DNA from: Microbacterium maritypicum MF109
Lineage (GTDB): Bacteria; Actinomycetota; Actinomycetes; Actinomycetales; Microbacteriaceae
Assembly: GCF_000455825.1 (NCBI RefSeq)
Contig: NZ_ATAO01000239.1
Location: 1-64,000, forward strand
DNA: 64,000 nucleotides
Reading direction: 5' to 3'
The notes beneath the pieces were generated by a model, which saw only the letters and a list, made by a program, of their open reading frames with translations, was not told the DNA's origin and did no database searches. Both the position numbers and the translations under genes were made by a program. The first letter of the stretch is position 1; every line of letters starts with the position of its first letter. Below are positions 1 to 64,000 of the stretch, in pieces.

Positions 1-46
1 GCAAAGATACCCTTGCAAAGATTTCTTTGCAAGGGTATCTTTGCAA
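1..46. promoter_or_regulatory. Phased TTGCAA box array / perfect inverted repeat
   Basis: TTGCAA boxes lie at 13-18, 27-32 and 41-46, and the window opens with GCAA, the probable end of a fourth box, so the boxes recur every 14 bp. Bases 1-21 and 24-44 form a perfect inverted repeat with a 2-base centre. The array lies downstream of kbl and could be a multi-site operator for a gene beyond the left edge, or a strong hairpin ending kbl transcription. TTGCAA is itself palindromic, which favours a dimeric repressor. The regulator is unknown. Confidence 0.5.
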
Positions 47-64
47 CTAGCCCCGGTTCTGTCG

Positions 65-124
65 CAGGGTCAGGTGCAGGGCCCGTCGCAGGGTCAGTTG
101 CAGGGTCAGTTGCAGGGTCAGTCG
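65..124 (-). repeat. 12-bp tandem repeat spanning the kbl stop codon
   Basis: Five 12-bp units begin at 65, 77, 89, 101 and 113 (consensus CAGGGTCAGTTG on the plus strand). Read with kbl on the minus strand, each intact unit carries a TGA in the kbl frame: the real stop at 120-118, then TGA at 108-106, 96-94 and 72-70. The unit at 77-88 has GGG in place of TGA. The array therefore gives stacked in-frame stops just past kbl. Confidence 0.9.
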
Positions 125-1296
125 ACGACAGCGCGTGCGGCGACGAAGGCCTCCACGCAGCGCTCGACCTGCTCGGGTGTGTGAGCCGCCGACAGCTGCA
201 CGCGGATCCGCGCCAGCCCGCGCGGCACGACGGGGAAGCTGAATGCGGTCACGTACACGCCGCGCTCCTGCATCTCCCTGGCGATCCTCGCCGTCTTCGC
301 CGCATCGCCGAACATGACGGGCACGATGGGGTGCTCCCCGGGGAGCAGGTCGAATCCCTCGGCGGTCATGCGCTCGCGGAACAGGGAGGCATTGCGGCGC
401 AGACGCGCACGAAGGTCGGCGGACCCCTCGACGAGATCGAGGGCGGTCAGGGTTCCGGCCACGATCGCGGGAGCGAGTGTGTTCGAGAACAGATAGGGAC
501 GAGAGCGCTGACGCAGCAGGGCCACGATCTCGGCGTGCGAGGCGACGTACCCGCCCGATGCACCGCCCAGCGCCTTGCCGAACGTCCCGGTGTAGATGTC
601 GACGCGATCGGCGACCCCGCACAGCTCCGGCGTCCCCCGACCGTTCTCCCCCACGAAGCCGACGGCATGCGAGTCGTCGACGAAGACCAGTGCGTCATAG
701 CGCTCGGCCAAGTCGCAGATCTCGGCGAGCGGCGCGATGTACCCATCCATCGAGAACACGCCGTCCGTCACGATCACCCGGAACCGGGCCTTTTCCGCCG
801 CCTTCAGCTGCTCTTCGAGATCGCTCATGTCGCGGTTTCGATAGCGAAGCCTCTGCGCCTTCGAGAGCCGGATCCCGTCGATGATCGACGCATGGTTCAG
901 CTCGTCCGAGATGATGGCGTCCTCGGCGGAGAAGAGCGTCTCGAACACGCCGCCATTCGCGTCGAAGCATGACGAGTACAGGATGGCTTCGTCCGTGCCG
1001 AGGAAGTCGGCGAGCCGACGCTCCAGCTCGAGGTGCTGCTCCTGGGTGCCGCAGATGAAGCGCACGCTCGCAAGCCCATAGCCCCATTCCTGCAAGGCCG
1101 TCGTCGCCGCGTCGAGGATGCGCGGGTCGTCGGCGAGCCCGAGGTAGTTGTTGGCGCAGAAGTTCAGCACCTCTGCGCCGTCGGCGGTGATCTCCGCGTT
1201 CTGGGGGCCGCGGATGCCGCGCTCATGCTTGGTGAGCCCGGCCTCCTCGATGCCCGCCAGCTCATCCGACACATGCTTCTGAAAAGTCCCGTACAT
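118..1296 (-). CDS. kbl: 2-amino-3-ketobutyrate CoA ligase (glycine C-acetyltransferase)
   Basis: Cleaves 2-amino-3-ketobutyrate with CoA to glycine and acetyl-CoA, the second step of threonine degradation; a cytosolic PLP enzyme of the alpha-oxoamine synthase family. The 392-residue length fits the family. Visible motifs are DDSHAVG at about 207-213 and TFGKALGG with the PLP lysine at about 241. The ATG overlaps the tdh stop by one base (TGATG), so the two are translationally coupled. A longer upstream reading in this frame is a shadow of tdh and is not used. The 3' end merges into a tandem repeat that duplicates the stop codon. Confidence 0.96.
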
Positions 1297-2339
1297 CACA
1301 GCTCCGTCCAGTCGAGGATGATCTTGCCTGTTCCCGCCGACTCGGCCGCGGCGAATCCGTGTTCCCAGTCGCGAGCGGGGACCACCTCCGCGATCACGCG
1401 GCCGATGGCGTCCCGCAGGGAGGCGCTGGTCTGCAGCATCGCTCCCATCGCGTTCCACGTCTCGAACATCTCGCGCCCGTAGATGCCCTTGATCGTGAGC
1501 ATGTGGGTGACGAGCTTGCCCCAGTCGATGCCGAATCCCGCGCTCGGCAGACCCAGCATCGCGATGCGACCGCCGTGGTTCATGTTGTCGATCATGGCGG
1601 GGAGGGCCGACGGCGCACCGCTCATCTCGAATCCGATGTCGAAGCCCTCCCGCATGCCGAGCGCCTGTTGCGCTTCGCGGATGTCGCGGACCGAGACGTC
1701 GACGACCTCGTCGGCGCCCATCCGGCGGGCCATCTCCAGACGCGGCGCGCTGACGTCCGTCGCCGTGATGAACCGTGCTCCCGCATGCCGGGCGACGGCG
1801 ATCGCCATCAGCCCGATGGGTCCGCAGCCGGTGACGAGCACGTCCTCTCCGACGAGTGGGTAGGTGAGCGCTGTGTGCACGGCATTGCCCAGGGGATCGA
1901 AGATGGCCCCCAGCTCGGGGGTCACTTCCGAGTGATGGACCCAGACGTTCGCCGCGGGCAGCACGAGGTACTCCGCGAAGGCGCCGTCGCGCTGCAGACC
2001 GAGACCGATCGTGCGGATGCACATCTGGCGGCGACCCGCTCGACAGTTGCGACAGGTGCCGCAGACGATGTGTCCTTCGCCGGAGACCCGATCGCCGACG
2101 GCGATGTCGCGCACGCCAGGGCCGACCTCCACGACCTCCCCGTAGAACTCGTGGCCGGGGATCAGCGGTGCGGCGATCGCGGACGCCGCCCATTCGTCCC
2201 AGCGGAGGATGTGCAGATCGGTGCCGCAGATCCCCGTGCGCAGCACGCGGATGACGACGTCGTCAGTTCCGGCGGTCGGGTCGGGGCGCTCGACGAGCTC
2301 GAGTCCCGCACCGGCTGCGGCTTTGAACAGTGCCTTCAT
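1296..2339 (-). CDS. tdh: L-threonine 3-dehydrogenase
   Basis: NAD-dependent oxidation of threonine to 2-amino-3-ketobutyrate, feeding Kbl. A zinc-dependent medium-chain dehydrogenase of 347 residues. Visible are the catalytic zinc ligands Cys38 (GICGTDLH) and His63-Glu64 (PGHEF), and the four structural-zinc cysteines at 93, 96, 99 and 107. The ATG at 2339 (MKALFKAA) matches the family N-terminus; an in-frame start 12 codons upstream adds residues not expected in the family. First gene of a tdh-kbl operon, divergent from a LysR gene across about 80 bp, so LysR control is likely. Confidence 0.95.
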
Positions 2340-2364
2340 GATCTCGATCACACCGCACCTGACG

Positions 2365-2413
2365 TTGTAGAACAATCGGCATCGTCTGCACCGTCGATGT
2401 AGCGAGATCTACA
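2365..2413. promoter_or_regulatory. tdh/lysR intergenic operator candidates
   Basis: Two palindromes lie in the divergent gap: TTGT-AGA-ACAA at 2365-2375 and TGTAG-N6-CTACA at 2398-2413. The second overlaps the apparent -10 box of the lysR gene (TACACT, 2410-2415), as expected for autorepression, while the first lies on the tdh side. LysR regulators commonly bind such interrupted dyads; that this one does so is inference. Confidence 0.5.
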
Positions 2414-2421
2414 CTGTGGTC
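2410..2421 (+). promoter_or_regulatory. Leaderless -10 box for the LysR gene
   Basis: TACACT at 2410-2415 is followed by exactly six bases and then GTG at 2422. This TANNNT-N6-start spacing recurs at many genes in the window and indicates a leaderless transcript starting at GTG 2422. Confidence 0.5.
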
Positions 2422-3339
2422 GTGGAACTCCATCAACTGCAGATCCTGAGGGAGCTCGGCGCCCTCGGCAGCGTGACCGCCGTGGCCGACGCGCTCAGAG
2501 TCACTCCGTCTGCGGTGTCCCAGCAACTCGCAGCCCTGCAGAGGGGTGTTCCGACACCGCTGACACGCCGGATCGGCCGGACCCTCGCCCTTACGCCCGC
2601 CGGTGAAGTGCTGGCGACGGCCGGCGCCGAGGCGATCGACGCGATGGCCGCAGCACGGCATGCCCTCGACGAGTTCGAGGGAGCCGCGACGGGAGTCGTG
2701 AGCATCAGCGGATTCCACAGCGTCGGGCAGGCCCTGTTCGGCGCGCTGGTGCGGGTACTGGCGTCCGCAGAGGATGCGCCGACGGTCCAGCTCACCGACG
2801 AGGATGTCGCGCAGAGCGAGTTCCCCGCGCTCACCGCCCGCTACGACCTCGTGCTCGCGCACCGCATGGAGCACTCCGACCCCTGGCCCACGCAAGGCGT
2901 GCGCAGTCTCACCCTCATACGTGAGCCCCTCGATGTCGCCGTCTCGATCTCCCACCCTCTCGCCGGCCGCGCCAGCCTCACTCCGGCCGACGTCGCAGGA
3001 CAGAGATGGGTCACCAGTCGCATCGGCTACTCCCCCGACGATGTCCTTCGTGCGGTGTCGGCCGTCGCCCACCACCCTGTCGACATCCAGCACCGCATCA
3101 ACGACTACGGCGCGGTGTCGGCGGTCGTGGCGGCAGGTGGGGTGATCGGAATGCTGCCGCGCTTCACCTCACGGAGCGTCGATGATCGCGAGATCGTGCG
3201 GATCCCGCTCGAGGGGGTGAGCACGCACCGGATGATCGATCTGCTCGCCCGCCCGGAGACCCTGCGTCGTCGATCGGTCCGCGTGGTGGTGGAAGCGCTG
3301 CGCGGAGTGATGACGCGCCTGAGCGAGGACGGTTCCTGA
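2422..3339 (+). CDS. LysR-family transcriptional regulator
   Basis: A 305-residue LysR-type regulator. The N-terminal winged helix-turn-helix covers roughly residues 1-60 (ALRVTPSAVSQQLAALQRG, then LTLTPAGE-like text), followed by a substrate-binding effector domain. GTG 2422 is preferred over GTG 2416 because a TACACT -10 box ends six bases before it. It is divergent from tdh-kbl and probably controls that operon and itself; the effector could be threonine or glycine, but nothing in the sequence shows this. Confidence 0.88.
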   Translation: MELHQLQILRELGALGSVTAVADALRVTPSAVSQQLAALQRGVPTPLTRRIGRTLALTPAGEVLATAGAEAIDAMAAARHALDEFEGAATGVVSISGFHSVGQALFGALVRVLASAEDAPTVQLTDEDVAQSEFPALTARYDLVLAHRMEHSDPWPTQGVRSLTLIREPLDVAVSISHPLAGRASLTPADVAGQRWVTSRIGYSPDDVLRAVSAVAHHPVDIQHRINDYGAVSAVVAAGGVIGMLPRFTSRSVDDREIVRIPLEGVSTHRMIDLLARPETLRRRSVRVVVEALRGVMTRLSEDGS

Positions 3340-3359
3340 GCCTGGACAGCCGGGGTGGA

Positions 3360-3371
3360 TAGGCTCGGAGG
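3360..3371 (+). promoter_or_regulatory. Leaderless -10 box for dcp
   Basis: TAGGCT at 3360-3365 lies six bases before ATG 3372. The GGAGG between them abuts the start codon and is too close to act as a normal ribosome-binding site. Confidence 0.5.
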
Positions 3372-5438
3372 ATGACCGACGCCACGAATCCGCTGCTGCA
3401 GCCGTCGACGCTCCCCTACGGCCTCCCGGACTACGGCGCGATCCGGCCCGAGCACTACCTCCCCGCGTTCCAGGCGGGTTTCGAGGAGCAGCGTCGCGAG
3501 ATCGCGCGCATCACCATGGTGCGCTCGATGCCGACGTTCGAGAACACGCTTGAGGCGCTGGAACGATCCGGCGAGCTCCTCGACCGCGTGGCGCACACCT
3601 TCTATACCGTGAGTTCGGCCGATGCGACGCCCGAGATCCAGGCGATCGATGAGCAGCTGGCACCGCTCATGGCCGCGCATCAGGACGCGATCACGCTCGA
3701 CGGCCAGCTCTACTGGCGGGTGCAGCACGTGTACGACCAGCGTGACTCCCTGGATCTCGACCCTGAGCAGCGCTACCTGGTGGAGCGCCACCACCGCGAG
3801 ATGACCCACGCGGGTGCGGGTCTCGACGACGAGGCCAAGGCGCAGCTGACCGCACTGAACCAGAAGCTCTCGACGCTGACGAACACGTTCGAACGCAACC
3901 TCCTGAACGACACCAACGACCTCGCCGTGGTCTTCGACACCGCCGACGAGCTCGACGGGCTGAGCGCGGGAGAGCTGTCAGCCGCCGCGCGCGCGGCAGC
4001 GGACAGGGGCCTCGACGGCAGGTACCTGATCACCCTGCCGCTCTTCACCGGGCATCCTGCACTGGCACAGCTGCGCGTACGGGAGTCGAGGCGGCGCATC
4101 ATGGCCGCCTCGCTCGCGCGCGGATCCCGGGACAATGCCAACGACAACCGAGGGGTGCTCCTCGAGATCGTGCGGTTGCGGGCGGAACGCGCCACACTGC
4201 TCGGCTACGACTCGCACGCCGCCTACATCACCGCCGACGAGACCGCTGGAACTCCGGATGCCGTCGAAGAGATGCTCCGTCGCCTCGCAGCCCCGTCCGC
4301 GCGCAACGCCCGTGCCGAGCACGCGGCCCTCCAGGCGATCGTCGACGAGACCGAGGCAGCACCCTTCCCGGTCGAGGCGCATGACTGGGCTTTCTACACC
4401 GAACGAGTGCGTACAGCCAGGTACGACATCGACTCCAGTGCGCTGCGCCCCTGGTTCGAGGCAGAGCGCGTCCTGCAGGAAGGTGTCTTCTTCGCGGCGA
4501 CCCGACTCTACGGCGTCACCTTCTCCGAGCGAGACGACCTCGCCGCGTACCATCCCGGCGCACGCGTGTTCGAGGTGCGCGATGAGGACGGCACCGCGGT
4601 CGGCCTGTACGTGCTCGATCTGTACACCCGGGACTCGAAGCGTGGCGGCGCGTGGATGAACGCGATCGTGAGCCAATCGCGCCTGCGCGGCACGGCTCCC
4701 GTCGTCGTCAACAACCTGAACGTGCCGCTTCCGGGAGATGGCGAGCCGACGTTGCTGACTCTCGATGAGGTGACCACGCTGTTCCACGAGTTCGGGCATG
4801 CGCTGCACGGACTCTTCGCGACCGTGACCTACCCACACTTCGCCGGGACGAATGTGTTCCGCGACTTCGTGGAGTTCCCGAGCCAGGTCAACGAGATGTG
4901 GATCCTGTGGCCTGAGGTGCTCGACAACTACGCACGCCACCACGAGACCGGTGCGCCGCTCGACCCCGCGATCGTGGAGCGCCTGCGAGCGACCGAGACG
5001 TTCGACCAGGGGCATGCCACCAGCGAGTATCTGGCGGCGGCCTGGTTGGATCAGGCCTGGCATCGCCTCGGCACCGACGTGCAGGTCACCGACGTCGCCG
5101 CGTTCGAGGCTGCCGCATTGGCGGACATCGGCCTGGACGACTCGGCCGTCCCGACACGGTACTCGTCGACGTACTTCGCCCACGTCTTCTCCGGCGGGTA
5201 CAGCGCGGGCTACTACTCGTACATCTGGAGCGAGGTGCTCGACGCCGACACGGTCGAGTGGTTCCGCACGAACGGCGGCCTCACCCGGGGCAACGGCGAC
5301 CGGTTCCGTCGGCGTCTGCTCGGGGTGGGCGGCTCGAAGGATCCGCTCGACGCCTACCGCGACTTCCGTGGCCGCGATGCCGAGATCGAACCGCTCCTGA
5401 AGCGCCGTGGACTGGGCGACGGAGTCGTGAGACTCTGA
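3372..5438 (+). CDS. dcp: M3-family peptidyl-dipeptidase
   Basis: A cytosolic zinc metallopeptidase of the thimet oligopeptidase/Dcp family (M3), expected to release dipeptides from peptide C-termini during peptide turnover. The zinc motif HEFGH lies at about residues 472-476 within LFHEFGHALHGLFA. The 688-residue length is normal and the N-terminus (NPLLQPSTLPYGLPDY) is typical. The gene appears leaderless from a TAGGCT box. It is followed after four bases by a GyrI-like gene, so the two are probably cotranscribed. Confidence 0.93.
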   Translation: MTDATNPLLQPSTLPYGLPDYGAIRPEHYLPAFQAGFEEQRREIARITMVRSMPTFENTLEALERSGELLDRVAHTFYTVSSADATPEIQAIDEQLAPLMAAHQDAITLDGQLYWRVQHVYDQRDSLDLDPEQRYLVERHHREMTHAGAGLDDEAKAQLTALNQKLSTLTNTFERNLLNDTNDLAVVFDTADELDGLSAGELSAAARAAADRGLDGRYLITLPLFTGHPALAQLRVRESRRRIMAASLARGSRDNANDNRGVLLEIVRLRAERATLLGYDSHAAYITADETAGTPDAVEEMLRRLAAPSARNARAEHAALQAIVDETEAAPFPVEAHDWAFYTERVRTARYDIDSSALRPWFEAERVLQEGVFFAATRLYGVTFSERDDLAAYHPGARVFEVRDEDGTAVGLYVLDLYTRDSKRGGAWMNAIVSQSRLRGTAPVVVNNLNVPLPGDGEPTLLTLDEVTTLFHEFGHALHGLFATVTYPHFAGTNVFRDFVEFPSQVNEMWILWPEVLDNYARHHETGAPLDPAIVERLRATETFDQGHATSEYLAAAWLDQAWHRLGTDVQVTDVAAFEAAALADIGLDDSAVPTRYSSTYFAHVFSGGYSAGYYSYIWSEVLDADTVEWFRTNGGLTRGNGDRFRRRLLGVGGSKDPLDAYRDFRGRDAEIEPLLKRRGLGDGVVRL

Positions 5439-5442
5439 GCGC

Positions 5443-5940
5443 ATGAACGCATTCCCTGAGTCCCCATTCGGTCCCGCGGACCGCCTCGACCTCGACGCCG
5501 TCCCCCTCGCGGTGATCCGCCACAACGGCATCCGTCTGGCCGACATCCAGGAGGCATTCGACGCCGGCTACTCGGCGATCGCGCTCACCTTCGCCGGAGA
5601 CGTGCTGGTCCCGACCGGCCCCGCGCTCGCGATCTATCACGGAGATCCGATGGACGTCTTCGACCTCGAACTCGGCTTCCCCGTGCAGACTCCCCCGGAG
5701 AACCCGATCCCCACGGCCAGCGGGCGCGTCATCGTCGCCTCAAGGCTGCCCGCGGGCCCTGCGGTCGCGACGACCCTGTTCGGCTCCTACGAGGAGCTCG
5801 GCGGCGCCTGGGGTGGTCTCGTCGAGCGTGCAGGCGCCCAGGGGCTCCGTCCCGGCGGCGTCTGGATCGAGATCTACGTGTCCGACCCGAGCACCACCCC
5901 GTCAGAGCTGCGCACCGATCTCGTCATGCCGACCGCCTGA
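5443..5940 (+). CDS. GyrI-like / effector-binding domain protein
   Basis: A 165-residue soluble protein with no signal peptide or membrane segment. Its fold signature (an N-terminal LAVIRHNGIRLADI strand-helix, a central LGFPV strand, and a C-terminal WIEIYVSDP strand) resembles the GyrI-like small-molecule-binding domain of AraC-type regulators and stand-alone SbmC proteins. Probable role: binding a small hydrophobic or cationic ligand; the ligand is unknown. It starts four bases after dcp and converges on a Nudix gene 13 bp downstream with no clear terminator between. Confidence 0.65.
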   Translation: MNAFPESPFGPADRLDLDAVPLAVIRHNGIRLADIQEAFDAGYSAIALTFAGDVLVPTGPALAIYHGDPMDVFDLELGFPVQTPPENPIPTASGRVIVASRLPAGPAVATTLFGSYEELGGAWGGLVERAGAQGLRPGGVWIEIYVSDPSTTPSELRTDLVMPTA

Positions 5941-5953
5941 GGTCATCAGACGT

Positions 5954-6508
5954 CTACGGGATCGGCGGGACGCATCGTCCGAGCTGCTCCATCGCTTTGT
6001 ACCAGGTGAGCTGGTGGTAGCTCTGCGAGAGGCGGTCGCCGAGTCCGTCCAGTGACAGCACGTGCACGGCGATCGACTCGCTGTCGTCGAGCGACTGCTC
6101 CGCGATGCGCGTGCATCCGCGAGCGAGGAAGTGATGCACGCGGTTGGTGTGGTTGCCGAAGTTCGCCCACGTCGCACCGAGGTCGATGAGCTCATCTGCC
6201 ACGAAGCCCGTCTCCTCCAGGAGTTCGCGGGCGGCCGCATCCTCCGGAGCCTCGCCAGGCTCTACTCCCCCGCCGATCGTGCCGAGCGCCACGACGCGGG
6301 CACCGTGCCGATATTCCTCCACCAGGATGGCATCGTCGTTCCGGTCGAGGGCGAGGACCGAGATCCAATCGCCGTACTCCAGCACGTAGTACGGGGCTAT
6401 CGAGCGCCCGCTCACGTCTTCGCAGCTGTCCTCATGCAGTCGGATCCATCGGTCGGCGACGAGAGTCTTCCTCGCCACCGTCTTCCAGGGAACCGGCTCC
6501 GCGCTCAT
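5954..6508 (-). CDS. Nudix hydrolase
   Basis: A 184-residue Nudix phosphohydrolase. The Nudix box G-x5-E-x7-REL-x2-E-x2-G is complete at residues 80-102. The preceding YRHGA and IGGG text is typical of the ADP-ribose/NDP-sugar pyrophosphatase group, so a nucleoside diphosphate derivative is the likely substrate; the exact one cannot be read from the sequence. The ATG overlaps the clpX stop by four bases (ATGA), so it is coupled to clpX. Confidence 0.88.
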
Positions 6509-7773
6509 GCGCTCTTGCGCTTGCGCTCCATCACGATCGTCGGCGGTGCGCCTTCATCGACGGCTGCACGGGTGACGATGACCTTGGCGACGTCCTCCGC
6601 CGAGGGGATCTCGAACATGATGGGTCCGAGCACGTCCTCCAGGATCGCCCGGAGTCCACGGGCACCGGTCTTGCGTTCGACGGCCAGGTCGGCGATGGAT
6701 CGCAGCGCATCTTCTTCGAACTCGAGCTGCACGCCGTCGATCTCGAACATGCGCTGGTACTGCTTCACCAGCGCATTGCGCGGCCCGGTGAGGATGTCGA
6801 TCAATGCATCCTGGTCGAGCGGCGACACATTGGTGACGACCGGCAGACGCCCGATGAACTCGGGGATCAGCCCGAACTTGTGCAGGTCTTCCGGGAGCAC
6901 CTCGCTGAACAGGTCGAGGTCCTTGCCCTTGTCGTGCAGCGGGGCACCGAAGCCGATGCCGTGCTTGCCGACGCGCGCCGACACGATGTCTTCGAGACCG
7001 GCGAAGGCCCCGGCGACGATGAACAGCACGTTGGACGTATCGATCTGCAGGAACTCCTGATGCGGGTGCTTGCGACCGCCCTGCGGAGGGACCGAGGCGA
7101 CCGTGCCCTCGATGATCTTCAGGAGGGCCTGCTGCACGCCCTCGCCCGAGACGTCGCGGGTGATCGACGGGTTCTCGGCCTTGCGGGCGATCTTGTCGAC
7201 CTCGTCGATGTAGATGATGCCCTGCTCGGCGCGCTTGACGTCGTAGTCCGCGGCCTGGATGAGCTTGAGGAGGATGTTCTCGACGTCTTCTCCGACGTAG
7301 CCGGCCTCGGTCAGCGCCGTGGCGTCGGCGACCGCGAAGGGGACGTTGAGACGCTTCGCGAGCGTCTGCGCGAGGTAGGTCTTGCCGCAGCCGGTCGGCC
7401 CGATGAGCAGGATGTTGCTCTTGGCGATCTCGACCTCTTCGGCCTTCTGCTCGGCCGTCTGCAGGGTGCCGTGTGCCCGCACCCGCTTGTAGTGGTTGTA
7501 GACGGCGACGGCGAGAGCGCGCTTGGCGGGCTCCTGCCCGACCACGTACTCCTCGAGGAAGGCGAAGATCTCACGCGGCTTCGGGAGCTCGAACTCGGCG
7601 ACCCCGTCTGCGGACGACTCGGCCATCCGCTCTTCGATGATCTCGTTGCACAGCTCGACGCACTCGTCGCAGATGTACACGCCGGGGCCGGCGATGAGCT
7701 GCTGGACCTGCTTCTGACTCTTTCCGCAGAAAGAGCATTTGAACAGGTCAGCGCTTTCACCGATGCGGGCCAT
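6505..7773 (-). CDS. clpX: ATP-dependent Clp protease ATP-binding subunit ClpX
   Basis: AAA+ unfoldase that delivers substrates to ClpP. It has 422 residues: an N-terminal zinc-binding domain with cysteines at 13, 16, 35 and 38, Walker A GPTGCGKT at 125-132, and Walker [10 protein letters not shown]. The start [13 protein letters not shown] is supported by AGGAG upstream (AGGAGGACGCGC before ATG); an in-frame extension of 20 codons upstream is unlikely. A TAGGCT -10-like box lies at about 7813-7818 on the minus strand. clpP1 and clpP2 lie 4.5 kb upstream, separated by the deoxyribose operon. Confidence 0.97.
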
Positions 7774-7873
7774 GCGCGTCCTCCTAGGGGGGATCAGAGA
7801 TCGTTCTTCGAGCCTAACCTCTGCATACGACACCGGGCCGCATTGAGGGCATTCGACATCGGATCGCGAAACG

Positions 7874-7934
7874 ATGAAGGGGCCGGGAGCCTTCAGCTGC
7901 CCGGTCGTGGGCGAAGGCTCCCGACCCCCTTCAT
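7874..7934 (-). terminator. Terminator of the deoC-aldehyde dehydrogenase operon
   Basis: Arms at 7874-7894 and 7913-7934 pair almost perfectly (21 versus 22 nt, one bulge) around an 18-base loop. It lies between the second aldehyde dehydrogenase gene and clpX, so clpX needs its own promoter. Confidence 0.75.
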
Positions 7935-7950
7935 GAGGTCGTCAGAACGG

Positions 7951-8802
7951 TCAGACCATGCTCTTGGTGTGCCAGACGGTCTTCACCTCGGTGAAGGCAC
8001 CGATCCGCTCCGGCGAGGCGACGACGTCTCCCGGGGCGAGCACCCGCTTGAGCGTCTCCGCCGCGGCGATCTGCATGTCGACCCAGTCGAGAGCGCCGGC
8101 TCCGGCCAGGTCGAGAGCGTTCACGTCCTGGTGCGAAGCCAGCCACGGAGCGATCTCCGCGGGCGAACCCGTCAGCACGTTCACGACTCCGCCCGGGACG
8201 TCGCTGGTGGCGAGGACCTCGGCGAGGCTGATGGCCGAGAGCGGGTGCTGCTCGCTCGCGACGACCACAACCGTGTTCCCGGCGACCAGAGCCGGAGCCA
8301 CGACCGACACCAGACCGAGCAGCGCCGAGTCCTGCGGGGCGACGATCGCCACGACACCGGTCGGCTCTGGCACGGAGATGTTGAAGTACGGCCCCGACAC
8401 GGGGTTCGCGTTGCCCGCCACCTGTGCGTACTTGTCGCACCATCCGGCGTACCAGACCCAGAGGTCGATAGCTTCATCGACCTGCGAGGCCGCGGCCGCG
8501 GACGACACGCCCTCCTGAGCCGCGATCTCGTCGATGAACTGCGCGCGACGCCCCTCCAGCACCTCCGCGACGCGGTACAGGACCTGGCCGCGGTTGTAGG
8601 CGGTCGCACCGGACCAGCCCTTGACGGCGGATCGGGCGGCGACCACGGCGTCGCGGGCGTCCTTGCGGGAGCCCTTCGCGGCGTTCGCGAGGAAGGCCCC
8701 CTTCGGCGTGAGCACCTCGTACGTGCGGCCGGACTCGCTCCGCGGGAAGGCCCCGCCGATCGCCAGCTTGTACGTCTTCGGAACAGTCAGTCGCTTGCTC
8801 AT
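7951..8802 (-). CDS. Truncated aldehyde dehydrogenase-family protein (no catalytic half)
   Basis: At 283 residues this protein covers the N-terminal NAD-binding part of an aldehyde dehydrogenase (IGGAFPRSESG start; ATAYNRGQVLYRVAEVLE; GNTVVVVASEQHPLS in place of the usual GNTVVLKPAE) and ends soon after the position of the GSTGVG loop. The catalytic cysteine domain and the LELGG glutamate are absent. It is not an obvious fresh decay product: the reading frame is clean, codon use matches neighbours, and its ATG overlaps the upstream full-length enzyme by four bases. It may be a non-catalytic partner or regulatory subunit of that enzyme; this is inference. Confidence 0.8.
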   Translation of the reverse strand: MSKRLTVPKTYKLAIGGAFPRSESGRTYEVLTPKGAFLANAAKGSRKDARDAVVAARSAVKGWSGATAYNRGQVLYRVAEVLEGRRAQFIDEIAAQEGVSSAAAASQVDEAIDLWVWYAGWCDKYAQVAGNANPVSGPYFNISVPEPTGVVAIVAPQDSALLGLVSVVAPALVAGNTVVVVASEQHPLSAISLAEVLATSDVPGGVVNVLTGSPAEIAPWLASHQDVNALDLAGAGALDWVDMQIAAAETLKRVLAPGDVVASPERIGAFTEVKTVWHTKSMV

Positions 8803-10241
8803 GCTGCGGCTCCCTTGAGGTAGGCGGTGAGACCCTGGCGACCGCCCTCGCGGCCGAATCCGGACTCCTTGTACCCGCCGAACGGGCTCGACGGGTCGAA
8901 GCGGTTGAAGGTGTTGGCCCAGATCACGCCGGCACGCAGGCGGTCAGCCACAGCGAGGATGCGCGATCCCTTGTCGGACCAGATCCCGGCGGAGAGACCG
9001 TAGGGCGTGTTGTTCGCCTTCGCGATCGCCTCGGCGGGCGTGCGGAAGGTGAGCACCGAGAGCACCGGGCCGAAGACCTCGTCGCGGGCGATGCGATGCG
9101 ATGCCTCGACACCGGTGAAGATGGTGGGTGCGAACCAGAAACCCTGCTCCGGAATGGCGCAGTCCGCGGTCCAGCGCTCGGCGCCCTCGGCCTCGCCGAT
9201 GTCGCTGAGCTCGCGGATACGGGCCAGCTGCGCAGCGGAGTTGATCGCACCGATGTCGGTGTTCTTGTCGAGGGGGTCGCCCAGACGCAGGGTCGACAGA
9301 CGCGTCTTGAGCCTGTCGACGACCTCGTCGTGGATCGACTCCTGCACGAGCAGACGACTGCCGGCGCAGCACACGTGACCCTGGTTGAAGAAGATCCCGT
9401 TCACGATGCCTTCGACCGCCTGGTCGATGGGGGCGTCGTCGAAGACGATGTTCGCAGCTTTCCCGCCGAGCTCCAGCGTCAGCTTCTTGTGGGTGCCTGC
9501 CACGGCCCGTGCGATGTCACGGCCGACACCGGTTGAACCGGTGAAGGCGACCTTGTCGACGTCGGGGTGGCGCACGAGGGTGGAACCGGTGGCTCCGGCA
9601 CCCGTCACGATGTTCACGACACCCGCCGGCAGGTCGGCCTGCTGCAGGATCTCCGCGAAGATCAGCGCCGTGAGGGGCGTGGTCTCTGCGGGCTTGAGCA
9701 CGACCGTGTTGCCCGCGGCGAGGGCGGGAGCGATCTTCCACGCCAGCATCAGCAGAGGGAAGTTCCAGGGGATGATCTGACCGGCGACGCCCAGCGCGCG
9801 GGGGTCGGCGCCGAGACCCGCATGGTCGAGCTTGTCCGCCCAGCCCGCGTAGTAGAAGAACCAGGAGGCGACGAGCGGCACGTCGACGTCACGGCTCTCC
9901 TTGATCGGCTTGCCGTTGTCGAGGCTCTCGGCGACGGCGAGCTCGCGAGCGCGCTCCTGCACGAGGCGGGCGATGCGGAAGAGGTACTTCCCACGGTCGC
10001 GACCGCTCATCTTCGACCAGGTCTTCTCGTAGGCACGACGGGCGGCGGCGACCGCGCGGTCGACATCCTCGTCGCTGGCCGAGGCGATCTCGGCGATGTG
10101 CTTCTCCGTCGCCGGCGAGATCGTGTGGAACGGGGTGCCGGAACCGTCGACGAACTCGCCGTCGATGAACAGGCCGTAGCTGTCCTTGAGGTTCAGGATC
10201 GCGGTGGACTCCGGTGCGGGAGCGTATTCCAGAAATGACAT
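8799..10241 (-). CDS. Aldehyde dehydrogenase (probably acetaldehyde-oxidising)
   Basis: An NAD(P)-dependent aldehyde dehydrogenase of 480 residues. The PWNFPLLM cofactor segment lies at about 158-165, the general-base glutamate in LELGGK at about 257, and the catalytic Cys pair in QGHVCCAGSR at 291-292. MSFLEYAP at 10241 is the natural start; an in-frame extension of 28 codons upstream has no support. It sits 13 bp after deoC, so it most likely oxidises the acetaldehyde released by DeoC to acetate. It overlaps the truncated homologue downstream by four bases. Confidence 0.92.
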   Translation of the reverse strand: MSFLEYAPAPESTAILNLKDSYGLFIDGEFVDGSGTPFHTISPATEKHIAEIASASDEDVDRAVAAARRAYEKTWSKMSGRDRGKYLFRIARLVQERARELAVAESLDNGKPIKESRDVDVPLVASWFFYYAGWADKLDHAGLGADPRALGVAGQIIPWNFPLLMLAWKIAPALAAGNTVVLKPAETTPLTALIFAEILQQADLPAGVVNIVTGAGATGSTLVRHPDVDKVAFTGSTGVGRDIARAVAGTHKKLTLELGGKAANIVFDDAPIDQAVEGIVNGIFFNQGHVCCAGSRLLVQESIHDEVVDRLKTRLSTLRLGDPLDKNTDIGAINSAAQLARIRELSDIGEAEGAERWTADCAIPEQGFWFAPTIFTGVEASHRIARDEVFGPVLSVLTFRTPAEAIAKANNTPYGLSAGIWSDKGSRILAVADRLRAGVIWANTFNRFDPSSPFGGYKESGFGREGGRQGLTAYLKGAAA

Positions 10242-10254
10242 GTTCGTCTTCCCG

Positions 10255-11256
10255 TCAGTCGATCGTGACGTAGTCGGGGCCCGAGTAGTGGCCGGAGCTG
10301 AGCTTCTGACGCTGCAGGAGCACATCGTTGAGGAGGCTGGATGCGCCGAACCGGAAGAGGTGCGGCTGCAACCACTCCTCGCCCACCGTCTCGGCGACGG
10401 TCACCAGGTACTTCACCGCGTCCTTCGAGGAGCGGATGCCACCGGCCGGCTTCACGCCGATCTTCTCGCCGGTGCCGCGGTGCCAGTCACGCACGGTCTC
10501 CAGCATGAGAAGAGTCGTCGGAAGCGTCGCGGCGGGCTGCACCTTTCCGGTCGAGGTCTTGATGAAGTCCCCTCCCGCCAGGATGCCCAGCCACGAGGCG
10601 CGCTTGATGTTGTCGTAGGTGTTCAGCTCGCCGGTCTCCAGGATCACCTTGAGCGAGGCGTATGAACCGTCCTCGCGACGGCATGCTTCCTTGACCTGGG
10701 CGATCTGGTCGAACACGAGGCCGTAGCGGCCGGAGAGGAAAGCCCCACGGTCGATGACCATGTCGATCTCGTCGGCTCCGGCGGCGACCGCCTCAGCGGT
10801 GTCGGCGAGCTTGATCGCGAGAGACGAGCGCCCGCTCGGGAACGCCGTGGCCACCGCGGCGACGGAGATCATTCCGTCGTCGGGGTCGCCGTGCAGGCCG
10901 CCGAGCGCGACGACGGCGTCGCCGACCATGTCGCCATAGACGCAGACCGCGGCGACCCGTGGAGTCGAGGGGTCTGCGGCGTCGGGGGTCTTCGCCTTGG
11001 CGACGAGCGAGCGCACCTTGCCAGGGGTGTCCGCACCCTCGAGCGTCGTGAGGTCGATCAGCTTGATGATCGTGTCGAGGGCCCACGCCTTCGAGGTGGT
11101 CTTGATGGAGCGGGTGCCGAGCCCGGCAGCGCGCTGCTCGAGACCGACGGCATCCACACCGGGGAGTCCGTGCAGGAAACGTCGGAGGGTGGCGTCGTCG
11201 GGCTCTCCGCCCAGAACGTCCACCGCCGTCCTGCGGCTGAGTTCTTTGGTCGTCAC
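10255..11256 (-). CDS. deoC: Deoxyribose-phosphate aldolase
   Basis: Class I aldolase splitting 2-deoxyribose-5-phosphate to acetaldehyde and glyceraldehyde-3-phosphate. The Schiff-base lysine is about residue 233 in FIKTSTGK, with KVILETGE before it. At 333 residues it carries an N-terminal extension of about 70 residues over the compact E. coli enzyme, as seen in longer DeoC forms. Its start overlaps the regulator stop by four bases (ATGA). No nucleoside phosphorylase, phosphopentomutase or transporter gene is nearby, so deoxyribose phosphate must be supplied from elsewhere. Confidence 0.95.
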   Translation of the reverse strand: MTTKELSRRTAVDVLGGEPDDATLRRFLHGLPGVDAVGLEQRAAGLGTRSIKTTSKAWALDTIIKLIDLTTLEGADTPGKVRSLVAKAKTPDAADPSTPRVAAVCVYGDMVGDAVVALGGLHGDPDDGMISVAAVATAFPSGRSSLAIKLADTAEAVAAGADEIDMVIDRGAFLSGRYGLVFDQIAQVKEACRREDGSYASLKVILETGELNTYDNIKRASWLGILAGGDFIKTSTGKVQPAATLPTTLLMLETVRDWHRGTGEKIGVKPAGGIRSSKDAVKYLVTVAETVGEEWLQPHLFRFGASSLLNDVLLQRQKLSSGHYSGPDYVTID

Positions 11257-12188
11257 TGTTCCTCCAACAATGCTCGTGCTGTGGTCTCATCGGTCACCAG
11301 AACGCCGCACAGGCCGCTGGTGACCACGGTTCGTGCGATGTCGTGCTTGGCGGGGCCCGCCGTGACGAAGATCGCGCGGGCGGCTCCGCGCAGACGATCG
11401 AGCGAGACGCCGACCGTTCGCGCATCGAGCTGCGAATCGACGATGTTCCCCTCGGCGTCGACGTAGCGGCCGAGAACGTCTCCGACGGCGCCGCGACGCG
11501 CGAGCTCTTCCACGTCCTCAGCGCTGAGGTAGCCGTTCTCGACGTGCGCGGATGAAGCGTCGCACGGCCCTGCGGTGAACAGGAATGCCTGCGCCTCCGC
11601 TGCTTCTTCGAGCACGGCAGCGACGGTGCGGTCGGACTCGATCGCCTGCTTCGTCTCCACACGCTCGAGGATGGCCGGGCTCGGCAGCAGCGAGACCTGG
11701 CCAGACGCGCGCTGAGCGATCGTGACAGCGAGGCCTGCCGCCCCGCCGGAGCGCCGATTCAGGCTCACTCCCCCGTTGAGCTGCACGACCGTCACGCCGT
11801 TCGCCCATCCATCCGGGAGCGCCTCGGCGACGGCGCGGAGCGTGCGCCCCCAGCTCACCCCGAGTGTGCGGGGCACCGGCCGCAGTGCGGTCAGGAAGTC
11901 GGCGGCGGCCTGCGCCACCCGCTCGAGCGTGCCGTCATCGCCTTCCGGGGCCGGCACGACGACGGCGTCCGTCAGTCCGAATCGGTCGACCAGAAGCCGC
12001 TCGAGGCCGAGCCTGCGGGCGCGGGGATGCACGATCTCGATGCGCACGATGCCGCGTTCGCGAGCCTGCGTCAGCAGGCGGCCGACCTTCCAGCGGGAGA
12101 TCTTGAGGAGTCCGCCGATCTCGTCCTGGGTCTTGTCCTCGTCGTAGTACAGCTCGGCGACGCGAACCATGAGCAGATCTTCTTCCAC
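11253..12188 (-). CDS. SorC/DeoR-type sugar-binding transcriptional regulator
   Basis: A 311-residue SorC-family regulator: an N-terminal helix-turn-helix (YYDEDKTQDEIGGLLKIS, about 15-40) followed by a sugar-phosphate-binding isomerase-like domain. The B. subtilis DeoR of the deo operon belongs to this family and responds to deoxyribose-5-phosphate, which fits the coupled deoC downstream. GTG 12188 is chosen because AAGGAGG lies about eight bases before it; ATG 12170 is the alternative. Complex dyads about 45-70 bp upstream are the likely operator. Confidence 0.9.
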   Translation of the reverse strand: MEEDLLMVRVAELYYDEDKTQDEIGGLLKISRWKVGRLLTQARERGIVRIEIVHPRARRLGLERLLVDRFGLTDAVVVPAPEGDDGTLERVAQAAADFLTALRPVPRTLGVSWGRTLRAVAEALPDGWANGVTVVQLNGGVSLNRRSGGAAGLAVTIAQRASGQVSLLPSPAILERVETKQAIESDRTVAAVLEEAAEAQAFLFTAGPCDASSAHVENGYLSAEDVEELARRGAVGDVLGRYVDAEGNIVDSQLDARTVGVSLDRLRGAARAIFVTAGPAKHDIARTVVTSGLCGVLVTDETTARALLEEQ

Positions 12189-12229
12189 GGCATCCTCCTT
12201 CCTCTCCCAGAGTAGGCCCTCATCAGCGT

Positions 12230-12256
12230 TCGCGCATCATGATGCTCATATGCGCA
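12230..12256. promoter_or_regulatory. Nested palindromes upstream of the deo regulator
   Basis: GCATCATGATGC at 12234-12245 is a perfect 12-bp palindrome, set inside an outer pair GCGCAT (12232-12237) and ATGCGC (12250-12255). SorC-type regulators act as tetramers on extended operators, so this is a good candidate for autoregulation of the deo operon. Confidence 0.5.
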
Positions 12257-12293
12257 ATCGAGCGTGGGGGCTCTGCACATCCGCCGGGCACGA

Positions 12294-12328
12294 CGAAGGG
12301 CGCCCGTCGTGATGACGGACGCCCTTCG
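12294..12328 (-). terminator. Terminator downstream of clpP2
   Basis: Arms 12294-12308 and 12314-12328 pair over 15 positions with one mismatch around a five-base loop. It lies 12 bp past the clpP2 stop and separates the clpP pair from the deo operon. Confidence 0.8.
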
Positions 12329-12340
12329 GGATCGATCGGG

Positions 12341-12982
12341 TCAGACGCGCTTGCGCGTCGTGAGGACCTGGTCGACGATGCCGTACTCCAGTGCCTGTGC
12401 GGCGGAGAGGATGTTGTCGCGATCGATGTCGCGGTTCACCTGCTCCGGCGTGCGCTTCGTGTGGCCGGCGAGGGTCTCCTCGAGCCAGGTCCGCATGCGG
12501 AGGATCTCCGCGGCCTGGATCTCGATGTCGGAGGCCTGGCCGTGGCCCGCCTCGCCCATCGCGGGCTGGTGGATCAGCACGCGGGCGTTCGGGAGCGCGA
12601 GGCGCTTGCCCGGCGCGCCGGCCGCGAGCAGCACGGCCGCAGCGGAGGCCGCCTGGCCGAGCACGACGGTCTGGATCTGCGGTGCGACGTACTGCATCGT
12701 GTCGTAGATCGCCGTCATCGCGGTGAACGAACCACCGGGCGAGTTGATGTACATGGTGATGTCGCGCTCGGCATCCTGGCTCTCCAGGACGAGGAGCTGC
12801 GCCATGACATCGTCGGCCGACGCGTCATCGACCTGCACGCCGAGGAAGATCACGCGGTCTTCGAACAGCTTGTTGTACGGGTCCTGGCGCTTGAATCCGT
12901 AGGCGGTGCGCTCCTCGAACTGCGGGAGCACGTAGCGGCTGGAAGGCAGGTCACCGGCTGAGCGGAAGGTGGGTGTGTACAT
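12341..12982 (-). CDS. clpP2: ATP-dependent Clp protease proteolytic subunit ClpP2
   Basis: Serine peptidase subunit of the actinobacterial ClpP1P2 complex. Ser lies in GQAASAAAVLLAAG, a segment characteristic of mycobacterial-type ClpP2 rather than ClpP1, and His in ARVLIHQPAMG; the C-terminus ends DQVLTTRKRV. The 213-residue protein probably carries a short propeptide. It follows clpP1 by 20 bp, so the two form an operon; ClpP1 and ClpP2 of this group work as a mixed tetradecamer with ClpX or ClpC. Confidence 0.95.
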   Translation of the reverse strand: MYTPTFRSAGDLPSSRYVLPQFEERTAYGFKRQDPYNKLFEDRVIFLGVQVDDASADDVMAQLLVLESQDAERDITMYINSPGGSFTAMTAIYDTMQYVAPQIQTVVLGQAASAAAVLLAAGAPGKRLALPNARVLIHQPAMGEAGHGQASDIEIQAAEILRMRTWLEETLAGHTKRTPEQVNRDIDRDNILSAAQALEYGIVDQVLTTRKRV

Positions 12983-13002
12983 GAGCGTCCTTTCGCTTTC
13001 CG

Positions 13003-13599
13003 TTACTCGGTGTCCTGGTCGGTTCCGCCGCCGCCGATGACGTCGGAGGCCGATTCGCGGATGTGGTCGACGAAGCCGTACTCGAGCGCTTCCTCGGCGG
13101 TGAACCAGCGGTCGCGGTCACCATCGGCGTTGATCTGCTCGACCGACTTGCCGGTCTGCGCCGCCGTGATCTCCGCGAGGCGGTTCTTCATCGACATGAT
13201 GAGCTGCGCCTGGGTCTGGATGTCGCTCGACGTGCCGCCGAAGCCGCCGTGCGGCTGGTGCAGCAGCACCCGGGCGTTGGGCGTGATGTAGCGCTTGCCC
13301 TTGGTGCCGGCGGTCAGCAGCAGCTGACCCATCGATGCGGCCATTCCGATGCCGACCGTGACGATGTCGTTCGGCACGAACTGCATCGTGTCGTAGATCG
13401 CCATGCCCGCGGTGATCGAACCGCCGGGCGAGTTCACGTAGAGGTAGATGTCTCGCTCGGAGTCTTCTGCGGCGAGAAGAAGGATCTTCGCGCAGATCTC
13501 GTTCGCGTTCTCGTCGCGCACCTCCGACCCCAGCCAGATGATGCGGTCCTTCAGCAACCTGTCGAAGACGCTCGTTGCGAGGAGGGGTTCTGCAGCCAT
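13003..13599 (-). CDS. clpP1: ATP-dependent Clp protease proteolytic subunit ClpP1
   Basis: A 198-residue ClpP1. Catalytic Ser is in [11 protein letters not shown] and His in [26 protein letters not shown] is the typical C-terminal segment. AGGAGCTGAC before ATG 13599 is a good ribosome-binding site. It is the first gene of the clpP1-clpP2 operon, and a TAGATT -10-like box lies about 30 bp upstream. It lies downstream of trigger factor, a common arrangement of tig-clpP-clpX in bacteria. Confidence 0.96.
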
Positions 13600-13637
13600 G
13601 TCAGCTCCTGATTCCGTGTTTCAGTGATTCGAATCTA

Positions 13638-13676
13638 CCGGCGACAACGCGGCACCCAGGCCGTGTTCGCCGTCGG
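13638..13676 (-). terminator. Possible hairpin after the helical-repeat gene
   Basis: CCGGCGACAACGCGGC and GCCGTGTTCGCCGTCGG can pair imperfectly with small bulges around a short loop, just past the stop of the 164-residue gene. Pairing is not perfect, so this call is weak. Confidence 0.35.
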
Positions 13677-13680
13677 CATA

Positions 13681-14175
13681 TCAGGTGTCGGCGTCCGCGA
13701 TCTCGCGGGCATACGCCGTCATCGACCGGTGGTAGCGCGGCAGATGCGGGACCAGGGCGAGCAGCGCCACCGAGAGACCCTGCGCCGGTCGCCCCGCGCT
13801 TGCGAGGATGAGGGCGTGCACGCACGCGATGGCGTCACGGTAGGGACCGTCGGCCGACAGCTGCTCCTCGGCGCGGATCACGGCGAGGGCCTCGTCGTAT
13901 TCGCCCAGATTCCGCAGCGAGCTCGCCATCTGGATCACGCATTGCGGGCGATGCTCAGCATCCAACCCCAATGCCAGCGCGCGCCGATACAGAACGATGG
14001 CTTCCGCGGGCCTTCCCGCGGAATCCCGCGCGCCCGCGCGTTCGAACTCGGCGCGGGCGTCACCTGCTCCGCGCTCGGCGGCGAGGGCGTCGATGCGGGC
14101 GATGGTGTCGTCACCGACCTCCTCACCCGTCGCGTCGTCCCACACCTCGTCGATGCGCTCATCCCACGTCTTCAT
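13681..14175 (-). CDS. Tetratricopeptide-repeat-like cytosolic protein
   Basis: A 164-residue soluble protein with TPR-like helical hairpins: AIVLYRRALALGLD (about 60-73), a middle unit SLRNLGEYDEALAVIRAE (about 85-102), and further helices to the end. TPR proteins mediate protein-protein contacts; the partner is unknown. ATG 14175 has AGGGAGGG a few bases upstream. Reading further upstream in this frame only gives the antisense of the trigger-factor tail. It lies between tig and clpP1, so a role near protein folding is possible but unproven. Confidence 0.75.
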   Translation of the reverse strand: MKTWDERIDEVWDDATGEEVGDDTIARIDALAAERGAGDARAEFERAGARDSAGRPAEAIVLYRRALALGLDAEHRPQCVIQMASSLRNLGEYDEALAVIRAEEQLSADGPYRDAIACVHALILASAGRPAQGLSVALLALVPHLPRYHRSMTAYAREIADADT

Positions 14176-14196
14176 GATTGCCCTCCCTGGATGGAA

Positions 14197-14228
14197 AAGA
14201 GGGCGGATGCCGCAGCACCCGCCCTCTT
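14197..14228 (-). terminator. Terminator of trigger factor gene
   Basis: AAGAGGGCGG at 14197-14206 pairs perfectly with 14219-14228 around a 12-base loop. It lies about 20 bp past the tig stop. Confidence 0.75.
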
Positions 14229-14245
14229 CACTGGATCGTGTCCGA

Positions 14246-15751
14246 TCACTCGGCCTTGTCGGCCGCCTTCTTGGCCGGAGCCTTCTTGGCCGGAGCCTTC
14301 TCAGCCGGAGCCTTCTTGGCGGCGGGCTTCTTGGCAGCCGGCTTCTCGGCCTCGTCAGCGTCATCGGCCTTCTTGACCGGAGCCTTCTTGGCGGCGGGCT
14401 TCTTGGCCGGAGCCTTCTTGGCCGGCTTCTCCTCGGCGTCGGTGGACTCGGCGTCGGTGGACTCCGCCTCGTCGTCGGTGACGATGAAGTCGGACAGATC
14501 GACGGCCTTGCCATTGCTGTCGACGACCTTCACCTTGCCGAGCGCGATCGCGAGGGCCTTGTTGCGCGCGACCTCTCCGACGAGCGCCGGGAGCTGGTTC
14601 GAGGACTGCAGCGCCTCGACGAACTCCTGCGGAGCCATGCCGTACTGCGCAGCCGACTGGATGAGGTACTGGCTGAGCTCTTCCTGCGAGACCTGCACAT
14701 CGGCCTGCTCGGCGATCGTGTCGAGGAGCACCTGCGTGCGGAACTGCTTCTCGCTCGCCTCGGTGACCTCGGCGCGGTGCACCTCGTCCTCGAGACGGCC
14801 TTCGCCTTCGAGGTGGTTGTGCACCTCGTCCTCGATGAGCTGCGGCGGAACGGGGATCTCGATCTGCTCGAGCAGCACCTCGACGAGCTTGTCGCGCGCG
14901 GCGGAACCCTGCGTGAAGACGCCCTGCTGAGCGACGCGCTCGGCCAGGCTCTCGCGGAGCTCGGCGATCGTGTCGAACTCGCTCGCGATCTGCGCGAAGT
15001 CGTCGTCGGCCTCGGGGAGCTCGCGCTCCTTGACGGCCTTGACGGTCACGGAGACCTCGGCCTCGGAGCCGGCGTGGTCGCCACCGACGAGAGCGGAGCG
15101 GAAGGTGGTGTCCTCACCGGCGGTGAGCGACTCGATCGCGTCGTCGATGCCCTCGAGCAGCTCGCCGGAGCCGATCTCGTAGGAGACGCCCTCGGCGCGG
15201 TCGATCTCGGCACCGTCGATCGTGGCGACGAGGTCGAGCTCGACGAAGTCGCCCTTGGCGGCCGGACGGTCGACCGGGACCAGCGTGCCGAAGCGCGCGC
15301 GCATGTTGTCGAGCTCGGCGTCGAGCGCGGCGTCATCGGCCTCGACGGCGTCGACCGTCACGGTGATGCCGTCGTAGGAGGGCAGCTCGATCTCGGGGCG
15401 GACATCCACCTCGATGTCGACGAGCAGGTCACCCGAGAAATCCTTCTCGTTCGGCCACTGCGTGATGTCGGCAGCCGGGCGACCGACGACGCGCAGCTTG
15501 TGCTCGACCGTCGCCTCGCGGAAGAACTTGTCCAGGCCCTCGTTGACGGCGTGCTCGATGACGGCGCCACGACCGATGCGCTGGTCGATGATCGGAGCCG
15601 GGACCTTGCCCTTGCGGAAGCCGGGGATCTGCACGTCCTGAGCGATGTGCTCGTACGCGTGAGCGATGCTGGGCTTGAGGTCTTCCGGGGTGACCGTGAT
15701 GGTGAGCTTGACCCGGGTCGGGGTCAGCTTCTCGACGGTGCTGTTCGCCAT
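14246..15751 (-). CDS. tig: Trigger factor with Lys/Ala/Pro-rich C-terminal tail
   Basis: Ribosome-associated chaperone and peptidyl-prolyl isomerase. The N-terminal ribosome-binding domain includes PGFRKGKVP at about 43-51; an FKBP-type domain covers about 155-245 and the C-terminal chaperone arms extend to about 425. Residues from about 440 to 501 form a low-complexity tail of an acidic stretch then repeated KKAPAKK and KKPAAKK units, giving 501 residues against about 430 in E. coli. The tail resembles histone H1-like actinobacterial basic tails and could bind rRNA or DNA. AAGGAG lies upstream of ATG 15751. Confidence 0.96.
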
Positions 15752-15814
15752 GCTGGTGTGTTCTCCTTGTGATTTCCGCTTCGATTCGCGGCTGTAAGGT
15801 CCGTGGGGGCTGTG

Positions 15815-15888
15815 TCGGGGCGACAGGAGTTGAACCTGCGACCTCCCGCTCCCAAAGCGGGCGCTCTACCAAACTGAGCTACGCCCCG
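15815..15888 (-). tRNA. tRNA-Pro (anticodon TGG)
   Basis: A 74-nt cloverleaf on the minus strand. Acceptor arms CGGGGCG/CGCCCCG pair fully, the D-arm is GCTC-AGTTTGGTA-GAGC, and the anticodon stem-loop is CCCGC-TTTGGGA-GCGGG, giving TGG. The T-arm is CAGG-TTCAACT-CCTG and the discriminator is A. CCA is not encoded. A TAGACT -10-like box lies about 30 bp upstream, and an 8-bp hairpin (15891-15908) lies in the leader. Confidence 0.95.
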
Positions 15889-15890
15889 GG

Positions 15891-15908
15891 GAATCCGCAC
15901 GCGGATTC
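15891..15908. other. Small perfect hairpin in the tRNA-Pro leader
   Basis: GAATCCGC and GCGGATTC pair perfectly around a 2-base loop, directly before the tRNA-Pro 5' end. It may help leader processing or simply be chance; no function is claimed. Confidence 0.4.
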
Positions 15909-15951
15909 AGCCCCACCGAGTCTAACGGACCGGAGCATGCGCCAGAGTCCG

Positions 15952-15957
15952 GTATAG
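15952..15957 (+). promoter_or_regulatory. Candidate -10 box for tRNA-Gly
   Basis: TATAGT lies about 40 bp upstream of the mature tRNA-Gly 5' end, a spacing that leaves room for a 5' leader. No convincing -35 hexamer was seen. Confidence 0.4.
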
Positions 15958-15997
15958 TCGATGAGTCGGTACCGAACCTTTCCGAAGGTCCGGATCC

Positions 15998-16068
15998 GGG
16001 GCTGTAGCTTAGTGGTAAAGCCTTAGTCTTCCAAACTAATGATGCGGGTTCGATTCCCGTCAGCCCCT
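15998..16068 (+). tRNA. tRNA-Gly (anticodon TCC)
   Basis: A 71-nt cloverleaf. Acceptor arms GGGGCTG/CAGCCCC pair fully, and the anticodon stem-loop TTAGT-CTTCCAA-ACTAA gives TCC. The T-arm is GCGGG-TTCGATT-CCCGT and the discriminator is T. CCA is not encoded. A hairpin terminator follows within 10 bp. Confidence 0.96.
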
Positions 16069-16073
16069 CCGCT

Positions 16074-16108
16074 CGAGAAGGCTCCCACCATCGGTGGGGG
16101 CCTTCTCG
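16074..16108 (+). terminator. Terminator of tRNA-Gly
   Basis: Arms 16074-16089 and 16093-16108 pair over 16 positions with one mismatch around a 3-base loop, directly after the tRNA. Confidence 0.8.
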
Positions 16109-16210
16109 CATTCCCCGTGACCTTCTCCGGCTCGCGTCCGCCCGTCGAATACGCTGTCAGCATCGCTGCACGCAGTCTCCGACCGGAAGGCATCATCGAA
16201 TGGGCACGAC

Positions 16211-17440
16211 GTGACCGACCGGCCCCCTTTCCAGACCGCGACAGGCACGGCGCCGCTCCCGGGCGGGCACGTGCTGCCCGTCCTGCTCTCCGCCGGTCCC
16301 CCCACTGCTGCTTCATCGCCGCGACGGAAGAAGCACACGGGCGTGGTCCTCGGACTGCTCGGCGGAGCGGCCGTGATCGCAGGGCTGGCACTCGCTCAGG
16401 TGACGGCGAACCTCGGGTACGACAACGCGCTGTCGCGATACGGGAGCACCGCCGAGGCCACGTCGACCACGAAGACGCAGGTCCGTGAGGAGATCGCGGG
16501 CCTCCGTGCGGTCACCGGGGCGGCGGAACAGATCCTCGCCCGAGGAAACCAGCCGATCGCGGTGCCCGAGGAGGTCCAGGCGGGGCTCGCCTCAGCGCTC
16601 GCCGACGGCACCACCGCCGCCTCCGAGGCCGACGCCGTGGTCGCGACCGAGATCGCCGGGGTGGGCACGAAACCGGGCTGGTTCTGGGAACTGTTCGGCG
16701 CCACGTCGGAGCTGGAACAGCGACGGCACGATCTCGACGTGCTGTCCGATGAGCTCGCTGTCGCCTCCGCGGAGACGGCAGACACGCAGGAGGCTGTGGT
16801 GGAGAGTGGGTTGGCCGTGATCAACGCCGCCGGTGCGGCCGCTCCGGCGTTCGAGGCCGCGCACCTCTCCGCCCGCAACGAGGCCGTGATCGCCCTGCGC
16901 GACGCGGCCGCCGAAGCAATCGCCGCGACGATGGTGGATGAGGATGCGGCGACCGCCTACGTCTCCCTGCAGGACGCGGCCGCGCGGGTCGTCGCCACCG
17001 AGGGCGAGGAACTGGCGGAGAAGTCGGGCCCGCTGTTGAACGCGCGGCTCGAGATCGAGGCCTTCGCGCGGTCCCTCGCTCCCGGCGTGCTCCTCGACTT
17101 CGACTGGTCGCCGGTCGTGAGCGGGGCCGGCTACAACGGCAGCATGGGCGGGTACACCACCTGGTGGTGGGGAGAATCCGGGCGCGCGACGATCGAGCTC
17201 TCGAACTCGGTCGCGGAGCAGTGGCCCTCGACACGGAGCAAGGCGCTCGTCGCCCATGAGGTGGGGCACGCGATCAGCGTGAAGTGCCAGAGCATGTACG
17301 ACTCGTCCACCCAGGACAGCATCGAGAAGTGGGCGACCGCGTGGGCCATCAGCATGGGCTACACCGACGACGCCAACGGGGTGTGGGCGTACGGCTATCC
17401 CCCGCAGAACTACATCGACGCCGCAGCGGGCTGCCGCTGA
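16211..17440 (+). CDS. Membrane-anchored protein with HEVGH zinc-peptidase-like motif
   Basis: I do not recognise this 409-residue protein. Residues 1-40 are a Pro/Ala/Arg-rich cytosolic segment; one membrane helix follows at about 43-64 (VVLGLLGGAAVIAGLALAQV). A long Ala/Glu-rich, probably helical extracytoplasmic region runs from 65 to 280. The C-terminal domain has ALVAHEVGHA with HExxH at 349-353, and a later Glu in SIEKWATAWA (about 374) could be the third zinc ligand as in gluzincins. Two cysteines (in VKCQS and AAGCR) could pair. This suggests a surface metalloprotease, but the motif alone is not proof. GTG 16211 is the only useful start; an ATG at 16200 runs into a stop. Confidence 0.75.
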   Translation: MTDRPPFQTATGTAPLPGGHVLPVLLSAGPPTAASSPRRKKHTGVVLGLLGGAAVIAGLALAQVTANLGYDNALSRYGSTAEATSTTKTQVREEIAGLRAVTGAAEQILARGNQPIAVPEEVQAGLASALADGTTAASEADAVVATEIAGVGTKPGWFWELFGATSELEQRRHDLDVLSDELAVASAETADTQEAVVESGLAVINAAGAAAPAFEAAHLSARNEAVIALRDAAAEAIAATMVDEDAATAYVSLQDAAARVVATEGEELAEKSGPLLNARLEIEAFARSLAPGVLLDFDWSPVVSGAGYNGSMGGYTTWWWGESGRATIELSNSVAEQWPSTRSKALVAHEVGHAISVKCQSMYDSSTQDSIEKWATAWAISMGYTDDANGVWAYGYPPQNYIDAAAGCR

Positions 17441-17458
17441 AGACGGTGTCAGGGTACG

Positions 17459-17494
17459 GAAGAAGCCGCCGCGATGACTCGCGGCGGCTTCTTC
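17459..17494. terminator. Bidirectional terminator
   Basis: A perfect 16-bp stem (17459-17474 with 17479-17494) around a TGAC loop, flanked by TTC/GAA-rich ends. It sits between the convergent HEVGH gene and rbpA and can serve both. Confidence 0.9.
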
Positions 17495-17510
17495 GATGGT
17501 CAGACCGAGG

Positions 17511-17864
17511 TCACTGGCCCCGGCGCTCGCGCAGCTGCGTGAGCGCGTCGTCCAGAAGCTGGACGGCTTCCTCGTCGGTACGACGCTCCTTCACGTAGGC
17601 GAGGTGCGTCTTGTACGGCTCCGCCTTCGCGAGCGCAGGAGGATTCTCCTTGTCGCGGCCGGCAGGAAGACCCGATTGCGGGTGATCGATCGTTTCCGGG
17701 ATCTCCTCTTCGGGGAGACCGGCGGCGAAGTAGCGCACGGTCTCGTTGCCGAGACCGTCCCAGTACGAGACTGCGATGCGGTCGGCGTGATAACCGTGGT
17801 CCTGCTCGCCCATGGGGCCCGAGCCGACACGGGTGCCGCGGATCGCGTTTCCACCGGTAGCCAT
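17511..17864 (-). CDS. rbpA: RNA polymerase-binding protein RbpA
   Basis: A 117-residue actinobacterial transcription factor that binds principal sigma factors and RNA polymerase and stabilises open complexes. Recognisable are MATGGNAIRGTRVGSGP at the N-terminus, RIAVSYWDGLGN (about 30-40), and the C-terminal sigma-interaction helices with KTHLAYVKERR (about 85-95). Its ATG overlaps the secG stop by one base (TGATG). Longer readings in this frame run through secG and tpiA and are not real. Confidence 0.95.
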   Translation of the reverse strand: MATGGNAIRGTRVGSGPMGEQDHGYHADRIAVSYWDGLGNETVRYFAAGLPEEEIPETIDHPQSGLPAGRDKENPPALAKAEPYKTHLAYVKERRTDEEAVQLLDDALTQLRERRGQ

Positions 17865-18112
17865 CAGATGACCTCGAATTTCGTGATGAGGCCCAGCGCG
17901 ACGATGGAGACGAACCACGTCAGAGCCAGGACGACGGTGAAGCGGTTCAGGTTCCGCTCCGCGAGCCCGGAAGAGCCGACCGCTGAGGTCATGCCTCCAC
18001 CGAACATGTCGGACAGGCCACCGCCGCGGCCTTTGTGCAAGAGGATGAGGAGGGTCAGCAGAACGCTGGTGATGCCCAGCACGACCTGCAGGACGAACTC
18101 GAGAATTGCCAC
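17864..18112 (-). CDS. secG: Preprotein translocase subunit SecG
   Basis: An 82-residue inner-membrane component of the SecYEG channel. Two hydrophobic helices (about 5-24 and 58-78) flank the conserved loop HKGRGGGLSDMFGGG. It is followed by rbpA with a one-base overlap and lies after the tpiA terminator, the usual actinobacterial glycolysis-secG order. Confidence 0.95.
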   Translation of the reverse strand: MAILEFVLQVVLGITSVLLTLLILLHKGRGGGLSDMFGGGMTSAVGSSGLAERNLNRFTVVLALTWFVSIVALGLITKFEVI

Positions 18113-18165
18113 GAGAAAGAGCCTTTCGCTGGGGCCGGAGCGCCCCCGTAACGGTCAAGTATACG

Positions 18166-18193
18166 GTGCAGCGGGGCCGAAGCCCCGCTGCAC
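18166..18193 (-). terminator. Terminator of the gap-pgk-tpiA operon
   Basis: A perfect 12-bp stem (18166-18177 with 18182-18193) and a 4-base loop; its right arm touches the tpiA stop codon at 18194-18196. Confidence 0.75.
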
Positions 18194-18985
18194 TCACACG
18201 CCGACGTGCTTCTCGAAGCGGATGATCGCGGCGAACTCGTCCACGACGAGGCTCGCCCCGCCGACCAGAGCGCCGTCCACATCGGGTTCGCGCATGAAGC
18301 TGGCGATGTTGCCCGACTTCACCGAGCCGCCGTAGAGGATGCGCGTGCGCGCAGCCGCTTCGTCGCCCAGGACCTTCGCGATGACGGCTCGCAGTGCGGC
18401 GCAGACATCCTGCGCCTGCTGCGGGGTCGCTGCCTGGCCGGAGCCGATCGCCCACACGGGCTCGTATGCCACGACGATGTCCGCCTTCGGCGAGACGCCC
18501 TCGAGCGCGGCCTCGAGCTGGGACACCGGGACCGCACTGGCGCCGAACTTCTCGAGGTCTCCCGCTGTCTCGCCGACGCAGATCACCGGGACGAGTCCGT
18601 GCTTGAGCGAGGCCTTCACCTTGGCAGCCACGATGTCGTCGCCCTCGGAGTGGTACTCACGGCGTTCGGAGTGACCGATGATGACGTACTTCGCGTCGAG
18701 CTTCGCCAAGAATGCCCCCGACACCTCACCGGTGTACGCACCGGAGTCGTGTGCCGAGACGTCCTGCGCTCCGAGCGCGAACGGGATCTTGTCCGCGTCG
18801 ATGAGCGTCTGCACGCTGCGGATGTCCGTGAACGGCGGGAAGACCGCCACCTCGACCGATCCGTCTTCGTGCTTCGCGTCCTTCAACGTCCAGTGCAGCT
18901 TCTGCACGAACGCGACCGCCTGCAGGTGGTCGAGATTCATCTTCCAGTTTCCCGCGATCAGCGGGGTACGGGAGTTCACGCCCAT
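18194..18985 (-). CDS. tpiA: Triose-phosphate isomerase
   Basis: Interconverts dihydroxyacetone phosphate and glyceraldehyde-3-phosphate. The 263-residue protein shows AGNWKMN (about 11-17), the electrophilic His in IGHSERREY (about 100-108), the catalytic Glu in [11 protein letters not shown] (about 173-183) and GGSVKSGN. It overlaps pgk by 10 bp, so it is translationally coupled. A hairpin terminator abuts the stop. Confidence 0.97.
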
Positions 18986-20190
18986 CCGAGGACCTCCAGC
19001 CCAGGTAGTTTCTTGCCCTCGAGGAATTCGAGGCTCGCGCCGCCGCCGGTCGAGATGTGACCGAACTGGTCGTCGGAGAAGCCCAGCTGCCGCACGGCCG
19101 CCGCGGAGTCGCCACCGCCGACGACGCTGAGGCCGTCGACCTCGGTGAGCGCCTGCGCCACGGTCTTGGTACCCGCCGCGAACGCCGGGAACTCGAACAC
19201 GCCCATCGGGCCGTTCCAGAACACGGTCTTCGACTCGCGGATGACCTCGGCGAAACGTGCCGCCGTCTCCGGGCCGATGTCGAGGCCGATGCCGGAGGCA
19301 CCGAACGGCGTGGACTCGATCGCATCGGCTGCAGCGACTTCGTGCGCGGCATCGGCGCCGAAGGATGCGGCGACGACGACGTCGGTGGGGAGCACGAGCT
19401 CCACGCCACGCTCCGCCGCCTCCGCGATGTAGCCGCGAACGGTCTCGAGCTGGTCCTCTTCCAGGAGACTCGACGCCACGGCGTGACCCTGTGCCTTGAG
19501 GAAGGTGAACAGCATGCCGCCGCCGACGAGGATCTTGTCGACGCGCGGCAGCAGGTGCGAGATGACGCCGAGCTTGTCGCTGACCTTGGAGCCGCCGAGC
19601 ACGACCGCGTACGGACGCTCGGGATTCTCGGTCAGACGGTCGAGCACGTCGAGTTCGGTCGCGATCAGCAGACCGGCCGCGGACGGGAGCAGCTCGGCGA
19701 GCTCGTAGACGCTCGCCTGCTTGCGGTGCACGACCCCGAACCCATCGGAGACCAGCACATCGCCGAGCTCCGCGAGTTCGGCTGCGAAAGCCGCACGGGT
19801 GGCGTCATCCTTCGAGGTCTCCCCCGGGTTGAACCGCAGGTTCTCGATGACGACGACTCCGCCGTCCTCGAGGGACTCCACGGCGTCCTTCGCCGACTCG
19901 CCGACCGTGTCGCGTGCGAACGCGACCGGGGCACCGAGCAGCTCGGACAGGCGCTGGGCCACCGGCTCCAGGCTGTACTTCGGGTCGGGCGCGCCGTCCG
20001 GCCGCCCGAGGTGAGAGCACACGACGACGCGGGCGCCCGCATTGATGAGTGCGTTGAGGGTCGGCAACGAGGCGCGGACACGGCCATCGTCCGTGATGAT
20101 CCCGTCCCGCAGGGGGACGTTGAGATCACAACGGACGATGACGCGCTTGCCCTCGAGCGACCCCAGAGTGTCCAGGGTGCGCAGAGTCAT
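18976..20190 (-). CDS. pgk: Phosphoglycerate kinase
   Basis: Transfers phosphate from 1,3-bisphosphoglycerate to ADP. The 404-residue enzyme has the N-terminal signature [14 protein letters not shown] (about 18-31), SHLGRPDG (about 58-65), [14 protein letters not shown] and the C-terminal [11 protein letters not shown] nucleotide loop. It begins 10 bp after gap and overlaps tpiA by 10 bp, within the gap-pgk-tpiA operon. Confidence 0.97.
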
Positions 20191-20200
20191 GTGTCTGAGC

Positions 20201-21211
<1,011 letters not shown>

Positions 21212-21287
21212 TCAGGTCTCCCTGTTTCTCGTGCACTGCACGCTGCTTTCCAGCACGCGTGGAGCGCGGGGTTTTTTGGCTGAGAGG

Positions 21288-21319
21288 GCGTCCCGACGAG
21301 CCGTGGCCCGTCGGGACGC
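21288..21319 (-). terminator. Terminator of sodA
   Basis: GCGTCCCGACG at 21288-21298 pairs perfectly with 21309-21319 around a 10-base loop, just past the sodA stop. A run of six T on the plus strand lies 13 bp further on. Confidence 0.75.
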
Positions 21320-21326
21320 GACCCGA

Positions 21327-21953
21327 TTACGACAGTACCAGCAGGCCGTTCGTCTGCTTGCGGGCGACCTCGAGGCGCTGGGCGACGTTCTCCCAGTTCG
21401 CGATGTTCCACGCGGCCTTGACGTAGTCGGCCTTCACGTTGAGGTAGTCGAGGTAGAAGGCGTGCTCCCACATGTCGAGCTGGAACAGCGGGATCGTGCC
21501 CTGCGCGGTGTTCGACTGCTGGTCGAACAGCTGCTGGATGATCAGACGCGAGCCGATCGAATCCCAGCTGAGGACCGCCCACCCGGATCCCTGGATGCCG
21601 GTCGCCGCTGCCGTGAAGTGCGCCTGGAACTTCTCGAACGAGCCGAAGTACTCGTCGATCGCCGCCTTCAGCTCACCCTCGGGCTGACCGCCGCCGTTCG
21701 GCGACAGGTTCGTCCAGAAGATCGAGTGGTTGACGTGACCGCCGAGGTTGAAGGCGAGGTCCTTCTCGAGCTTGTTGACGTTCGCGAGGTTTCCGCTCTC
21801 GCGCGCCTCGGCGAGCTGGTCGAGTGCGGTGTTCGCACCCGTCACGTAGGCCTGGTGGTGCTTGTCGTGGTGCAGCTCCATGATCTTGCCGCTGATGTGC
21901 GGCTCCAGGGCTGCGAAGTCGTAGGGAAGGTCGGGGAGCGTGTAGGTCGCCAT
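21327..21953 (-). CDS. sodA: Superoxide dismutase (Mn/Fe type)
   Basis: Dismutates superoxide in the cytosol. The 208-residue enzyme shows metal ligands in MELHHDKHH (about 25-33), the His in NHSIFW, and the C-terminal DMWEHAFYLDY with Asp and His ligands. GSGWAVLSWD is typical. Mn versus Fe cannot be decided reliably. ATG 21953 (MATYTLPDLPYDF) is the family start; an in-frame ATG five codons upstream is less likely. It lies between whiA and gap with its own terminator. Confidence 0.95.
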   Translation of the reverse strand: MATYTLPDLPYDFAALEPHISGKIMELHHDKHHQAYVTGANTALDQLAEARESGNLANVNKLEKDLAFNLGGHVNHSIFWTNLSPNGGGQPEGELKAAIDEYFGSFEKFQAHFTAAATGIQGSGWAVLSWDSIGSRLIIQQLFDQQSNTAQGTIPLFQLDMWEHAFYLDYLNVKADYVKAAWNIANWENVAQRLEVARKQTNGLLVLS

Positions 21954-22089
21954 ATCGCTTTCATCCAATCCGCGCCGCGCCGCGGCGCTTGCCGATCCTC
22001 CGCGCCGCCGATGTGCGGCGTAGAGCGGACGTGATTCATCCTACTGACGACAACGCGGCGGCGCCCCCGATCCTTCCGTCGTATGACGA

Positions 22090-22124
22090 AAGACCCGCCG
22101 TCCGGGTGCCGGTCGGCGGGTCTT
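22090..22124 (-). terminator. Terminator of whiA
   Basis: AAGACCCGCCG at 22090-22100 pairs perfectly with 22114-22124 around a 13-base loop, 15 bp past the whiA stop. Confidence 0.8.
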
Positions 22125-22138
22125 GGTCGAGAGGCGGA

Positions 22139-23116
22139 TCAGACGTCGAGTCCGACGGGGACCGCGGCTTCCGTTCCGGGGATGCCCTCCTGCTGCGCGC
22201 GCTTGTCGGCCATCGCGAGCAGACGGCGGATGCGGCCGGCGACGGCGTCCTTCGTCAGGGGCGGGTCGGCGTGGTGGCCGAGCTCGTCGAGGCTGGCGTC
22301 GCGGTGCGCCAGACGGAGTTCGCCGGCCACCTTGAGATGATCGGGGACTTCGTCGGCCAGGATCTCCAGTGCGCGCTCGACACGTGCGCACGCCGCGACA
22401 GCGGCCTGTGCGGAACGGCGGAGGTTCGCGTCGTCGAAGTTCACGAGACGGTTGACGCCGGCACGCACCTCACGGCGCTGGCGGAGCTCCTCCCACGCGA
22501 TGGCGGTCTTCTGTGCACCCATCTCGTTGAGGATGGTGCGGATCGCCTCGCCCTCGCGCACGACCACGCGGGGCATCCCGCGCACCTCGCGCGCCTTGGC
22601 GGCGACTCCAAGGCGGTGCGCCGCACCGACGAGGGCCATCGCGGCCTCCGACGAGGGGCAGACGACCTCGAGCATGGCCGAGCGTCCGGGCTCGCTCAGG
22701 GATCCTGCGGCGAGGAAGGCACCGCGCCACAGTCCGGCGACCTCGGCCCGCGAGCCGGTGGTGAGCCTGTTGGGCAATCCGCGCACGGGGCGCCGACGCT
22801 GGTCGAGCAGCCCGGTCTGACGGGCGAGGGTCTCCCCCTGCGCGATCACGCGCACCGCCCAGCGTGCGCCGTCGTTCGCGGTGCTCGACTGGACCTGGGC
22901 GATCTCGGGTCGCACACCGTAGATCTCGGCGAGGTCACGAGCGACGCGGCGCGCAAGGGTCTCCGCGTCGACCTCGGCCTCCACGGCCACGCGACCGGCG
23001 ATCGAATGCAGACCACCGGCGAACCGGAGGATGGCGGTCACTTCCGCGACTCGCACCGTCGGGGGTGCATTGCGGATGCTGACCAGCTCGGCCTTGACGT
23101 CGGTGGTTAGTGCCAC
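22139..23116 (-). CDS. whiA: DNA-binding protein WhiA
   Basis: A 325-residue regulator with a LAGLIDADG-like N-terminal domain (about 1-210, including [12 protein letters not shown]) and a C-terminal helix-turn-helix (about 230-310: [41 protein letters not shown]). It controls sporulation genes in Streptomyces; in non-sporulating actinobacteria it is linked to cell division. GTG 23116 has AAGGAG upstream. It directly follows rapZ; the yvcK gene usually found between them is missing. Confidence 0.95.
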
Positions 23117-23183
23117 GACACTCCTTCACGTTCACGCGCCGGATCGCGACGCAAACGTCCAGCTTACTCGGCCGGACGGCCCG

Positions 23184-24056
23184 CTACTCTCGGCCCAGGT
23201 CCCGGTGACGGACGTTCACGGCGACGCCCGGGATCGCGGCGAGGCGGCGCGACAGCTCCTCCGACATGGCGACGGAGCGGTGCTTTCCCCCCGTGCAGCC
23301 GATCGCGATCGTCGAGTGACTCTTGTTCTCGCGCTGATATCCCTCGAGCACCGGCACCAGCGCCGCGGAGTAGGCGTCCAGGAATTCCATCGCGCCATCC
23401 CGGGAGAGCACGTACTCGCGAACAGTCTCGTCCTGCCCCGTCAGACCCCGCAGCTCCTCGTTCCAGAACGGGTTCGGCAGGAATCGCATGTCCGCGACGA
23501 TGTCGACATCCGTCGGCAGCCCGTACTTGAACCCGAAGCTGAGCAGCGTGACCCGGTGTCGCGCCTCCCCCTCCTCGGAGAAGATGTCGGAGACCTGGGT
23601 GGCGAGCTGGTGGATGTTGAGCGTCGACGTGTCGATCACCAGGTCGGCTGCTTCCCGGATCGGCGCGAGCCGGGCTCGCTCGATGCGGATGCCGTCGAGC
23701 AGGGTACCTTCGCCCTGCAGCGGGTGCGGTCTCCGCACGGACTCGAACCGACGCACCAGGACGTCGTCGGACGCGTCGAGGAAGAGCACGCGAACGGAAC
23801 CGCGGGAGCGCAGTGCGCGCGCCACGCCGGGAAAGTCGTCGAAGAGGTTGCGTCCGCGCACATCGACGACCGCCGCGACCTTCGGCAGAGCAGTGCCGCC
23901 CATATCGGTCAGATCGAGCAGCGGACGCAGGATCTGCGGAGGCAGGTTGTCGACGACGTACCAGCCGAGATCCTCGAGTGCGTTCGCCACCGTCGTCCGA
24001 CCTGCGCCGGACATTCCCGTGACGATGAGGAACTCGCCCTTCTCCCCGTCAGTCAT
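23184..24056 (-). CDS. rapZ: RNase adapter protein RapZ (YvcJ family)
   Basis: A P-loop nucleotide-binding protein of 290 residues. Walker A is GMSGAGRTT (about 14-22). Further family segments are YVVDNLPP (about 33-40), [21 protein letters not shown] (split over about 92-112) and [14 protein letters not shown] near the C-terminus. E. coli RapZ adapts RNase E to a small RNA, but the function of actinobacterial homologues is not settled. It follows uvrC by 34 bp and precedes whiA by 67 bp. Confidence 0.93.
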
Positions 24057-24090
24057 TGCTCAGTGCTCCCTCTCCCCCTCGGCCTCCAGC

Positions 24091-25994
24091 CTAGCGAGTG
24101 GACAGGTGCGTGTGGATGTTCTGAGCGAGCACGGGACCGATTCCCTGGACTTCTTCGATCTGTTCCGGCTCGGCGGCGCGGAGAGCGGTCACCGAACCGA
24201 AGTGCTTGAGCAGCACCTTGATGCGGGAGGCCCCGAGTCCCGGTACCTCGGCGAGCACCGAGCCGATGTCGTTGCGCCGCCTTTTCCGCTGATGCGTGAT
24301 CGCGAACCGGTGCGCCTCGTCGCGCAGGCGCTGCAGAAGGTACAGGGCTTCGCTCGTGCGGGGCAGGATCACGGGGAAGTCCTCGCCGGGGAGCCAGACC
24401 TCCTCGAGACGCTTGGCGATGCCGCAGACCGCGATCTCGGTGTGTCCGGCGTCGCGGAGCGCTCGGGCCGCGGCCTCCACCTGCGGCTGTCCCCCATCGA
24501 CGAGGAGCAGCTGCGGCGGATAGGCGAATCGGGGCTTGCGTCGCACCGTCGCCTCCCCGACGTCTTCCGCCACGACCTCGTCGGTCGTCGGGTCGATGGC
24601 CTCGGGCTCTTCGGGACGATCGAGGTAGGCCAGACGGCGACGGAGCACCTGGTACATGGAATCGGTGTCGTCGGTCGTCTCGGCGATGTTGAACGACCGG
24701 TACTGGTCTTTACGGGGAAGCCCGTCTTCGAACACCACCATCGACGCGACGACATTCGTGCCACCGAGGTGGGAGATGTCGAAGCACTCGATGCGCAGCG
24801 GCGCTTCGTCCATGCCGAGCGCCTCCTGCAGGTCGGTCAGCGCCTGGGTTCGAGCGACATAGTCGGTCGTGCGTCGCGTCTTGTGCCGGATCAGTGCCTG
24901 CTGCGCGTTGAGCGTGGCGGTGCGCATGAGGTCGGCACGCTGGCCGCGCTGCGCGACCGCGATCTCGACCTTCTTGCCGCGGCGCTCACGCAGCCACACC
25001 TCGAGCTCCGCAGCGTCATCGGGCAGTGTCGGAACCAGAATCCGACGCGGAACGTCCTGCGCCTCTCCGTAGGCCCGCTGCAGCACCTGCTCGACGAGCT
25101 CGCCGCTGGAGATGTCGATCTCCTTCTCGATGGTCAGGGCGCGCACACCACGCACCCTGCCGCCACGGATCACGAAGTGCTGGACTGCGGCGGCGAGTTC
25201 GTCTTCCGCGATCCCGAACAGATCGGCGTCCTCGTCGCTGGGGAGGACCAGTGCGCTCTTGCCCAGCACGGCTTCGATCGCCGAGAGCTTGTCACGGTAC
25301 TTGGCCGCTGCTTCATAGTCCATCGCCGCGGATGCCGCCAGCATCCGTTTCGTGAGCTCGCGGGTGAAACGCTCGTCGCCACCTGCCATGAAGGCGACGA
25401 AGTCGTCGACCATGGCACGGTGCTCCTCGATGCTCACGGTCATCGAGCAGGGGCCCCCGCACTTGCCGATCTGCCCGGGGAAGCACGGACGGCCTGTCTG
25501 CATGGCACGCCGGTAGCTGGAGTCGCTGCACGTGCGGATCGGGAAGGCCTTGATCATCAGGTCGATGGTCTCGTGCACCGCCCAGACCTTCGGGAACGGA
25601 CCGAAGTACCGTGCGCCGGGGATCTTGCGGTTGCGGGTGACGATCACTCGGGGTGCTTCGTCCGCGAGGGTCACGGCCATGAACGGGTAGGACTTGTCGT
25701 CCTTGTAGCGCACGTTGAAGGGCGGATCGAACTCCTTGATCCACATGTATTCGAGCTGCAGCGAATCGACATCGGTGGGGACGACCGTCCACTCGACGGA
25801 CGACGCGGTGGTGACCATACGACGGGTGCGCTCATGCAGCGTGCGCAGCGGTGCGAAGTAGTTCGACAGACGCTGACGCAGGTTCTTCGCCTTGCCCACG
25901 TAGAGCACCCGGCCGGCAGAGTCGCGGAAGCGGTACACGCCGGGGTCGGTGGGAATCTCCCCCGGCCTCGGCTTGTACGACAGCACATCGGCCA

Positions 25995-25995
<1 letters not shown>
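24091..25995 (-). CDS. uvrC: Excinuclease ABC subunit C
   Basis: Endonuclease of nucleotide excision repair, making both incisions around a lesion. The 634 residues hold a GIY-YIG domain ([20 protein letters not shown], about 19-38), a UVR segment at about 205-235 ([13 protein letters not shown]), an RNase H-like 5' endonuclease domain (about 385-540), and C-terminal tandem helix-hairpin-helix ([20 protein letters not shown]). Its ATG overlaps the uvrA stop by one base (TGATG), so it is coupled to uvrA. Confidence 0.97.
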
Positions 25996-28883
<2,888 letters not shown>

Positions 28884-28892
28884 CGAACAAGT

Positions 28893-29486
28893 CTACGAGG
28901 GGCCACGGACATTGGCTCCGCGAGGACGCTCGGCGACCGATTCCTCTCCCGCCGATCGTGCCGGCCGCGGCACATCCGAGCTCCGGACGGCTCTCAGTGC
29001 CAGCCCGACACCGAGCACGAGCATCACTGCGGCGAGCGGGGCGAGCGCCGTGATCCCCTGCTCGACGTTCGACGGCGCCAGCAACCAGGCCGCGAGGACG
29101 ACGGGCTGCGCCAGCAGCTGGATGACGCAGAAGCGCGACAGGCTCGGTCCCAGGACGGCGAGGGCGACACGCGAGGAGATCGGGATCACGAGGCTCAACG
29201 ATGCGAGCACGTGGATCGCGTGGACGAGCAGGACGGCGAGGGCTGTGCGTCCCGGATCGGGTGGGGTCAGGAGGACTCCGAACACCAGGCACGCCGCCGC
29301 GAACCACGCCGCCAGGGACCGCGGGAGCACGACAGCGAGGACCGCGGCGATCACCGCCACGCCCTGCCACAACGGGAATGGAACGAGCACGACCGCCCCT
29401 GCCCACACCATCGCGACGAGCAGGAGCCGCACCGTGACGCCGGGCGCAGCCGCCCGCACCCGGAACGAACGGAGACCGCGTCTCAC
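28893..29486 (-). CDS. Membrane protein of the MoxR/DUF58 operon
   Basis: A 197-residue integral membrane protein with about five hydrophobic segments (for example [50 protein letters not shown] and [14 protein letters not shown]). No known enzyme motif. The start is read as GTG 29486, overlapping the DUF58 stop by four bases (GTGA), rather than an ATG 25 codons upstream. Last gene of the moxR operon; may support assembly or surface work of the MoxR-DUF58 system. Confidence 0.75.
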
Positions 29487-30796
29487 CGCCGCACCGTCCG
29501 CATCCGCTGCTGACGGAGCGCCGCGAGCCGCATCGCGACGTCGACGTCCTGATCCGTCCACGCGACGACCTCTACGCCGGCATGCCGGAGCTCGACGAGA
29601 ATGTCCGCGCGTTCCGCGAGCAGGGTCCGGAGCGCGATGCGCTGCTCACGGCTGAGCCGGCTCTCGTCCGGAGCCGGGAGCACGTCGACGGCGACCACGG
29701 CGTGCCCCGCCGCCCGCCAACGGATGGCGAGCTGGGCGGCGACACCGTCGAAGAACGTGGAGAGCACGAAGACGATGGATCCCGCAGGCACGACCGGCGA
29801 CCGGCGGTACCGGGAGTCCTCGTCACTCTGACCCGTCGCCGCGATCACGTCCCGCACCCGCGCGAGATGACGTGCACCTCCACCGGAGGGAAGGCTGAGA
29901 CCTCCGGGCGACAGCGCGTGGTACGCCACCCGATCACCGACGCCGACCGCCGAAGTGGCGATGGACAGCGCGGCCTCCCGCGCGAGGTCCAGCGAGGTGA
30001 CGCCTGCCCGGTCGGCATCGTCCGCTCCCCAGGCGGCGACGACGGTCCCGAGATCCTCCGCGGTGTCGACCGCGATCACCACCGAGGAATCGCTGAGGGT
30101 GGCAGTGCGTCGCACGAGCAGTTCACCCGGTCGGCGAGCGGCGCGCGCGGTCGCCCGCCAGTCGACGCGGCGCAGTTCGTCGCCGGGGGCGAACGGATGG
30201 ATGTCACGGAAGTCTCCGCCCTGGCCGGGCCGCGATCCCTCATGGGCACCGTGCAGACCCCTCAATCGCGGCGCGACCGGGAGACGCCCGATCCGGACAT
30301 GCCGCGGCGGTGTGTTCCACCGCAGTGCGACGCGAGGAGCAGCCTCGGTGACCCACGCGCCGTCGAGAGCGACCCCGCGCACGGTCACTCCGAGCAGCTC
30401 CAGAGGACCGGAGTGCTGCAGGCGGTTGCGCGACGTGAGGACGGAGCTCCCGACCTTCACGTCGGCGACCCCCGACCGCTGCTCCTCCTGATCGACCGCG
30501 ATCTGGAGCCAGTCGCCGTCGAGGACCGCATCTGCCGCGGCGATGACCTCTGATGAGCCGTCCGAGCGCTCCGGACGTGCACGCAGCTCGATCGACAGCA
30601 CATCGTCACCGGGCCGACGCAGCAGCATCCATGCCGTCGCGAGCGCGAGCGGAAGCCCGATGCCGATCACGTCGGGTCGCGAGAACACGAGCCCCACGGC
30701 AGCGAGGATCGTCGAGCCGGCGAGTCCGATCGCGATCACGGGCGTCCGACTCCAGTGCACGGGGGCACGTGCCGTGACACGGACCTGCTCGGTCAT
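29483..30796 (-). CDS. DUF58 domain-containing protein
   Basis: A 437-residue protein with two N-terminal membrane helices (about 19-60), then a beta-rich extracytoplasmic or cytoplasmic region. The DUF58 core around residue 200-225 contains GDEFRDIHPF-like text ([21 protein letters not shown]), and a von Willebrand A-like fold follows ([12 protein letters not shown]). DUF58 proteins pair with MoxR ATPases; exact function is unknown, with metal-cofactor insertion or cell-envelope roles proposed. It overlaps moxR and the next gene by four bases each. Confidence 0.88.
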
Positions 30797-31764
30797 CGCA
30801 CCGCGGCCACCGTCGGCGGCACCGGTGTAGTCTCGACCACCGTCGCCACGACGGACCGGGGATCCACTCCTTGCGCCCAGGCCTGCGGCGTCAGGGTCAG
30901 CCGGTGCGCGAGCACGGGTTCCGCGATGCGCTTGATGTCGTCCGGCCGCACGTAATCGCGACCGTCCAGGGCCGCGAGTGCGCGGCCGAGCAGGACGAGA
31001 GCCTGCGATCCGCGCGGCGAGGCGCCGACCGCGACATGCGTCGCATCCCGCGTCGACCTCGTGAGCTCCACGCAGTACCGGGCGACATCGGCATCGACGT
31101 GGATCCTCTCGACGGCTTCCTGGATCGCGAGGAGCCCCCGTTCGTCGATGACCGGATCGACGGACGCATCGGGGCTCTGTCGGCGTACGCGGTCGAGGAT
31201 GATGCGCGTCTCATCGTCCGGCCCGGGGTAGCCGACGGCGAGCCGCACCATGAACCGGTCGAGCTGCGCCTCGGGAAGCGCGTACGTGCCCTCGTACTCG
31301 ATCGGATTCGAGGTCGCGATCACGTGGAACGGACGCGGTAGGGCGAAGCTGTTGCCCTCGACCGTGACCTGATGCTCGGCCATCGCCTCCAACATCGCCG
31401 ACTGGGTCTTGGGAGTGGTGCGGTTCACCTCATCGGCCAGGAGCAGGCCGGTGAAGATGGGGCCGGGTCGGAACACGAACTCACCGGAGGCCGGTGCATA
31501 CACGTAGGAGCCGGTGACGTCGCCCGGGAGCATGTCCGGCGTGCACTGCAGGCGACGGAAACCGAGGCCGAGCGCGGACGCCAGGCTCCTCGCCGCGAGA
31601 GTCTTCCCCAACCCCGGAACGTCTTCGAAGAGCACGTGGCCACCCGCGAGGATCGCAGCGAGGGCGATCGTGAGGGGCTCGTCCATCCCGACGACGGCGC
31701 CGCGTACGCTGTCGAGCACTCGACGCCCCGTGGCGGCGATCTGCGTGGTCTCCTGGCTGCTCAT
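30793..31764 (-). CDS. MoxR-family AAA+ ATPase
   Basis: A 323-residue AAA+ chaperone-like ATPase. Walker A lies in EDVPGLGKT (about 47-55), Walker B in LLLADEVNRT (about 107-116) and sensor 1 in VIATSNPIEYEG (about 148-159). The C-terminal lid follows. MoxR proteins remodel or activate partner proteins bearing von Willebrand A-like domains, here the coupled DUF58 protein. Start and stop overlap neighbouring genes by four bases. Confidence 0.93.
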   Translation of the reverse strand: MSSQETTQIAATGRRVLDSVRGAVVGMDEPLTIALAAILAGGHVLFEDVPGLGKTLAARSLASALGLGFRRLQCTPDMLPGDVTGSYVYAPASGEFVFRPGPIFTGLLLADEVNRTTPKTQSAMLEAMAEHQVTVEGNSFALPRPFHVIATSNPIEYEGTYALPEAQLDRFMVRLAVGYPGPDDETRIILDRVRRQSPDASVDPVIDERGLLAIQEAVERIHVDADVARYCVELTRSTRDATHVAVGASPRGSQALVLLGRALAALDGRDYVRPDDIKRIAEPVLAHRLTLTPQAWAQGVDPRSVVATVVETTPVPPTVAAVR

Positions 31765-32234
31765 CCGGTCTCCTCCGTGTCATTCGGGAATCGTTCGATC
31801 GCGTCGAGCACGATCTCGATGTCAGTGCTCCGCACTTCACGACCGTGCAGGGCGTCGCGCACTCCCCCGCCGAGCAGCGCGTCGATGCGCGCGTGATGCG
31901 TGGGATCGTCGAGGTCGAGTCCACGCAGGGCGAGTCGTCTTCTCAACACGCTCTGCACCCGGCGCACGACGACGTGCCCGGCGACTCCCGTGCGCGTGTT
32001 GATCGCCCAGGCCATGCGGGATACCTCCGAGCCGCGCGTCTTGCGGCTCGGCTTCTCGGGGGGCCAGACAGGCCCGACCTCGATGAACTCCTGTCGGCAG
32101 GCGCACACCCCCGCGATGGCGAGGATCATCCAGGCGAAGACGAACGGAACCGGAAAGCCCACCTGGCCGAGCAGGAGCAGGACGATCACAGCGACGGCGG
32201 CACCGACGCCCAGGACCAGGATCCGTCTCTTCAT
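31761..32234 (-). CDS. Small membrane protein of the MoxR operon
   Basis: A 157-residue protein with two N-terminal membrane helices (about 5-23 and 27-45) and a cytosolic C-terminal half rich in charged residues (RVQSVLRRRLALRGLDLDD). No database family is recognised. It overlaps both neighbours by four bases (ATGA), so it belongs to the DUF4129-moxR-DUF58 operon and probably acts in that membrane complex. Confidence 0.75.
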   Translation of the reverse strand: MKRRILVLGVGAAVAVIVLLLLGQVGFPVPFVFAWMILAIAGVCACRQEFIEVGPVWPPEKPSRKTRGSEVSRMAWAINTRTGVAGHVVVRRVQSVLRRRLALRGLDLDDPTHHARIDALLGGGVRDALHGREVRSTDIEIVLDAIERFPNDTEETG

Positions 32235-32986
32235 CGCCAGCCCTTCTGGATACCGCGGAGGCAGTCGGCGGCTCGGGCCCGATCGCGCTCGTCGGCGTCG
32301 TGCCCGCCGAAGCGCACCTGTTCGTAGAGGCCCAGCAGGGCGACGACATCGTCGGCGATCCCCGCACGTCGGCCGATGATGCGAACGGTGAACTCCGACG
32401 GCGTCTCGTTGACGCCGCGGCCGGCGCCGGCATCCGCCGCCGATTCCTCCAGGCCCACCCACGCCGCCACGATGCTGTCGCCGGGCAGAGTCCGACCGTC
32501 GATCGTCCTCAGCGCCTCCGCGATTCCACGCTGGATCGTCGCCTCGTCCGGTTCGACGTGGGCCGCGGGTGCGATGACGACCCGGGCATCGACCCGCGCT
32601 GCCTCGCGACGCGCGAGCGGACGGTCACGCCAGAGACCCACGAGGTAGCGGATCAGGAGTCGAAGACCGAGGTACACCATCGCGAGCACGACGGCGACGA
32701 CGACCGCCGCGAGGACGTAGCCGATGATCGCGAGCAACGGCGAATCCTCAGGGGGATCCAACGGCGGTGGCGCGGTCTCCGTCGGCGCCGTCGGCAGGAC
32801 GTCGTCACCTGCCCGTTCCTCGGTAGCGGTGAACCATCCTCCGAACTGCGGAAGGCCCTGTGCCGAGGCAGCGAACATGATCGTCGCGAAGAAGCCGGCT
32901 ATCGCGATCAGCGGGAGCAGAAGCCCCCGCGGCCGGTCTGTCCCGGCACGCTCCCGCCCCGGGATCGAGGGCTCGGGGCGCGACAT
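32231..32986 (-). CDS. DUF4129 domain-containing membrane protein
   Basis: A 251-residue protein with membrane helices at about 22-42 and 84-112, and a C-terminal helical domain (SEFTVRIIGR; YEQVRFGGHDADERD) matching the DUF4129 domain found with MoxR/DUF58/transglutaminase clusters. First gene of the operon. ATG 32986 is six bases after a TAGGGT box, pointing to a leaderless transcript. Confidence 0.85.
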   Translation of the reverse strand: MSRPEPSIPGRERAGTDRPRGLLLPLIAIAGFFATIMFAASAQGLPQFGGWFTATEERAGDDVLPTAPTETAPPPLDPPEDSPLLAIIGYVLAAVVVAVVLAMVYLGLRLLIRYLVGLWRDRPLARREAARVDARVVIAPAAHVEPDEATIQRGIAEALRTIDGRTLPGDSIVAAWVGLEESAADAGAGRGVNETPSEFTVRIIGRRAGIADDVVALLGLYEQVRFGGHDADERDRARAADCLRGIQKGWR

Positions 32987-32992
32987 GCCTCC

Positions 32993-32998
32993 ACCCTA
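32993..32998 (-). promoter_or_regulatory. Leaderless -10 box for the MoxR operon
   Basis: TAGGGT on the minus strand ends six bases before ATG 32986. A GGGGG-N5-CCCCC hairpin (32999-33013) sits directly upstream and might end marR transcription. Confidence 0.45.
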
Positions 32999-33057
32999 GG
33001 GGGCTGCTCCCCCACCTCGTGGTCGTCGATTCCCGCGAGCCGTGAGCGCACGACGCG

Positions 33058-33501
33058 TCAGCCGAGGTCAGGACGACGCCCCGCGAAAGGTCCGAGACCG
33101 TCCCGAAGCGCCGCGATCTCGTCGACGCCCATGCCGACCGCCGCCATGACCTGGTGCGGAACGTCGACCGCCCGGTCACGCAACGCCGTTCCCGCCGGCG
33201 TGAGCGTGATCTCCAGGCGCCGCTCGTCCTCGCTGCTGCGCTGACGCACGACCAGCCCCTCCGTCTCCAGCCTCTTCACGAGCGGCGAAGCCGTCGCCGG
33301 CTCCATGGCGAGATCGATCGCCAGGTCGTTGAGAGTCCGCGGCGACCGCTCCCACAGTGCCAGCATGACGAGGTATTGGGGATGAGTCAGCCCCAGCGGC
33401 TCGAGGATGGGACGGTACAGGGCGACGACATTGCGCGCCGCGGTCACCAGGGCGAAGCAGAGCTGGTTCTCGAGCCGGAGCAGGTCATCGGATGCTGTCA
33501 C
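33058..33501 (-). CDS. MarR-family regulator, OhrR-like
   Basis: A 147-residue winged-helix repressor. ENQLCFALVTAARN at about 11-24 carries the conserved reactive Cys of the OhrR group, and GLTHPQYLVMLALWE and PATASPLVKRLETEGLV form the DNA-binding core. OhrR proteins release DNA on oxidation by organic peroxides; no ohr gene is adjacent, so the regulon is unclear. GTG 33501 lies seven bases after a TATAGT box (leaderless). It is divergent from a small zinc-ribbon-like gene across overlapping dyads. Confidence 0.87.
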   Translation of the reverse strand: MTASDDLLRLENQLCFALVTAARNVVALYRPILEPLGLTHPQYLVMLALWERSPRTLNDLAIDLAMEPATASPLVKRLETEGLVVRQRSSEDERRLEITLTPAGTALRDRAVDVPHQVMAAVGMGVDEIAALRDGLGPFAGRRPDLG

Positions 33502-33508
33502 AAGGGAG

Positions 33509-33514
33509 ACTATA
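33509..33514 (-). promoter_or_regulatory. Leaderless -10 box for the MarR gene
   Basis: TATAGT on the minus strand is followed by seven bases and GTG 33501. Confidence 0.5.
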
Positions 33515-33521
33515 CATCTGC

Positions 33522-33541
33522 ACTAATAGTTAGTACACTAA
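33522..33541. promoter_or_regulatory. Overlapping MarR operator dyads
   Basis: ACTAA-TAG-TTAGT at 33522-33534 and TTAGT-AC-ACTAA at 33530-33541 are perfect dyads sharing their central TTAGT. They cover the promoter region between the divergent MarR and small-protein genes, so MarR could repress both. A TACACT -10-like box (33534-33539) lies inside, seven bases before ATG 33547. Confidence 0.6.
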
Positions 33542-33546
33542 TGAAC

Positions 33547-33789
33547 ATGGCACAGGATTCCGATCGCCCGCCCCTCCGTACTCGCATCCGCGACGCCGGA
33601 GGGCTGTATTCCTGGGTGAACACGAACCTCATCCGGTTCGCGGGACCCGCATCCGTCGGCCCCTACGAGAAGACTCCGCCCCCGAGCGCCGCAGAGCGCG
33701 CCGAGCGCGCCTGCCCTCTATGCGGCGCACCGATGACGGAGCACGAGATCGACCGCACCGGGCCGAAGACCCTGGTGCACTGCCCGTAG
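33547..33789 (+). CDS. Small CPLCG / HCP protein, unknown function
   Basis: An 80-residue protein (82 if ATG 33541 is used). The N-terminal half (RIRDAGGLYSWVNTNLIRFAGP) has no recognised fold. The C-terminus ACPLCGAPMTEHEIDR ... LVHCP has cysteines and histidines spaced like a zinc ribbon. ATG 33547 is preferred because TACACT lies seven bases before it. It is divergent from, and probably repressed by, the OhrR-like regulator, so it may act in oxidative stress; this is inference. Confidence 0.7.
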   Translation: MAQDSDRPPLRTRIRDAGGLYSWVNTNLIRFAGPASVGPYEKTPPPSAAERAERACPLCGAPMTEHEIDRTGPKTLVHCP

Positions 33790-33803
33790 CGGCCTCGACC
33801 TTG

Positions 33804-33823
33804 GCGACGGTCCCGCCCGTCGC
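33804..33823. terminator. Hairpin between convergent genes
   Basis: GCGACGG (33804-33810) pairs with CCGTCGC (33817-33823) around a 6-base loop, filling the 35-bp gap between the small CPLCG gene and the TfoX-like gene. Confidence 0.55.
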
Positions 33824-33824
33824 G

Positions 33825-34175
33825 TCAGTTCTCCTCTGGAGCCTCGTTCGCCGAACCCGTCGACTCCCGAGCGACGTCGAGCCAGAACATGAGCGCGGTG
33901 TCGTCCTCGATGGCCCCGGCCGCCACGTCGAGCCAGCCGGAGCTCATCGTGCGCGCACCCATGACGGCCCGCGCTGCTCCGGGCTCCGTGAGCAGCGCGG
34001 CACCGTTCTCGTCATCGACGCGCACCAGAAGGACGCCACCCGGACGCGCGCCGACGAGGATGCGGCCGTCGTCGAGGAACGCCCTGGTACCGAACATCCG
34101 ACGCTCTTCGATCTCGGTGTCCACGCCCAGCAACGCACGCACCCGATCGGCGAGTTCGTTCCCCGCAGCGTCCAT
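33825..34175 (-). CDS. TfoX/Sxy N-terminal domain protein
   Basis: A 116-residue protein with the TfoX N-terminal domain: RMFGTRAFLDDGRILVGARP (about 26-45) and TMSSGWLDVAA. TfoX/Sxy controls competence in gammaproteobacteria; stand-alone N-terminal domains in actinobacteria have no assigned role. The ATG is preceded by AGGAGG and lies 11 bp after the uvrB stop, so it is probably cotranscribed with uvrB. The C-terminus is acidic. Confidence 0.8.
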   Translation of the reverse strand: MDAAGNELADRVRALLGVDTEIEERRMFGTRAFLDDGRILVGARPGGVLLVRVDDENGAALLTEPGAARAVMGARTMSSGWLDVAAGAIEDDTALMFWLDVARESTGSANEAPEEN

Positions 34176-34186
34176 CAGCCCGCCTC

Positions 34187-36259
<2,073 letters not shown>

Positions 36260-36265
36260 ACCTCC

Positions 36266-36271
36266 AGCGTA
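36266..36271 (-). promoter_or_regulatory. Leaderless -10 box for uvrB
   Basis: TACGCT on the minus strand, then GGAGGT, then ATG 36259. No typical LexA (SOS) box was seen next to it. Confidence 0.45.
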
Positions 36272-36367
36272 TGCCGCCCCTCCGACATCGAGGCCGTCAA
36301 GAGGGATCCACCCCGGTCTCATCCATGCGCACGGCGTCGCCCGCCGCGACAGCATGAGGAGTTTCTT

Positions 36368-37585
36368 TCAGGAAGACGACTGCCCTGTGGGTGCGCCGCG
36401 CAGAGCCGAGACGGCCGCGAGAGCAGCCACGCCGCACATCGCGACGATGACGGCGACGAACCAGCCCCAGTTCGCGGCGCCGAACACGAGGCCGAGCATC
36501 CACCCGAACAGGCTCGACCCGGCGTAGTAGGCGAAGTAGTACAGCGACGACGCCTGGGCCCGACTGGCGGGGCCTGCCGCGACCGGCGTCCATCCGGAGG
36601 CGACGGCATGGGCTCCGAAGAACCCGGCCGTGAAGAGCACGAGACCGCCCAGCACGATCGTCGCCACCGGCACGAGCAGCAGGCCGGCGCCCGCGGCCAT
36701 CACAGCGATCGAGGCGAGCAGCACGGGGAAGCGCCCGACCCGCGAGGCGAGCGCCCCGGCCCAGGGAGACGAGACCGTGCCGGCCAGGTAGGCGAGGAAG
36801 AGCAGCGTGACCACCCAGGCGGGCAGCACGAACGGTTCGGCCGACAGATGGAAGCCGAGGTAGTTGTAGACCGCCACGAAAGCGCCCATCAGCAGGAATC
36901 CCTGCGCGTACAGCGCCCACTGCAAGGGCGAGCGCAACGGCGCACGCAGCTTCTCCAGGATGCCGGGCCCGCGATCGGCGCGCAGACGACCGGGGACGAA
37001 CCCCCTGGCGCGCGGAGTGAGCCAGAGGAACAGCGCGGCGGCGACCGCGCACATCACGGCGACCGACAGGATGCCGGCGCGCCATCCGCCGACCTCCCCG
37101 ACGATCCCCGACGCGATGCGGCCGAGCAGACCACCGACCGTGGTCCCGGCGATGTAGCTTCCCGCCGCAGCGGCGGCGTGGCGGGCCTCCACCTCCTCGC
37201 TGAGATAGGCGAGCGCCACAGCCGGCACCGCTCCCAGCGCCACCCCTTCCGCGAAACGCAGAACGAGAAGCATCCCGATCTCGCCGCTCAGCGGGGCGGT
37301 GAGACCGAACACCGTGGCTGTGAGCACGCCCGTGGCCATGGCGGGCACACGACCGATGCGATCAGCGACCACCGACCAGGGGATGACCGCGAGCGCGAGG
37401 CCGAGCGTCGCGGCAGACACGCTCAGGGCTGCCGTCGCCGGGGCGACCGCGAGATCGGAGGAGATCTGCGGCAGCACGGCCTGGGCCGAGTAGAGCTGTG
37501 CGAACGTCGCGATCCCCGCGAAGAACAGACCGACGATGAGACGCCGATACTCGCGGGAGCCCGGGGCGTGACCGGAGAAGGTCAC
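36368..37585 (-). CDS. MFS transporter
   Basis: A 405-residue major facilitator with about 12 hydrophobic helices. The loop VADRIGRVPAMATG (about 72-85) is the family's motif A region, and AQLYSAQAVLPQISSDL near helix 1 resembles the YnfM/bacterial efflux branch. Substrate unknown; export of a drug or metabolite is likely. GTG 37585 overlaps the coaE stop by four bases (GTGA), so it is coupled to coaE. Confidence 0.88.
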   Translation of the reverse strand: MTFSGHAPGSREYRRLIVGLFFAGIATFAQLYSAQAVLPQISSDLAVAPATAALSVSAATLGLALAVIPWSVVADRIGRVPAMATGVLTATVFGLTAPLSGEIGMLLVLRFAEGVALGAVPAVALAYLSEEVEARHAAAAAGSYIAGTTVGGLLGRIASGIVGEVGGWRAGILSVAVMCAVAAALFLWLTPRARGFVPGRLRADRGPGILEKLRAPLRSPLQWALYAQGFLLMGAFVAVYNYLGFHLSAEPFVLPAWVVTLLFLAYLAGTVSSPWAGALASRVGRFPVLLASIAVMAAGAGLLLVPVATIVLGGLVLFTAGFFGAHAVASGWTPVAAGPASRAQASSLYYFAYYAGSSLFGWMLGLVFGAANWGWFVAVIVAMCGVAALAAVSALRGAPTGQSSS

Positions 37586-38181
37586 CGTGCGCTGATCCGC
37601 TCCCAGAGGGAATCCGTCTGCGCGCGTGTGCGCTCGAGAGAGTCGGACGTGTCGATCACCACATCGGCGATCGCGAGACGTCTTTCGTCGGAGACCTGGG
37701 CGTCTATCCGGTCCTGCGCCGCGCGCTCGTCCATCCCGCGCAGCTCGACGAGTCGCTGCCGACGCACAGCGGCCGGGGCGTGCGCGACCACGATGAGGTC
37801 CCAGGGGTCGTCCACCCGTGCTTCGACAAGAAGGGGCACGTCGTAGACGACGACCGCGTCGGCATCGTCGGCGAAGGCCGCGTCGAAGCGGCGCTGCGAC
37901 TCTTCGCGCACCGCCGGATGCACGATCGCGTTCAGCTGCGCGAGGAGGTCGGCGTCGCCGAAGACCTTCGCGCCGAGCGCCGCCCTGTCGAGAGAGCCGT
38001 CGGGCGCGATGACATCGGCACCGAAGGTCTCGGCGATCCGCACGAGCACAGGCGACCCGGGCGACTGCACGTCACGCACGATCTGATCGGCATCGACGAC
38101 GATGGCGCCGTGCTCCGCCAGACGCCGGGCGATGGTCGACTTCCCGGAGGCGATGCCGCCGGTGAGCGCGATGAGGGGCAT
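37582..38181 (-). CDS. coaE: Dephospho-CoA kinase
   Basis: Last step of CoA synthesis, phosphorylating dephospho-CoA. The 199-residue P-loop kinase has Walker A GGIASGKST (about 8-16), DADQIVRDV (about 30-38), and VYDVPLLVEA (about 110-119). ATG 38181 lies six bases after TAGACT, so a leaderless start is likely. An MFS gene is coupled downstream. Gene order rpsA-coaE-uvrB is usual in actinobacteria; here rpsA is 6.8 kb away. Confidence 0.95.
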   Translation of the reverse strand: MPLIALTGGIASGKSTIARRLAEHGAIVVDADQIVRDVQSPGSPVLVRIAETFGADVIAPDGSLDRAALGAKVFGDADLLAQLNAIVHPAVREESQRRFDAAFADDADAVVVYDVPLLVEARVDDPWDLIVVAHAPAAVRRQRLVELRGMDERAAQDRIDAQVSDERRLAIADVVIDTSDSLERTRAQTDSLWERISAR

Positions 38182-38187
38182 GCCGCC

Positions 38188-38193
38188 AGTCTA
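38188..38193 (-). promoter_or_regulatory. Leaderless -10 box for coaE
   Basis: TAGACT on the minus strand ends six bases before ATG 38181, so coaE has its own promoter although the metY operon ends only 32 bp upstream. Confidence 0.5.
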
Positions 38194-38213
38194 AGGTTCG
38201 CTGCGGCCGCTCC

Positions 38214-38792
38214 TCACCTCGCGAGCAGCTGACGGCGCGAGCTGATCACGCCCGTGTCGAAGCCCGCCAGATGCAGGCCGCCGTGGAACCGCGCGTGCTC
38301 GATCTTGATGCACCGGTCCATGACCACCGAGAGACCTGCACGTTCCGCGATGGCCGCCGCGTCCTCGTTCCAGGACCCCAGCTGCAGCCACAGCGTCTGG
38401 GCACCCACCTCGATCGCCTCCTGAGCGATGCCGGGAAGGTCATCATGCCGACGGAACACGTCCACGATGTCGGGTACCACGGGGAGGTCGCTCAGCGTCG
38501 CGTACACGGGCTGCCCCAGGATCCGGGTCTCTCGGGGGTTCACGAGGTAGACGTCATAGGCCGTGCTGGAGAGCAGGTATGTCGCCACGAAGTACGACGC
38601 ACGCGCAGGATTGTTCGAGGCGCCGACGATCGCGATGGATGTCGCGCGTCGCAGCAGACCGAAGCGCTCTTGCTGGCTCGGCCCGATCCAGGTGCGCCCG
38701 GGGATGGTCGCCGTCGCGCCGGGCAGCGCGCAGGCCGCAGCATCCGTCACGGTGGGGAGCGCGCACGCATCGCCCGATGTCGTCGCGTTCAT
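38214..38792 (-). CDS. CoA-binding domain protein (YccU-like)
   Basis: A 192-residue protein with a Rossmann-type CoA-binding domain: SIAIVGASNNPARAS (about 52-66), then YLVNPRE and VDVFRRHDD, and the C-terminal LSVVMDRCIKIEH. Stand-alone domains of this type bind CoA or acyl-CoA but their role is unknown. Its ATG overlaps the metY stop by four bases, placing it last in the transporter-acs-metY operon. The long N-terminal lead of about 45 residues is less conserved-looking. Confidence 0.85.
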   Translation of the reverse strand: MNATTSGDACALPTVTDAAACALPGATATIPGRTWIGPSQQERFGLLRRATSIAIVGASNNPARASYFVATYLLSSTAYDVYLVNPRETRILGQPVYATLSDLPVVPDIVDVFRRHDDLPGIAQEAIEVGAQTLWLQLGSWNEDAAAIAERAGLSVVMDRCIKIEHARFHGGLHLAGFDTGVISSRRQLLAR

Positions 38793-40093
38793 CGGTTCGT
38801 TCCTGTCGCCGTGGTGAGAGCCTGGTCGAGGTCCCAGATGATGTCGTCGGCGTCTTCCAGTCCGACCGATATGCGGATCAGATCTGCACGCACGCCTGCG
38901 GCGACGAGCTGCTCCTCGGTGAGTTGGCGATGTGTCGTCGACGCCGGGTGGATGACCAGGGTGCGGGCATCTCCGATGTTCGCGAGGTGGGAGGCCAGCT
39001 GCAGGTTCTCGATCAGCGTCTCCCCCGCCGCCCTCCCGTCTTCGGCCGCGACCCCGAAGGCGAACACCGAACCGGGCCCGAGGGGCAGGTACTTGGCCGC
39101 ACGCTCATGATGCGGGTGTCCTTCGAGCCCTGCCCAGGTCACGTAGGCGACCCGCGGGTCGGAGGCGAGCCAGTCCGCGACGACCCGGGCGTTCGCGAGA
39201 TGCGCGTCGATGCGCTGCGGAAGGGTCTCGATGCCCTGGAGCAGATTGAACGCCGACTGCGGACTGAGCGCGGGGCCGATGTCGCGCAGCTGTTCGGATC
39301 GGAGCTTGGTGAGGAAGCCGTACTCCCCGAAGTTGTCCCACCACTTGATGCCGCCGTACGAGTCGACGGGTTCGGTCATCTGCGGGAACTTGCCGTTGCC
39401 CCAGTCGAACGTGCCCTTCTCGATGACGACGCCGCCGAGCGTGGTGCCGTGTCCACCGAGGAACTTCGTCACGGAGTGGATGACGATGTCGGCGCCGTGC
39501 TCGAGGGGACGCGCGAGGTACGGGGTCGCCAGCGTCGCATCGACCACGAGCGGCACACCGGCCGCATGGGCGACGGCCGCCAGTCCTTCGACGTCGGCGA
39601 TCTCTCCCGAGGGGTTGCCGATCATCTCGACGTAGACGACCTTCGTCTCCGGACGGATAGCGGCGGCGAAGTCGGCAGGATCGGTCGAGGCGACGAATGT
39701 GGTCTCCACACCGAAGCGGCGCAGCGTCACGTCCAGCTGAGTCACGGTGCCGCCGTACAACTGCGCAGCGGCGACGACGTGGTCACCCACGCCGACGAGG
39801 GCTGCGAACGTGATGAACTCCGCGCTCATCCCGGATGCGGTGGCGACGGCGCCGATCCCGCCTTCGAGTGACGCCAGACGCTCCTCGAGGGCCGCGACCG
39901 TGGGGTTGCCTATCCGGGAGTAGATGTTGCCGTACTTCTGCAGCGCGAAGAGGTTGCCGGCATCCGCCGCGTCGTCGAACACGAACGATGTCGTCTGATA
40001 GATCGGCACGGCCCGCGCGCCGGTCGAGGCGTCAGGGGTTCCGCCGGCGTGCAGGGCCCGAGTGCGGAACCCGAAGCGATGTTCTTCCGTCAT
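38789..40093 (-). CDS. metY: O-acetylhomoserine aminocarboxypropyltransferase (MetY)
   Basis: PLP enzyme that combines O-acetylhomoserine with sulfide to make homocysteine. The 434-residue length fits MetY better than the ~390-residue cystathionine enzymes. Segments include TRALHAGGTPD, YSRIGNPTVAALEER, and the PLP lysine in HSVTKFLGGHGT (about 210-221). GAGGA lies just before ATG 40093. It follows acs by 29 bp; the gap is filled by a repeat carrying stop codons. Coupled to the CoA-binding gene. Confidence 0.93.
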   Translation of the reverse strand: MTEEHRFGFRTRALHAGGTPDASTGARAVPIYQTTSFVFDDAADAGNLFALQKYGNIYSRIGNPTVAALEERLASLEGGIGAVATASGMSAEFITFAALVGVGDHVVAAAQLYGGTVTQLDVTLRRFGVETTFVASTDPADFAAAIRPETKVVYVEMIGNPSGEIADVEGLAAVAHAAGVPLVVDATLATPYLARPLEHGADIVIHSVTKFLGGHGTTLGGVVIEKGTFDWGNGKFPQMTEPVDSYGGIKWWDNFGEYGFLTKLRSEQLRDIGPALSPQSAFNLLQGIETLPQRIDAHLANARVVADWLASDPRVAYVTWAGLEGHPHHERAAKYLPLGPGSVFAFGVAAEDGRAAGETLIENLQLASHLANIGDARTLVIHPASTTHRQLTEEQLVAAGVRADLIRISVGLEDADDIIWDLDQALTTATGTNR

Positions 40094-40104
40094 GATGTCC
40101 TCAG

Positions 40105-40172
40105 TTCAGCGGTATCGAGAGTTCAGCGGTGTCGAGAGTTCAGCGGTGTCGAGAGTTCAGCGCTACCGAGCA
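40105..40172 (-). repeat. 17-bp tandem repeat spanning the acs stop codon
   Basis: Four 17-bp units begin at 40105, 40122, 40139 and 40156 (the last diverged). Each carries TGA on the minus strand, at 40108-40106, 40125-40123 (the acs stop), 40142-40140 and 40159-40157. Because 17 is not a multiple of three, successive TGAs fall in different frames and together close all three frames between acs and metY. The last residues of Acs are encoded by repeat copies. Confidence 0.9.
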
Positions 40173-42150
40173 CGTTGGCGATGTCGTCGACGGCCCAGGG
40201 GTTCTGCAGCGAGGTCGTGTCTCCGAGCGGCTGGGCATCGCGACCTGCTCGGCGGTCCTGCTCGGCCTCCCACAGCTGCGCCAGGAGTCGCCGCATGATC
40301 TTGCCCGAGCGTGTCTTGGGGAGGTCCGGTACCACCACGATGTGCTTTGGCTTGGCGACAGGGCCGATCGACTGCGCGACCTGCGCACGCAGGTCGGTCG
40401 GCGTCACTTCTGCGCGGCCCGACGGTGTCACGAACGCGACGACGGCCTGCCCGGTGATCGGGTCGGACACGCCGGCGGAGCCGGCTTCACCGACGGTGGC
40501 ATGCGCGACGAGAGCCGATTCGATCTCGATGGTGGAGAGCCGGTGTCCGGAGACGTTGACGACGTCGTCGAGTCGGCCGAGGATCCAGATGTACCCGTCG
40601 GCGTCTCGCGTCGCACCGTCTCCGGCGACGTAGAAGCCACCGAACTCGCCGTGACCGGCATACGCCGACCAGTAGGCGTCGCGGTAGCGCTTCGGGTCAC
40701 CCCACACCGTGCGAGCCATCCCGGGCCACGGGCGGCGGACCACGAGCGTTCCGGAGCGGCCGGGTTCGACCTCGCGTCCGTCCTCGTCGACCACCGCGAC
40801 GTCGATCCCCGGCAGGGGCACCGACGCCGAGCCCGGCTTGAGTCGTGTGACCCCGGGCAGCGGCGCGATCATCGCGGCGCCCGTCTCGGACTGCCACCAC
40901 GTATCGATCACCGGAAGCTCGTCACGGCCGAAGTTGCGGCGGAACCACACCCAGGCTTCGGGGTTGATCGCCTCGCCGACCGTGCCGAGCAGGCGAAGGG
41001 TCGAGAGATCGTGCCTGGTGGGGAGCTGCGTGCCGAACCAGGTCATGAAGGTGCGGATGAGGGTGGGGGCCGTGTAGTACACAGTCACCCCGTATCGCTC
41101 GATGATCTCGAGATGGCGCTCCCGGTGCGGAGAATCCGGGGTCCCCTCGTAGATGACCTGGGTGAGACCGTTCGAGAGCGGTCCGTAGATCTCGTAGGTG
41201 TGCGCGGTGACCCAGGCGAGGTCTGCGGTGCACCAGTGCACGTCGTCGGGCTTCGCATCGAAGTGCGCCCAGTGCGCCCAGCTCGCCTGCGTGAGATAGC
41301 CGCCCGACGTGTGAACGAGGCCCTTCGGCTTCCCGGTGGTGCCGGAGGTGTAGATGATGAAGAGCGGATGCTCGGCATCGAACGGCTGCGCGTCGTGCAC
41401 GGGCGACGCAGTATCGACGACGTCGTGCCACCAGACATCGCGCCCGTCCGTCCACGGCACGTCCTGGGCCGTGCGCCGGAGCACCAGCACGTGCTCGAGG
41501 GCGGGAAGACCGGAGGCGGCGACATCGGCCGTGGACTTGATCTCGGTGGCAGCGCCGCGTCGGTACTGCCCGTCGCTCGTGACCAGCAGCTTCGCACCGG
41601 TGTCTTCGAGGCGGAAGCGCACGGCTTCGGCGGAGAAGCCCCCGAAGACCAGCGAGTGCACGGCGCCGATCCGCGCGCAGGCCAGCGTGATCACGATCGT
41701 CTCGACGAGCACGGGAAGGTAGATCACGACACGGTCGCCCGCCTCGACGCCGAGCGCCACGAGGGCGTTGGCGGCGCGGCACACGCGCTGCCGCAGGTCG
41801 GAGTACGTCACCGCGACACGGTCGCCCGGCTCCCCCTCGAAGTGCAGGGCGATCTTGTCGCCTCGGCCGGACTCCACGTGCCGGTCGACGCAGTTGACGG
41901 CCACGTTGAGCGTGCCTCCGGTGAACCAGCGCGCCGCAGGCACCGCATCTCCGCTCGGCGGCTCCCACTCATGGGGTGTGTGCCAGGGCTCCGCCCAGTC
42001 GAGGCGTCGAGCCGCATCCTCCCAGAAGGCGATGGGGTCCGCCGCGGCGCGCGCGTACGCCTCCGCCGTCACGTTCGCGTGTGGGAAATGGTCCGACGGC
42101 TCGTAGACACGAGCCTCCTGCAATCGCACCTCGGTCACGCTCACACCCAC
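40123..42150 (-). CDS. acs: Acetyl-CoA synthetase (AMP-forming)
   Basis: Activates acetate through acetyl-AMP to acetyl-CoA. The 675-residue adenylate-forming enzyme has YTSGTTGKPKG (about 270), WVTAHTYEIYGPL, DTWWQSETG and the C-terminal PKTRSGKIMRR, whose lysine is the usual acetylation site. The Val-Thr and Trp residues that restrict the pocket to acetate are present. GTG 42150 gives a 10-bp overlap with the permease gene; GTG 42144 would give a four-base GTGA overlap and is equally plausible. The last residues (about STPLNSRHR) derive from a tandem repeat. Confidence 0.94.
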   Translation of the reverse strand: MGVSVTEVRLQEARVYEPSDHFPHANVTAEAYARAAADPIAFWEDAARRLDWAEPWHTPHEWEPPSGDAVPAARWFTGGTLNVAVNCVDRHVESGRGDKIALHFEGEPGDRVAVTYSDLRQRVCRAANALVALGVEAGDRVVIYLPVLVETIVITLACARIGAVHSLVFGGFSAEAVRFRLEDTGAKLLVTSDGQYRRGAATEIKSTADVAASGLPALEHVLVLRRTAQDVPWTDGRDVWWHDVVDTASPVHDAQPFDAEHPLFIIYTSGTTGKPKGLVHTSGGYLTQASWAHWAHFDAKPDDVHWCTADLAWVTAHTYEIYGPLSNGLTQVIYEGTPDSPHRERHLEIIERYGVTVYYTAPTLIRTFMTWFGTQLPTRHDLSTLRLLGTVGEAINPEAWVWFRRNFGRDELPVIDTWWQSETGAAMIAPLPGVTRLKPGSASVPLPGIDVAVVDEDGREVEPGRSGTLVVRRPWPGMARTVWGDPKRYRDAYWSAYAGHGEFGGFYVAGDGATRDADGYIWILGRLDDVVNVSGHRLSTIEIESALVAHATVGEAGSAGVSDPITGQAVVAFVTPSGRAEVTPTDLRAQVAQSIGPVAKPKHIVVVPDLPKTRSGKIMRRLLAQLWEAEQDRRAGRDAQPLGDTTSLQNPWAVDDIANVLGSAELSTPLNSRHR

Positions 42151-43001
42151 CGACGGAGCAGGTACTTCTCCACCAGCACGAGAACGCCGTTGGTGATGGT
42201 GCCGAGCAGAGCCAACAGCACGATCGAGAGGAGGATGCGGTCCACTCGACCGCTGTTCTGAGAATCCGTGAGCAGGAAGCCGAGCCCCATGGACGAAGCG
42301 ATGAGCTCAGCGGCGACCAGGAACAACCACGCCTGGGCCAGCGCGAGACGGAGGCCGGAGACGACGGACGGCACGACCGCGGGCAGCTGCACGATGCGGA
42401 ACAACGACCATCCGCGCAGGCTGAACGAGCGTCCGGCCTCGACGAGCTGCGGGTCGACATGCCGGAGTGCGGAGGCGACCGTGGTGTAGACGGGGAAGAA
42501 CGCCCCGATCGCGATGAGCGTGACCTTGGACTCCTCCCCGATCTGCATCCAGAGGATCAGCAGCGGCACCCAGGCCAGCGACGGCACGGCGCGGATGGCG
42601 GCGAGCGTCGGGCTCAGCAGCACGTCGCCGAGCCGGGACAGCCCCACCACTCCCGCCGCGGCGAGACCGATCAGGGAGCCGATCGCGAATCCGAGCAGCA
42701 CGCGCTGCACGGAGATGGCGATGTGGGTCCAGAGCTGGCCGCTCTCCGCGAGCTCGACACCGGCCTGGAAGACCGAGGCGGGCGTGGGCAGGCGGTAGGG
42801 CGGGATGAGCCCGTTCGTCGTGACGACCTGCCAGACGATCAGGATGATCGCCGGGAGGAGGAGGCCGGCGACGATGCGAACGACCGGACGGTCCCAGGTG
42901 CGCCGGGCAGCGGCATCGGGCCGCCTGAAGTCGCCTTTCGCGAAGTCGAGCGCGTCCCGCGAGTCGGCGGGCACGATCACGCGCTGGTCGAGTTCACTCA
43001 C
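42141..43001 (-). CDS. ABC transporter permease, SsuC/TauC/NitT type
   Basis: A 286-residue inner-membrane permease with about six helices and a binding-protein-dependent permease core (FFPVYTTVASALRHVDPQLVEAGRSF, split at about 170-195, containing the EAA-type loop). It forms the channel of a sulfonate/nitrate/taurine-type importer with the coupled lipoprotein and ATPase. GTG 43001 overlaps the lipoprotein stop by four bases (GTGA). Confidence 0.9.
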   Translation of the reverse strand: MSELDQRVIVPADSRDALDFAKGDFRRPDAAARRTWDRPVVRIVAGLLLPAIILIVWQVVTTNGLIPPYRLPTPASVFQAGVELAESGQLWTHIAISVQRVLLGFAIGSLIGLAAAGVVGLSRLGDVLLSPTLAAIRAVPSLAWVPLLILWMQIGEESKVTLIAIGAFFPVYTTVASALRHVDPQLVEAGRSFSLRGWSLFRIVQLPAVVPSVVSGLRLALAQAWLFLVAAELIASSMGLGFLLTDSQNSGRVDRILLSIVLLALLGTITNGVLVLVEKYLLRRWV

Positions 43002-44038
43002 TCGCCGTCGACCGCCTTTTCGGCGAAGGTCGCGTTCACGATCGAGGAGAGCGCCTTGTCGACGGAGTCCTTGCCGCCCTGCACGTCGCCGGACTCCACG
43101 AGCACGGGGGCGATCTTCTCGAGCACGGCGATCTGGTCGTCGCCGGGGACGCCGCTCACGTCGAGGTTCGAGCGCTCCTCGATCACGGTGGTGGCGACGC
43201 CGAGGTCGATGCCGGCGACCTCGGCCAGGAGCGCCGCAGTCTTGTCGGGGTTCTCCAGCGCCCACTCGCGTGCCTGCTCGTAGGCGTCGACGACCGCCTG
43301 CGCGAGGTCGGGGTGGTTCGTGATGAAGTCCTCGGTGGCGTTGAGGAAGCCGTACGTGTTGAAGTCGACGTTGCGGTAGATGAGCTTGTCACCCGACTCT
43401 GCCTCGGCCGCGGCCATGATCGGGTCGAGACCCGACCACGCGTCGACCGAACCGCCGTCGAGAGCCGCCCGGCCGTCGGCGTGCTGCAGGTTCTGCACCT
43501 CGACGTCCGAGAGCGACAGGCCGCCCTCTTCGAGCGCCTGCAGCAGGAAGAAGTAGGGATCGGTGCCCTTGGTGGCAGCCACGGAGGCGCCCTTCAGATC
43601 TTCGATCGACGTGATATCGCTGTCCGGTCCGACGACGATGGCCGCCCACTCCGGCTGCGAGAAGATGTCGATGACCTGGATGGGCGAGCCGTTGGCACGG
43701 GCAAGGAGCGCCGCGGATCCCGCGGTCGAGCCGACGTCGACCGAGCCGGAGCGCAGCAGTTCGTTGGCCTTGTTGGAGCCGGCGGACTGCACCCACTCGA
43801 CGGCGACGTCATCGCCGAGGATATCTTCGAGGATGCCCTGGTCACGGATCACGAGGCTCAGCGGGTTGTATGTCGCGAAGTCGATCGACAACGTGTCGGA
43901 CGACCACTCGGTGGTCCCGGAGGTGGGCTTCGTGTCGGTGGCCGCGGCGTTCTCTCCCGCGACGCAGCCGGTCGCGACGAGCATCATCGTCCCGGCGATC
44001 GCGATCGCGGGGATGATTCGGCGGGTGGTGATGCTCAT
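42998..44038 (-). CDS. ABC transporter substrate-binding lipoprotein, SsuA-like
   Basis: A 346-residue exported lipoprotein: signal peptide with lipobox VATGC, Cys25. The mature part has the SsuA/NMT1-type periplasmic fold (SIDFATYNPLSLVIRDQG; GSVDVGSTAGSAALLARANG; VAATKGTDPYFFLLQAL). Likely ligand class: aliphatic sulfonates or similar small acids; the exact ligand is not readable. It overlaps the ATPase gene upstream and the permease gene downstream by four bases. Confidence 0.9.
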   Translation of the reverse strand: MSITTRRIIPAIAIAGTMMLVATGCVAGENAAATDTKPTSGTTEWSSDTLSIDFATYNPLSLVIRDQGILEDILGDDVAVEWVQSAGSNKANELLRSGSVDVGSTAGSAALLARANGSPIQVIDIFSQPEWAAIVVGPDSDITSIEDLKGASVAATKGTDPYFFLLQALEEGGLSLSDVEVQNLQHADGRAALDGGSVDAWSGLDPIMAAAEAESGDKLIYRNVDFNTYGFLNATEDFITNHPDLAQAVVDAYEQAREWALENPDKTAALLAEVAGIDLGVATTVIEERSNLDVSGVPGDDQIAVLEKIAPVLVESGDVQGGKDSVDKALSSIVNATFAEKAVDGE

Positions 44039-44883
44039 CGGGTCTCCTCGGCGGTGCGGTGGTGGGTGTCGACGCCGAGGCCTTCGAGAAGGTCGGCGCG
44101 CAGGTCGGCGAGACCGCGATCGGCGCGGTCTCTGGGGCGGATGCCCGGAACGGTGATCGTGCGGGCGATGGAGGACTCGTCGCCGTCGGCCGCGCCCAGC
44201 GTGCGCAGCAGGAGGACACGGTCGGCGAGATAGAGGGCTTCTTCCACATCGTGCGTGACGAGGAGGATCGTGGTGGGCTCCGCGGAGTGGATCTTCAGCA
44301 GCAGATCGTGCATGCGCAGGCGCGTCAGCGCGTCGAGCGCTCCGAAAGGCTCGTCGAGCAGGAGCACGCCGGGGTTCCGGGCGAGAGCCCTGGCCAGGGA
44401 TGCGCGCTGGGCCATGCCGCCGGACACCTCGCGCGGATGCTGATCCGTCGCATGATCGAGGCCGACCAGCTGCAGCAGCTCACGGACGCGTTCGCGGCCG
44501 AGGCGGCGTGCGGTGCCCCGCGGGAGGCCGAGTTCGACGTTCTGTGCGATCGTGCGCCACGGGAGCAGCCTCGGCTCCTGGAACGCCACGGCCGTGCGCT
44601 CATCCACGTCGGCGACGGGCGTGTCGTCGAGTCGGATGCCGCCTCGTGTCGGCGCGTCCAGACCTCCGACGAGGCGCAGCAGGGTCGACTTGCCGCAGCC
44701 GGAGGGCCCGACGACGGCGACGATCTCACCGGCGGCTATGTCGACGTCGACGCCCCGCAGCACGTCGCGGTGGCCGTGCGGCAGAGGAAACGATCGTTCG
44801 ATGCCTTCGAGCCGAACGGCCTGTGCCGTACCCACCGCCGTCGGAGCGGCGGCGGTGCGCGGTGCGGGCAGCAGGGTGGTCAT
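44035..44883 (-). CDS. ABC transporter ATP-binding protein, SsuB-like
   Basis: A 282-residue ATPase: Walker A GPSGCGKST (about 55-63), Q-loop FQEPRLLPW, signature VSGGMAQRAS and Walker B LLLDEPFGALDA. FQEPRLLPW is typical of the sulfonate/nitrate/taurine group. ATG 44883 is preferred; an in-frame start 11 codons upstream is possible. First gene of the six-gene transporter-acs-metY-CoA-binding operon. Confidence 0.9.
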   Translation of the reverse strand: MTTLLPAPRTAAAPTAVGTAQAVRLEGIERSFPLPHGHRDVLRGVDVDIAAGEIVAVVGPSGCGKSTLLRLVGGLDAPTRGGIRLDDTPVADVDERTAVAFQEPRLLPWRTIAQNVELGLPRGTARRLGRERVRELLQLVGLDHATDQHPREVSGGMAQRASLARALARNPGVLLLDEPFGALDALTRLRMHDLLLKIHSAEPTTILLVTHDVEEALYLADRVLLLRTLGAADGDESSIARTITVPGIRPRDRADRGLADLRADLLEGLGVDTHHRTAEETR

Positions 44884-44970
44884 ACGCCCATGCTGGCCGA
44901 GCGGATCGGTTGTCACGAATGCCGTCGTAATGTTGCGTCACGCGCGGGATTCCGCGGTGTGGATATGCGA

Positions 44971-45013
44971 AACGGGCCGCCACACCCGCCCGAAGGCGAG
45001 GTGACGACCCGTT
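44971..45013 (-). terminator. Terminator of rpsA
   Basis: On the minus strand, AACGGG...CGCC pairs with GGCG...CCCGTT (with G-U pairs and a bulge) around a TTCG tetraloop, 12 bp past the rpsA stop and followed by TTTCGCAT. Confidence 0.75.
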
Positions 45014-45025
45014 CCCGAATGCTGC

Positions 45026-46480
45026 TTAAGCGTTGCCGCCCGAGAGCTTCTCGCGCAGAGCGGCGAGAGCCTCGTCGTCCGCGAGGGTGCCGGCGCCGGC
45101 AGCCTCGCTGGTGAAGGTCTGACCGCCGAAGTCGTCTCCGGCCGCAGCCTCGGCCTCGGCCGCCTTGACGACCTGAGCCTTGTGCGCCTCCCAGCGAGCC
45201 TGGGCTGCAGCGTACTCCTGCTCCCATGCCTCGCGCTGGGCGTCGAAGCCTTCCTTCCACGCACCGGTCTCGGCGTCGAAGCCCTCCGGGTACTTGTACT
45301 CGCCGTTCTCGTCGTACTCGGCGAGCATGCCGTACAGGGCCGGGTCGAACTCGGTGCCGTTGGGGTCGACCGACTCGTTGGCCTGCTTCAGCGACAGCGA
45401 GATGCGACGACGCTCGAGGTCGATGTCGATGACCTTGACGAAGACCTCTTCGCCGACCGACACGACCTGCTCAGCCAGCTCGACGTGCTTGCTGGAGAGC
45501 TCGGAGATGTGGACGAGGCCCTCGATGCCGTCTGCGACGCGGACGAACGCACCGAACGGGACGAGCTTGGTGACCTTACCCGGCGTGACCTGTCCGATCG
45601 CGTGGGTACGGGCGAAGACCTGCCACGGGTCCTCCTGCGTCGCCTTCAGCGACAGGGAGACGCGCTCGCGGTCGAGGTCGACCTCGAGGATCTCGACGGT
45701 GACCTCCTGGCCCACCTCGACGACCTCGGAGGCGTGCTCGATGTGCTTCCAGGACAGCTCGGAGACGTGCACGAGGCCGTCCACGCCACCCAGGTCGACG
45801 AACGCACCGAAGTTGACGATCGACGAGACGACACCCTTGCGGACCTGACCCTTGTGCAGGTTGTTCAGGAACGTGGTGCGCGACTCCGACTGCGTCTGCT
45901 CGAGCAGCGCACGGCGGCTCAGGACGACGTTGTTGCGGTTCTTGTCGAGCTCGAGGATCTTGGCTTCGATCTCCTGGCCGAGGTACGGCGTGAGGTCGCG
46001 GACGCGGCGCAGCTCGATGAGCGAAGCCGGCAGGAAGCCACGGAGGCCGATGTCGACGATGAGTCCACCCTTGACGACCTCGATGACCGTACCGGTGACG
46101 ACGCCGTCGTTCTCCTTGATCTTCTCGACGTCTCCCCAGGCACGCTCGTACTGTGCGCGCTTCTTGGAGAGGATCAGACGGCCTTCCTTGTCCTCCTTCT
46201 GGAGAACGAGGGCCTCGACCAGATCGCCGACAGCGACGACCTCGTTGGGGTCGACGTCGTGCTTGATCGAGAGCTCGCGCGAGGGGATGACACCCTCGGT
46301 CTTGTAGCCGACATCGAGGAGGACCTCATCGCGGTCGATCTTGACGATCGTGCCTTCGATGATGTCGCCGTCGTTGAAGAACTTCAGGGTCTTCTCGACC
46401 GCGGCCAGGAAGTCCTCAGCAGATCCGATGTCGTTGATGGCGACCTGCTTGGTGGCCGGGGCGGTCGTTGCGGTAGTCAT
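45026..46480 (-). CDS. rpsA: 30S ribosomal protein S1
   Basis: RNA-binding ribosomal protein, 484 residues, with four S1 domains at about 36-105, 122-190, 207-277 and 292-364 (GDIIEGTIVKIDRDEVLLDVG; RKGVVSSIVNFGAFVDLGG). The C-terminal 100 residues are acidic and Ala/Glu/Trp-rich. Actinobacterial S1 has four domains rather than the six of E. coli. ATG 46480 (MTTATTAPATKQ) is natural; an upstream in-frame extension of 25 codons is unlikely. A 240-bp leader precedes it. Confidence 0.96.
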   Translation of the reverse strand: MTTATTAPATKQVAINDIGSAEDFLAAVEKTLKFFNDGDIIEGTIVKIDRDEVLLDVGYKTEGVIPSRELSIKHDVDPNEVVAVGDLVEALVLQKEDKEGRLILSKKRAQYERAWGDVEKIKENDGVVTGTVIEVVKGGLIVDIGLRGFLPASLIELRRVRDLTPYLGQEIEAKILELDKNRNNVVLSRRALLEQTQSESRTTFLNNLHKGQVRKGVVSSIVNFGAFVDLGGVDGLVHVSELSWKHIEHASEVVEVGQEVTVEILEVDLDRERVSLSLKATQEDPWQVFARTHAIGQVTPGKVTKLVPFGAFVRVADGIEGLVHISELSSKHVELAEQVVSVGEEVFVKVIDIDLERRRISLSLKQANESVDPNGTEFDPALYGMLAEYDENGEYKYPEGFDAETGAWKEGFDAQREAWEQEYAAAQARWEAHKAQVVKAAEAEAAAGDDFGGQTFTSEAAGAGTLADDEALAALREKLSGGNA

Positions 46481-46707
46481 GTAGTGGGTTGTCCTTGTTG
46501 AATGGAGACTCGGGCTGGGAGGCAACGACCGCGCACGGCCGACTGCATGCTTCACAGCAGTTGGATTTTGGTTTTCTCGTCACGAGGGCACGCGCATGCA
46601 CGCCACGAGTGACGGTTAAGGCTATCAGAAGTTCGGATACGGCAGGAGTCGGATTCCGATGGGCGCCGACCTGTGGATAACTCCCCCGGGCCCGACGCAC
46701 TCCGGGC
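46481..46707. promoter_or_regulatory. Leader and promoter region of rpsA
   Basis: About 230 bases between rpsA and the next, divergent gene. It holds AAGGA 11 bases before the rpsA start, and CGTCAC (46578-46583) paired with GTGACG (46609-46614) across 25 bases. Such a leader could serve S1 autoregulation; no known S1 leader motif was recognised. Confidence 0.35.
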
Positions 46708-46719
46708 TACCGTGACGGG
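46708..46719 (+). promoter_or_regulatory. Leaderless -10 box for the lipoprotein gene
   Basis: TACCGT at 46708-46713, then six bases, then GTG 46720. This supports GTG 46720 as start over ATG 46747. Confidence 0.45.
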
Positions 46720-47271
46720 GTGATCTCGCCGACTCCTCCCCTCGCCATGTCCCGTCGCCTCGGCGCTCTCACGATGGTCGCGGTCGCCATAACGCTCGCG
46801 GGCTGCGCGCCGACTCCGGCTCCGACGCCCACGCCGACCGCAGCCTTCGCCTCGGAAGAAGAAGCCTTCGCCGCCGCGGAGGCGACGTACCGGGCCTACA
46901 CGGACGCATTGAACTCAGTTGATCTCAGCAACCCGGACACTTTCGAGCCAGTGTTCGACCTAACCAGCGGCGATTTTGAAGCAGCGGACCGTCAGACTTT
47001 GTCCCAACTCCACGCCAAAGACTATGCGTTCACGGGCCAGATGGCGGTCGTCGGATTCGACGGAATCAGTGCCGAGGCACCATTCGAAGAGGTCGAAGCG
47101 GCGGTGTGCGTTGATGTGAGCGGCTCGGACGTTGTTGACCCATCCGGCAACCCAGTGACACCGACCGACCGCCCCGATCTAAACCAGCTCCGCGTCACGT
47201 TCATCGTGTCCGATGGACGCATGCTCGTCGATCGCGCGGATCGAGATGCTGATGTCGCATGCGCTGGATGA
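46720..47271 (+). CDS. Putative lipoprotein, unknown function
   Basis: A 183-residue exported lipoprotein with lipobox TLAGC (Cys29), then a Pro/Thr-rich linker. The mature domain (ATYRAYTDALNSVDLSNP) is mixed alpha/beta with one Cys pair (VCVDV ... VACAG) and resembles small surface lipoproteins of Microbacteriaceae; no function is assigned. From about 46900 to 47350 the DNA is visibly richer in A and T than flanking genes, with rarer codons such as CTA, TTG and AGT, hinting at acquisition. Coupled by ATGA to the next gene. Confidence 0.7.
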   Translation: MISPTPPLAMSRRLGALTMVAVAITLAGCAPTPAPTPTPTAAFASEEEAFAAAEATYRAYTDALNSVDLSNPDTFEPVFDLTSGDFEAADRQTLSQLHAKDYAFTGQMAVVGFDGISAEAPFEEVEAAVCVDVSGSDVVDPSGNPVTPTDRPDLNQLRVTFIVSDGRMLVDRADRDADVACAG

Positions 47272-48083
47272 GATCGCTCCTGCTGCCCGTCGTGCTTTTG
47301 TCGCTAACCACCCGTAGCGATGGCGGCGGTGTCGGGGGAGCCGACGTTGCCGTAGGCAATGACAACAACACAAGCGTCGTCATCTCCGGCACCCAGACCC
47401 AGCCCTCTTCCGGCAGCCCGCACAACAACGCCCCGGGCGGAGGGTCCCCGTCCACCCCGACCTCTCTGGCTTTCCCGGTGCACGAGTTCGACTTCGATTC
47501 GTGTCTCGACGACTGGAACAGCTCCCGCAGCTGCTTTCGTGCCGCGGTCGACGAGGAACCGACGTCACCCCCGCCACCGGCGACGGATGAGCCCGCCGCC
47601 CCGGCGATCACGATCGACGATCTCGCACAATTCGCTCCCGATCCGGTCGCGAACGTCGGCGAGCCCGACAACGTCGGTGTGGCCGGGATGCCGACGAACT
47701 TCGTCGCGGCGGCGTCCGCGCACACGCGCTCGGGCACCCTTCTCGGCACCCCTCTCTCGGTGCGGTTCACACCTGTCGACTATGAGTTCGTGCACGGCGA
47801 CGGCACCTCTGCGACATCGAGCACCGGCGGACAGACCTGGTCGGCGCTCGGTCAGGCCCCGTTCACCCCGACCGCGACGAGCCACGTCTATCGCGAGCGC
47901 GGCACCTACCAGGCGCATGTCACCGTCCGCTACGCCGCGGAGGTCGACCTCGGCGGCGGCTGGTTCCCGGTCGCCGGTCGACTCACGATCCCGGGCCCCG
48001 CACGGGAAATACGCATCTTCGAGGCCCACACCGCACTCGTGGCCTTCACCTGCGAACAGCGCCCATCGGCCCCAGGCTGCTGA
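47268..48083 (+). CDS. Exported protein with PKD-like domain, unknown function
   Basis: A 271-residue secreted protein. Residues 1-18 form a signal peptide (RSLLLPVVLLSLTTR), without a lipobox. A Gly/Asn/Pro-rich low-complexity segment follows, then Cys-containing text (DSCLDDWNSSRSC). Residues about 165-245 look like a PKD-type beta-sandwich (YEFVHGDGTSA; TATSHVYRERGTYQAHVTVRY). The ATG at 47268 overlaps the lipoprotein stop (ATGA), preferred over ATG 47259. The two probably act together at the cell surface. Confidence 0.7.
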   Translation: MRSLLLPVVLLSLTTRSDGGGVGGADVAVGNDNNTSVVISGTQTQPSSGSPHNNAPGGGSPSTPTSLAFPVHEFDFDSCLDDWNSSRSCFRAAVDEEPTSPPPPATDEPAAPAITIDDLAQFAPDPVANVGEPDNVGVAGMPTNFVAAASAHTRSGTLLGTPLSVRFTPVDYEFVHGDGTSATSSTGGQTWSALGQAPFTPTATSHVYRERGTYQAHVTVRYAAEVDLGGGWFPVAGRLTIPGPAREIRIFEAHTALVAFTCEQRPSAPGC

Positions 48084-48100
48084 GCGACATCGAAGAAGAG

Positions 48101-48826
48101 CTAGCGCGCGATGGTCACGACGACCGGGGCGCCGTCCGCATCGACGTATCCGTCGAGCGTCAGTTTCGCGTCCTGGTCGATGCCCACCGCCGTCACGAAC
48201 GTGATCTGCGGAACCAGATCCATCGTGCAGACCTCGTTCGCGCTCTCCTCCAGCCGAACGATCGCCTCGTTCTCGCTGACGGCCTCGACGGCCCCGGAGG
48301 CAGGCATGCAGGTCGACGATCCCCAGGTGAGGACCGCGAGTTCATGCGCGTCGATCCATGCCGCCGCGGGTGTCTGCTCGGGCATCCGATCGGCCGGGAT
48401 GATCTCTCCTGACACGAGTCCGGGAAGCGTCAGTTCCGTGGTCTCTCCCCCGGGATCCGTCACTGTCAGCTCGACAGGTCGCGAGGAGTCGAACGCCGCC
48501 GGCAGCCCGACGTACATCCCGTGAGCGGTCTGCACTGCCGCGCACACCTCATCCGTGCCGTCGACGAGAACGAGCTCGAGCGATTGGTCCCCCGCGACGA
48601 TGTCCCCGATCTGCGGAGCGCACGCATCGCCCCATGTCTTCACGACGAACGACGTCGCATCCAGCCATGCCGCCTGCGGTGCGTGTGACGTGTCGGAGGT
48701 GTCCGGAGCGGACGTCGATTCCGGGACAGGAGAGGTCCCCGCCGACATGGCGCATCCACTCAGTGCCGCGGCGAGCACCACCCCGCCCAGGACGAGGGAC
48801 GAGAACGTGCGAAGAGAAGCTGTCAT
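48101..48826 (-). CDS. Lipoprotein with internal duplication, unknown function
   Basis: A 241-residue exported lipoprotein with lipobox ALSGC (Cys25) and a Ser/Thr/Pro-rich linker to about residue 50. Two repeats follow: AAWLDATSFVVKTWGDAC at 52-69 and AAWIDAHELAVLTWGSSTC at 155-173, each with a second Cys about 26 residues later (EVC). This suggests tandem small beta domains each held by one disulfide. ATG 48826 is the natural start. It converges on the PKD-protein gene; no family is recognised. Confidence 0.75.
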   Translation of the reverse strand: MTASLRTFSSLVLGGVVLAAALSGCAMSAGTSPVPESTSAPDTSDTSHAPQAAWLDATSFVVKTWGDACAPQIGDIVAGDQSLELVLVDGTDEVCAAVQTAHGMYVGLPAAFDSSRPVELTVTDPGGETTELTLPGLVSGEIIPADRMPEQTPAAAWIDAHELAVLTWGSSTCMPASGAVEAVSENEAIVRLEESANEVCTMDLVPQITFVTAVGIDQDAKLTLDGYVDADGAPVVVTIAR

Positions 48827-48914
48827 ACCCGTGAGTGTCGCAACCGCGCGGATCGTCTCACTCTCCGGCCCGCGACCACCGGCCCGTGTCGCACGCCCGT
48901 GCCAGACTGTGCTG

Positions 48915-49853
48915 GTGACCGATCGCCTCATGCTGCTCGACACCGCCAGCCTCTACTTCCGCGCCTTCTACGGCGTCCCCGACAAGGTGACGGCGCCCGA
49001 CGGCGCTCCGATCAACGCGGCGCGCGGTCTGCTCGACATCATCGCGAAGCTCGTCACGCTCTACGAGCCCACCCATGTCATCGCCTGCTGGGATGACGAC
49101 TGGCGCCCGCAATGGCGCGTCGATCTGATCCCCAGCTACAAGACGCACCGTGTCGTCGAGGTCGTCGAGGTCGGACCTGACATCGAAGAGGTCCCCGACC
49201 CCCTCGAAGCGCAGATCCCCCTCATCCGGGAGACGCTCGCCGCGATCGGGATCCCGATCATCGGGGTGGCGGAGCACGAGGCCGACGACGTCATCGGCAC
49301 GCTCGCGACCGGAGCGACGATGCCGGTCGACATCGTCACCGGAGACCGCGATCTGTTCCAGCTCGTCGACGACTCCCGCGATGTGCGGGTCATCTACACC
49401 GCGCGCGGCATGAGCAATCTCGAGGTCGTGACCGATGCGACCGTGGTCGCGAAGTACGGGGTGCTCCCCTCGCAGTATGCCGACTTCGCCACCATGCGCG
49501 GCGACGCCTCAGACGGTCTTCCCGGTGTGGCCGGGGTCGGTGAGAAGACCGCCGCGACGCTGCTGCAGACCCACGCCGATCTCGAGGGCATCCGCGCGGC
49601 CGCCGAGGCCGGAGAGGGCATGAGCGCCGGGGTGCGGGCGAAGGTGCTGGCCGCATCCGCCTACCTCGATGTGGCCCCCACCGTGGTCGCGGTCGCCACG
49701 TCGCTTCCCATCACGACGCCCGATATCCCGTTGCGGGTGCTCGATCCCGCGGAGGTCGATGCGGCGACGGCTCTCGCCGAGAAGTGGAACCTCGGCGGCT
49801 CGATGACGCGCGCGGTGGCAGCGGTGTCGAAGGCCGCCCTCGCGTCCGGCTGA
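48915..49853 (+). CDS. 5'-3' exonuclease (flap endonuclease family)
   Basis: A stand-alone 5' nuclease of 312 residues like the exonuclease domain of DNA polymerase I. Acidic metal-binding residues are visible in LLLDTASLYFRAF (about 6-18), ACWDDDW, EHEADDVIGTLA (about 118-129) and IVTGDRDLFQLV; the helix-hairpin-helix is in GVAGVGEKTAATLL. Probable role: RNA primer removal or repair of flaps. GTG 48915 is chosen over GTG 48909; CAGACT lies six bases upstream. It is divergent from the duplicated lipoprotein gene. Confidence 0.9.
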   Translation: MTDRLMLLDTASLYFRAFYGVPDKVTAPDGAPINAARGLLDIIAKLVTLYEPTHVIACWDDDWRPQWRVDLIPSYKTHRVVEVVEVGPDIEEVPDPLEAQIPLIRETLAAIGIPIIGVAEHEADDVIGTLATGATMPVDIVTGDRDLFQLVDDSRDVRVIYTARGMSNLEVVTDATVVAKYGVLPSQYADFATMRGDASDGLPGVAGVGEKTAATLLQTHADLEGIRAAAEAGEGMSAGVRAKVLAASAYLDVAPTVVAVATSLPITTPDIPLRVLDPAEVDAATALAEKWNLGGSMTRAVAAVSKAALASG

Positions 49854-49876
49854 CCCCCGTTCAACCGCAGCTGCAC

Positions 49877-50869
49877 CTATTCCGCCCAGGCGAGAAGCCG
49901 GGAGAGTCCCCAGGTCGTCACGATCCGGGAGGCGGGAATCCCCGCGCGCTCGGCTCGCTCCGCGCCGTGATCCAGCAACGAGAGCTGACCGGGAGCATGC
50001 GCATCCGAGTCGATGGAGAACAGGCATCCGGCTTCGAGCGCGATAGCGATCAGTTCATCCGGCGGATCCTGACGCTCGGGGCGCGAGTTGATCTCGACCG
50101 CCACCCCGTTGTCCGCGCAGGCGGCGAAAACCGCAGCCGCGTCGAACGCCGACTCCGGGCGGGTCCCTCGTTCCCCCTGCACCAGGCGCCCGGTGCAGTG
50201 CCCGAGCACGTTCACCCTGGGGTGCGACACCGCGGCGATCATGCGTGCGGTCATCGGACGCGAGTCCATCCGCAACTTCGAATGCACCGATGCCACGACG
50301 ATGTCCAGTTCGCGGAGCAGGGAGTCCTCCTGGTCGAGAGCGCCGTCCTCGAGGATGTCGACCTCGATGCCGGCGAGCAGGGTGAAACCGTCACCGGACT
50401 CCGCACGCACCAGGGGCATCTGCTCCCGAAGCCGCTCGGCCGAGAGCCCTCTGGCCACCCGAAGACGCGGCGAGTGATCCGTTATCGCCTGATACTCATG
50501 GCCCAACGCGCGAGCTGCCGCTGCCATGACAGAGATGGGAGTAGTGCCGTCGGACCAGTCGGTGTGAGCGTGCAGGTCGCCGCGCAGCTTCGTGCGCAGC
50601 AGCGAGACACGCTCAGGTTCGACGTCGCCACGCAGCTCGACGAGGTAGTCCGGCACCTGCCCGGCCTGCGCCTGACGGATCACCGCGAAGGTGGATTCTC
50701 CGATGCCCTTCGCCGCTCTCAGGCGGGTGGGATCGGCCCGGACGTCGTCCGGGAGATCCTGCAGGGTCGCGGCAGCCTGACGAAAAGCCTTCGCTCGGTA
50801 CCGTGAGGCCCGCTCGCGCTCCAGAAGAGAGGCGATCTCCAGCAGGGCGTCGACGGGATCCACGGTCAC
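49877..50869 (-). CDS. PHP-domain phosphoesterase (PolX-like C-terminal part)
   Basis: A 330-residue protein: residues 1-95 form helix-hairpin-helix modules (ERERASRYRAKAFRQAA; RAAKGIGESTFAVI) like those of PolX, and the rest is a PHP phosphoesterase domain with metal-ligand motifs LHAHTDWSDG (about 100-109), ITDHS, EVDI and DSDAHA. The nucleotidyltransferase part of PolX is absent. It may hydrolyse phosphate esters or DNA 3' ends. GTG 50869 overlaps the trpD stop by four bases. Confidence 0.88.
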   Translation of the reverse strand: MTVDPVDALLEIASLLERERASRYRAKAFRQAAATLQDLPDDVRADPTRLRAAKGIGESTFAVIRQAQAGQVPDYLVELRGDVEPERVSLLRTKLRGDLHAHTDWSDGTTPISVMAAAARALGHEYQAITDHSPRLRVARGLSAERLREQMPLVRAESGDGFTLLAGIEVDILEDGALDQEDSLLRELDIVVASVHSKLRMDSRPMTARMIAAVSHPRVNVLGHCTGRLVQGERGTRPESAFDAAAVFAACADNGVAVEINSRPERQDPPDELIAIALEAGCLFSIDSDAHAPGQLSLLDHGAERAERAGIPASRIVTTWGLSRLLAWAE

Positions 50870-51936
50870 TCCTTCGGGGCCGCCAGCTCGCGACTGACGG
50901 AGATCCACTGGTCGAGCTTGGCCAGGGCACGGCCGTCGTCGACCGCCGCCGATGCCTTGTCGTACCCCTCGCGCAGTCGTTCGAGGATCGGGCGCTGCAC
51001 CTGCATGGCGTCCTGGGAGAGTTCGAACGCGACGATGCCCGCCGCCGCATTGAGCAGCACGATGTCGCGCACCGCCCCGGTCTCCCCCGCCAGCGTCCGT
51101 CGCAGCACCTCCGCGTTGTGCTGCGGCGATCCGCCGATCAGGTCGGCCAGGTCGGCGATCGGGATGTCGAGGTCACGGGGGTCGAGGTCGTGCTCGTGGA
51201 TGTCCCCGCGGGTGACCTCCCAGATGCGGCTGTGGCCGGTCGTGGTGAGCTCGTCGAGTCCATCGTCGCCTCGGAACACCAGCGCGGTCGCGCCGCGGGT
51301 CCGGAAGACGCCGGTGATCAGCGGTACGCGCTCGATCTGCGCGACACCCACGGCGTTGGCTTCGGCGCGCGCGGGGTTGCACAGCGGCCCGAGCATGTTG
51401 AAGACGGTGGGAACCCCGAGCTCCGCGCGGACGGGTCCTGCGTGCTTGAAGCCGGGGTGGAACGCGCCCGCCCACGCGAAGGTGATCCCGGTGCGGTCGA
51501 GGATGGATGCGACGGCGGCGGGGTCGAGTGACAGTTCGAGGCCGAGAGCACCGAGCACGTCTGAGGAACCGGAAGCCGAACTCGCCGCACGGTTGCCGTG
51601 CTTGACGACGGGCACGCCGGTGGCGCCGATGATGATCGCCGCCGTGGTCGAGACGTTCACCGTGCCGACGCGGTCGCCGCCCGTCCCGACGATGTCGAGC
51701 ACATCAGGAGAGACGGGAAGAGGGACCGCAGCCTCGAGGATCGCGTCGCGGAAGCCGACGATCTCGTCGATCGTCTCCCCCTTGGCACGAAGAGCGACGA
51801 GGAATCCTGCCAGCTGGGCCTCCGTGACGTTGCCCTGCATGATCTGCCGCATGGCCCACGTCGACTCCCACACGCTGAGATCGCGACGCTCCAGAAGAGA
51901 GGTGAGCACGTCGGACCAGGTCAGGGAATCAGCCAT
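50866..51936 (-). CDS. trpD: Anthranilate phosphoribosyltransferase
   Basis: Transfers phosphoribose from PRPP to anthranilate in tryptophan synthesis. The 356 residues show the signature VGTGGDRVGTVNVST (about 86-100), VKHGNRAASS (about 113-122) and HPGFKHAGPVR. ATG 51936 (MADSLTWSDVL) follows TAGGAT by seven bases, so it is probably leaderless; an upstream in-frame extension of 30 codons is unlikely. Other trp genes are not in the window. A PHP gene is coupled downstream. Confidence 0.95.
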   Translation of the reverse strand: MADSLTWSDVLTSLLERRDLSVWESTWAMRQIMQGNVTEAQLAGFLVALRAKGETIDEIVGFRDAILEAAVPLPVSPDVLDIVGTGGDRVGTVNVSTTAAIIIGATGVPVVKHGNRAASSASGSSDVLGALGLELSLDPAAVASILDRTGITFAWAGAFHPGFKHAGPVRAELGVPTVFNMLGPLCNPARAEANAVGVAQIERVPLITGVFRTRGATALVFRGDDGLDELTTTGHSRIWEVTRGDIHEHDLDPRDLDIPIADLADLIGGSPQHNAEVLRRTLAGETGAVRDIVLLNAAAGIVAFELSQDAMQVQRPILERLREGYDKASAAVDDGRALAKLDQWISVSRELAAPKE

Positions 51937-51943
51937 GTGTGCG

Positions 51944-51949
51944 ATCCTA
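51944..51949 (-). promoter_or_regulatory. Leaderless -10 box for trpD
   Basis: TAGGAT on the minus strand ends seven bases before ATG 51936. No trp attenuator-like leader was seen. Confidence 0.5.
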
Positions 51950-52116
51950 TCGGCGCAGAGAAAACATGCAGATGCTTCCGAACACACGTGCACCCCACCC
52001 CCACCCCTTGTTTCCCGCGGATTCACCGGGTATTCGCAGTGTTTTCTTAGGGTCTCCTAAGTCGTCGACCGGCAACTCGAAGGTCGCCGGTGCAAGAATC
52101 ACGCCCGCGGATCGGC

Positions 52117-52122
52117 CATAAT
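52117..52122 (+). promoter_or_regulatory. Candidate -10 box for ctaE
   Basis: CATAAT is followed by six bases (GGAGGG) and GTG 52129, close to the leaderless pattern; the GGAGG lies too near the start for a standard ribosome-binding site. Confidence 0.45.
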
Positions 52123-52128
52123 GGAGGG

Positions 52129-52782
52129 GTGACGACCTCAGCGACGTATGCCCCGGCGGCGAGAACGATTAAGCGGCCCAACCCGGTAGCTGTCGGCACC
52201 ATTGTGTGGCTCGGCAGTGAGGTGATGTTCTTCGCGGGACTCTTCGCGATCTACTTCACCCTCCGCAGCACCTCCCCGGAGCTGTGGGCGGCCCGGACCG
52301 AGCTGCTGAACGTCCCGTTCGCCGCAGTAAACACTGCGATCCTCGTACTCTCCTCGTTCACGTGCCAGATGGGCGTGTTCGCGGCAGAGGACCTGCAGCC
52401 CTACAAGATCGGCAAGGGACAGAAGAACGGCGCAGGACGCCGTCGCCTGTTCGGATGGGGAATGGTCGAGTGGTTCTTCCTCACCTTCGCCCTGGGCGCG
52501 ATCTTCGTCTCCGGCCAGGTCTGGGAGTATGCCCAGCTCGTTGCTGAGGGCATGCCCATCAGCGCTGACTCGTACGCTTCCGCGTTCTACCTGACGACGG
52601 GCTTCCACGCCCTGCACGTCACCGGCGGACTGGTCGCGTTCCTGCTCGTCATCGGACGCGCATACGCCGTCAAGAACTTCCGGCACAAGGAGGCGACCTC
52701 CTCGATCGTGGTGTCCTACTACTGGCACTTCGTCGACGTCGTCTGGATCGTGCTGTTCCTCGTTATCTACTTCCTGAAATAA
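52129..52782 (+). CDS. ctaE: Cytochrome c oxidase subunit III
   Basis: Membrane subunit of the aa3-type oxidase, 217 residues, about five helices. It shows the family's [17 protein letters not shown] (about 27-43), [11 protein letters not shown] (about 163-173) and the C-terminal [14 protein letters not shown]. It carries no redox centre. GTG 52129 is the start. First gene of the plus-strand ctaE-qcrC-qcrA-qcrB operon, the usual actinobacterial order, which reflects the bcc-aa3 supercomplex. Confidence 0.96.
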
Positions 52783-52802
52783 GAGCGGAGCTGATCCCCG
52801 AG

Positions 52803-53606
52803 ATGGCACGAGAGAAGAAGCGCCGTTCCAGCGGTCGTCGCAGCCCTTTGGCGGCGGCCGCGCTCATCGGCGCAGGCCTCATGATCACCGGCGCCGTGTA
52901 CGCCGGCGCGACCGCTGCGTTCGCCGCGACCGACACCCAGTCGGCGGCGACCTCGCAGTTGACCGTCGAGGACGGCAAGAAGCTGTTCACGGCCAACTGC
53001 GCCACCTGCCACGGTCTCGACCTGCAGGGAACCGCCAATGGCCCCAGCCTCTACGGCGTGGGTGAGCTGGCGACCGAGTTCCAGCTGTCGACCGGCCGCA
53101 TGCCTCTGCAGATGCAGGGCCCCCAGGCGCCGCAGAAGGCCCCGCAGTTCACCGAGGACCAGATCCTCGCGATCTCGTCCTTCGTCCAGTCCGAGGCTCC
53201 CGGCCCGACGTTCCCGTCGGACCACATCCTCGACGGCAAGGGCGATGTCTCAAACGGTGCCGAGCTGTTCCGCGTCAACTGCGCGATGTGCCACAACGTG
53301 GCCGCCGCGGGTGGAGCGCTCACCGAGGGCAAGTACGCCCCCGGACTCAGCGAGACCAGCGCGCTGCACATGTATGCCGCCATGGTCACCGGCCCCCAGA
53401 ACATGCCGGTCTTCGGCGACATGAACCTGTCCGACGAGGACAAGCGAGACATCATCTCGGCGCTGCTCTTCCAGCAGCAGTCCGTGCAGATCGGTGGCTT
53501 CTCGCTGGGCTCGCTCGGTCCGGTCTCCGAAGGCCTGTTCGTGTGGATCTTCGGTATCGGCGCGCTCGTCGCCGTCACCGTGTGGATCACGGCGAAGTCC
53601 AACTGA
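52803..53606 (+). CDS. qcrC: Cytochrome bc1 complex diheme cytochrome c subunit
   Basis: Diheme cytochrome that passes electrons directly to the aa3 oxidase, replacing a soluble cytochrome c. The 267-residue protein has an N-terminal signal/anchor (about 15-40), two heme-binding sites CATCH (about 65-69) and CAMCH (about 160-164), and a C-terminal membrane helix (GLFVWIFGIGALVAVTVWI). It lies 20 bp after ctaE and 36 bp before qcrA. Confidence 0.96.
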   Translation: MAREKKRRSSGRRSPLAAAALIGAGLMITGAVYAGATAAFAATDTQSAATSQLTVEDGKKLFTANCATCHGLDLQGTANGPSLYGVGELATEFQLSTGRMPLQMQGPQAPQKAPQFTEDQILAISSFVQSEAPGPTFPSDHILDGKGDVSNGAELFRVNCAMCHNVAAAGGALTEGKYAPGLSETSALHMYAAMVTGPQNMPVFGDMNLSDEDKRDIISALLFQQQSVQIGGFSLGSLGPVSEGLFVWIFGIGALVAVTVWITAKSN

Positions 53607-53642
53607 CGCTTAATCATCGAAGAGGAACGTACGAGGAGCACC

Positions 53643-54719
53643 ATGGCACACGACGACGACTCGCAGGCTCTTGACAGGGCCTACCAGCCCTCTCCGGGGC
53701 TGGGTGTCGCAGTCAGCGATCCCGTGCAGAACCCCGGGCTTCCGCCGCACCGCGAGCGGATGACCGATAAGGACCCGCGCGCCGAGAAAGCCGCTGTCCG
53801 CACTGTCTACACGCTGTTCTATCTCTCGCTCGCCGGCAGCATCTGGGCGGTCGCCGCCTACATGCTGTTCCCGATCGAGAGCGGCGCGCTCATCGACATC
53901 CGGCAGAACAACCTCTTCATCGGTCTCGGCATCGCGCTCGCGCTGCTGGCCCTCGGCATCGGTGCCATCCACTGGTCCAAGGCCCTCATGTCCGACAAGG
54001 AGTTCATCGAGCACCGCCACCCCACCCGTGGCAAGGACTCCACGCGCGAAGCGGCCATCAAGGCCTTCTCCGACGCGAATGAAGAGTCGGGCTTCGGCCG
54101 TCGCTCAATGATCCGAAACTCGCTTTTCGCCGCGATCGTCGCCTCGATCATCCCCGGCGTGACGCTGTTCCGTGGCCTGGCGCCGCACTCCACTCCGGAA
54201 GACCCCACCGCGGGCGACCCGGTCGTGCTGCTCAAGCACACCATGTGGGAAGAGGGTGCGCGCCTGGTGCGCGATCCCGACGGCACCCCGATCCGCGCGG
54301 CTGACGTCACCCTGGGTTCGGCGTTCCACGTGATCCCGGAGGAACTCGCCACCCTCAGCCACAGCGACGGCTACCTCGAAGAGAAGGCCAAGGCCATCGT
54401 GCTGATGATGCGCCTGCGCCCCGAGCAGCTGATCGAGGCCGAGGACCGCAAGGACTGGTCCTACGACGGCATCGTCGCGTACTCCAAGGTCTGCACGCAC
54501 GTCGGATGCCCTGTGGCTCTGTACGAGCAGCAGACCCACCACCTGCTGTGCCCGTGCCACCAGTCGCAGTTCGACGTCACGGACCATGCAAAGGTCATCT
54601 TCGGCCCGGCGGCTCGTCCGCTGCCGCAGCTGCCCATCACCGTCGATGACGAGGGCTACCTGGTCGCACGCAGCGACTTCAAGGAACCCGTCGGCCCGAG
54701 CTTCTGGGAGCGCCATTGA
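53643..54719 (+). CDS. qcrA: Cytochrome bc1 complex Rieske iron-sulfur subunit
   Basis: Carries the [2Fe-2S] centre of the bcc complex. The 358 residues have three membrane helices (about 54-76, 92-112 and 157-180), as is usual in actinobacteria, and a C-terminal Rieske domain with ligand motifs CTHVGC (about 286-291) and CPCHQSQF (about 303-310). It has a clear AUG start and overlaps qcrB by four bases (TTGA). Confidence 0.96.
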   Translation: MAHDDDSQALDRAYQPSPGLGVAVSDPVQNPGLPPHRERMTDKDPRAEKAAVRTVYTLFYLSLAGSIWAVAAYMLFPIESGALIDIRQNNLFIGLGIALALLALGIGAIHWSKALMSDKEFIEHRHPTRGKDSTREAAIKAFSDANEESGFGRRSMIRNSLFAAIVASIIPGVTLFRGLAPHSTPEDPTAGDPVVLLKHTMWEEGARLVRDPDGTPIRAADVTLGSAFHVIPEELATLSHSDGYLEEKAKAIVLMMRLRPEQLIEAEDRKDWSYDGIVAYSKVCTHVGCPVALYEQQTHHLLCPCHQSQFDVTDHAKVIFGPAARPLPQLPITVDDEGYLVARSDFKEPVGPSFWERH

Positions 54720-56527
54720 GCACCGCAACGCTGTCCAAAGAGGACAAGGACACCAAAGCGCCCCTCGGCGGTCGCTTCGTCGGTGCCGCGTCGAACTACA
54801 TCGATGAGCGCACCAGCCTCTCCGGCTTCGTCAAGGAGCTCGGACGCAAGATCTTCCCCGACCACTGGTCGTTCATGCTCGGCGAGATCGCGCTCTGGAG
54901 CTTCGTCGTGGTGTTCCTCTCCGGAACCTTCCTGACGTTCTTCTTCCAGGCGTCCATGGTCGAGACCCACTACACCGGCGCCTACGCTCCGATGCGGGGT
55001 ATCGAGATGTCCGCGGCGCTCGAGTCGTCGCTGCACATCTCCTTCGATCTGCGCGGTGGACTCCTGGTCCGGCAGATCCACCACTGGGCCGCCCTCGTGT
55101 TCATCGCCGGCATCGGCGTGCACATGCTCCGCGTGTTCTTCACCGGTGCCTTCCGCAAGCCGCGTGAGCTCAACTGGGTGATCGGCTTCATCCTCTTCAT
55201 CCTCGCGATGGCCGAGGGCTTCACCGGATACTCGCTTCCCGACGACCTGCTCTCGGGCAACGGCCTCCGCATCATCGACGGCATGATCAAGGGTCTCCCC
55301 CTGATCGGCACCTGGACCTCGTTCCTCCTCTTCGGTGGCGAGTTCCCGGGTACCGACATCGTCGGACGCCTGTACACGCTGCACATCCTGCTGCTGCCGA
55401 TGCTCGTCATCGCGCTGATCGTGGTGCACCTGATGCTCATGATCATCAACAAGCACACGCAGTTCGCCGGCCCGGGCCGCACGAACGACAACGTCGTGGG
55501 CTACCCGATGATGCCGGTGTACATGTCCAAGATGGGCGGATACCTGTTCATCGTCTTCGGCACCATCGTGTTGATCGCGACGTTCTTCCAGATCAACCCG
55601 ATCTGGAACTACGGTCCGTATGACCCGTCCCCTGTCTCTGCCGGCACCCAGCCCGACTGGTACATCGGCTTTGCCGACGGCGCCCTGCGTCTGGCACCGT
55701 CGAACTGGGACATCGTCTTCCTCGACCACACCTGGTCGTTCGGCATCATCGCCCCGGTTCTGGTCCTCGGCCTGTTCATCGTGGCGGTGGCGATCTACCC
55801 CTTCATCGAGGCGTGGGTCACCGGAGACAAGCGCGAGCACCACATCGCACAGCGCCCGCGCAACGCCGCGACGCGCACGGCGATCGGTGTGGCCGGCGTC
55901 ATCTTCTACGCCGTCCTCTGGGCCGCGGCATCGTCCGACCTCATCGCGACGCACTTCATGCTCACGATGGAGGGCGTGATCCACACGCTGCAGGCCCTGC
56001 TCTTCCTCGGGCCGATCCTGGGTTACTTCGTCACGAAGCGCATCTGCATCGCGCTGCAGAAGAAGGACCGCGAGATCGTGCTGCACGGTTTCGAGTCCGG
56101 CCGCATCGTCCGCCTCCCCGGTGGCGAGTTCATCGAGGTGCACCAGCCGGTCGACAAGTACGACCGCTGGAAGCTGATCGACGTCGACACTTACGAGCCC
56201 CTCGTGGTGCGCCCCAATGACAAGGGCCGCATCCCGTGGACCGAGAACCTCCGTTCCTCGATCTCCCGTTGGTTCTTCGAGGACCGTCTCGCCCCGCTCA
56301 CGCAGGCCGAGGTCGAGGCGGCGGATGCTCACCAGCACCACGTCACGGCTCACAACGACGAGACCGAGGCTGCAGAGATCCAGGGTGCCCACGAGCGCGC
56401 AGGATTCCCTGACGCCCCGCTCACGGTCGATGAGACCCACGTCGACGAGACGCCGAACACGCCGAGCACGGTCATCGCGACCGAGCCGGTGAAGAAGCCT
56501 CGCAAGAAGTCGGAGGATGGCGAGTAG
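54716..56527 (+). CDS. qcrB: Cytochrome bc1 complex cytochrome b subunit
   Basis: Quinol-oxidising cytochrome b, 603 residues, about nine helices. Heme-ligand histidines appear in RQIHHWAALVFIAGIGVHM and LHILLLPMLVIALIVVHLM; the quinol-site PEW motif is PDW (QPDWYIGF). A hydrophilic, charged C-terminal tail of about 120 residues ends KKPRKKSEDGE. The start is a rare TTG at 54716, overlapping the qcrA stop (TTGA), so translation is probably coupled. A terminator follows. Confidence 0.96.
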   Translation: MSTATLSKEDKDTKAPLGGRFVGAASNYIDERTSLSGFVKELGRKIFPDHWSFMLGEIALWSFVVVFLSGTFLTFFFQASMVETHYTGAYAPMRGIEMSAALESSLHISFDLRGGLLVRQIHHWAALVFIAGIGVHMLRVFFTGAFRKPRELNWVIGFILFILAMAEGFTGYSLPDDLLSGNGLRIIDGMIKGLPLIGTWTSFLLFGGEFPGTDIVGRLYTLHILLLPMLVIALIVVHLMLMIINKHTQFAGPGRTNDNVVGYPMMPVYMSKMGGYLFIVFGTIVLIATFFQINPIWNYGPYDPSPVSAGTQPDWYIGFADGALRLAPSNWDIVFLDHTWSFGIIAPVLVLGLFIVAVAIYPFIEAWVTGDKREHHIAQRPRNAATRTAIGVAGVIFYAVLWAAASSDLIATHFMLTMEGVIHTLQALLFLGPILGYFVTKRICIALQKKDREIVLHGFESGRIVRLPGGEFIEVHQPVDKYDRWKLIDVDTYEPLVVRPNDKGRIPWTENLRSSISRWFFEDRLAPLTQAEVEAADAHQHHVTAHNDETEAAEIQGAHERAGFPDAPLTVDETHVDETPNTPSTVIATEPVKKPRKKSEDGE

Positions 56528-56543
56528 TCGCCACTCCCCCACT

Positions 56544-56579
56544 GATGAAGGCCTCGTCCCTGCGGACGGGGCCTTCATC
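56544..56579 (+). terminator. Terminator of the ctaE-qcrCAB operon
   Basis: Arms 56544-56559 and 56564-56579 pair over 16 positions with one G-U around a four-base loop, 16 bp past qcrB, followed by GTTAAT. Confidence 0.8.
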
Positions 56580-56607
56580 GTTAATCCCCTAATGAGAGGA
56601 TCGATCC

Positions 56608-57012
56608 ATGTCGTCCGTCGTCCAGCTGATCCGCGGCACCGCCCTCGCCGAAGTCCCCTACGCCTACGCCGCGACCGCACCGGCCGGCTCACGCCTGATC
56701 TTCCTCGCCGGCGCGTGCCCGCTGAACGACGATGGCACGACTGCTGCACCCGGTGACTACGCCGCTCAGGCGGCCAAGTGCGTAGAGACCCTCCAGGGGG
56801 CGCTCGAGATCGCCGGCGCGACCATCACCGACGTCATCAGCACGCGGGTACTCGTGGCCTCCTCATCGCAGGCCGACCTCGTCGCGGCCTGGGATGTCAT
56901 CCATGCGGCTTTCGGCGCGCACGACGTGCCCAGCACGCTCCTGGGCGTGACGGTGCTCGGCTACGACGACCAGCTGGTCGAGATCGAAGCGATCGCGGCT
57001 GTCTCCGAATGA
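56608..57012 (+). CDS. Rid-family protein lacking the RidA catalytic arginine
   Basis: A 134-residue Rid (YjgF/YER057c) protein: IFLAGACPLNDDGTT, DYAAQAAKCVETLQGALEIAG and VISTRVLVAS are typical. RidA deaminases of 2-aminoacrylate have an Arg in PARxxV near the C-terminus; here the segment reads VPSTLLGVTVLG with no Arg, so classical RidA activity is unlikely and it may belong to the Rid4-Rid7 groups. ATG 56608 has GAGAGGAT upstream. It is coupled to a GNAT gene by ATGA. Confidence 0.87.
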   Translation: MSSVVQLIRGTALAEVPYAYAATAPAGSRLIFLAGACPLNDDGTTAAPGDYAAQAAKCVETLQGALEIAGATITDVISTRVLVASSSQADLVAAWDVIHAAFGAHDVPSTLLGVTVLGYDDQLVEIEAIAAVSE

Positions 57013-57530
57013 GCATCAACGTCGTCGTCCGCCCGGCCGCGCCCGACGATGACGCGGCAACGGAACAGATCGAAGTGGCCGCCGATGCCCTCCTCATCGA
57101 ACGGTTCGGAGCCGTCGACTGGCCTCCCCCGACGCCCCCGCAGGAACGCGCGTCGATGCCGGGCTTCGTCCTCGTCGCCGAACACCACGACGGGACCACC
57201 ACGACGCCGGTCGTTGTCGGCTTCGTGCACGTGCTGGAGCTCGACGGCCACGCGCATCTCGAGCAGCTCTCGGTGCTTCCCTCTTACGGACGCCAGGGTA
57301 TCGGCCGTGAGCTCGTCACGGCCGCGCTCACGGAATCGCGCCACCGGGGTCATACCGAGATCACCCTTCGCACCTACATCGACGTGCCCTGGAACGCCCC
57401 CTTCTACACGTCCTGCGGCTTCGTCGTGAGCGAGCCGGACACCTCACTGCTCCGAGATCTGGTCCAGGTCGAATCCGCGCTGGGCCTCTTCGAGCACGGA
57501 CCGCGCACGCAGATGACGGCTGTGCTCTGA
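57009..57530 (+). CDS. GNAT-family N-acetyltransferase
   Basis: A 173-residue acetyltransferase. The acetyl-CoA loop is visible as LSVLPSYGRQGIGRELV (about 94-110), with VGFVHVLELDGHAHLEQL before it and APFYTSCGFV after. The acceptor substrate is unknown. Its ATG overlaps the Rid gene stop. The last codons ACG GCT GTG CTC TGA are the first copy of an 18-bp tandem repeat, so the stop codon is repeated in frame four more times downstream. Confidence 0.88.
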   Translation: MSINVVVRPAAPDDDAATEQIEVAADALLIERFGAVDWPPPTPPQERASMPGFVLVAEHHDGTTTTPVVVGFVHVLELDGHAHLEQLSVLPSYGRQGIGRELVTAALTESRHRGHTEITLRTYIDVPWNAPFYTSCGFVVSEPDTSLLRDLVQVESALGLFEHGPRTQMTAVL

Positions 57531-57605
57531 TTCACGGCTGTGCTCTGATTCACGGCTGTGCTCTGATTCACGGATGTGCTCTGATCCACGGATGTGCTCT
57601 GATCG
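57516..57605 (+). repeat. 18-bp tandem repeat spanning the GNAT stop codon
   Basis: Five 18-bp units begin at 57516, 57534, 57552, 57570 and 57588 (ACGGCTGTGCTCTGATTC, with the last two reading ACGGATG). TGA occurs in the GNAT frame at 57528, 57546, 57564, 57582 and 57600, giving five stacked in-frame stops. In another frame the repeat reads LIHGCA units. Confidence 0.95.
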
Positions 57606-57769
57606 GTAGCAGTACGTCGATCGTCGAACGCGCCACGACCGACGACGGCACCTCTGCCGCTGACCTCGCCGGGCCGCCCTGGCTGGCGTATACCCCCGGC
57701 TCCGGCATTGACCGCAATCCGTCGCTGAGCGACTGGATTCCGCCGGATGGTTCCCGCGTGTCTCCGTAG
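57605..57769 (+). pseudogene. Coding-like fragment without a start codon
   Basis: In one frame, 54 codons from GGT 57605 to TAG 57767-57769 use mostly G/C third positions and read GSSTSIVERATTDDG ... LAGPPWLAYTPGSG ... SDWIPPDGSRVSP. No plausible start exists; upstream the frame runs through the 18-bp repeat as LIHGCA units. It may be the 3' remnant of a lost gene, or chance in high-GC DNA. The protein is not recognised. Its TAG overlaps the -10 box of the rhodanese gene. Confidence 0.3.
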
Positions 57770-57772
57770 GCT
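57767..57772 (+). promoter_or_regulatory. Leaderless -10 box for the rhodanese gene
   Basis: TAGGCT ends six bases before ATG 57779, the same pattern as dcp. Confidence 0.5.
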
Positions 57773-57778
57773 GGAATC

Positions 57779-58198
57779 ATGATCGATCGTGCCGAGTTCT
57801 ACGCAGCCAAGTTGACCTATGAGACAGACCCCAGCGATGTGCACGCGGCGCTCAAGGCCGGCGAGAACATCGTCGTCGTCGACGTCCGCTCCGACGAGGC
57901 GTGGGCCCAGGGGCGGATCGCCGGTGCCGTGCACATGCACTACAGCGAGATCGCCTCGCGTGCTGCCACCGAGATCCCCGAGGGTGCGGACGTGGTCGTC
58001 TACTGCTGGAGCCCCGGCTGCAACGCCGGCGCCAAGGGCGCGCTCGAGTTCGCCCGCCTCGGATACGCCGTACGCGAGATGATCGGCGGTTTCGAGTACT
58101 GGGTCCGCGAGGGTTACGCGGTCGAAGACAGCGATGGCGTCCACCACCGCCCCGTGGATCCGTTGACCGGCATCGCACGCATTCGCGCCCACGCCTGA
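57779..58198 (+). CDS. Rhodanese-like sulfurtransferase domain protein
   Basis: A single-domain rhodanese of 139 residues: VVVDVRSDEAWAQGRIAGAVHM (split at about 32-53) and the active-site loop YCWSPGCN (about 78-85) with the presumed catalytic Cys first, followed by a second Cys in the loop. Sulfur transfer or redox/detoxification is likely; the acceptor is unknown. It appears leaderless and converges on ctaF across a strong bidirectional hairpin. Confidence 0.88.
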   Translation: MIDRAEFYAAKLTYETDPSDVHAALKAGENIVVVDVRSDEAWAQGRIAGAVHMHYSEIASRAATEIPEGADVVVYCWSPGCNAGAKGALEFARLGYAVREMIGGFEYWVREGYAVEDSDGVHHRPVDPLTGIARIRAHA

Positions 58199-58212
58199 TC
58201 ACGGCCCCGGCG

Positions 58213-58255
58213 CACGAAGAAGGCCCCCGGATTCCTCCGGGGGCCTTCTTCCGTG
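58213..58255. terminator. Bidirectional terminator
   Basis: A near-perfect stem (58213-58230 with 58237-58255, one bulged base) and a 6-base loop between the convergent rhodanese and ctaF genes, with TTCTTCC on one side and GAAGAAG on the other. Confidence 0.88.
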
Positions 58256-58263
58256 CAGCTGGG

Positions 58264-58698
58264 TCAGCGGGCGAAGTTGCCGCGGTAGTACTCGTACACC
58301 CAGCCGACGATCGCGACGACGAAGATCGCGAGGCCGATCGGCAGGAGGAAGTGCCCGACCGCGAGCCCCACGACGAAGACTCCCGCCGAGGCAGCGAGGA
58401 CGATGGGCCACCAGGACCACGGGCTGAACTCGCCGAGCTCCGGGTCACCGTCGTCGATGTCGGAGGTCAGGATGTCTTCGGGCAGCTCACCACGCTGCGC
58501 CTTGTGAGTGCGATCGAGATAGAACGCGATCATCGCTGCCATGAAGGCGGCGAAGAACAGGGCGACCGTACCGACCCACTCGATTCGCATCGCGAAGTTG
58601 TCGTTCGGTGTGGCCAGGATGTGCCAACCGGTGTAGACGACTCCGACGAGAGCGAAGAACGCCGTCAGGATCCACCAGAGAATGACGTTGTCGCGCAT
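58264..58698 (-). CDS. ctaF: Cytochrome c oxidase subunit IV (actinobacterial)
   Basis: A 144-residue membrane subunit specific to actinobacterial aa3 oxidases, with four hydrophobic segments in two pairs (about 5-27 and 41-60; about 96-117 and 119-137). The charged loop between (RTHKAQRGELPEDILTSDIDDGDPE shape, about 62-86) is typical. It lies 3 bp after ctaD, as the last gene of ctaC-ctaD-ctaF. Confidence 0.95.
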   Translation of the reverse strand: MRDNVILWWILTAFFALVGVVYTGWHILATPNDNFAMRIEWVGTVALFFAAFMAAMIAFYLDRTHKAQRGELPEDILTSDIDDGDPELGEFSPWSWWPIVLAASAGVFVVGLAVGHFLLPIGLAIFVVAIVGWVYEYYRGNFAR

Positions 58699-58701
58699 GA
58701 C

Positions 58702-60435
58702 TTAGTGGGCCTCTCGCTCGCCGGGAGCCGTCGTGGCGAACTCCGCAGCCTCCGGGTGATTCAGGTCGAACGCAGGCCGCTCGCTGCGGATGCGCGGGAT
58801 CGACGTGAAGTTGTGGCGCGGGGGCGGGCAGGACGTCGCCCACTCGAGCGATCCGCCGTAGCCCCACGGGTCGTTGACCGTGACCTTCGGCGCCTTGCGG
58901 GCGGTGATCCAGACGTTCAGGAAGAACGGCAGCATCGAAGCGCCCAGGATGATGGCACCGATCGTCGAGACCTGGTTCTGCCAGGTCCATCCGTCGGCCT
59001 CCGAGTAGTCGGCGTAACGACGCACCATGCCGTCGACGCCCAGCCAGTGCTGGATGAGGAAGGTCATGTGGAAACCGATGAACAGAAGCCAGAAGTGCAC
59101 GTAGCCGAGACGCTCGTTCAGCATGCGTCCGGTCCACTTCGGCCACCAGAAGTAGAAGCCGGCGAACATGGCGAACACCACGGTTCCGAACACCACGTAG
59201 TGGAAGTGGGCGACCACGAAGTACGAGTCGGAGAGGGCGAAGTCCAGCGGCGGAGCCGCGAGGATGACACCGGTCAGACCACCGAAGACGAACGACACGA
59301 GGAACCCGAGAGCGAAGACCATCGGAGTCTCGAAGGTGACCGACCCTCGCCAGAGGGTACCGATCCAGTTGAAGATCTTCACACCCGTCGGCACGGCGAT
59401 CAGCATCGTCATGAGCGCGAAGAACGGCAGCAGGACCGAGCCCGTCACATACATGTGGTGAGCCCACACCGCGACCGAGAGAGCAGCGATGGCGATCGTC
59501 GCGTAGACGAGGGTCTTGTATCCGAAGATCGGCTTGCGGCTGAAGACCGGGAAGATCTCGGAGACGATACCGAAGAACGGCAGCGCGATGATGTACACCT
59601 CGGGGTGACCGAAGAACCAGAACAGGTGCTGCCAGAGCAGAACGCCGCCGTTGGCCGGGTCGTAGATGTGAGCACCGAGGATGCGGTCGGCTGCCGCGGC
59701 GAAGATGGCTGCGGCAAGCACCGGGAACGCCATCAGGATCAGGAGGCTCGTGATGAGCGTGTTCCACGAGAAGATCGGCATGCGCCACATCGTCATGCCG
59801 GGGGCACGCATCGTGATGATCGTGGTGATGAAGTTGACGGCACCGAGGATCGTTCCGAATCCGGAGATGCCGAGACCCACCATCCAGAGGTTTCCACCCG
59901 CACCCGGCGAGAACGATGCCCCTGCCAACGGCTGATAGGCGAACCACCCGAAGGATGCCGCGCCCTGCGGGGTGAGGAAGCCGGCCACCGCGATCGTGGA
60001 GCCGAACAGGAAGAGCCAGAAGGCGAAGGCGTTCAGACGCGGGAAGGCGACGTCAGGGGCGCCGATCTGCAAGGGCAGGATCGCGTTGGCGAAGCCGGCG
60101 AACAGCGGCGTCGCGAACATCAGCAGCATGATCGTGCCGTGCATCGTGAACAGCTGGTTGTACTGCTCCTTGGTCGGGATGATCTGCATACCCGGCGCGA
60201 ACAGCTCGGCACGGATGACGAGTGCCATCACACCGCCGAGGAGGAAGAACATCACCGACGCGATCAGGTACATGTACCCGATGGTCTTGTGGTCGGTGGA
60301 GGTGATCCACTTGACGACGATGTTGCCCTTCTGCTCGACGCGCGAGGAGCTCATGAGAGCGGCCTGGCGTGCGGGCAGAGTCTGGGGACGCGAGCGGGGA
60401 GACTCGTCGGTACGGGGAGCTTCTGTGGTCGACAT
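58702..60435 (-). CDS. ctaD: Cytochrome c oxidase subunit I
   Basis: Catalytic heme-copper subunit of the aa3 oxidase, 577 residues, 12 helices. The CuB-ligand and cross-linked Tyr motif is FGHPEVYI (about 260), and further His ligands appear in WAHHMYV (about 310) and VVAHFHYV (about 395). It pumps protons while reducing oxygen to water. It lies 3 bp after ctaC and 3 bp before ctaF, in a tight operon facing the qcr operon. Confidence 0.97.
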
Positions 60436-60438
60436 GGC

Positions 60439-61341
60439 TTACTCCCCTCCTTCCTCGGTGTCGGTCTTCGGGGTGGTCCCCGGAAGGTTCGAGAGACGGT
60501 CGTAGGCGCCGGTGATGTCACCGGTGTTGCCTTGCTCCTCGAGCGACGCGAGGTAGGAGTCGTACTCGCTCTGCGAGACGACCTTCACGTTGAAGAGCAT
60601 CATCGAGTGGTACTCACCGCAGAGCTCGGCGCACTTGCCGGCGTACTCGCCCTCACGGGTGGGGATGAACGACCAGGAGTTGTCCTTCCCGATGAACATG
60701 TCCTTCTTGTACAGGAAGTCGATGATCCAGAAGGAGTGGATGACGTCGCGCGACTGAAGGTTGATCGTGACCTTCTTGTCGACCGGCAGCACCAGTGTCG
60801 GCAGCTGCGCCTGATCGATGTTGCCGTCCTTGTCGGGCTGGGCCTGGATGCCCATGGTCCACACGGCGTCGGAGTTGTCCTTCTCGTCACCGTCGTACTG
60901 GAAGTCCCACGCCCACTGCTTCGCGATGGCGGTGATCTCGACGTCGGGCTCGTCCCACTTGGCCTCGATCTCCGTCTGATCGCGGGCGGTGAAGAAGAAC
61001 ATGCCCAGAACCAGGATGAGCGGCACGATCGTGTAGAAGATCTCGATCGGCATGTTGTAGCGCATCTGCACCGGGAGACCGGTCTGGCCCTTGCGACGGC
61101 GGTAGGCGATCGCCGCCCAAGCCATCAGGCCCCAGGTGATGATGCCGACGGCGAGAAGCACGATCCACGAGTTGACCCAGAGCGACGAGACACGCTCGGT
61201 CTGGTTGGTGGCCGCGGGTCCACCCTCCACGAAGCCCGGAAGAAAGCCGTTCAGCTCGGTGGGAGAGCATCCCGCCAGGGCCAAGGCTGCCGCAACTCCC
61301 ACAGGGAGGGCGGCCCAACGAAGGCTGCGTTTCGAGGGCAC
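60439..61341 (-). CDS. ctaC: Cytochrome c oxidase subunit II
   Basis: CuA-bearing subunit, 300 residues. It has a lipoprotein signal (ALALAGC, Cys25), two membrane helices (about 55-78 and 98-117) and a C-terminal cupredoxin domain with the CuA motif CAELCGEYHSMM. AVWTMGIQAQ and HSFWIIDFLYKKDM are family text. GTG 61341 (MPSKRSLRW) with AAAGGT upstream is preferred; an in-frame extension of 12 codons is possible. First gene of ctaC-ctaD-ctaF. Confidence 0.96.
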   Translation of the reverse strand: MPSKRSLRWAALPVGVAAALALAGCSPTELNGFLPGFVEGGPAATNQTERVSSLWVNSWIVLLAVGIITWGLMAWAAIAYRRRKGQTGLPVQMRYNMPIEIFYTIVPLILVLGMFFFTARDQTEIEAKWDEPDVEITAIAKQWAWDFQYDGDEKDNSDAVWTMGIQAQPDKDGNIDQAQLPTLVLPVDKKVTINLQSRDVIHSFWIIDFLYKKDMFIGKDNSWSFIPTREGEYAGKCAELCGEYHSMMLFNVKVVSQSEYDSYLASLEEQGNTGDITGAYDRLSNLPGTTPKTDTEEGGE

Positions 61342-61433
61342 GATGCACCTTTCAGATCGCGAACAGAGCACACCCAAGTCTAGGGCAACCTCACACCTGA
61401 TTCATGCCATCCACGCAGGTTGTGGAACCAGAA

Positions 61434-61464
61434 CGGCCGCCGTCACCGATGGTGACGGCGGCCG
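61434..61464. terminator. Terminator of the Fe-S carrier gene
   Basis: A perfect 14-bp stem (61434-61447 with 61451-61464) around a 3-base loop, 18 bp past the Fe-S carrier stop. Confidence 0.85.
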
Positions 61465-61481
61465 AGTCGGCAGAGCGAGGA

Positions 61482-61844
61482 TCAGTGGAAGCTGTCGCCG
61501 CAGGCGCAGCTGCCCGCTGCATTGGGGTTGTCGATCGTGAACCCCTGCTCGGAGATCGTGTCCTTGAAGTCGATCGCCGCACCGTCGAGGTACGGGACGC
61601 TCATGTTGTCGATGATCACCTCGACGCCGTCGAAGTCGACCGTCTCGTCGCCCTCGAGATAGCGCTCGTCGAAGTACAGCTGGTAGATCAGGCCCGAGCA
61701 TCCGCCCGGCTGCACGGCGACACGCAGACGCAGGTCGTCGCGGCCTTCCTGCTCGAGGAGGTTCTTCACCTTCGTGGCAGCAGCGTCGGTCAGGGTGACG
61801 CCGTGTGCGCGGGTGGTCTCTGGGGAGAGTGTGGTGTCGCTCAT
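61482..61844 (-). CDS. erpA: A-type iron-sulfur carrier (ErpA/HesB family)
   Basis: A 120-residue Fe-S cluster carrier delivering clusters to apoproteins. The three cluster cysteines are in GGCSGLIY (about 49) and CACGDSFH at the C-terminus (about 114 and 116). AAGGAG stands four bases before ATG 61844, settling the start against an in-frame extension of 29 codons. It lies beside respiratory genes that need Fe-S centres, and a TAGAAT box lies about 45 bp upstream. Confidence 0.95.
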   Translation of the reverse strand: MSDTTLSPETTRAHGVTLTDAAATKVKNLLEQEGRDDLRLRVAVQPGGCSGLIYQLYFDERYLEGDETVDFDGVEVIIDNMSVPYLDGAAIDFKDTISEQGFTIDNPNAAGSCACGDSFH

Positions 61845-61914
61845 GTCGCTCCTTGTGACGGGCCGCAGATGCACGGCTTCTCGGATGATTCTACCGCCGC
61901 AGATGCTGTGAGGC

Positions 61915-63318
61915 TCAGAGTTCCGCCTCATTCATGCGGGCCAGCAGCAGCGCCTCGGTCGCGACCGCATGACGGAACGTTTCGAGGTGCAGCGACTCGT
62001 TCGGGCTGTGTGCCCGCGAATGGGGATCTTCGACACCGGTGACCAGGATCTGTGCGGCCGGGAACTCTCGCACCAGATCGGCGATGAAGGGGATCGATCC
62101 CCCCACGCCCAGATCGACCGGAGCGACTCCGTAGCCGTCACGCATGGCGTCGCGGGTCAGAGCGACCGCCCAGCCGCTCGTGTCCACCAGGAAGCCGTCG
62201 CCGAGATCGACATCCGAGAACGTGAGCTCTGCTCCGAACGGCGCATGCGCGCGAAGATGACCCTCGAGTGCGTCGTAGGCTTCCTGACCGGTCTGCCCGG
62301 GGGCGACGCGAGCGCTGATCACGACGGTCACCTCGGGGAGCAACGTGTTGGACGCCGCCGCGACGCTCGTGGCATCGATACCGATCACCGTGACCGACGG
62401 CTTGTTCCAGATGCGGCTGAGGATCGTCCCGTCACCGATCGGAGTGGTGCCGGGCAGAAGTCCGGCCTCATCGCGCAGAGTCGCCTCGGTGTAGTCCGGC
62501 GTCGGCGCATCGCGCTCCGTCATCCCCTCGACCGCCACCGAGCCGTCGGCGTTCCACAGCGTGGACAGCAGCGTGACGGTCGCCATCATCGCGTCGGGCA
62601 CCGCGCCACCGAACATCCCGGAGTGCGAGGCGTGGTCCAGGGTGCGCACGCGCATCGTGAAGCGCGCGTTGCCGCGGAGGGAGACGGTGAGACCAGGAGT
62701 CACGGAATCCCAGTTGCCGGAATCGGCGACCACGATGGCATCAGCGCGGAGCGCATCCTTGTTGTCGGAGAGGAACTGGGCGAATGAACGGGATCCATAC
62801 TCCTCTTCGCCCTCGATGAACATCGCGATACCGAGCTCGAGGTCATCGCCGAGCACCTCGCTCACCGCACGGATCGAGGCGATGTGCGACATGATCCCGG
62901 CCTTGTCGTCTGCCGCTCCACGCCCGTAGAGACGCCCGTCGCGTACGGTCGGCTCGAACGGCGGCGTCTCCCACAGGGCGTCATCCCCAGGAGGCTGCAC
63001 GTCGTGGTGCGCATAGAGCAGGATGGTGGGCTTGCCGTTGCGTGCCGCGCGGGTGGCGAGGACGGCCGGCTGTCCCTGCTCCTCGGTGCCCGGGATCGCT
63101 GCGCGGAGCACGCGCACCTCGTCGAAGACCCCCGTGTCCGATGCCAGGGCCGCCACGGCATCCGCACTGCGTTGCAGCTGGGTCTGATCGAACGCGGGCC
63201 AGGCCATACCCGGAATGCGAACGAGGTGACCGAGATCCGACAGCGCTGCGGGGATTCCGGTCGCCACCGCCTCGAGGACGGCGGCATCGGACTCACGGGG
63301 AGGAACAGGAGAGGTCAT
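61915..63318 (-). CDS. M20-family dipeptidase
   Basis: A zinc-dependent M20 metallopeptidase of 467 residues. Metal and catalytic residues are in LYAHHDVQPPG (about 100-110), YGRGAADDKAG (about 131-141) and IEGEEEYGSRSF (about 166-177); a dimerisation domain is inserted in the middle. Substrates are probably dipeptides or N-acyl amino acids. ATG 63318 follows TAAGAT by seven bases (leaderless). A longer reading upstream in this frame is antisense to the DUF3043 gene and is rejected. Confidence 0.93.
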   Translation of the reverse strand: MTSPVPPRESDAAVLEAVATGIPAALSDLGHLVRIPGMAWPAFDQTQLQRSADAVAALASDTGVFDEVRVLRAAIPGTEEQGQPAVLATRAARNGKPTILLYAHHDVQPPGDDALWETPPFEPTVRDGRLYGRGAADDKAGIMSHIASIRAVSEVLGDDLELGIAMFIEGEEEYGSRSFAQFLSDNKDALRADAIVVADSGNWDSVTPGLTVSLRGNARFTMRVRTLDHASHSGMFGGAVPDAMMATVTLLSTLWNADGSVAVEGMTERDAPTPDYTEATLRDEAGLLPGTTPIGDGTILSRIWNKPSVTVIGIDATSVAAASNTLLPEVTVVISARVAPGQTGQEAYDALEGHLRAHAPFGAELTFSDVDLGDGFLVDTSGWAVALTRDAMRDGYGVAPVDLGVGGSIPFIADLVREFPAAQILVTGVEDPHSRAHSPNESLHLETFRHAVATEALLLARMNEAEL

Positions 63319-63325
63319 GCGAGTA

Positions 63326-63331
63326 ATCTTA
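63326..63331 (-). promoter_or_regulatory. Leaderless -10 box for the M20 gene
   Basis: TAAGAT on the minus strand ends seven bases before ATG 63318. Confidence 0.5.
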
Positions 63332-63364
63332 AGGTGATCCCCCGCCGGCGAACCGAGGAACTCC

Positions 63365-63937
63365 GTGTCCACTACCCCTACCTCCCCTTCCACGAACGAC
63401 GACGCCCCCGAGACGACTGCCGTCGGCAAGGGGCGCGCGACGCCGACCCGTGCGGAGCAAGAGGCAGCACGTCGCCGCCCCCTGGTCGCCAACACCAAGG
63501 AAGCGAAGGCGGCCGCGAAGGCGGACCTCAATGAACGTCGTGCCCGCGCCCAGGCCGGCATGGCCGCCGGCGAGGAGAAGTACCTCCCCGTCCGCGACAA
63601 GGGCCCGCAGCGCCGTTGGGCGCGCGACTACGTGGACGCCGGCTGGCACCCGGCCGAGTTCGTGATGGGAGTGATGGTGCTGGTCATCCTCGCCTCGCTC
63701 GTTCCGGCCAACACGGTCATCTCGTTCTACGCCTACATCGTCATGATGGGCTACCTCGTCATCGCCATCGGCGGCATGGTCCTGCTCGGCATGCGGGTCA
63801 AGCGCAAGGCCGCGGCGAAGTTCGGCAAGGATCGCCTCGAGCGCGGCCTCGGATGGTACGCCGCGATGCGCGCGCTCCAGATGCGCTTCATGCGTCTGCC
63901 GAAGCCGCAGGTCAAGCGCGGCCAGTACCCCGACTGA
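63365..63937 (+). CDS. DUF3043 domain-containing membrane protein
   Basis: A 190-residue actinobacterial membrane protein of unknown function. A charged Ala/Arg/Lys-rich N-terminus (AEQEAARRRPLVANTKEAKA) precedes EEKYLPVRDKGPQRRWARDY, the hallmark of DUF3043, then two membrane helices (about 99-118 and 122-145) and a basic C-terminus. It starts at GTG 63365, divergent from the M20 gene, and overlaps the 3' end of a probable pyrD gene by 26 bp. Confidence 0.9.
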   Translation: MSTTPTSPSTNDDAPETTAVGKGRATPTRAEQEAARRRPLVANTKEAKAAAKADLNERRARAQAGMAAGEEKYLPVRDKGPQRRWARDYVDAGWHPAEFVMGVMVLVILASLVPANTVISFYAYIVMMGYLVIAIGGMVLLGMRVKRKAAAKFGKDRLERGLGWYAAMRALQMRFMRLPKPQVKRGQYPD

Positions 63938-64000
63938 GCAGTCCCCTGTTGATCTCGCGGCCCCAGAACGGACCGCGGTACAGGAAAGCGGTGTAGCCCT
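63912..64000 (-). CDS. pyrD: Dihydroorotate dehydrogenase (quinone), C-terminal fragment
   Basis: The minus strand reads GYTAFLYRGPFWGREINRGL and ends SRGTGRA before TGA at 63914-63912; the rest lies beyond the right edge. The tyrosine-phenylalanine-glycine-proline pattern matches the C-terminal end of class 2 PyrD, where the last helix follows the FMN phosphate site. It converges with and overlaps the DUF3043 gene by 26 bp. The call rests on only 28 residues. Confidence 0.6.
   Translation of the reverse strand, partial: GYTAFLYRGPFWGREINRGLLSRGTGRA

Follow-up and report, generated by a model that had tools for sequence, protein, structure and literature searches.

The two adjacent aldehyde dehydrogenase (ALDH) genes described here, a full-length enzyme (FULL) and a short non-catalytic paralogue (HALF), most probably form a split enzyme of the ALDH16 type in a deoxyribose-catabolism operon, with HALF supplying the arm that FULL has lost. 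We put the probability of this reading, for which we infer the complex, its stoichiometry and its substrate, at roughly 0.8. The window, i.e., the whole 64,000-nucleotide stretch of Microbacterium maritypicum MF109 DNA that was analysed, carries the operon on its minus strand in the order regulator, deoC, FULL, and HALF:

7951–8802, minus strand: HALF, non-catalytic ALDH paralogue of 283 aa with an ATG start, corresponding to the C-terminal domain of ALDH16
8799–8802, minus strand: ATGA overlap of the FULL stop codon and the HALF start codon
8799–10241, minus strand: FULL, catalytic aldehyde dehydrogenase of 480 aa with its ATG at 10241, corresponding to the N-terminal, enzymatic part of ALDH16
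10255–11256, minus strand: deoC, deoxyribose-phosphate aldolase of 333 aa with a GTG start
11253–12188, minus strand: SorC/DeoR-type transcriptional regulator with a SorC-type sugar-binding domain

The original prediction had described a full-length ALDH coupled by ATGA to a 283-residue ORF in a deoC operon, and both ORFs and the overlap at 8799–8802 were confirmed; the ORF list also permits a 508-aa reading of FULL from an upstream ATG inside deoC. FULL and HALF both belong to PF00171, and the aldolase belongs to PF01791 and matches TIGR00126 above cut-off. DeoC is long, in that the best solved DERAs cover its residues 57–313 and ∼56 N-terminal residues are unmatched. The operon is flanked by clpP1/clpP2 and clpX in the window (6505–13599) and in four other loci (L031, L081, L082, and L094); clp genes were not found in the flanks of most other loci read. 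A four-base overlap between the FULL stop codon and a possible in-frame HALF start (these starts being themselves predicted) was found in 108 of 160 distinct pairs (68 ATGA, 39 GTGA, and 1 TTGA), so translational coupling looks to be a common feature, and the notion that the ATGA overlap is a trait of near relatives only was dropped. The FULL stop lies −10 to +100 bp from the start of the HALF match, rather than from the HALF start codon, in 169 of the 171 loci with both genes. Many Microbacteriaceae (e.g., loci L098, L110, and L121) carry on FULL a low-complexity extra C-terminal tail of up to ∼60 residues that reaches the HALF start and resembles a linker missing its other half.

The closest solved relative of both proteins by sequence is the bacterial ALDH16 of Loktanella (PDB 6mvr, 6mvs, 6mvt, and 6mvu). 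FULL finds its best PDB match in this protein (6mvr, residues 11–479) with 558 bits, whereas the runner-up among other PDB proteins scores 423; among ALDHs, ALDH16 is thus the one nearest to its catalytic part. HALF matches best in the PDB to residues 500–762 of the same 6mvr chain, and a Foldseek search with the HALF model also ranked Loktanella ALDH16 first (TM 0.89 by query length). In VIA-align, ALDH16 tied with ordinary ALDHs as the match to HALF (Z about 35–36.5); because these ranks tie, the ALDH16 assignment of HALF is based on sequence, tree and Foldseek and not on the VIA-align Z. The genome has 20 PF00171 matches, from which 11 long ones other than FULL and HALF were taken as a comparison set. 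A tree built from 85 sequences groups HALF with the C-terminal domains of six fused proteins in one clade (support 100/100), with support of 89/87 for HALF as a group; a second clade (96/82) unites FULL with the N parts of the fused proteins, and the genome's 11 other ALDHs are separate from both.

These six fused proteins, of 772–798 aa each, are encoded on proteobacterial plasmids. On Sinorhizobium meliloti pSymB, a 794-aa protein that matches Loktanella ALDH16 end to end directly follows deoC and a DeoR-type gene, and fused proteins directly follow deoC also on plasmids of Caballeronia, Agrobacterium, Nitratireductor, Pseudochrobactrum, and Paracoccus. Eight plasmid records were opened in all, six of them with annotated fused neighbourhoods; the other two, L182 (a split actinobacterial pair) and L188, came without annotation. 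The Pseudomonadota proteins have the same two modules as the window system in the same order downstream of deoC, but differ from it in being single polypeptides and in the other genes around deoC and the enzyme. Loktanella ALDH16 is likewise one chain, of 767 residues, whereas FULL and HALF have an ORF each, in the window as in every one of the 119 actinobacterial loci read, and always in the order FULL-HALF. Given the best matches to the two parts of ALDH16 and the fused proteobacterial proteins after deoC, we regard the pair as a split-gene ALDH16; the comparison of split and fused forms covers Actinomycetota and Pseudomonadota, plus two probably misbinned contigs.

The anatomy of the two proteins is complementary, and the following elements, all on the minus strand, carry the comparison:

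7966–7992, minus strand: HALF C-terminal strand, residues 271–279, with the motif E-x-K-T-V-W-H
8362–8424, minus strand: HALF oligomerisation hairpin, residues 127–147 (model strands E131–134 and E139–147)
9369–9371, minus strand: FULL Cys291, putative catalytic cysteine, in the motif GHVCCAG
9471–9473, minus strand: FULL Glu257, putative general base, in the motif LELGGK
9789–9830, minus strand: FULL residues 138–151, site of the missing oligomerisation hairpin that other ALDHs have here

FULL resembles the classical ALDH tetramers (ALDH2 and ALDH1) in being a PF00171 protein with the usual motifs. Its putative catalytic Cys and Glu, a pair that the active, NAD-dependent ALDH16 enzymes of bacteria also have, are present in all 161 distinct FULL sequences, where by ALDH2 numbering we take the first of the two cysteines in GHVCCAG to be the catalytic one. 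Arg464, presumably the counterpart of ALDH2 Arg475, is also present in 161 of 161. The two elements expected in the catalytic subunit of a classical homotetramer, the hairpin and the C-terminal strand, are both missing from FULL. The W-to-PWN spacing that reports on the hairpin is 21–24 in 30 of 31 aligned and 160 of 161 distinct FULLs (the exception, L164, has 32 residues owing to a different insert) and 21 in the N parts of all six fused proteins; the corresponding values are 34 in 31 of 31 HALFs, 31 in the C parts of all six fused proteins, and 30–35 in all 11 other ALDHs. The predicted FULL model likewise has no hairpin at this site and ends in a helix and a two-residue strand, without the C-terminal strand (pLDDT is <50 at residues 1–6, 261–265, 287–293, and 438–463). 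In eight FULL tails the chain stops shortly beyond the final helix, and a strand seemingly present in most of the 11 other ALDHs is missing.

HALF lacks both the catalytic Cys and the catalytic Glu that FULL has, as originally predicted from the sequence, and 129 of 179 extracted HALFs contain no cysteine whatever. It had also been described as keeping the cofactor-binding half of the enzyme, of which the fold has stood and the binding residues have not: the Rossmann fold is kept in the predicted model (pLDDT 90), but N169, K192, S246, G250, and E268, which by ALDH2 numbering we take to serve catalysis or cofactor contact, have been replaced in every one of the 31 aligned HALFs. Binding of the cofactor by HALF was judged unlikely with these contact positions lost. 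Nor does HALF correspond to the front half of an ALDH. Because the alignment of its model spans ALDH2 residues 20–498 with the catalytic domain skipped, and because its tail matches the ALDH C-terminal strand, the catalytic domain appears to have been cut from the middle; as modelled, HALF is an ALDH minus its internal catalytic domain, and neither a simple truncation nor an ALDH front half. Glu occupies residue 272, the first position of the E-x-K-T-V-W-H motif, in 163 of 165 distinct HALFs, with Asp in the other two, and the positions at which the structural alignment ends suggest that Glu272 is the counterpart of ALDH2 Glu487. HALF thus has the features of the extra C-terminal domain of ALDH16, a Rossmann domain with a beta-flap and no active site.

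We propose the following mechanism. FULL would provide the NAD site and the catalytic Cys and Glu, without the beta-hairpin and C-terminal strand that ordinary ALDHs use for the dimer grip, and HALF would contribute, besides its Rossmann domain, precisely the two arm elements that FULL lacks. From this complementary anatomy, HALF would be expected to dock on FULL as the partner subunit does in a classical ALDH dimer. Two FULL-HALF units would then pair into a FULL2-HALF2 complex with the shape of a classical tetramer and two active sites. This stoichiometry has a parallel in a review in which two fused ALDH16 chains are said to mimic the classical ALDH tetramer. The arm argument draws on predicted structures, on what the ALDH16 crystal paper is reported to have found, and on a review. 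DeoC yields acetaldehyde and glyceraldehyde 3-phosphate (PMC6365646), so acetaldehyde is the most likely substrate as judged from deoC adjacency alone, and the FULL-HALF enzyme would oxidise DeoC-released acetaldehyde to acetate.

The pair is widely conserved, and the two genes travel together. Among 199 genomes of the family, 113 carry HALF; a search at 1e-20 had matched 150 genomes, of which 37 were dropped by hand as ordinary-ALDH-like (best match 9.5e-21 to 2.7e-29). FULL is carried by 112 of the same genomes (cut-off 1e-190), with both genes in 112, HALF only in one (G022, in which FULL runs off the contig end), and FULL only in none. The 112 count presence rather than per-genome adjacency, and in one of these genomes (G146) the two genes lie on different contigs. 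More broadly, HALF was found in 167 of 296 genomes of the class (1e-60) and in 84 of 396 of the phylum at E below 1e-90, two of 86 phylum matches (about 1e-42) having been left out by hand. HALF identity is 64–92% within Microbacteriaceae and at least 49% across the Actinomycetota loci read. Loci were matched at >45% identity for HALF and >60% for FULL over most of the length, and the collections overlap in genomes, so that distinct-protein counts are used where relevant. Because the loci in the locus, spacing, deoC, residue, and overlap counts were picked for holding HALF (and FULL for standing beside it), these counts are no measure of how often FULL stands alone; the family co-occurrence count does measure this, for one family.

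Some genomes hold several copies: G791 has three HALFs, G694 has two, and G153 has two FULL-HALF pairs (on contigs C76, which is locus L039, and C147). Within the genus group to which the window belongs, three genomes (G164, G740, and G815) had no HALF match at 1e-60, which indicates that the operon has been lost or gained within the genus. The 14 genomes of family f6 among the phylum entries listed gave no HALF match at 1e-40, a first look having yielded 19–51 candidates each. Two contigs labelled as Acidobacteria and Fimbriimonadaceae MAGs (L097 and L117) hold the operon, with HALFs 78 and 72% identical to that of the window, respectively, and are probably misbinned actinobacterial contigs.

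Conservation of the pair beside deoC across actinobacteria, one of the checks attached to the original prediction, was borne out: of 120 loci, 110 have deoC immediately upstream of FULL, and another five are cut short by the end of the contig. In the remaining five, deoC is on the same strand and was not scored adjacent, although in one of them (L157) the FULL match is broken in two and deoC in fact adjoins its first piece.

The loss from HALF of the examined catalytic positions and of most of the catalytic domain would also be seen if it were a decaying or neutral ALDH duplicate that is open by chance, an explanation to which we give next to no weight. Its stand-alone ORF is conserved over the family and phylum samples given above, with a mean column identity of 75% in 16 sequences. 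Comparison of eight near relatives (28 pairs) gave dN/dS values of 0.058–0.247 for HALF and 0.047–0.184 for FULL, which are rough because synonymous distances are as large as 0.61–1.12 and 0.47–0.75, respectively. Over all loci, the medians for 7158 pairs with a HALF dS of 0.05–0.8 were 0.38 for HALF and 0.31 for FULL, and we read these higher values as the result of saturated synonymous sites. The short form is therefore well below the ratio of 1 expected under neutral evolution, and a full-length second enzyme in the place of HALF, which had been named as grounds for rejecting the prediction, was found in none of 119 loci. On these sequence comparisons HALF is a real gene under purifying selection and not a decaying copy; its conservation, this selection and its co-occurrence with FULL favour the reading of HALF as a non-catalytic subunit.

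What such a conserved protein does could be conceived in other ways. HALF might act as a separate regulator or chaperone, for instance by binding FULL only during folding or by sensing nucleotides, and its retained Rossmann fold as well as the separation of the genes in every actinobacterial locus, which would permit a transient role, fit this idea. We nevertheless consider it unlikely, as the known cofactor-contact positions are gone from HALF, both arm elements are in HALF and none in FULL, which fits a permanent, dimer-like contact, and the fused homologues join the two parts in one chain. Still less probable, in our estimation, is the channelling role once suggested, in which HALF would be a scaffold tying FULL to DeoC for direct transfer of acetaldehyde. 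The only evidence for such a scaffold is the position of deoC directly upstream of FULL in nearly all loci and of all six fused proteins in their annotated neighbourhoods, but this adjacency is expected from a common pathway, no feature of HALF noted in these comparisons points to DeoC contact, and an arm of the ALDH16 type explains the retained parts of HALF without DeoC contact. The established channelling aldolase-dehydrogenase, DmpG/DmpF, is a different system from FULL/HALF, which is PF00171 with a PF01791 aldolase; the DmpG/DmpF type is defined by a CoA-acylating dehydrogenase of the DmpF family rather than by PF00171.

The split ALDH16 arrangement that we favour can be set against its better-known relatives, for which background on ALDHs, ALDH16, and DERA was drawn from four sources (PMC8160307, PMC10650815, PMC9007349, and PMC6365646). 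Classical ALDHs have arm and catalytic domain in every subunit, whereas the FULL/HALF system divides them between two proteins. Human ALDH16A1 belongs to the same ALDH family by the naming in these reviews and was compared with FULL by description only; the reviews describe it as a pseudoenzyme without catalytic residues, unlike FULL with its conserved Cys and Glu.

The pair had been put forward as a new arrangement for the family, and its novelty is only partial because both modules are already known in fused form in ALDH16 (PDB 6mvr and kin), although the two-gene split is unusual. A review already describes how ALDH16 is laid out in domains and the view that its C-terminal domain is dead. 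In the open-licence literature we came across no description of a split ALDH16 or of an ALDH16 next to deoC, in a search that for some lists took in top entries only and had the primary ALDH16 structure paper outside its scope, and which is weak evidence of absence.

In a review table, the substrate of human ALDH16A1 is given as unknown. The constant deoC neighbourhood in two phyla leads us to propose acetaldehyde from deoxyribose phosphate as the substrate of bacterial ALDH16. The natural split also makes the ALDH16 C-terminal domain a separate protein that can be omitted, titrated, or mutated, so that its role is more directly testable than in the fused enzyme. Furthermore, the interface affected in humans by the ALDH2*2 variant seems to have a counterpart here that is divided over two genes, FULL and HALF, a correspondence that we infer. 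A broader picture, which we offer tentatively and think less likely to hold as a whole, is that an obligate FULL2-HALF2 enzyme oxidises the acetaldehyde from deoxyribose across Actinomycetota, with a pseudo-subunit donating the arm (including the counterpart of the ALDH2*2 residue) to a FULL that would be unable to oligomerise alone. DERA-coupled acetaldehyde oxidation would, on this broader picture, be the old function of the ALDH16 family as a whole, which Pseudomonadota carry out with a fused protein and Actinomycetota with a split one, and which the human pseudoenzyme has lost.
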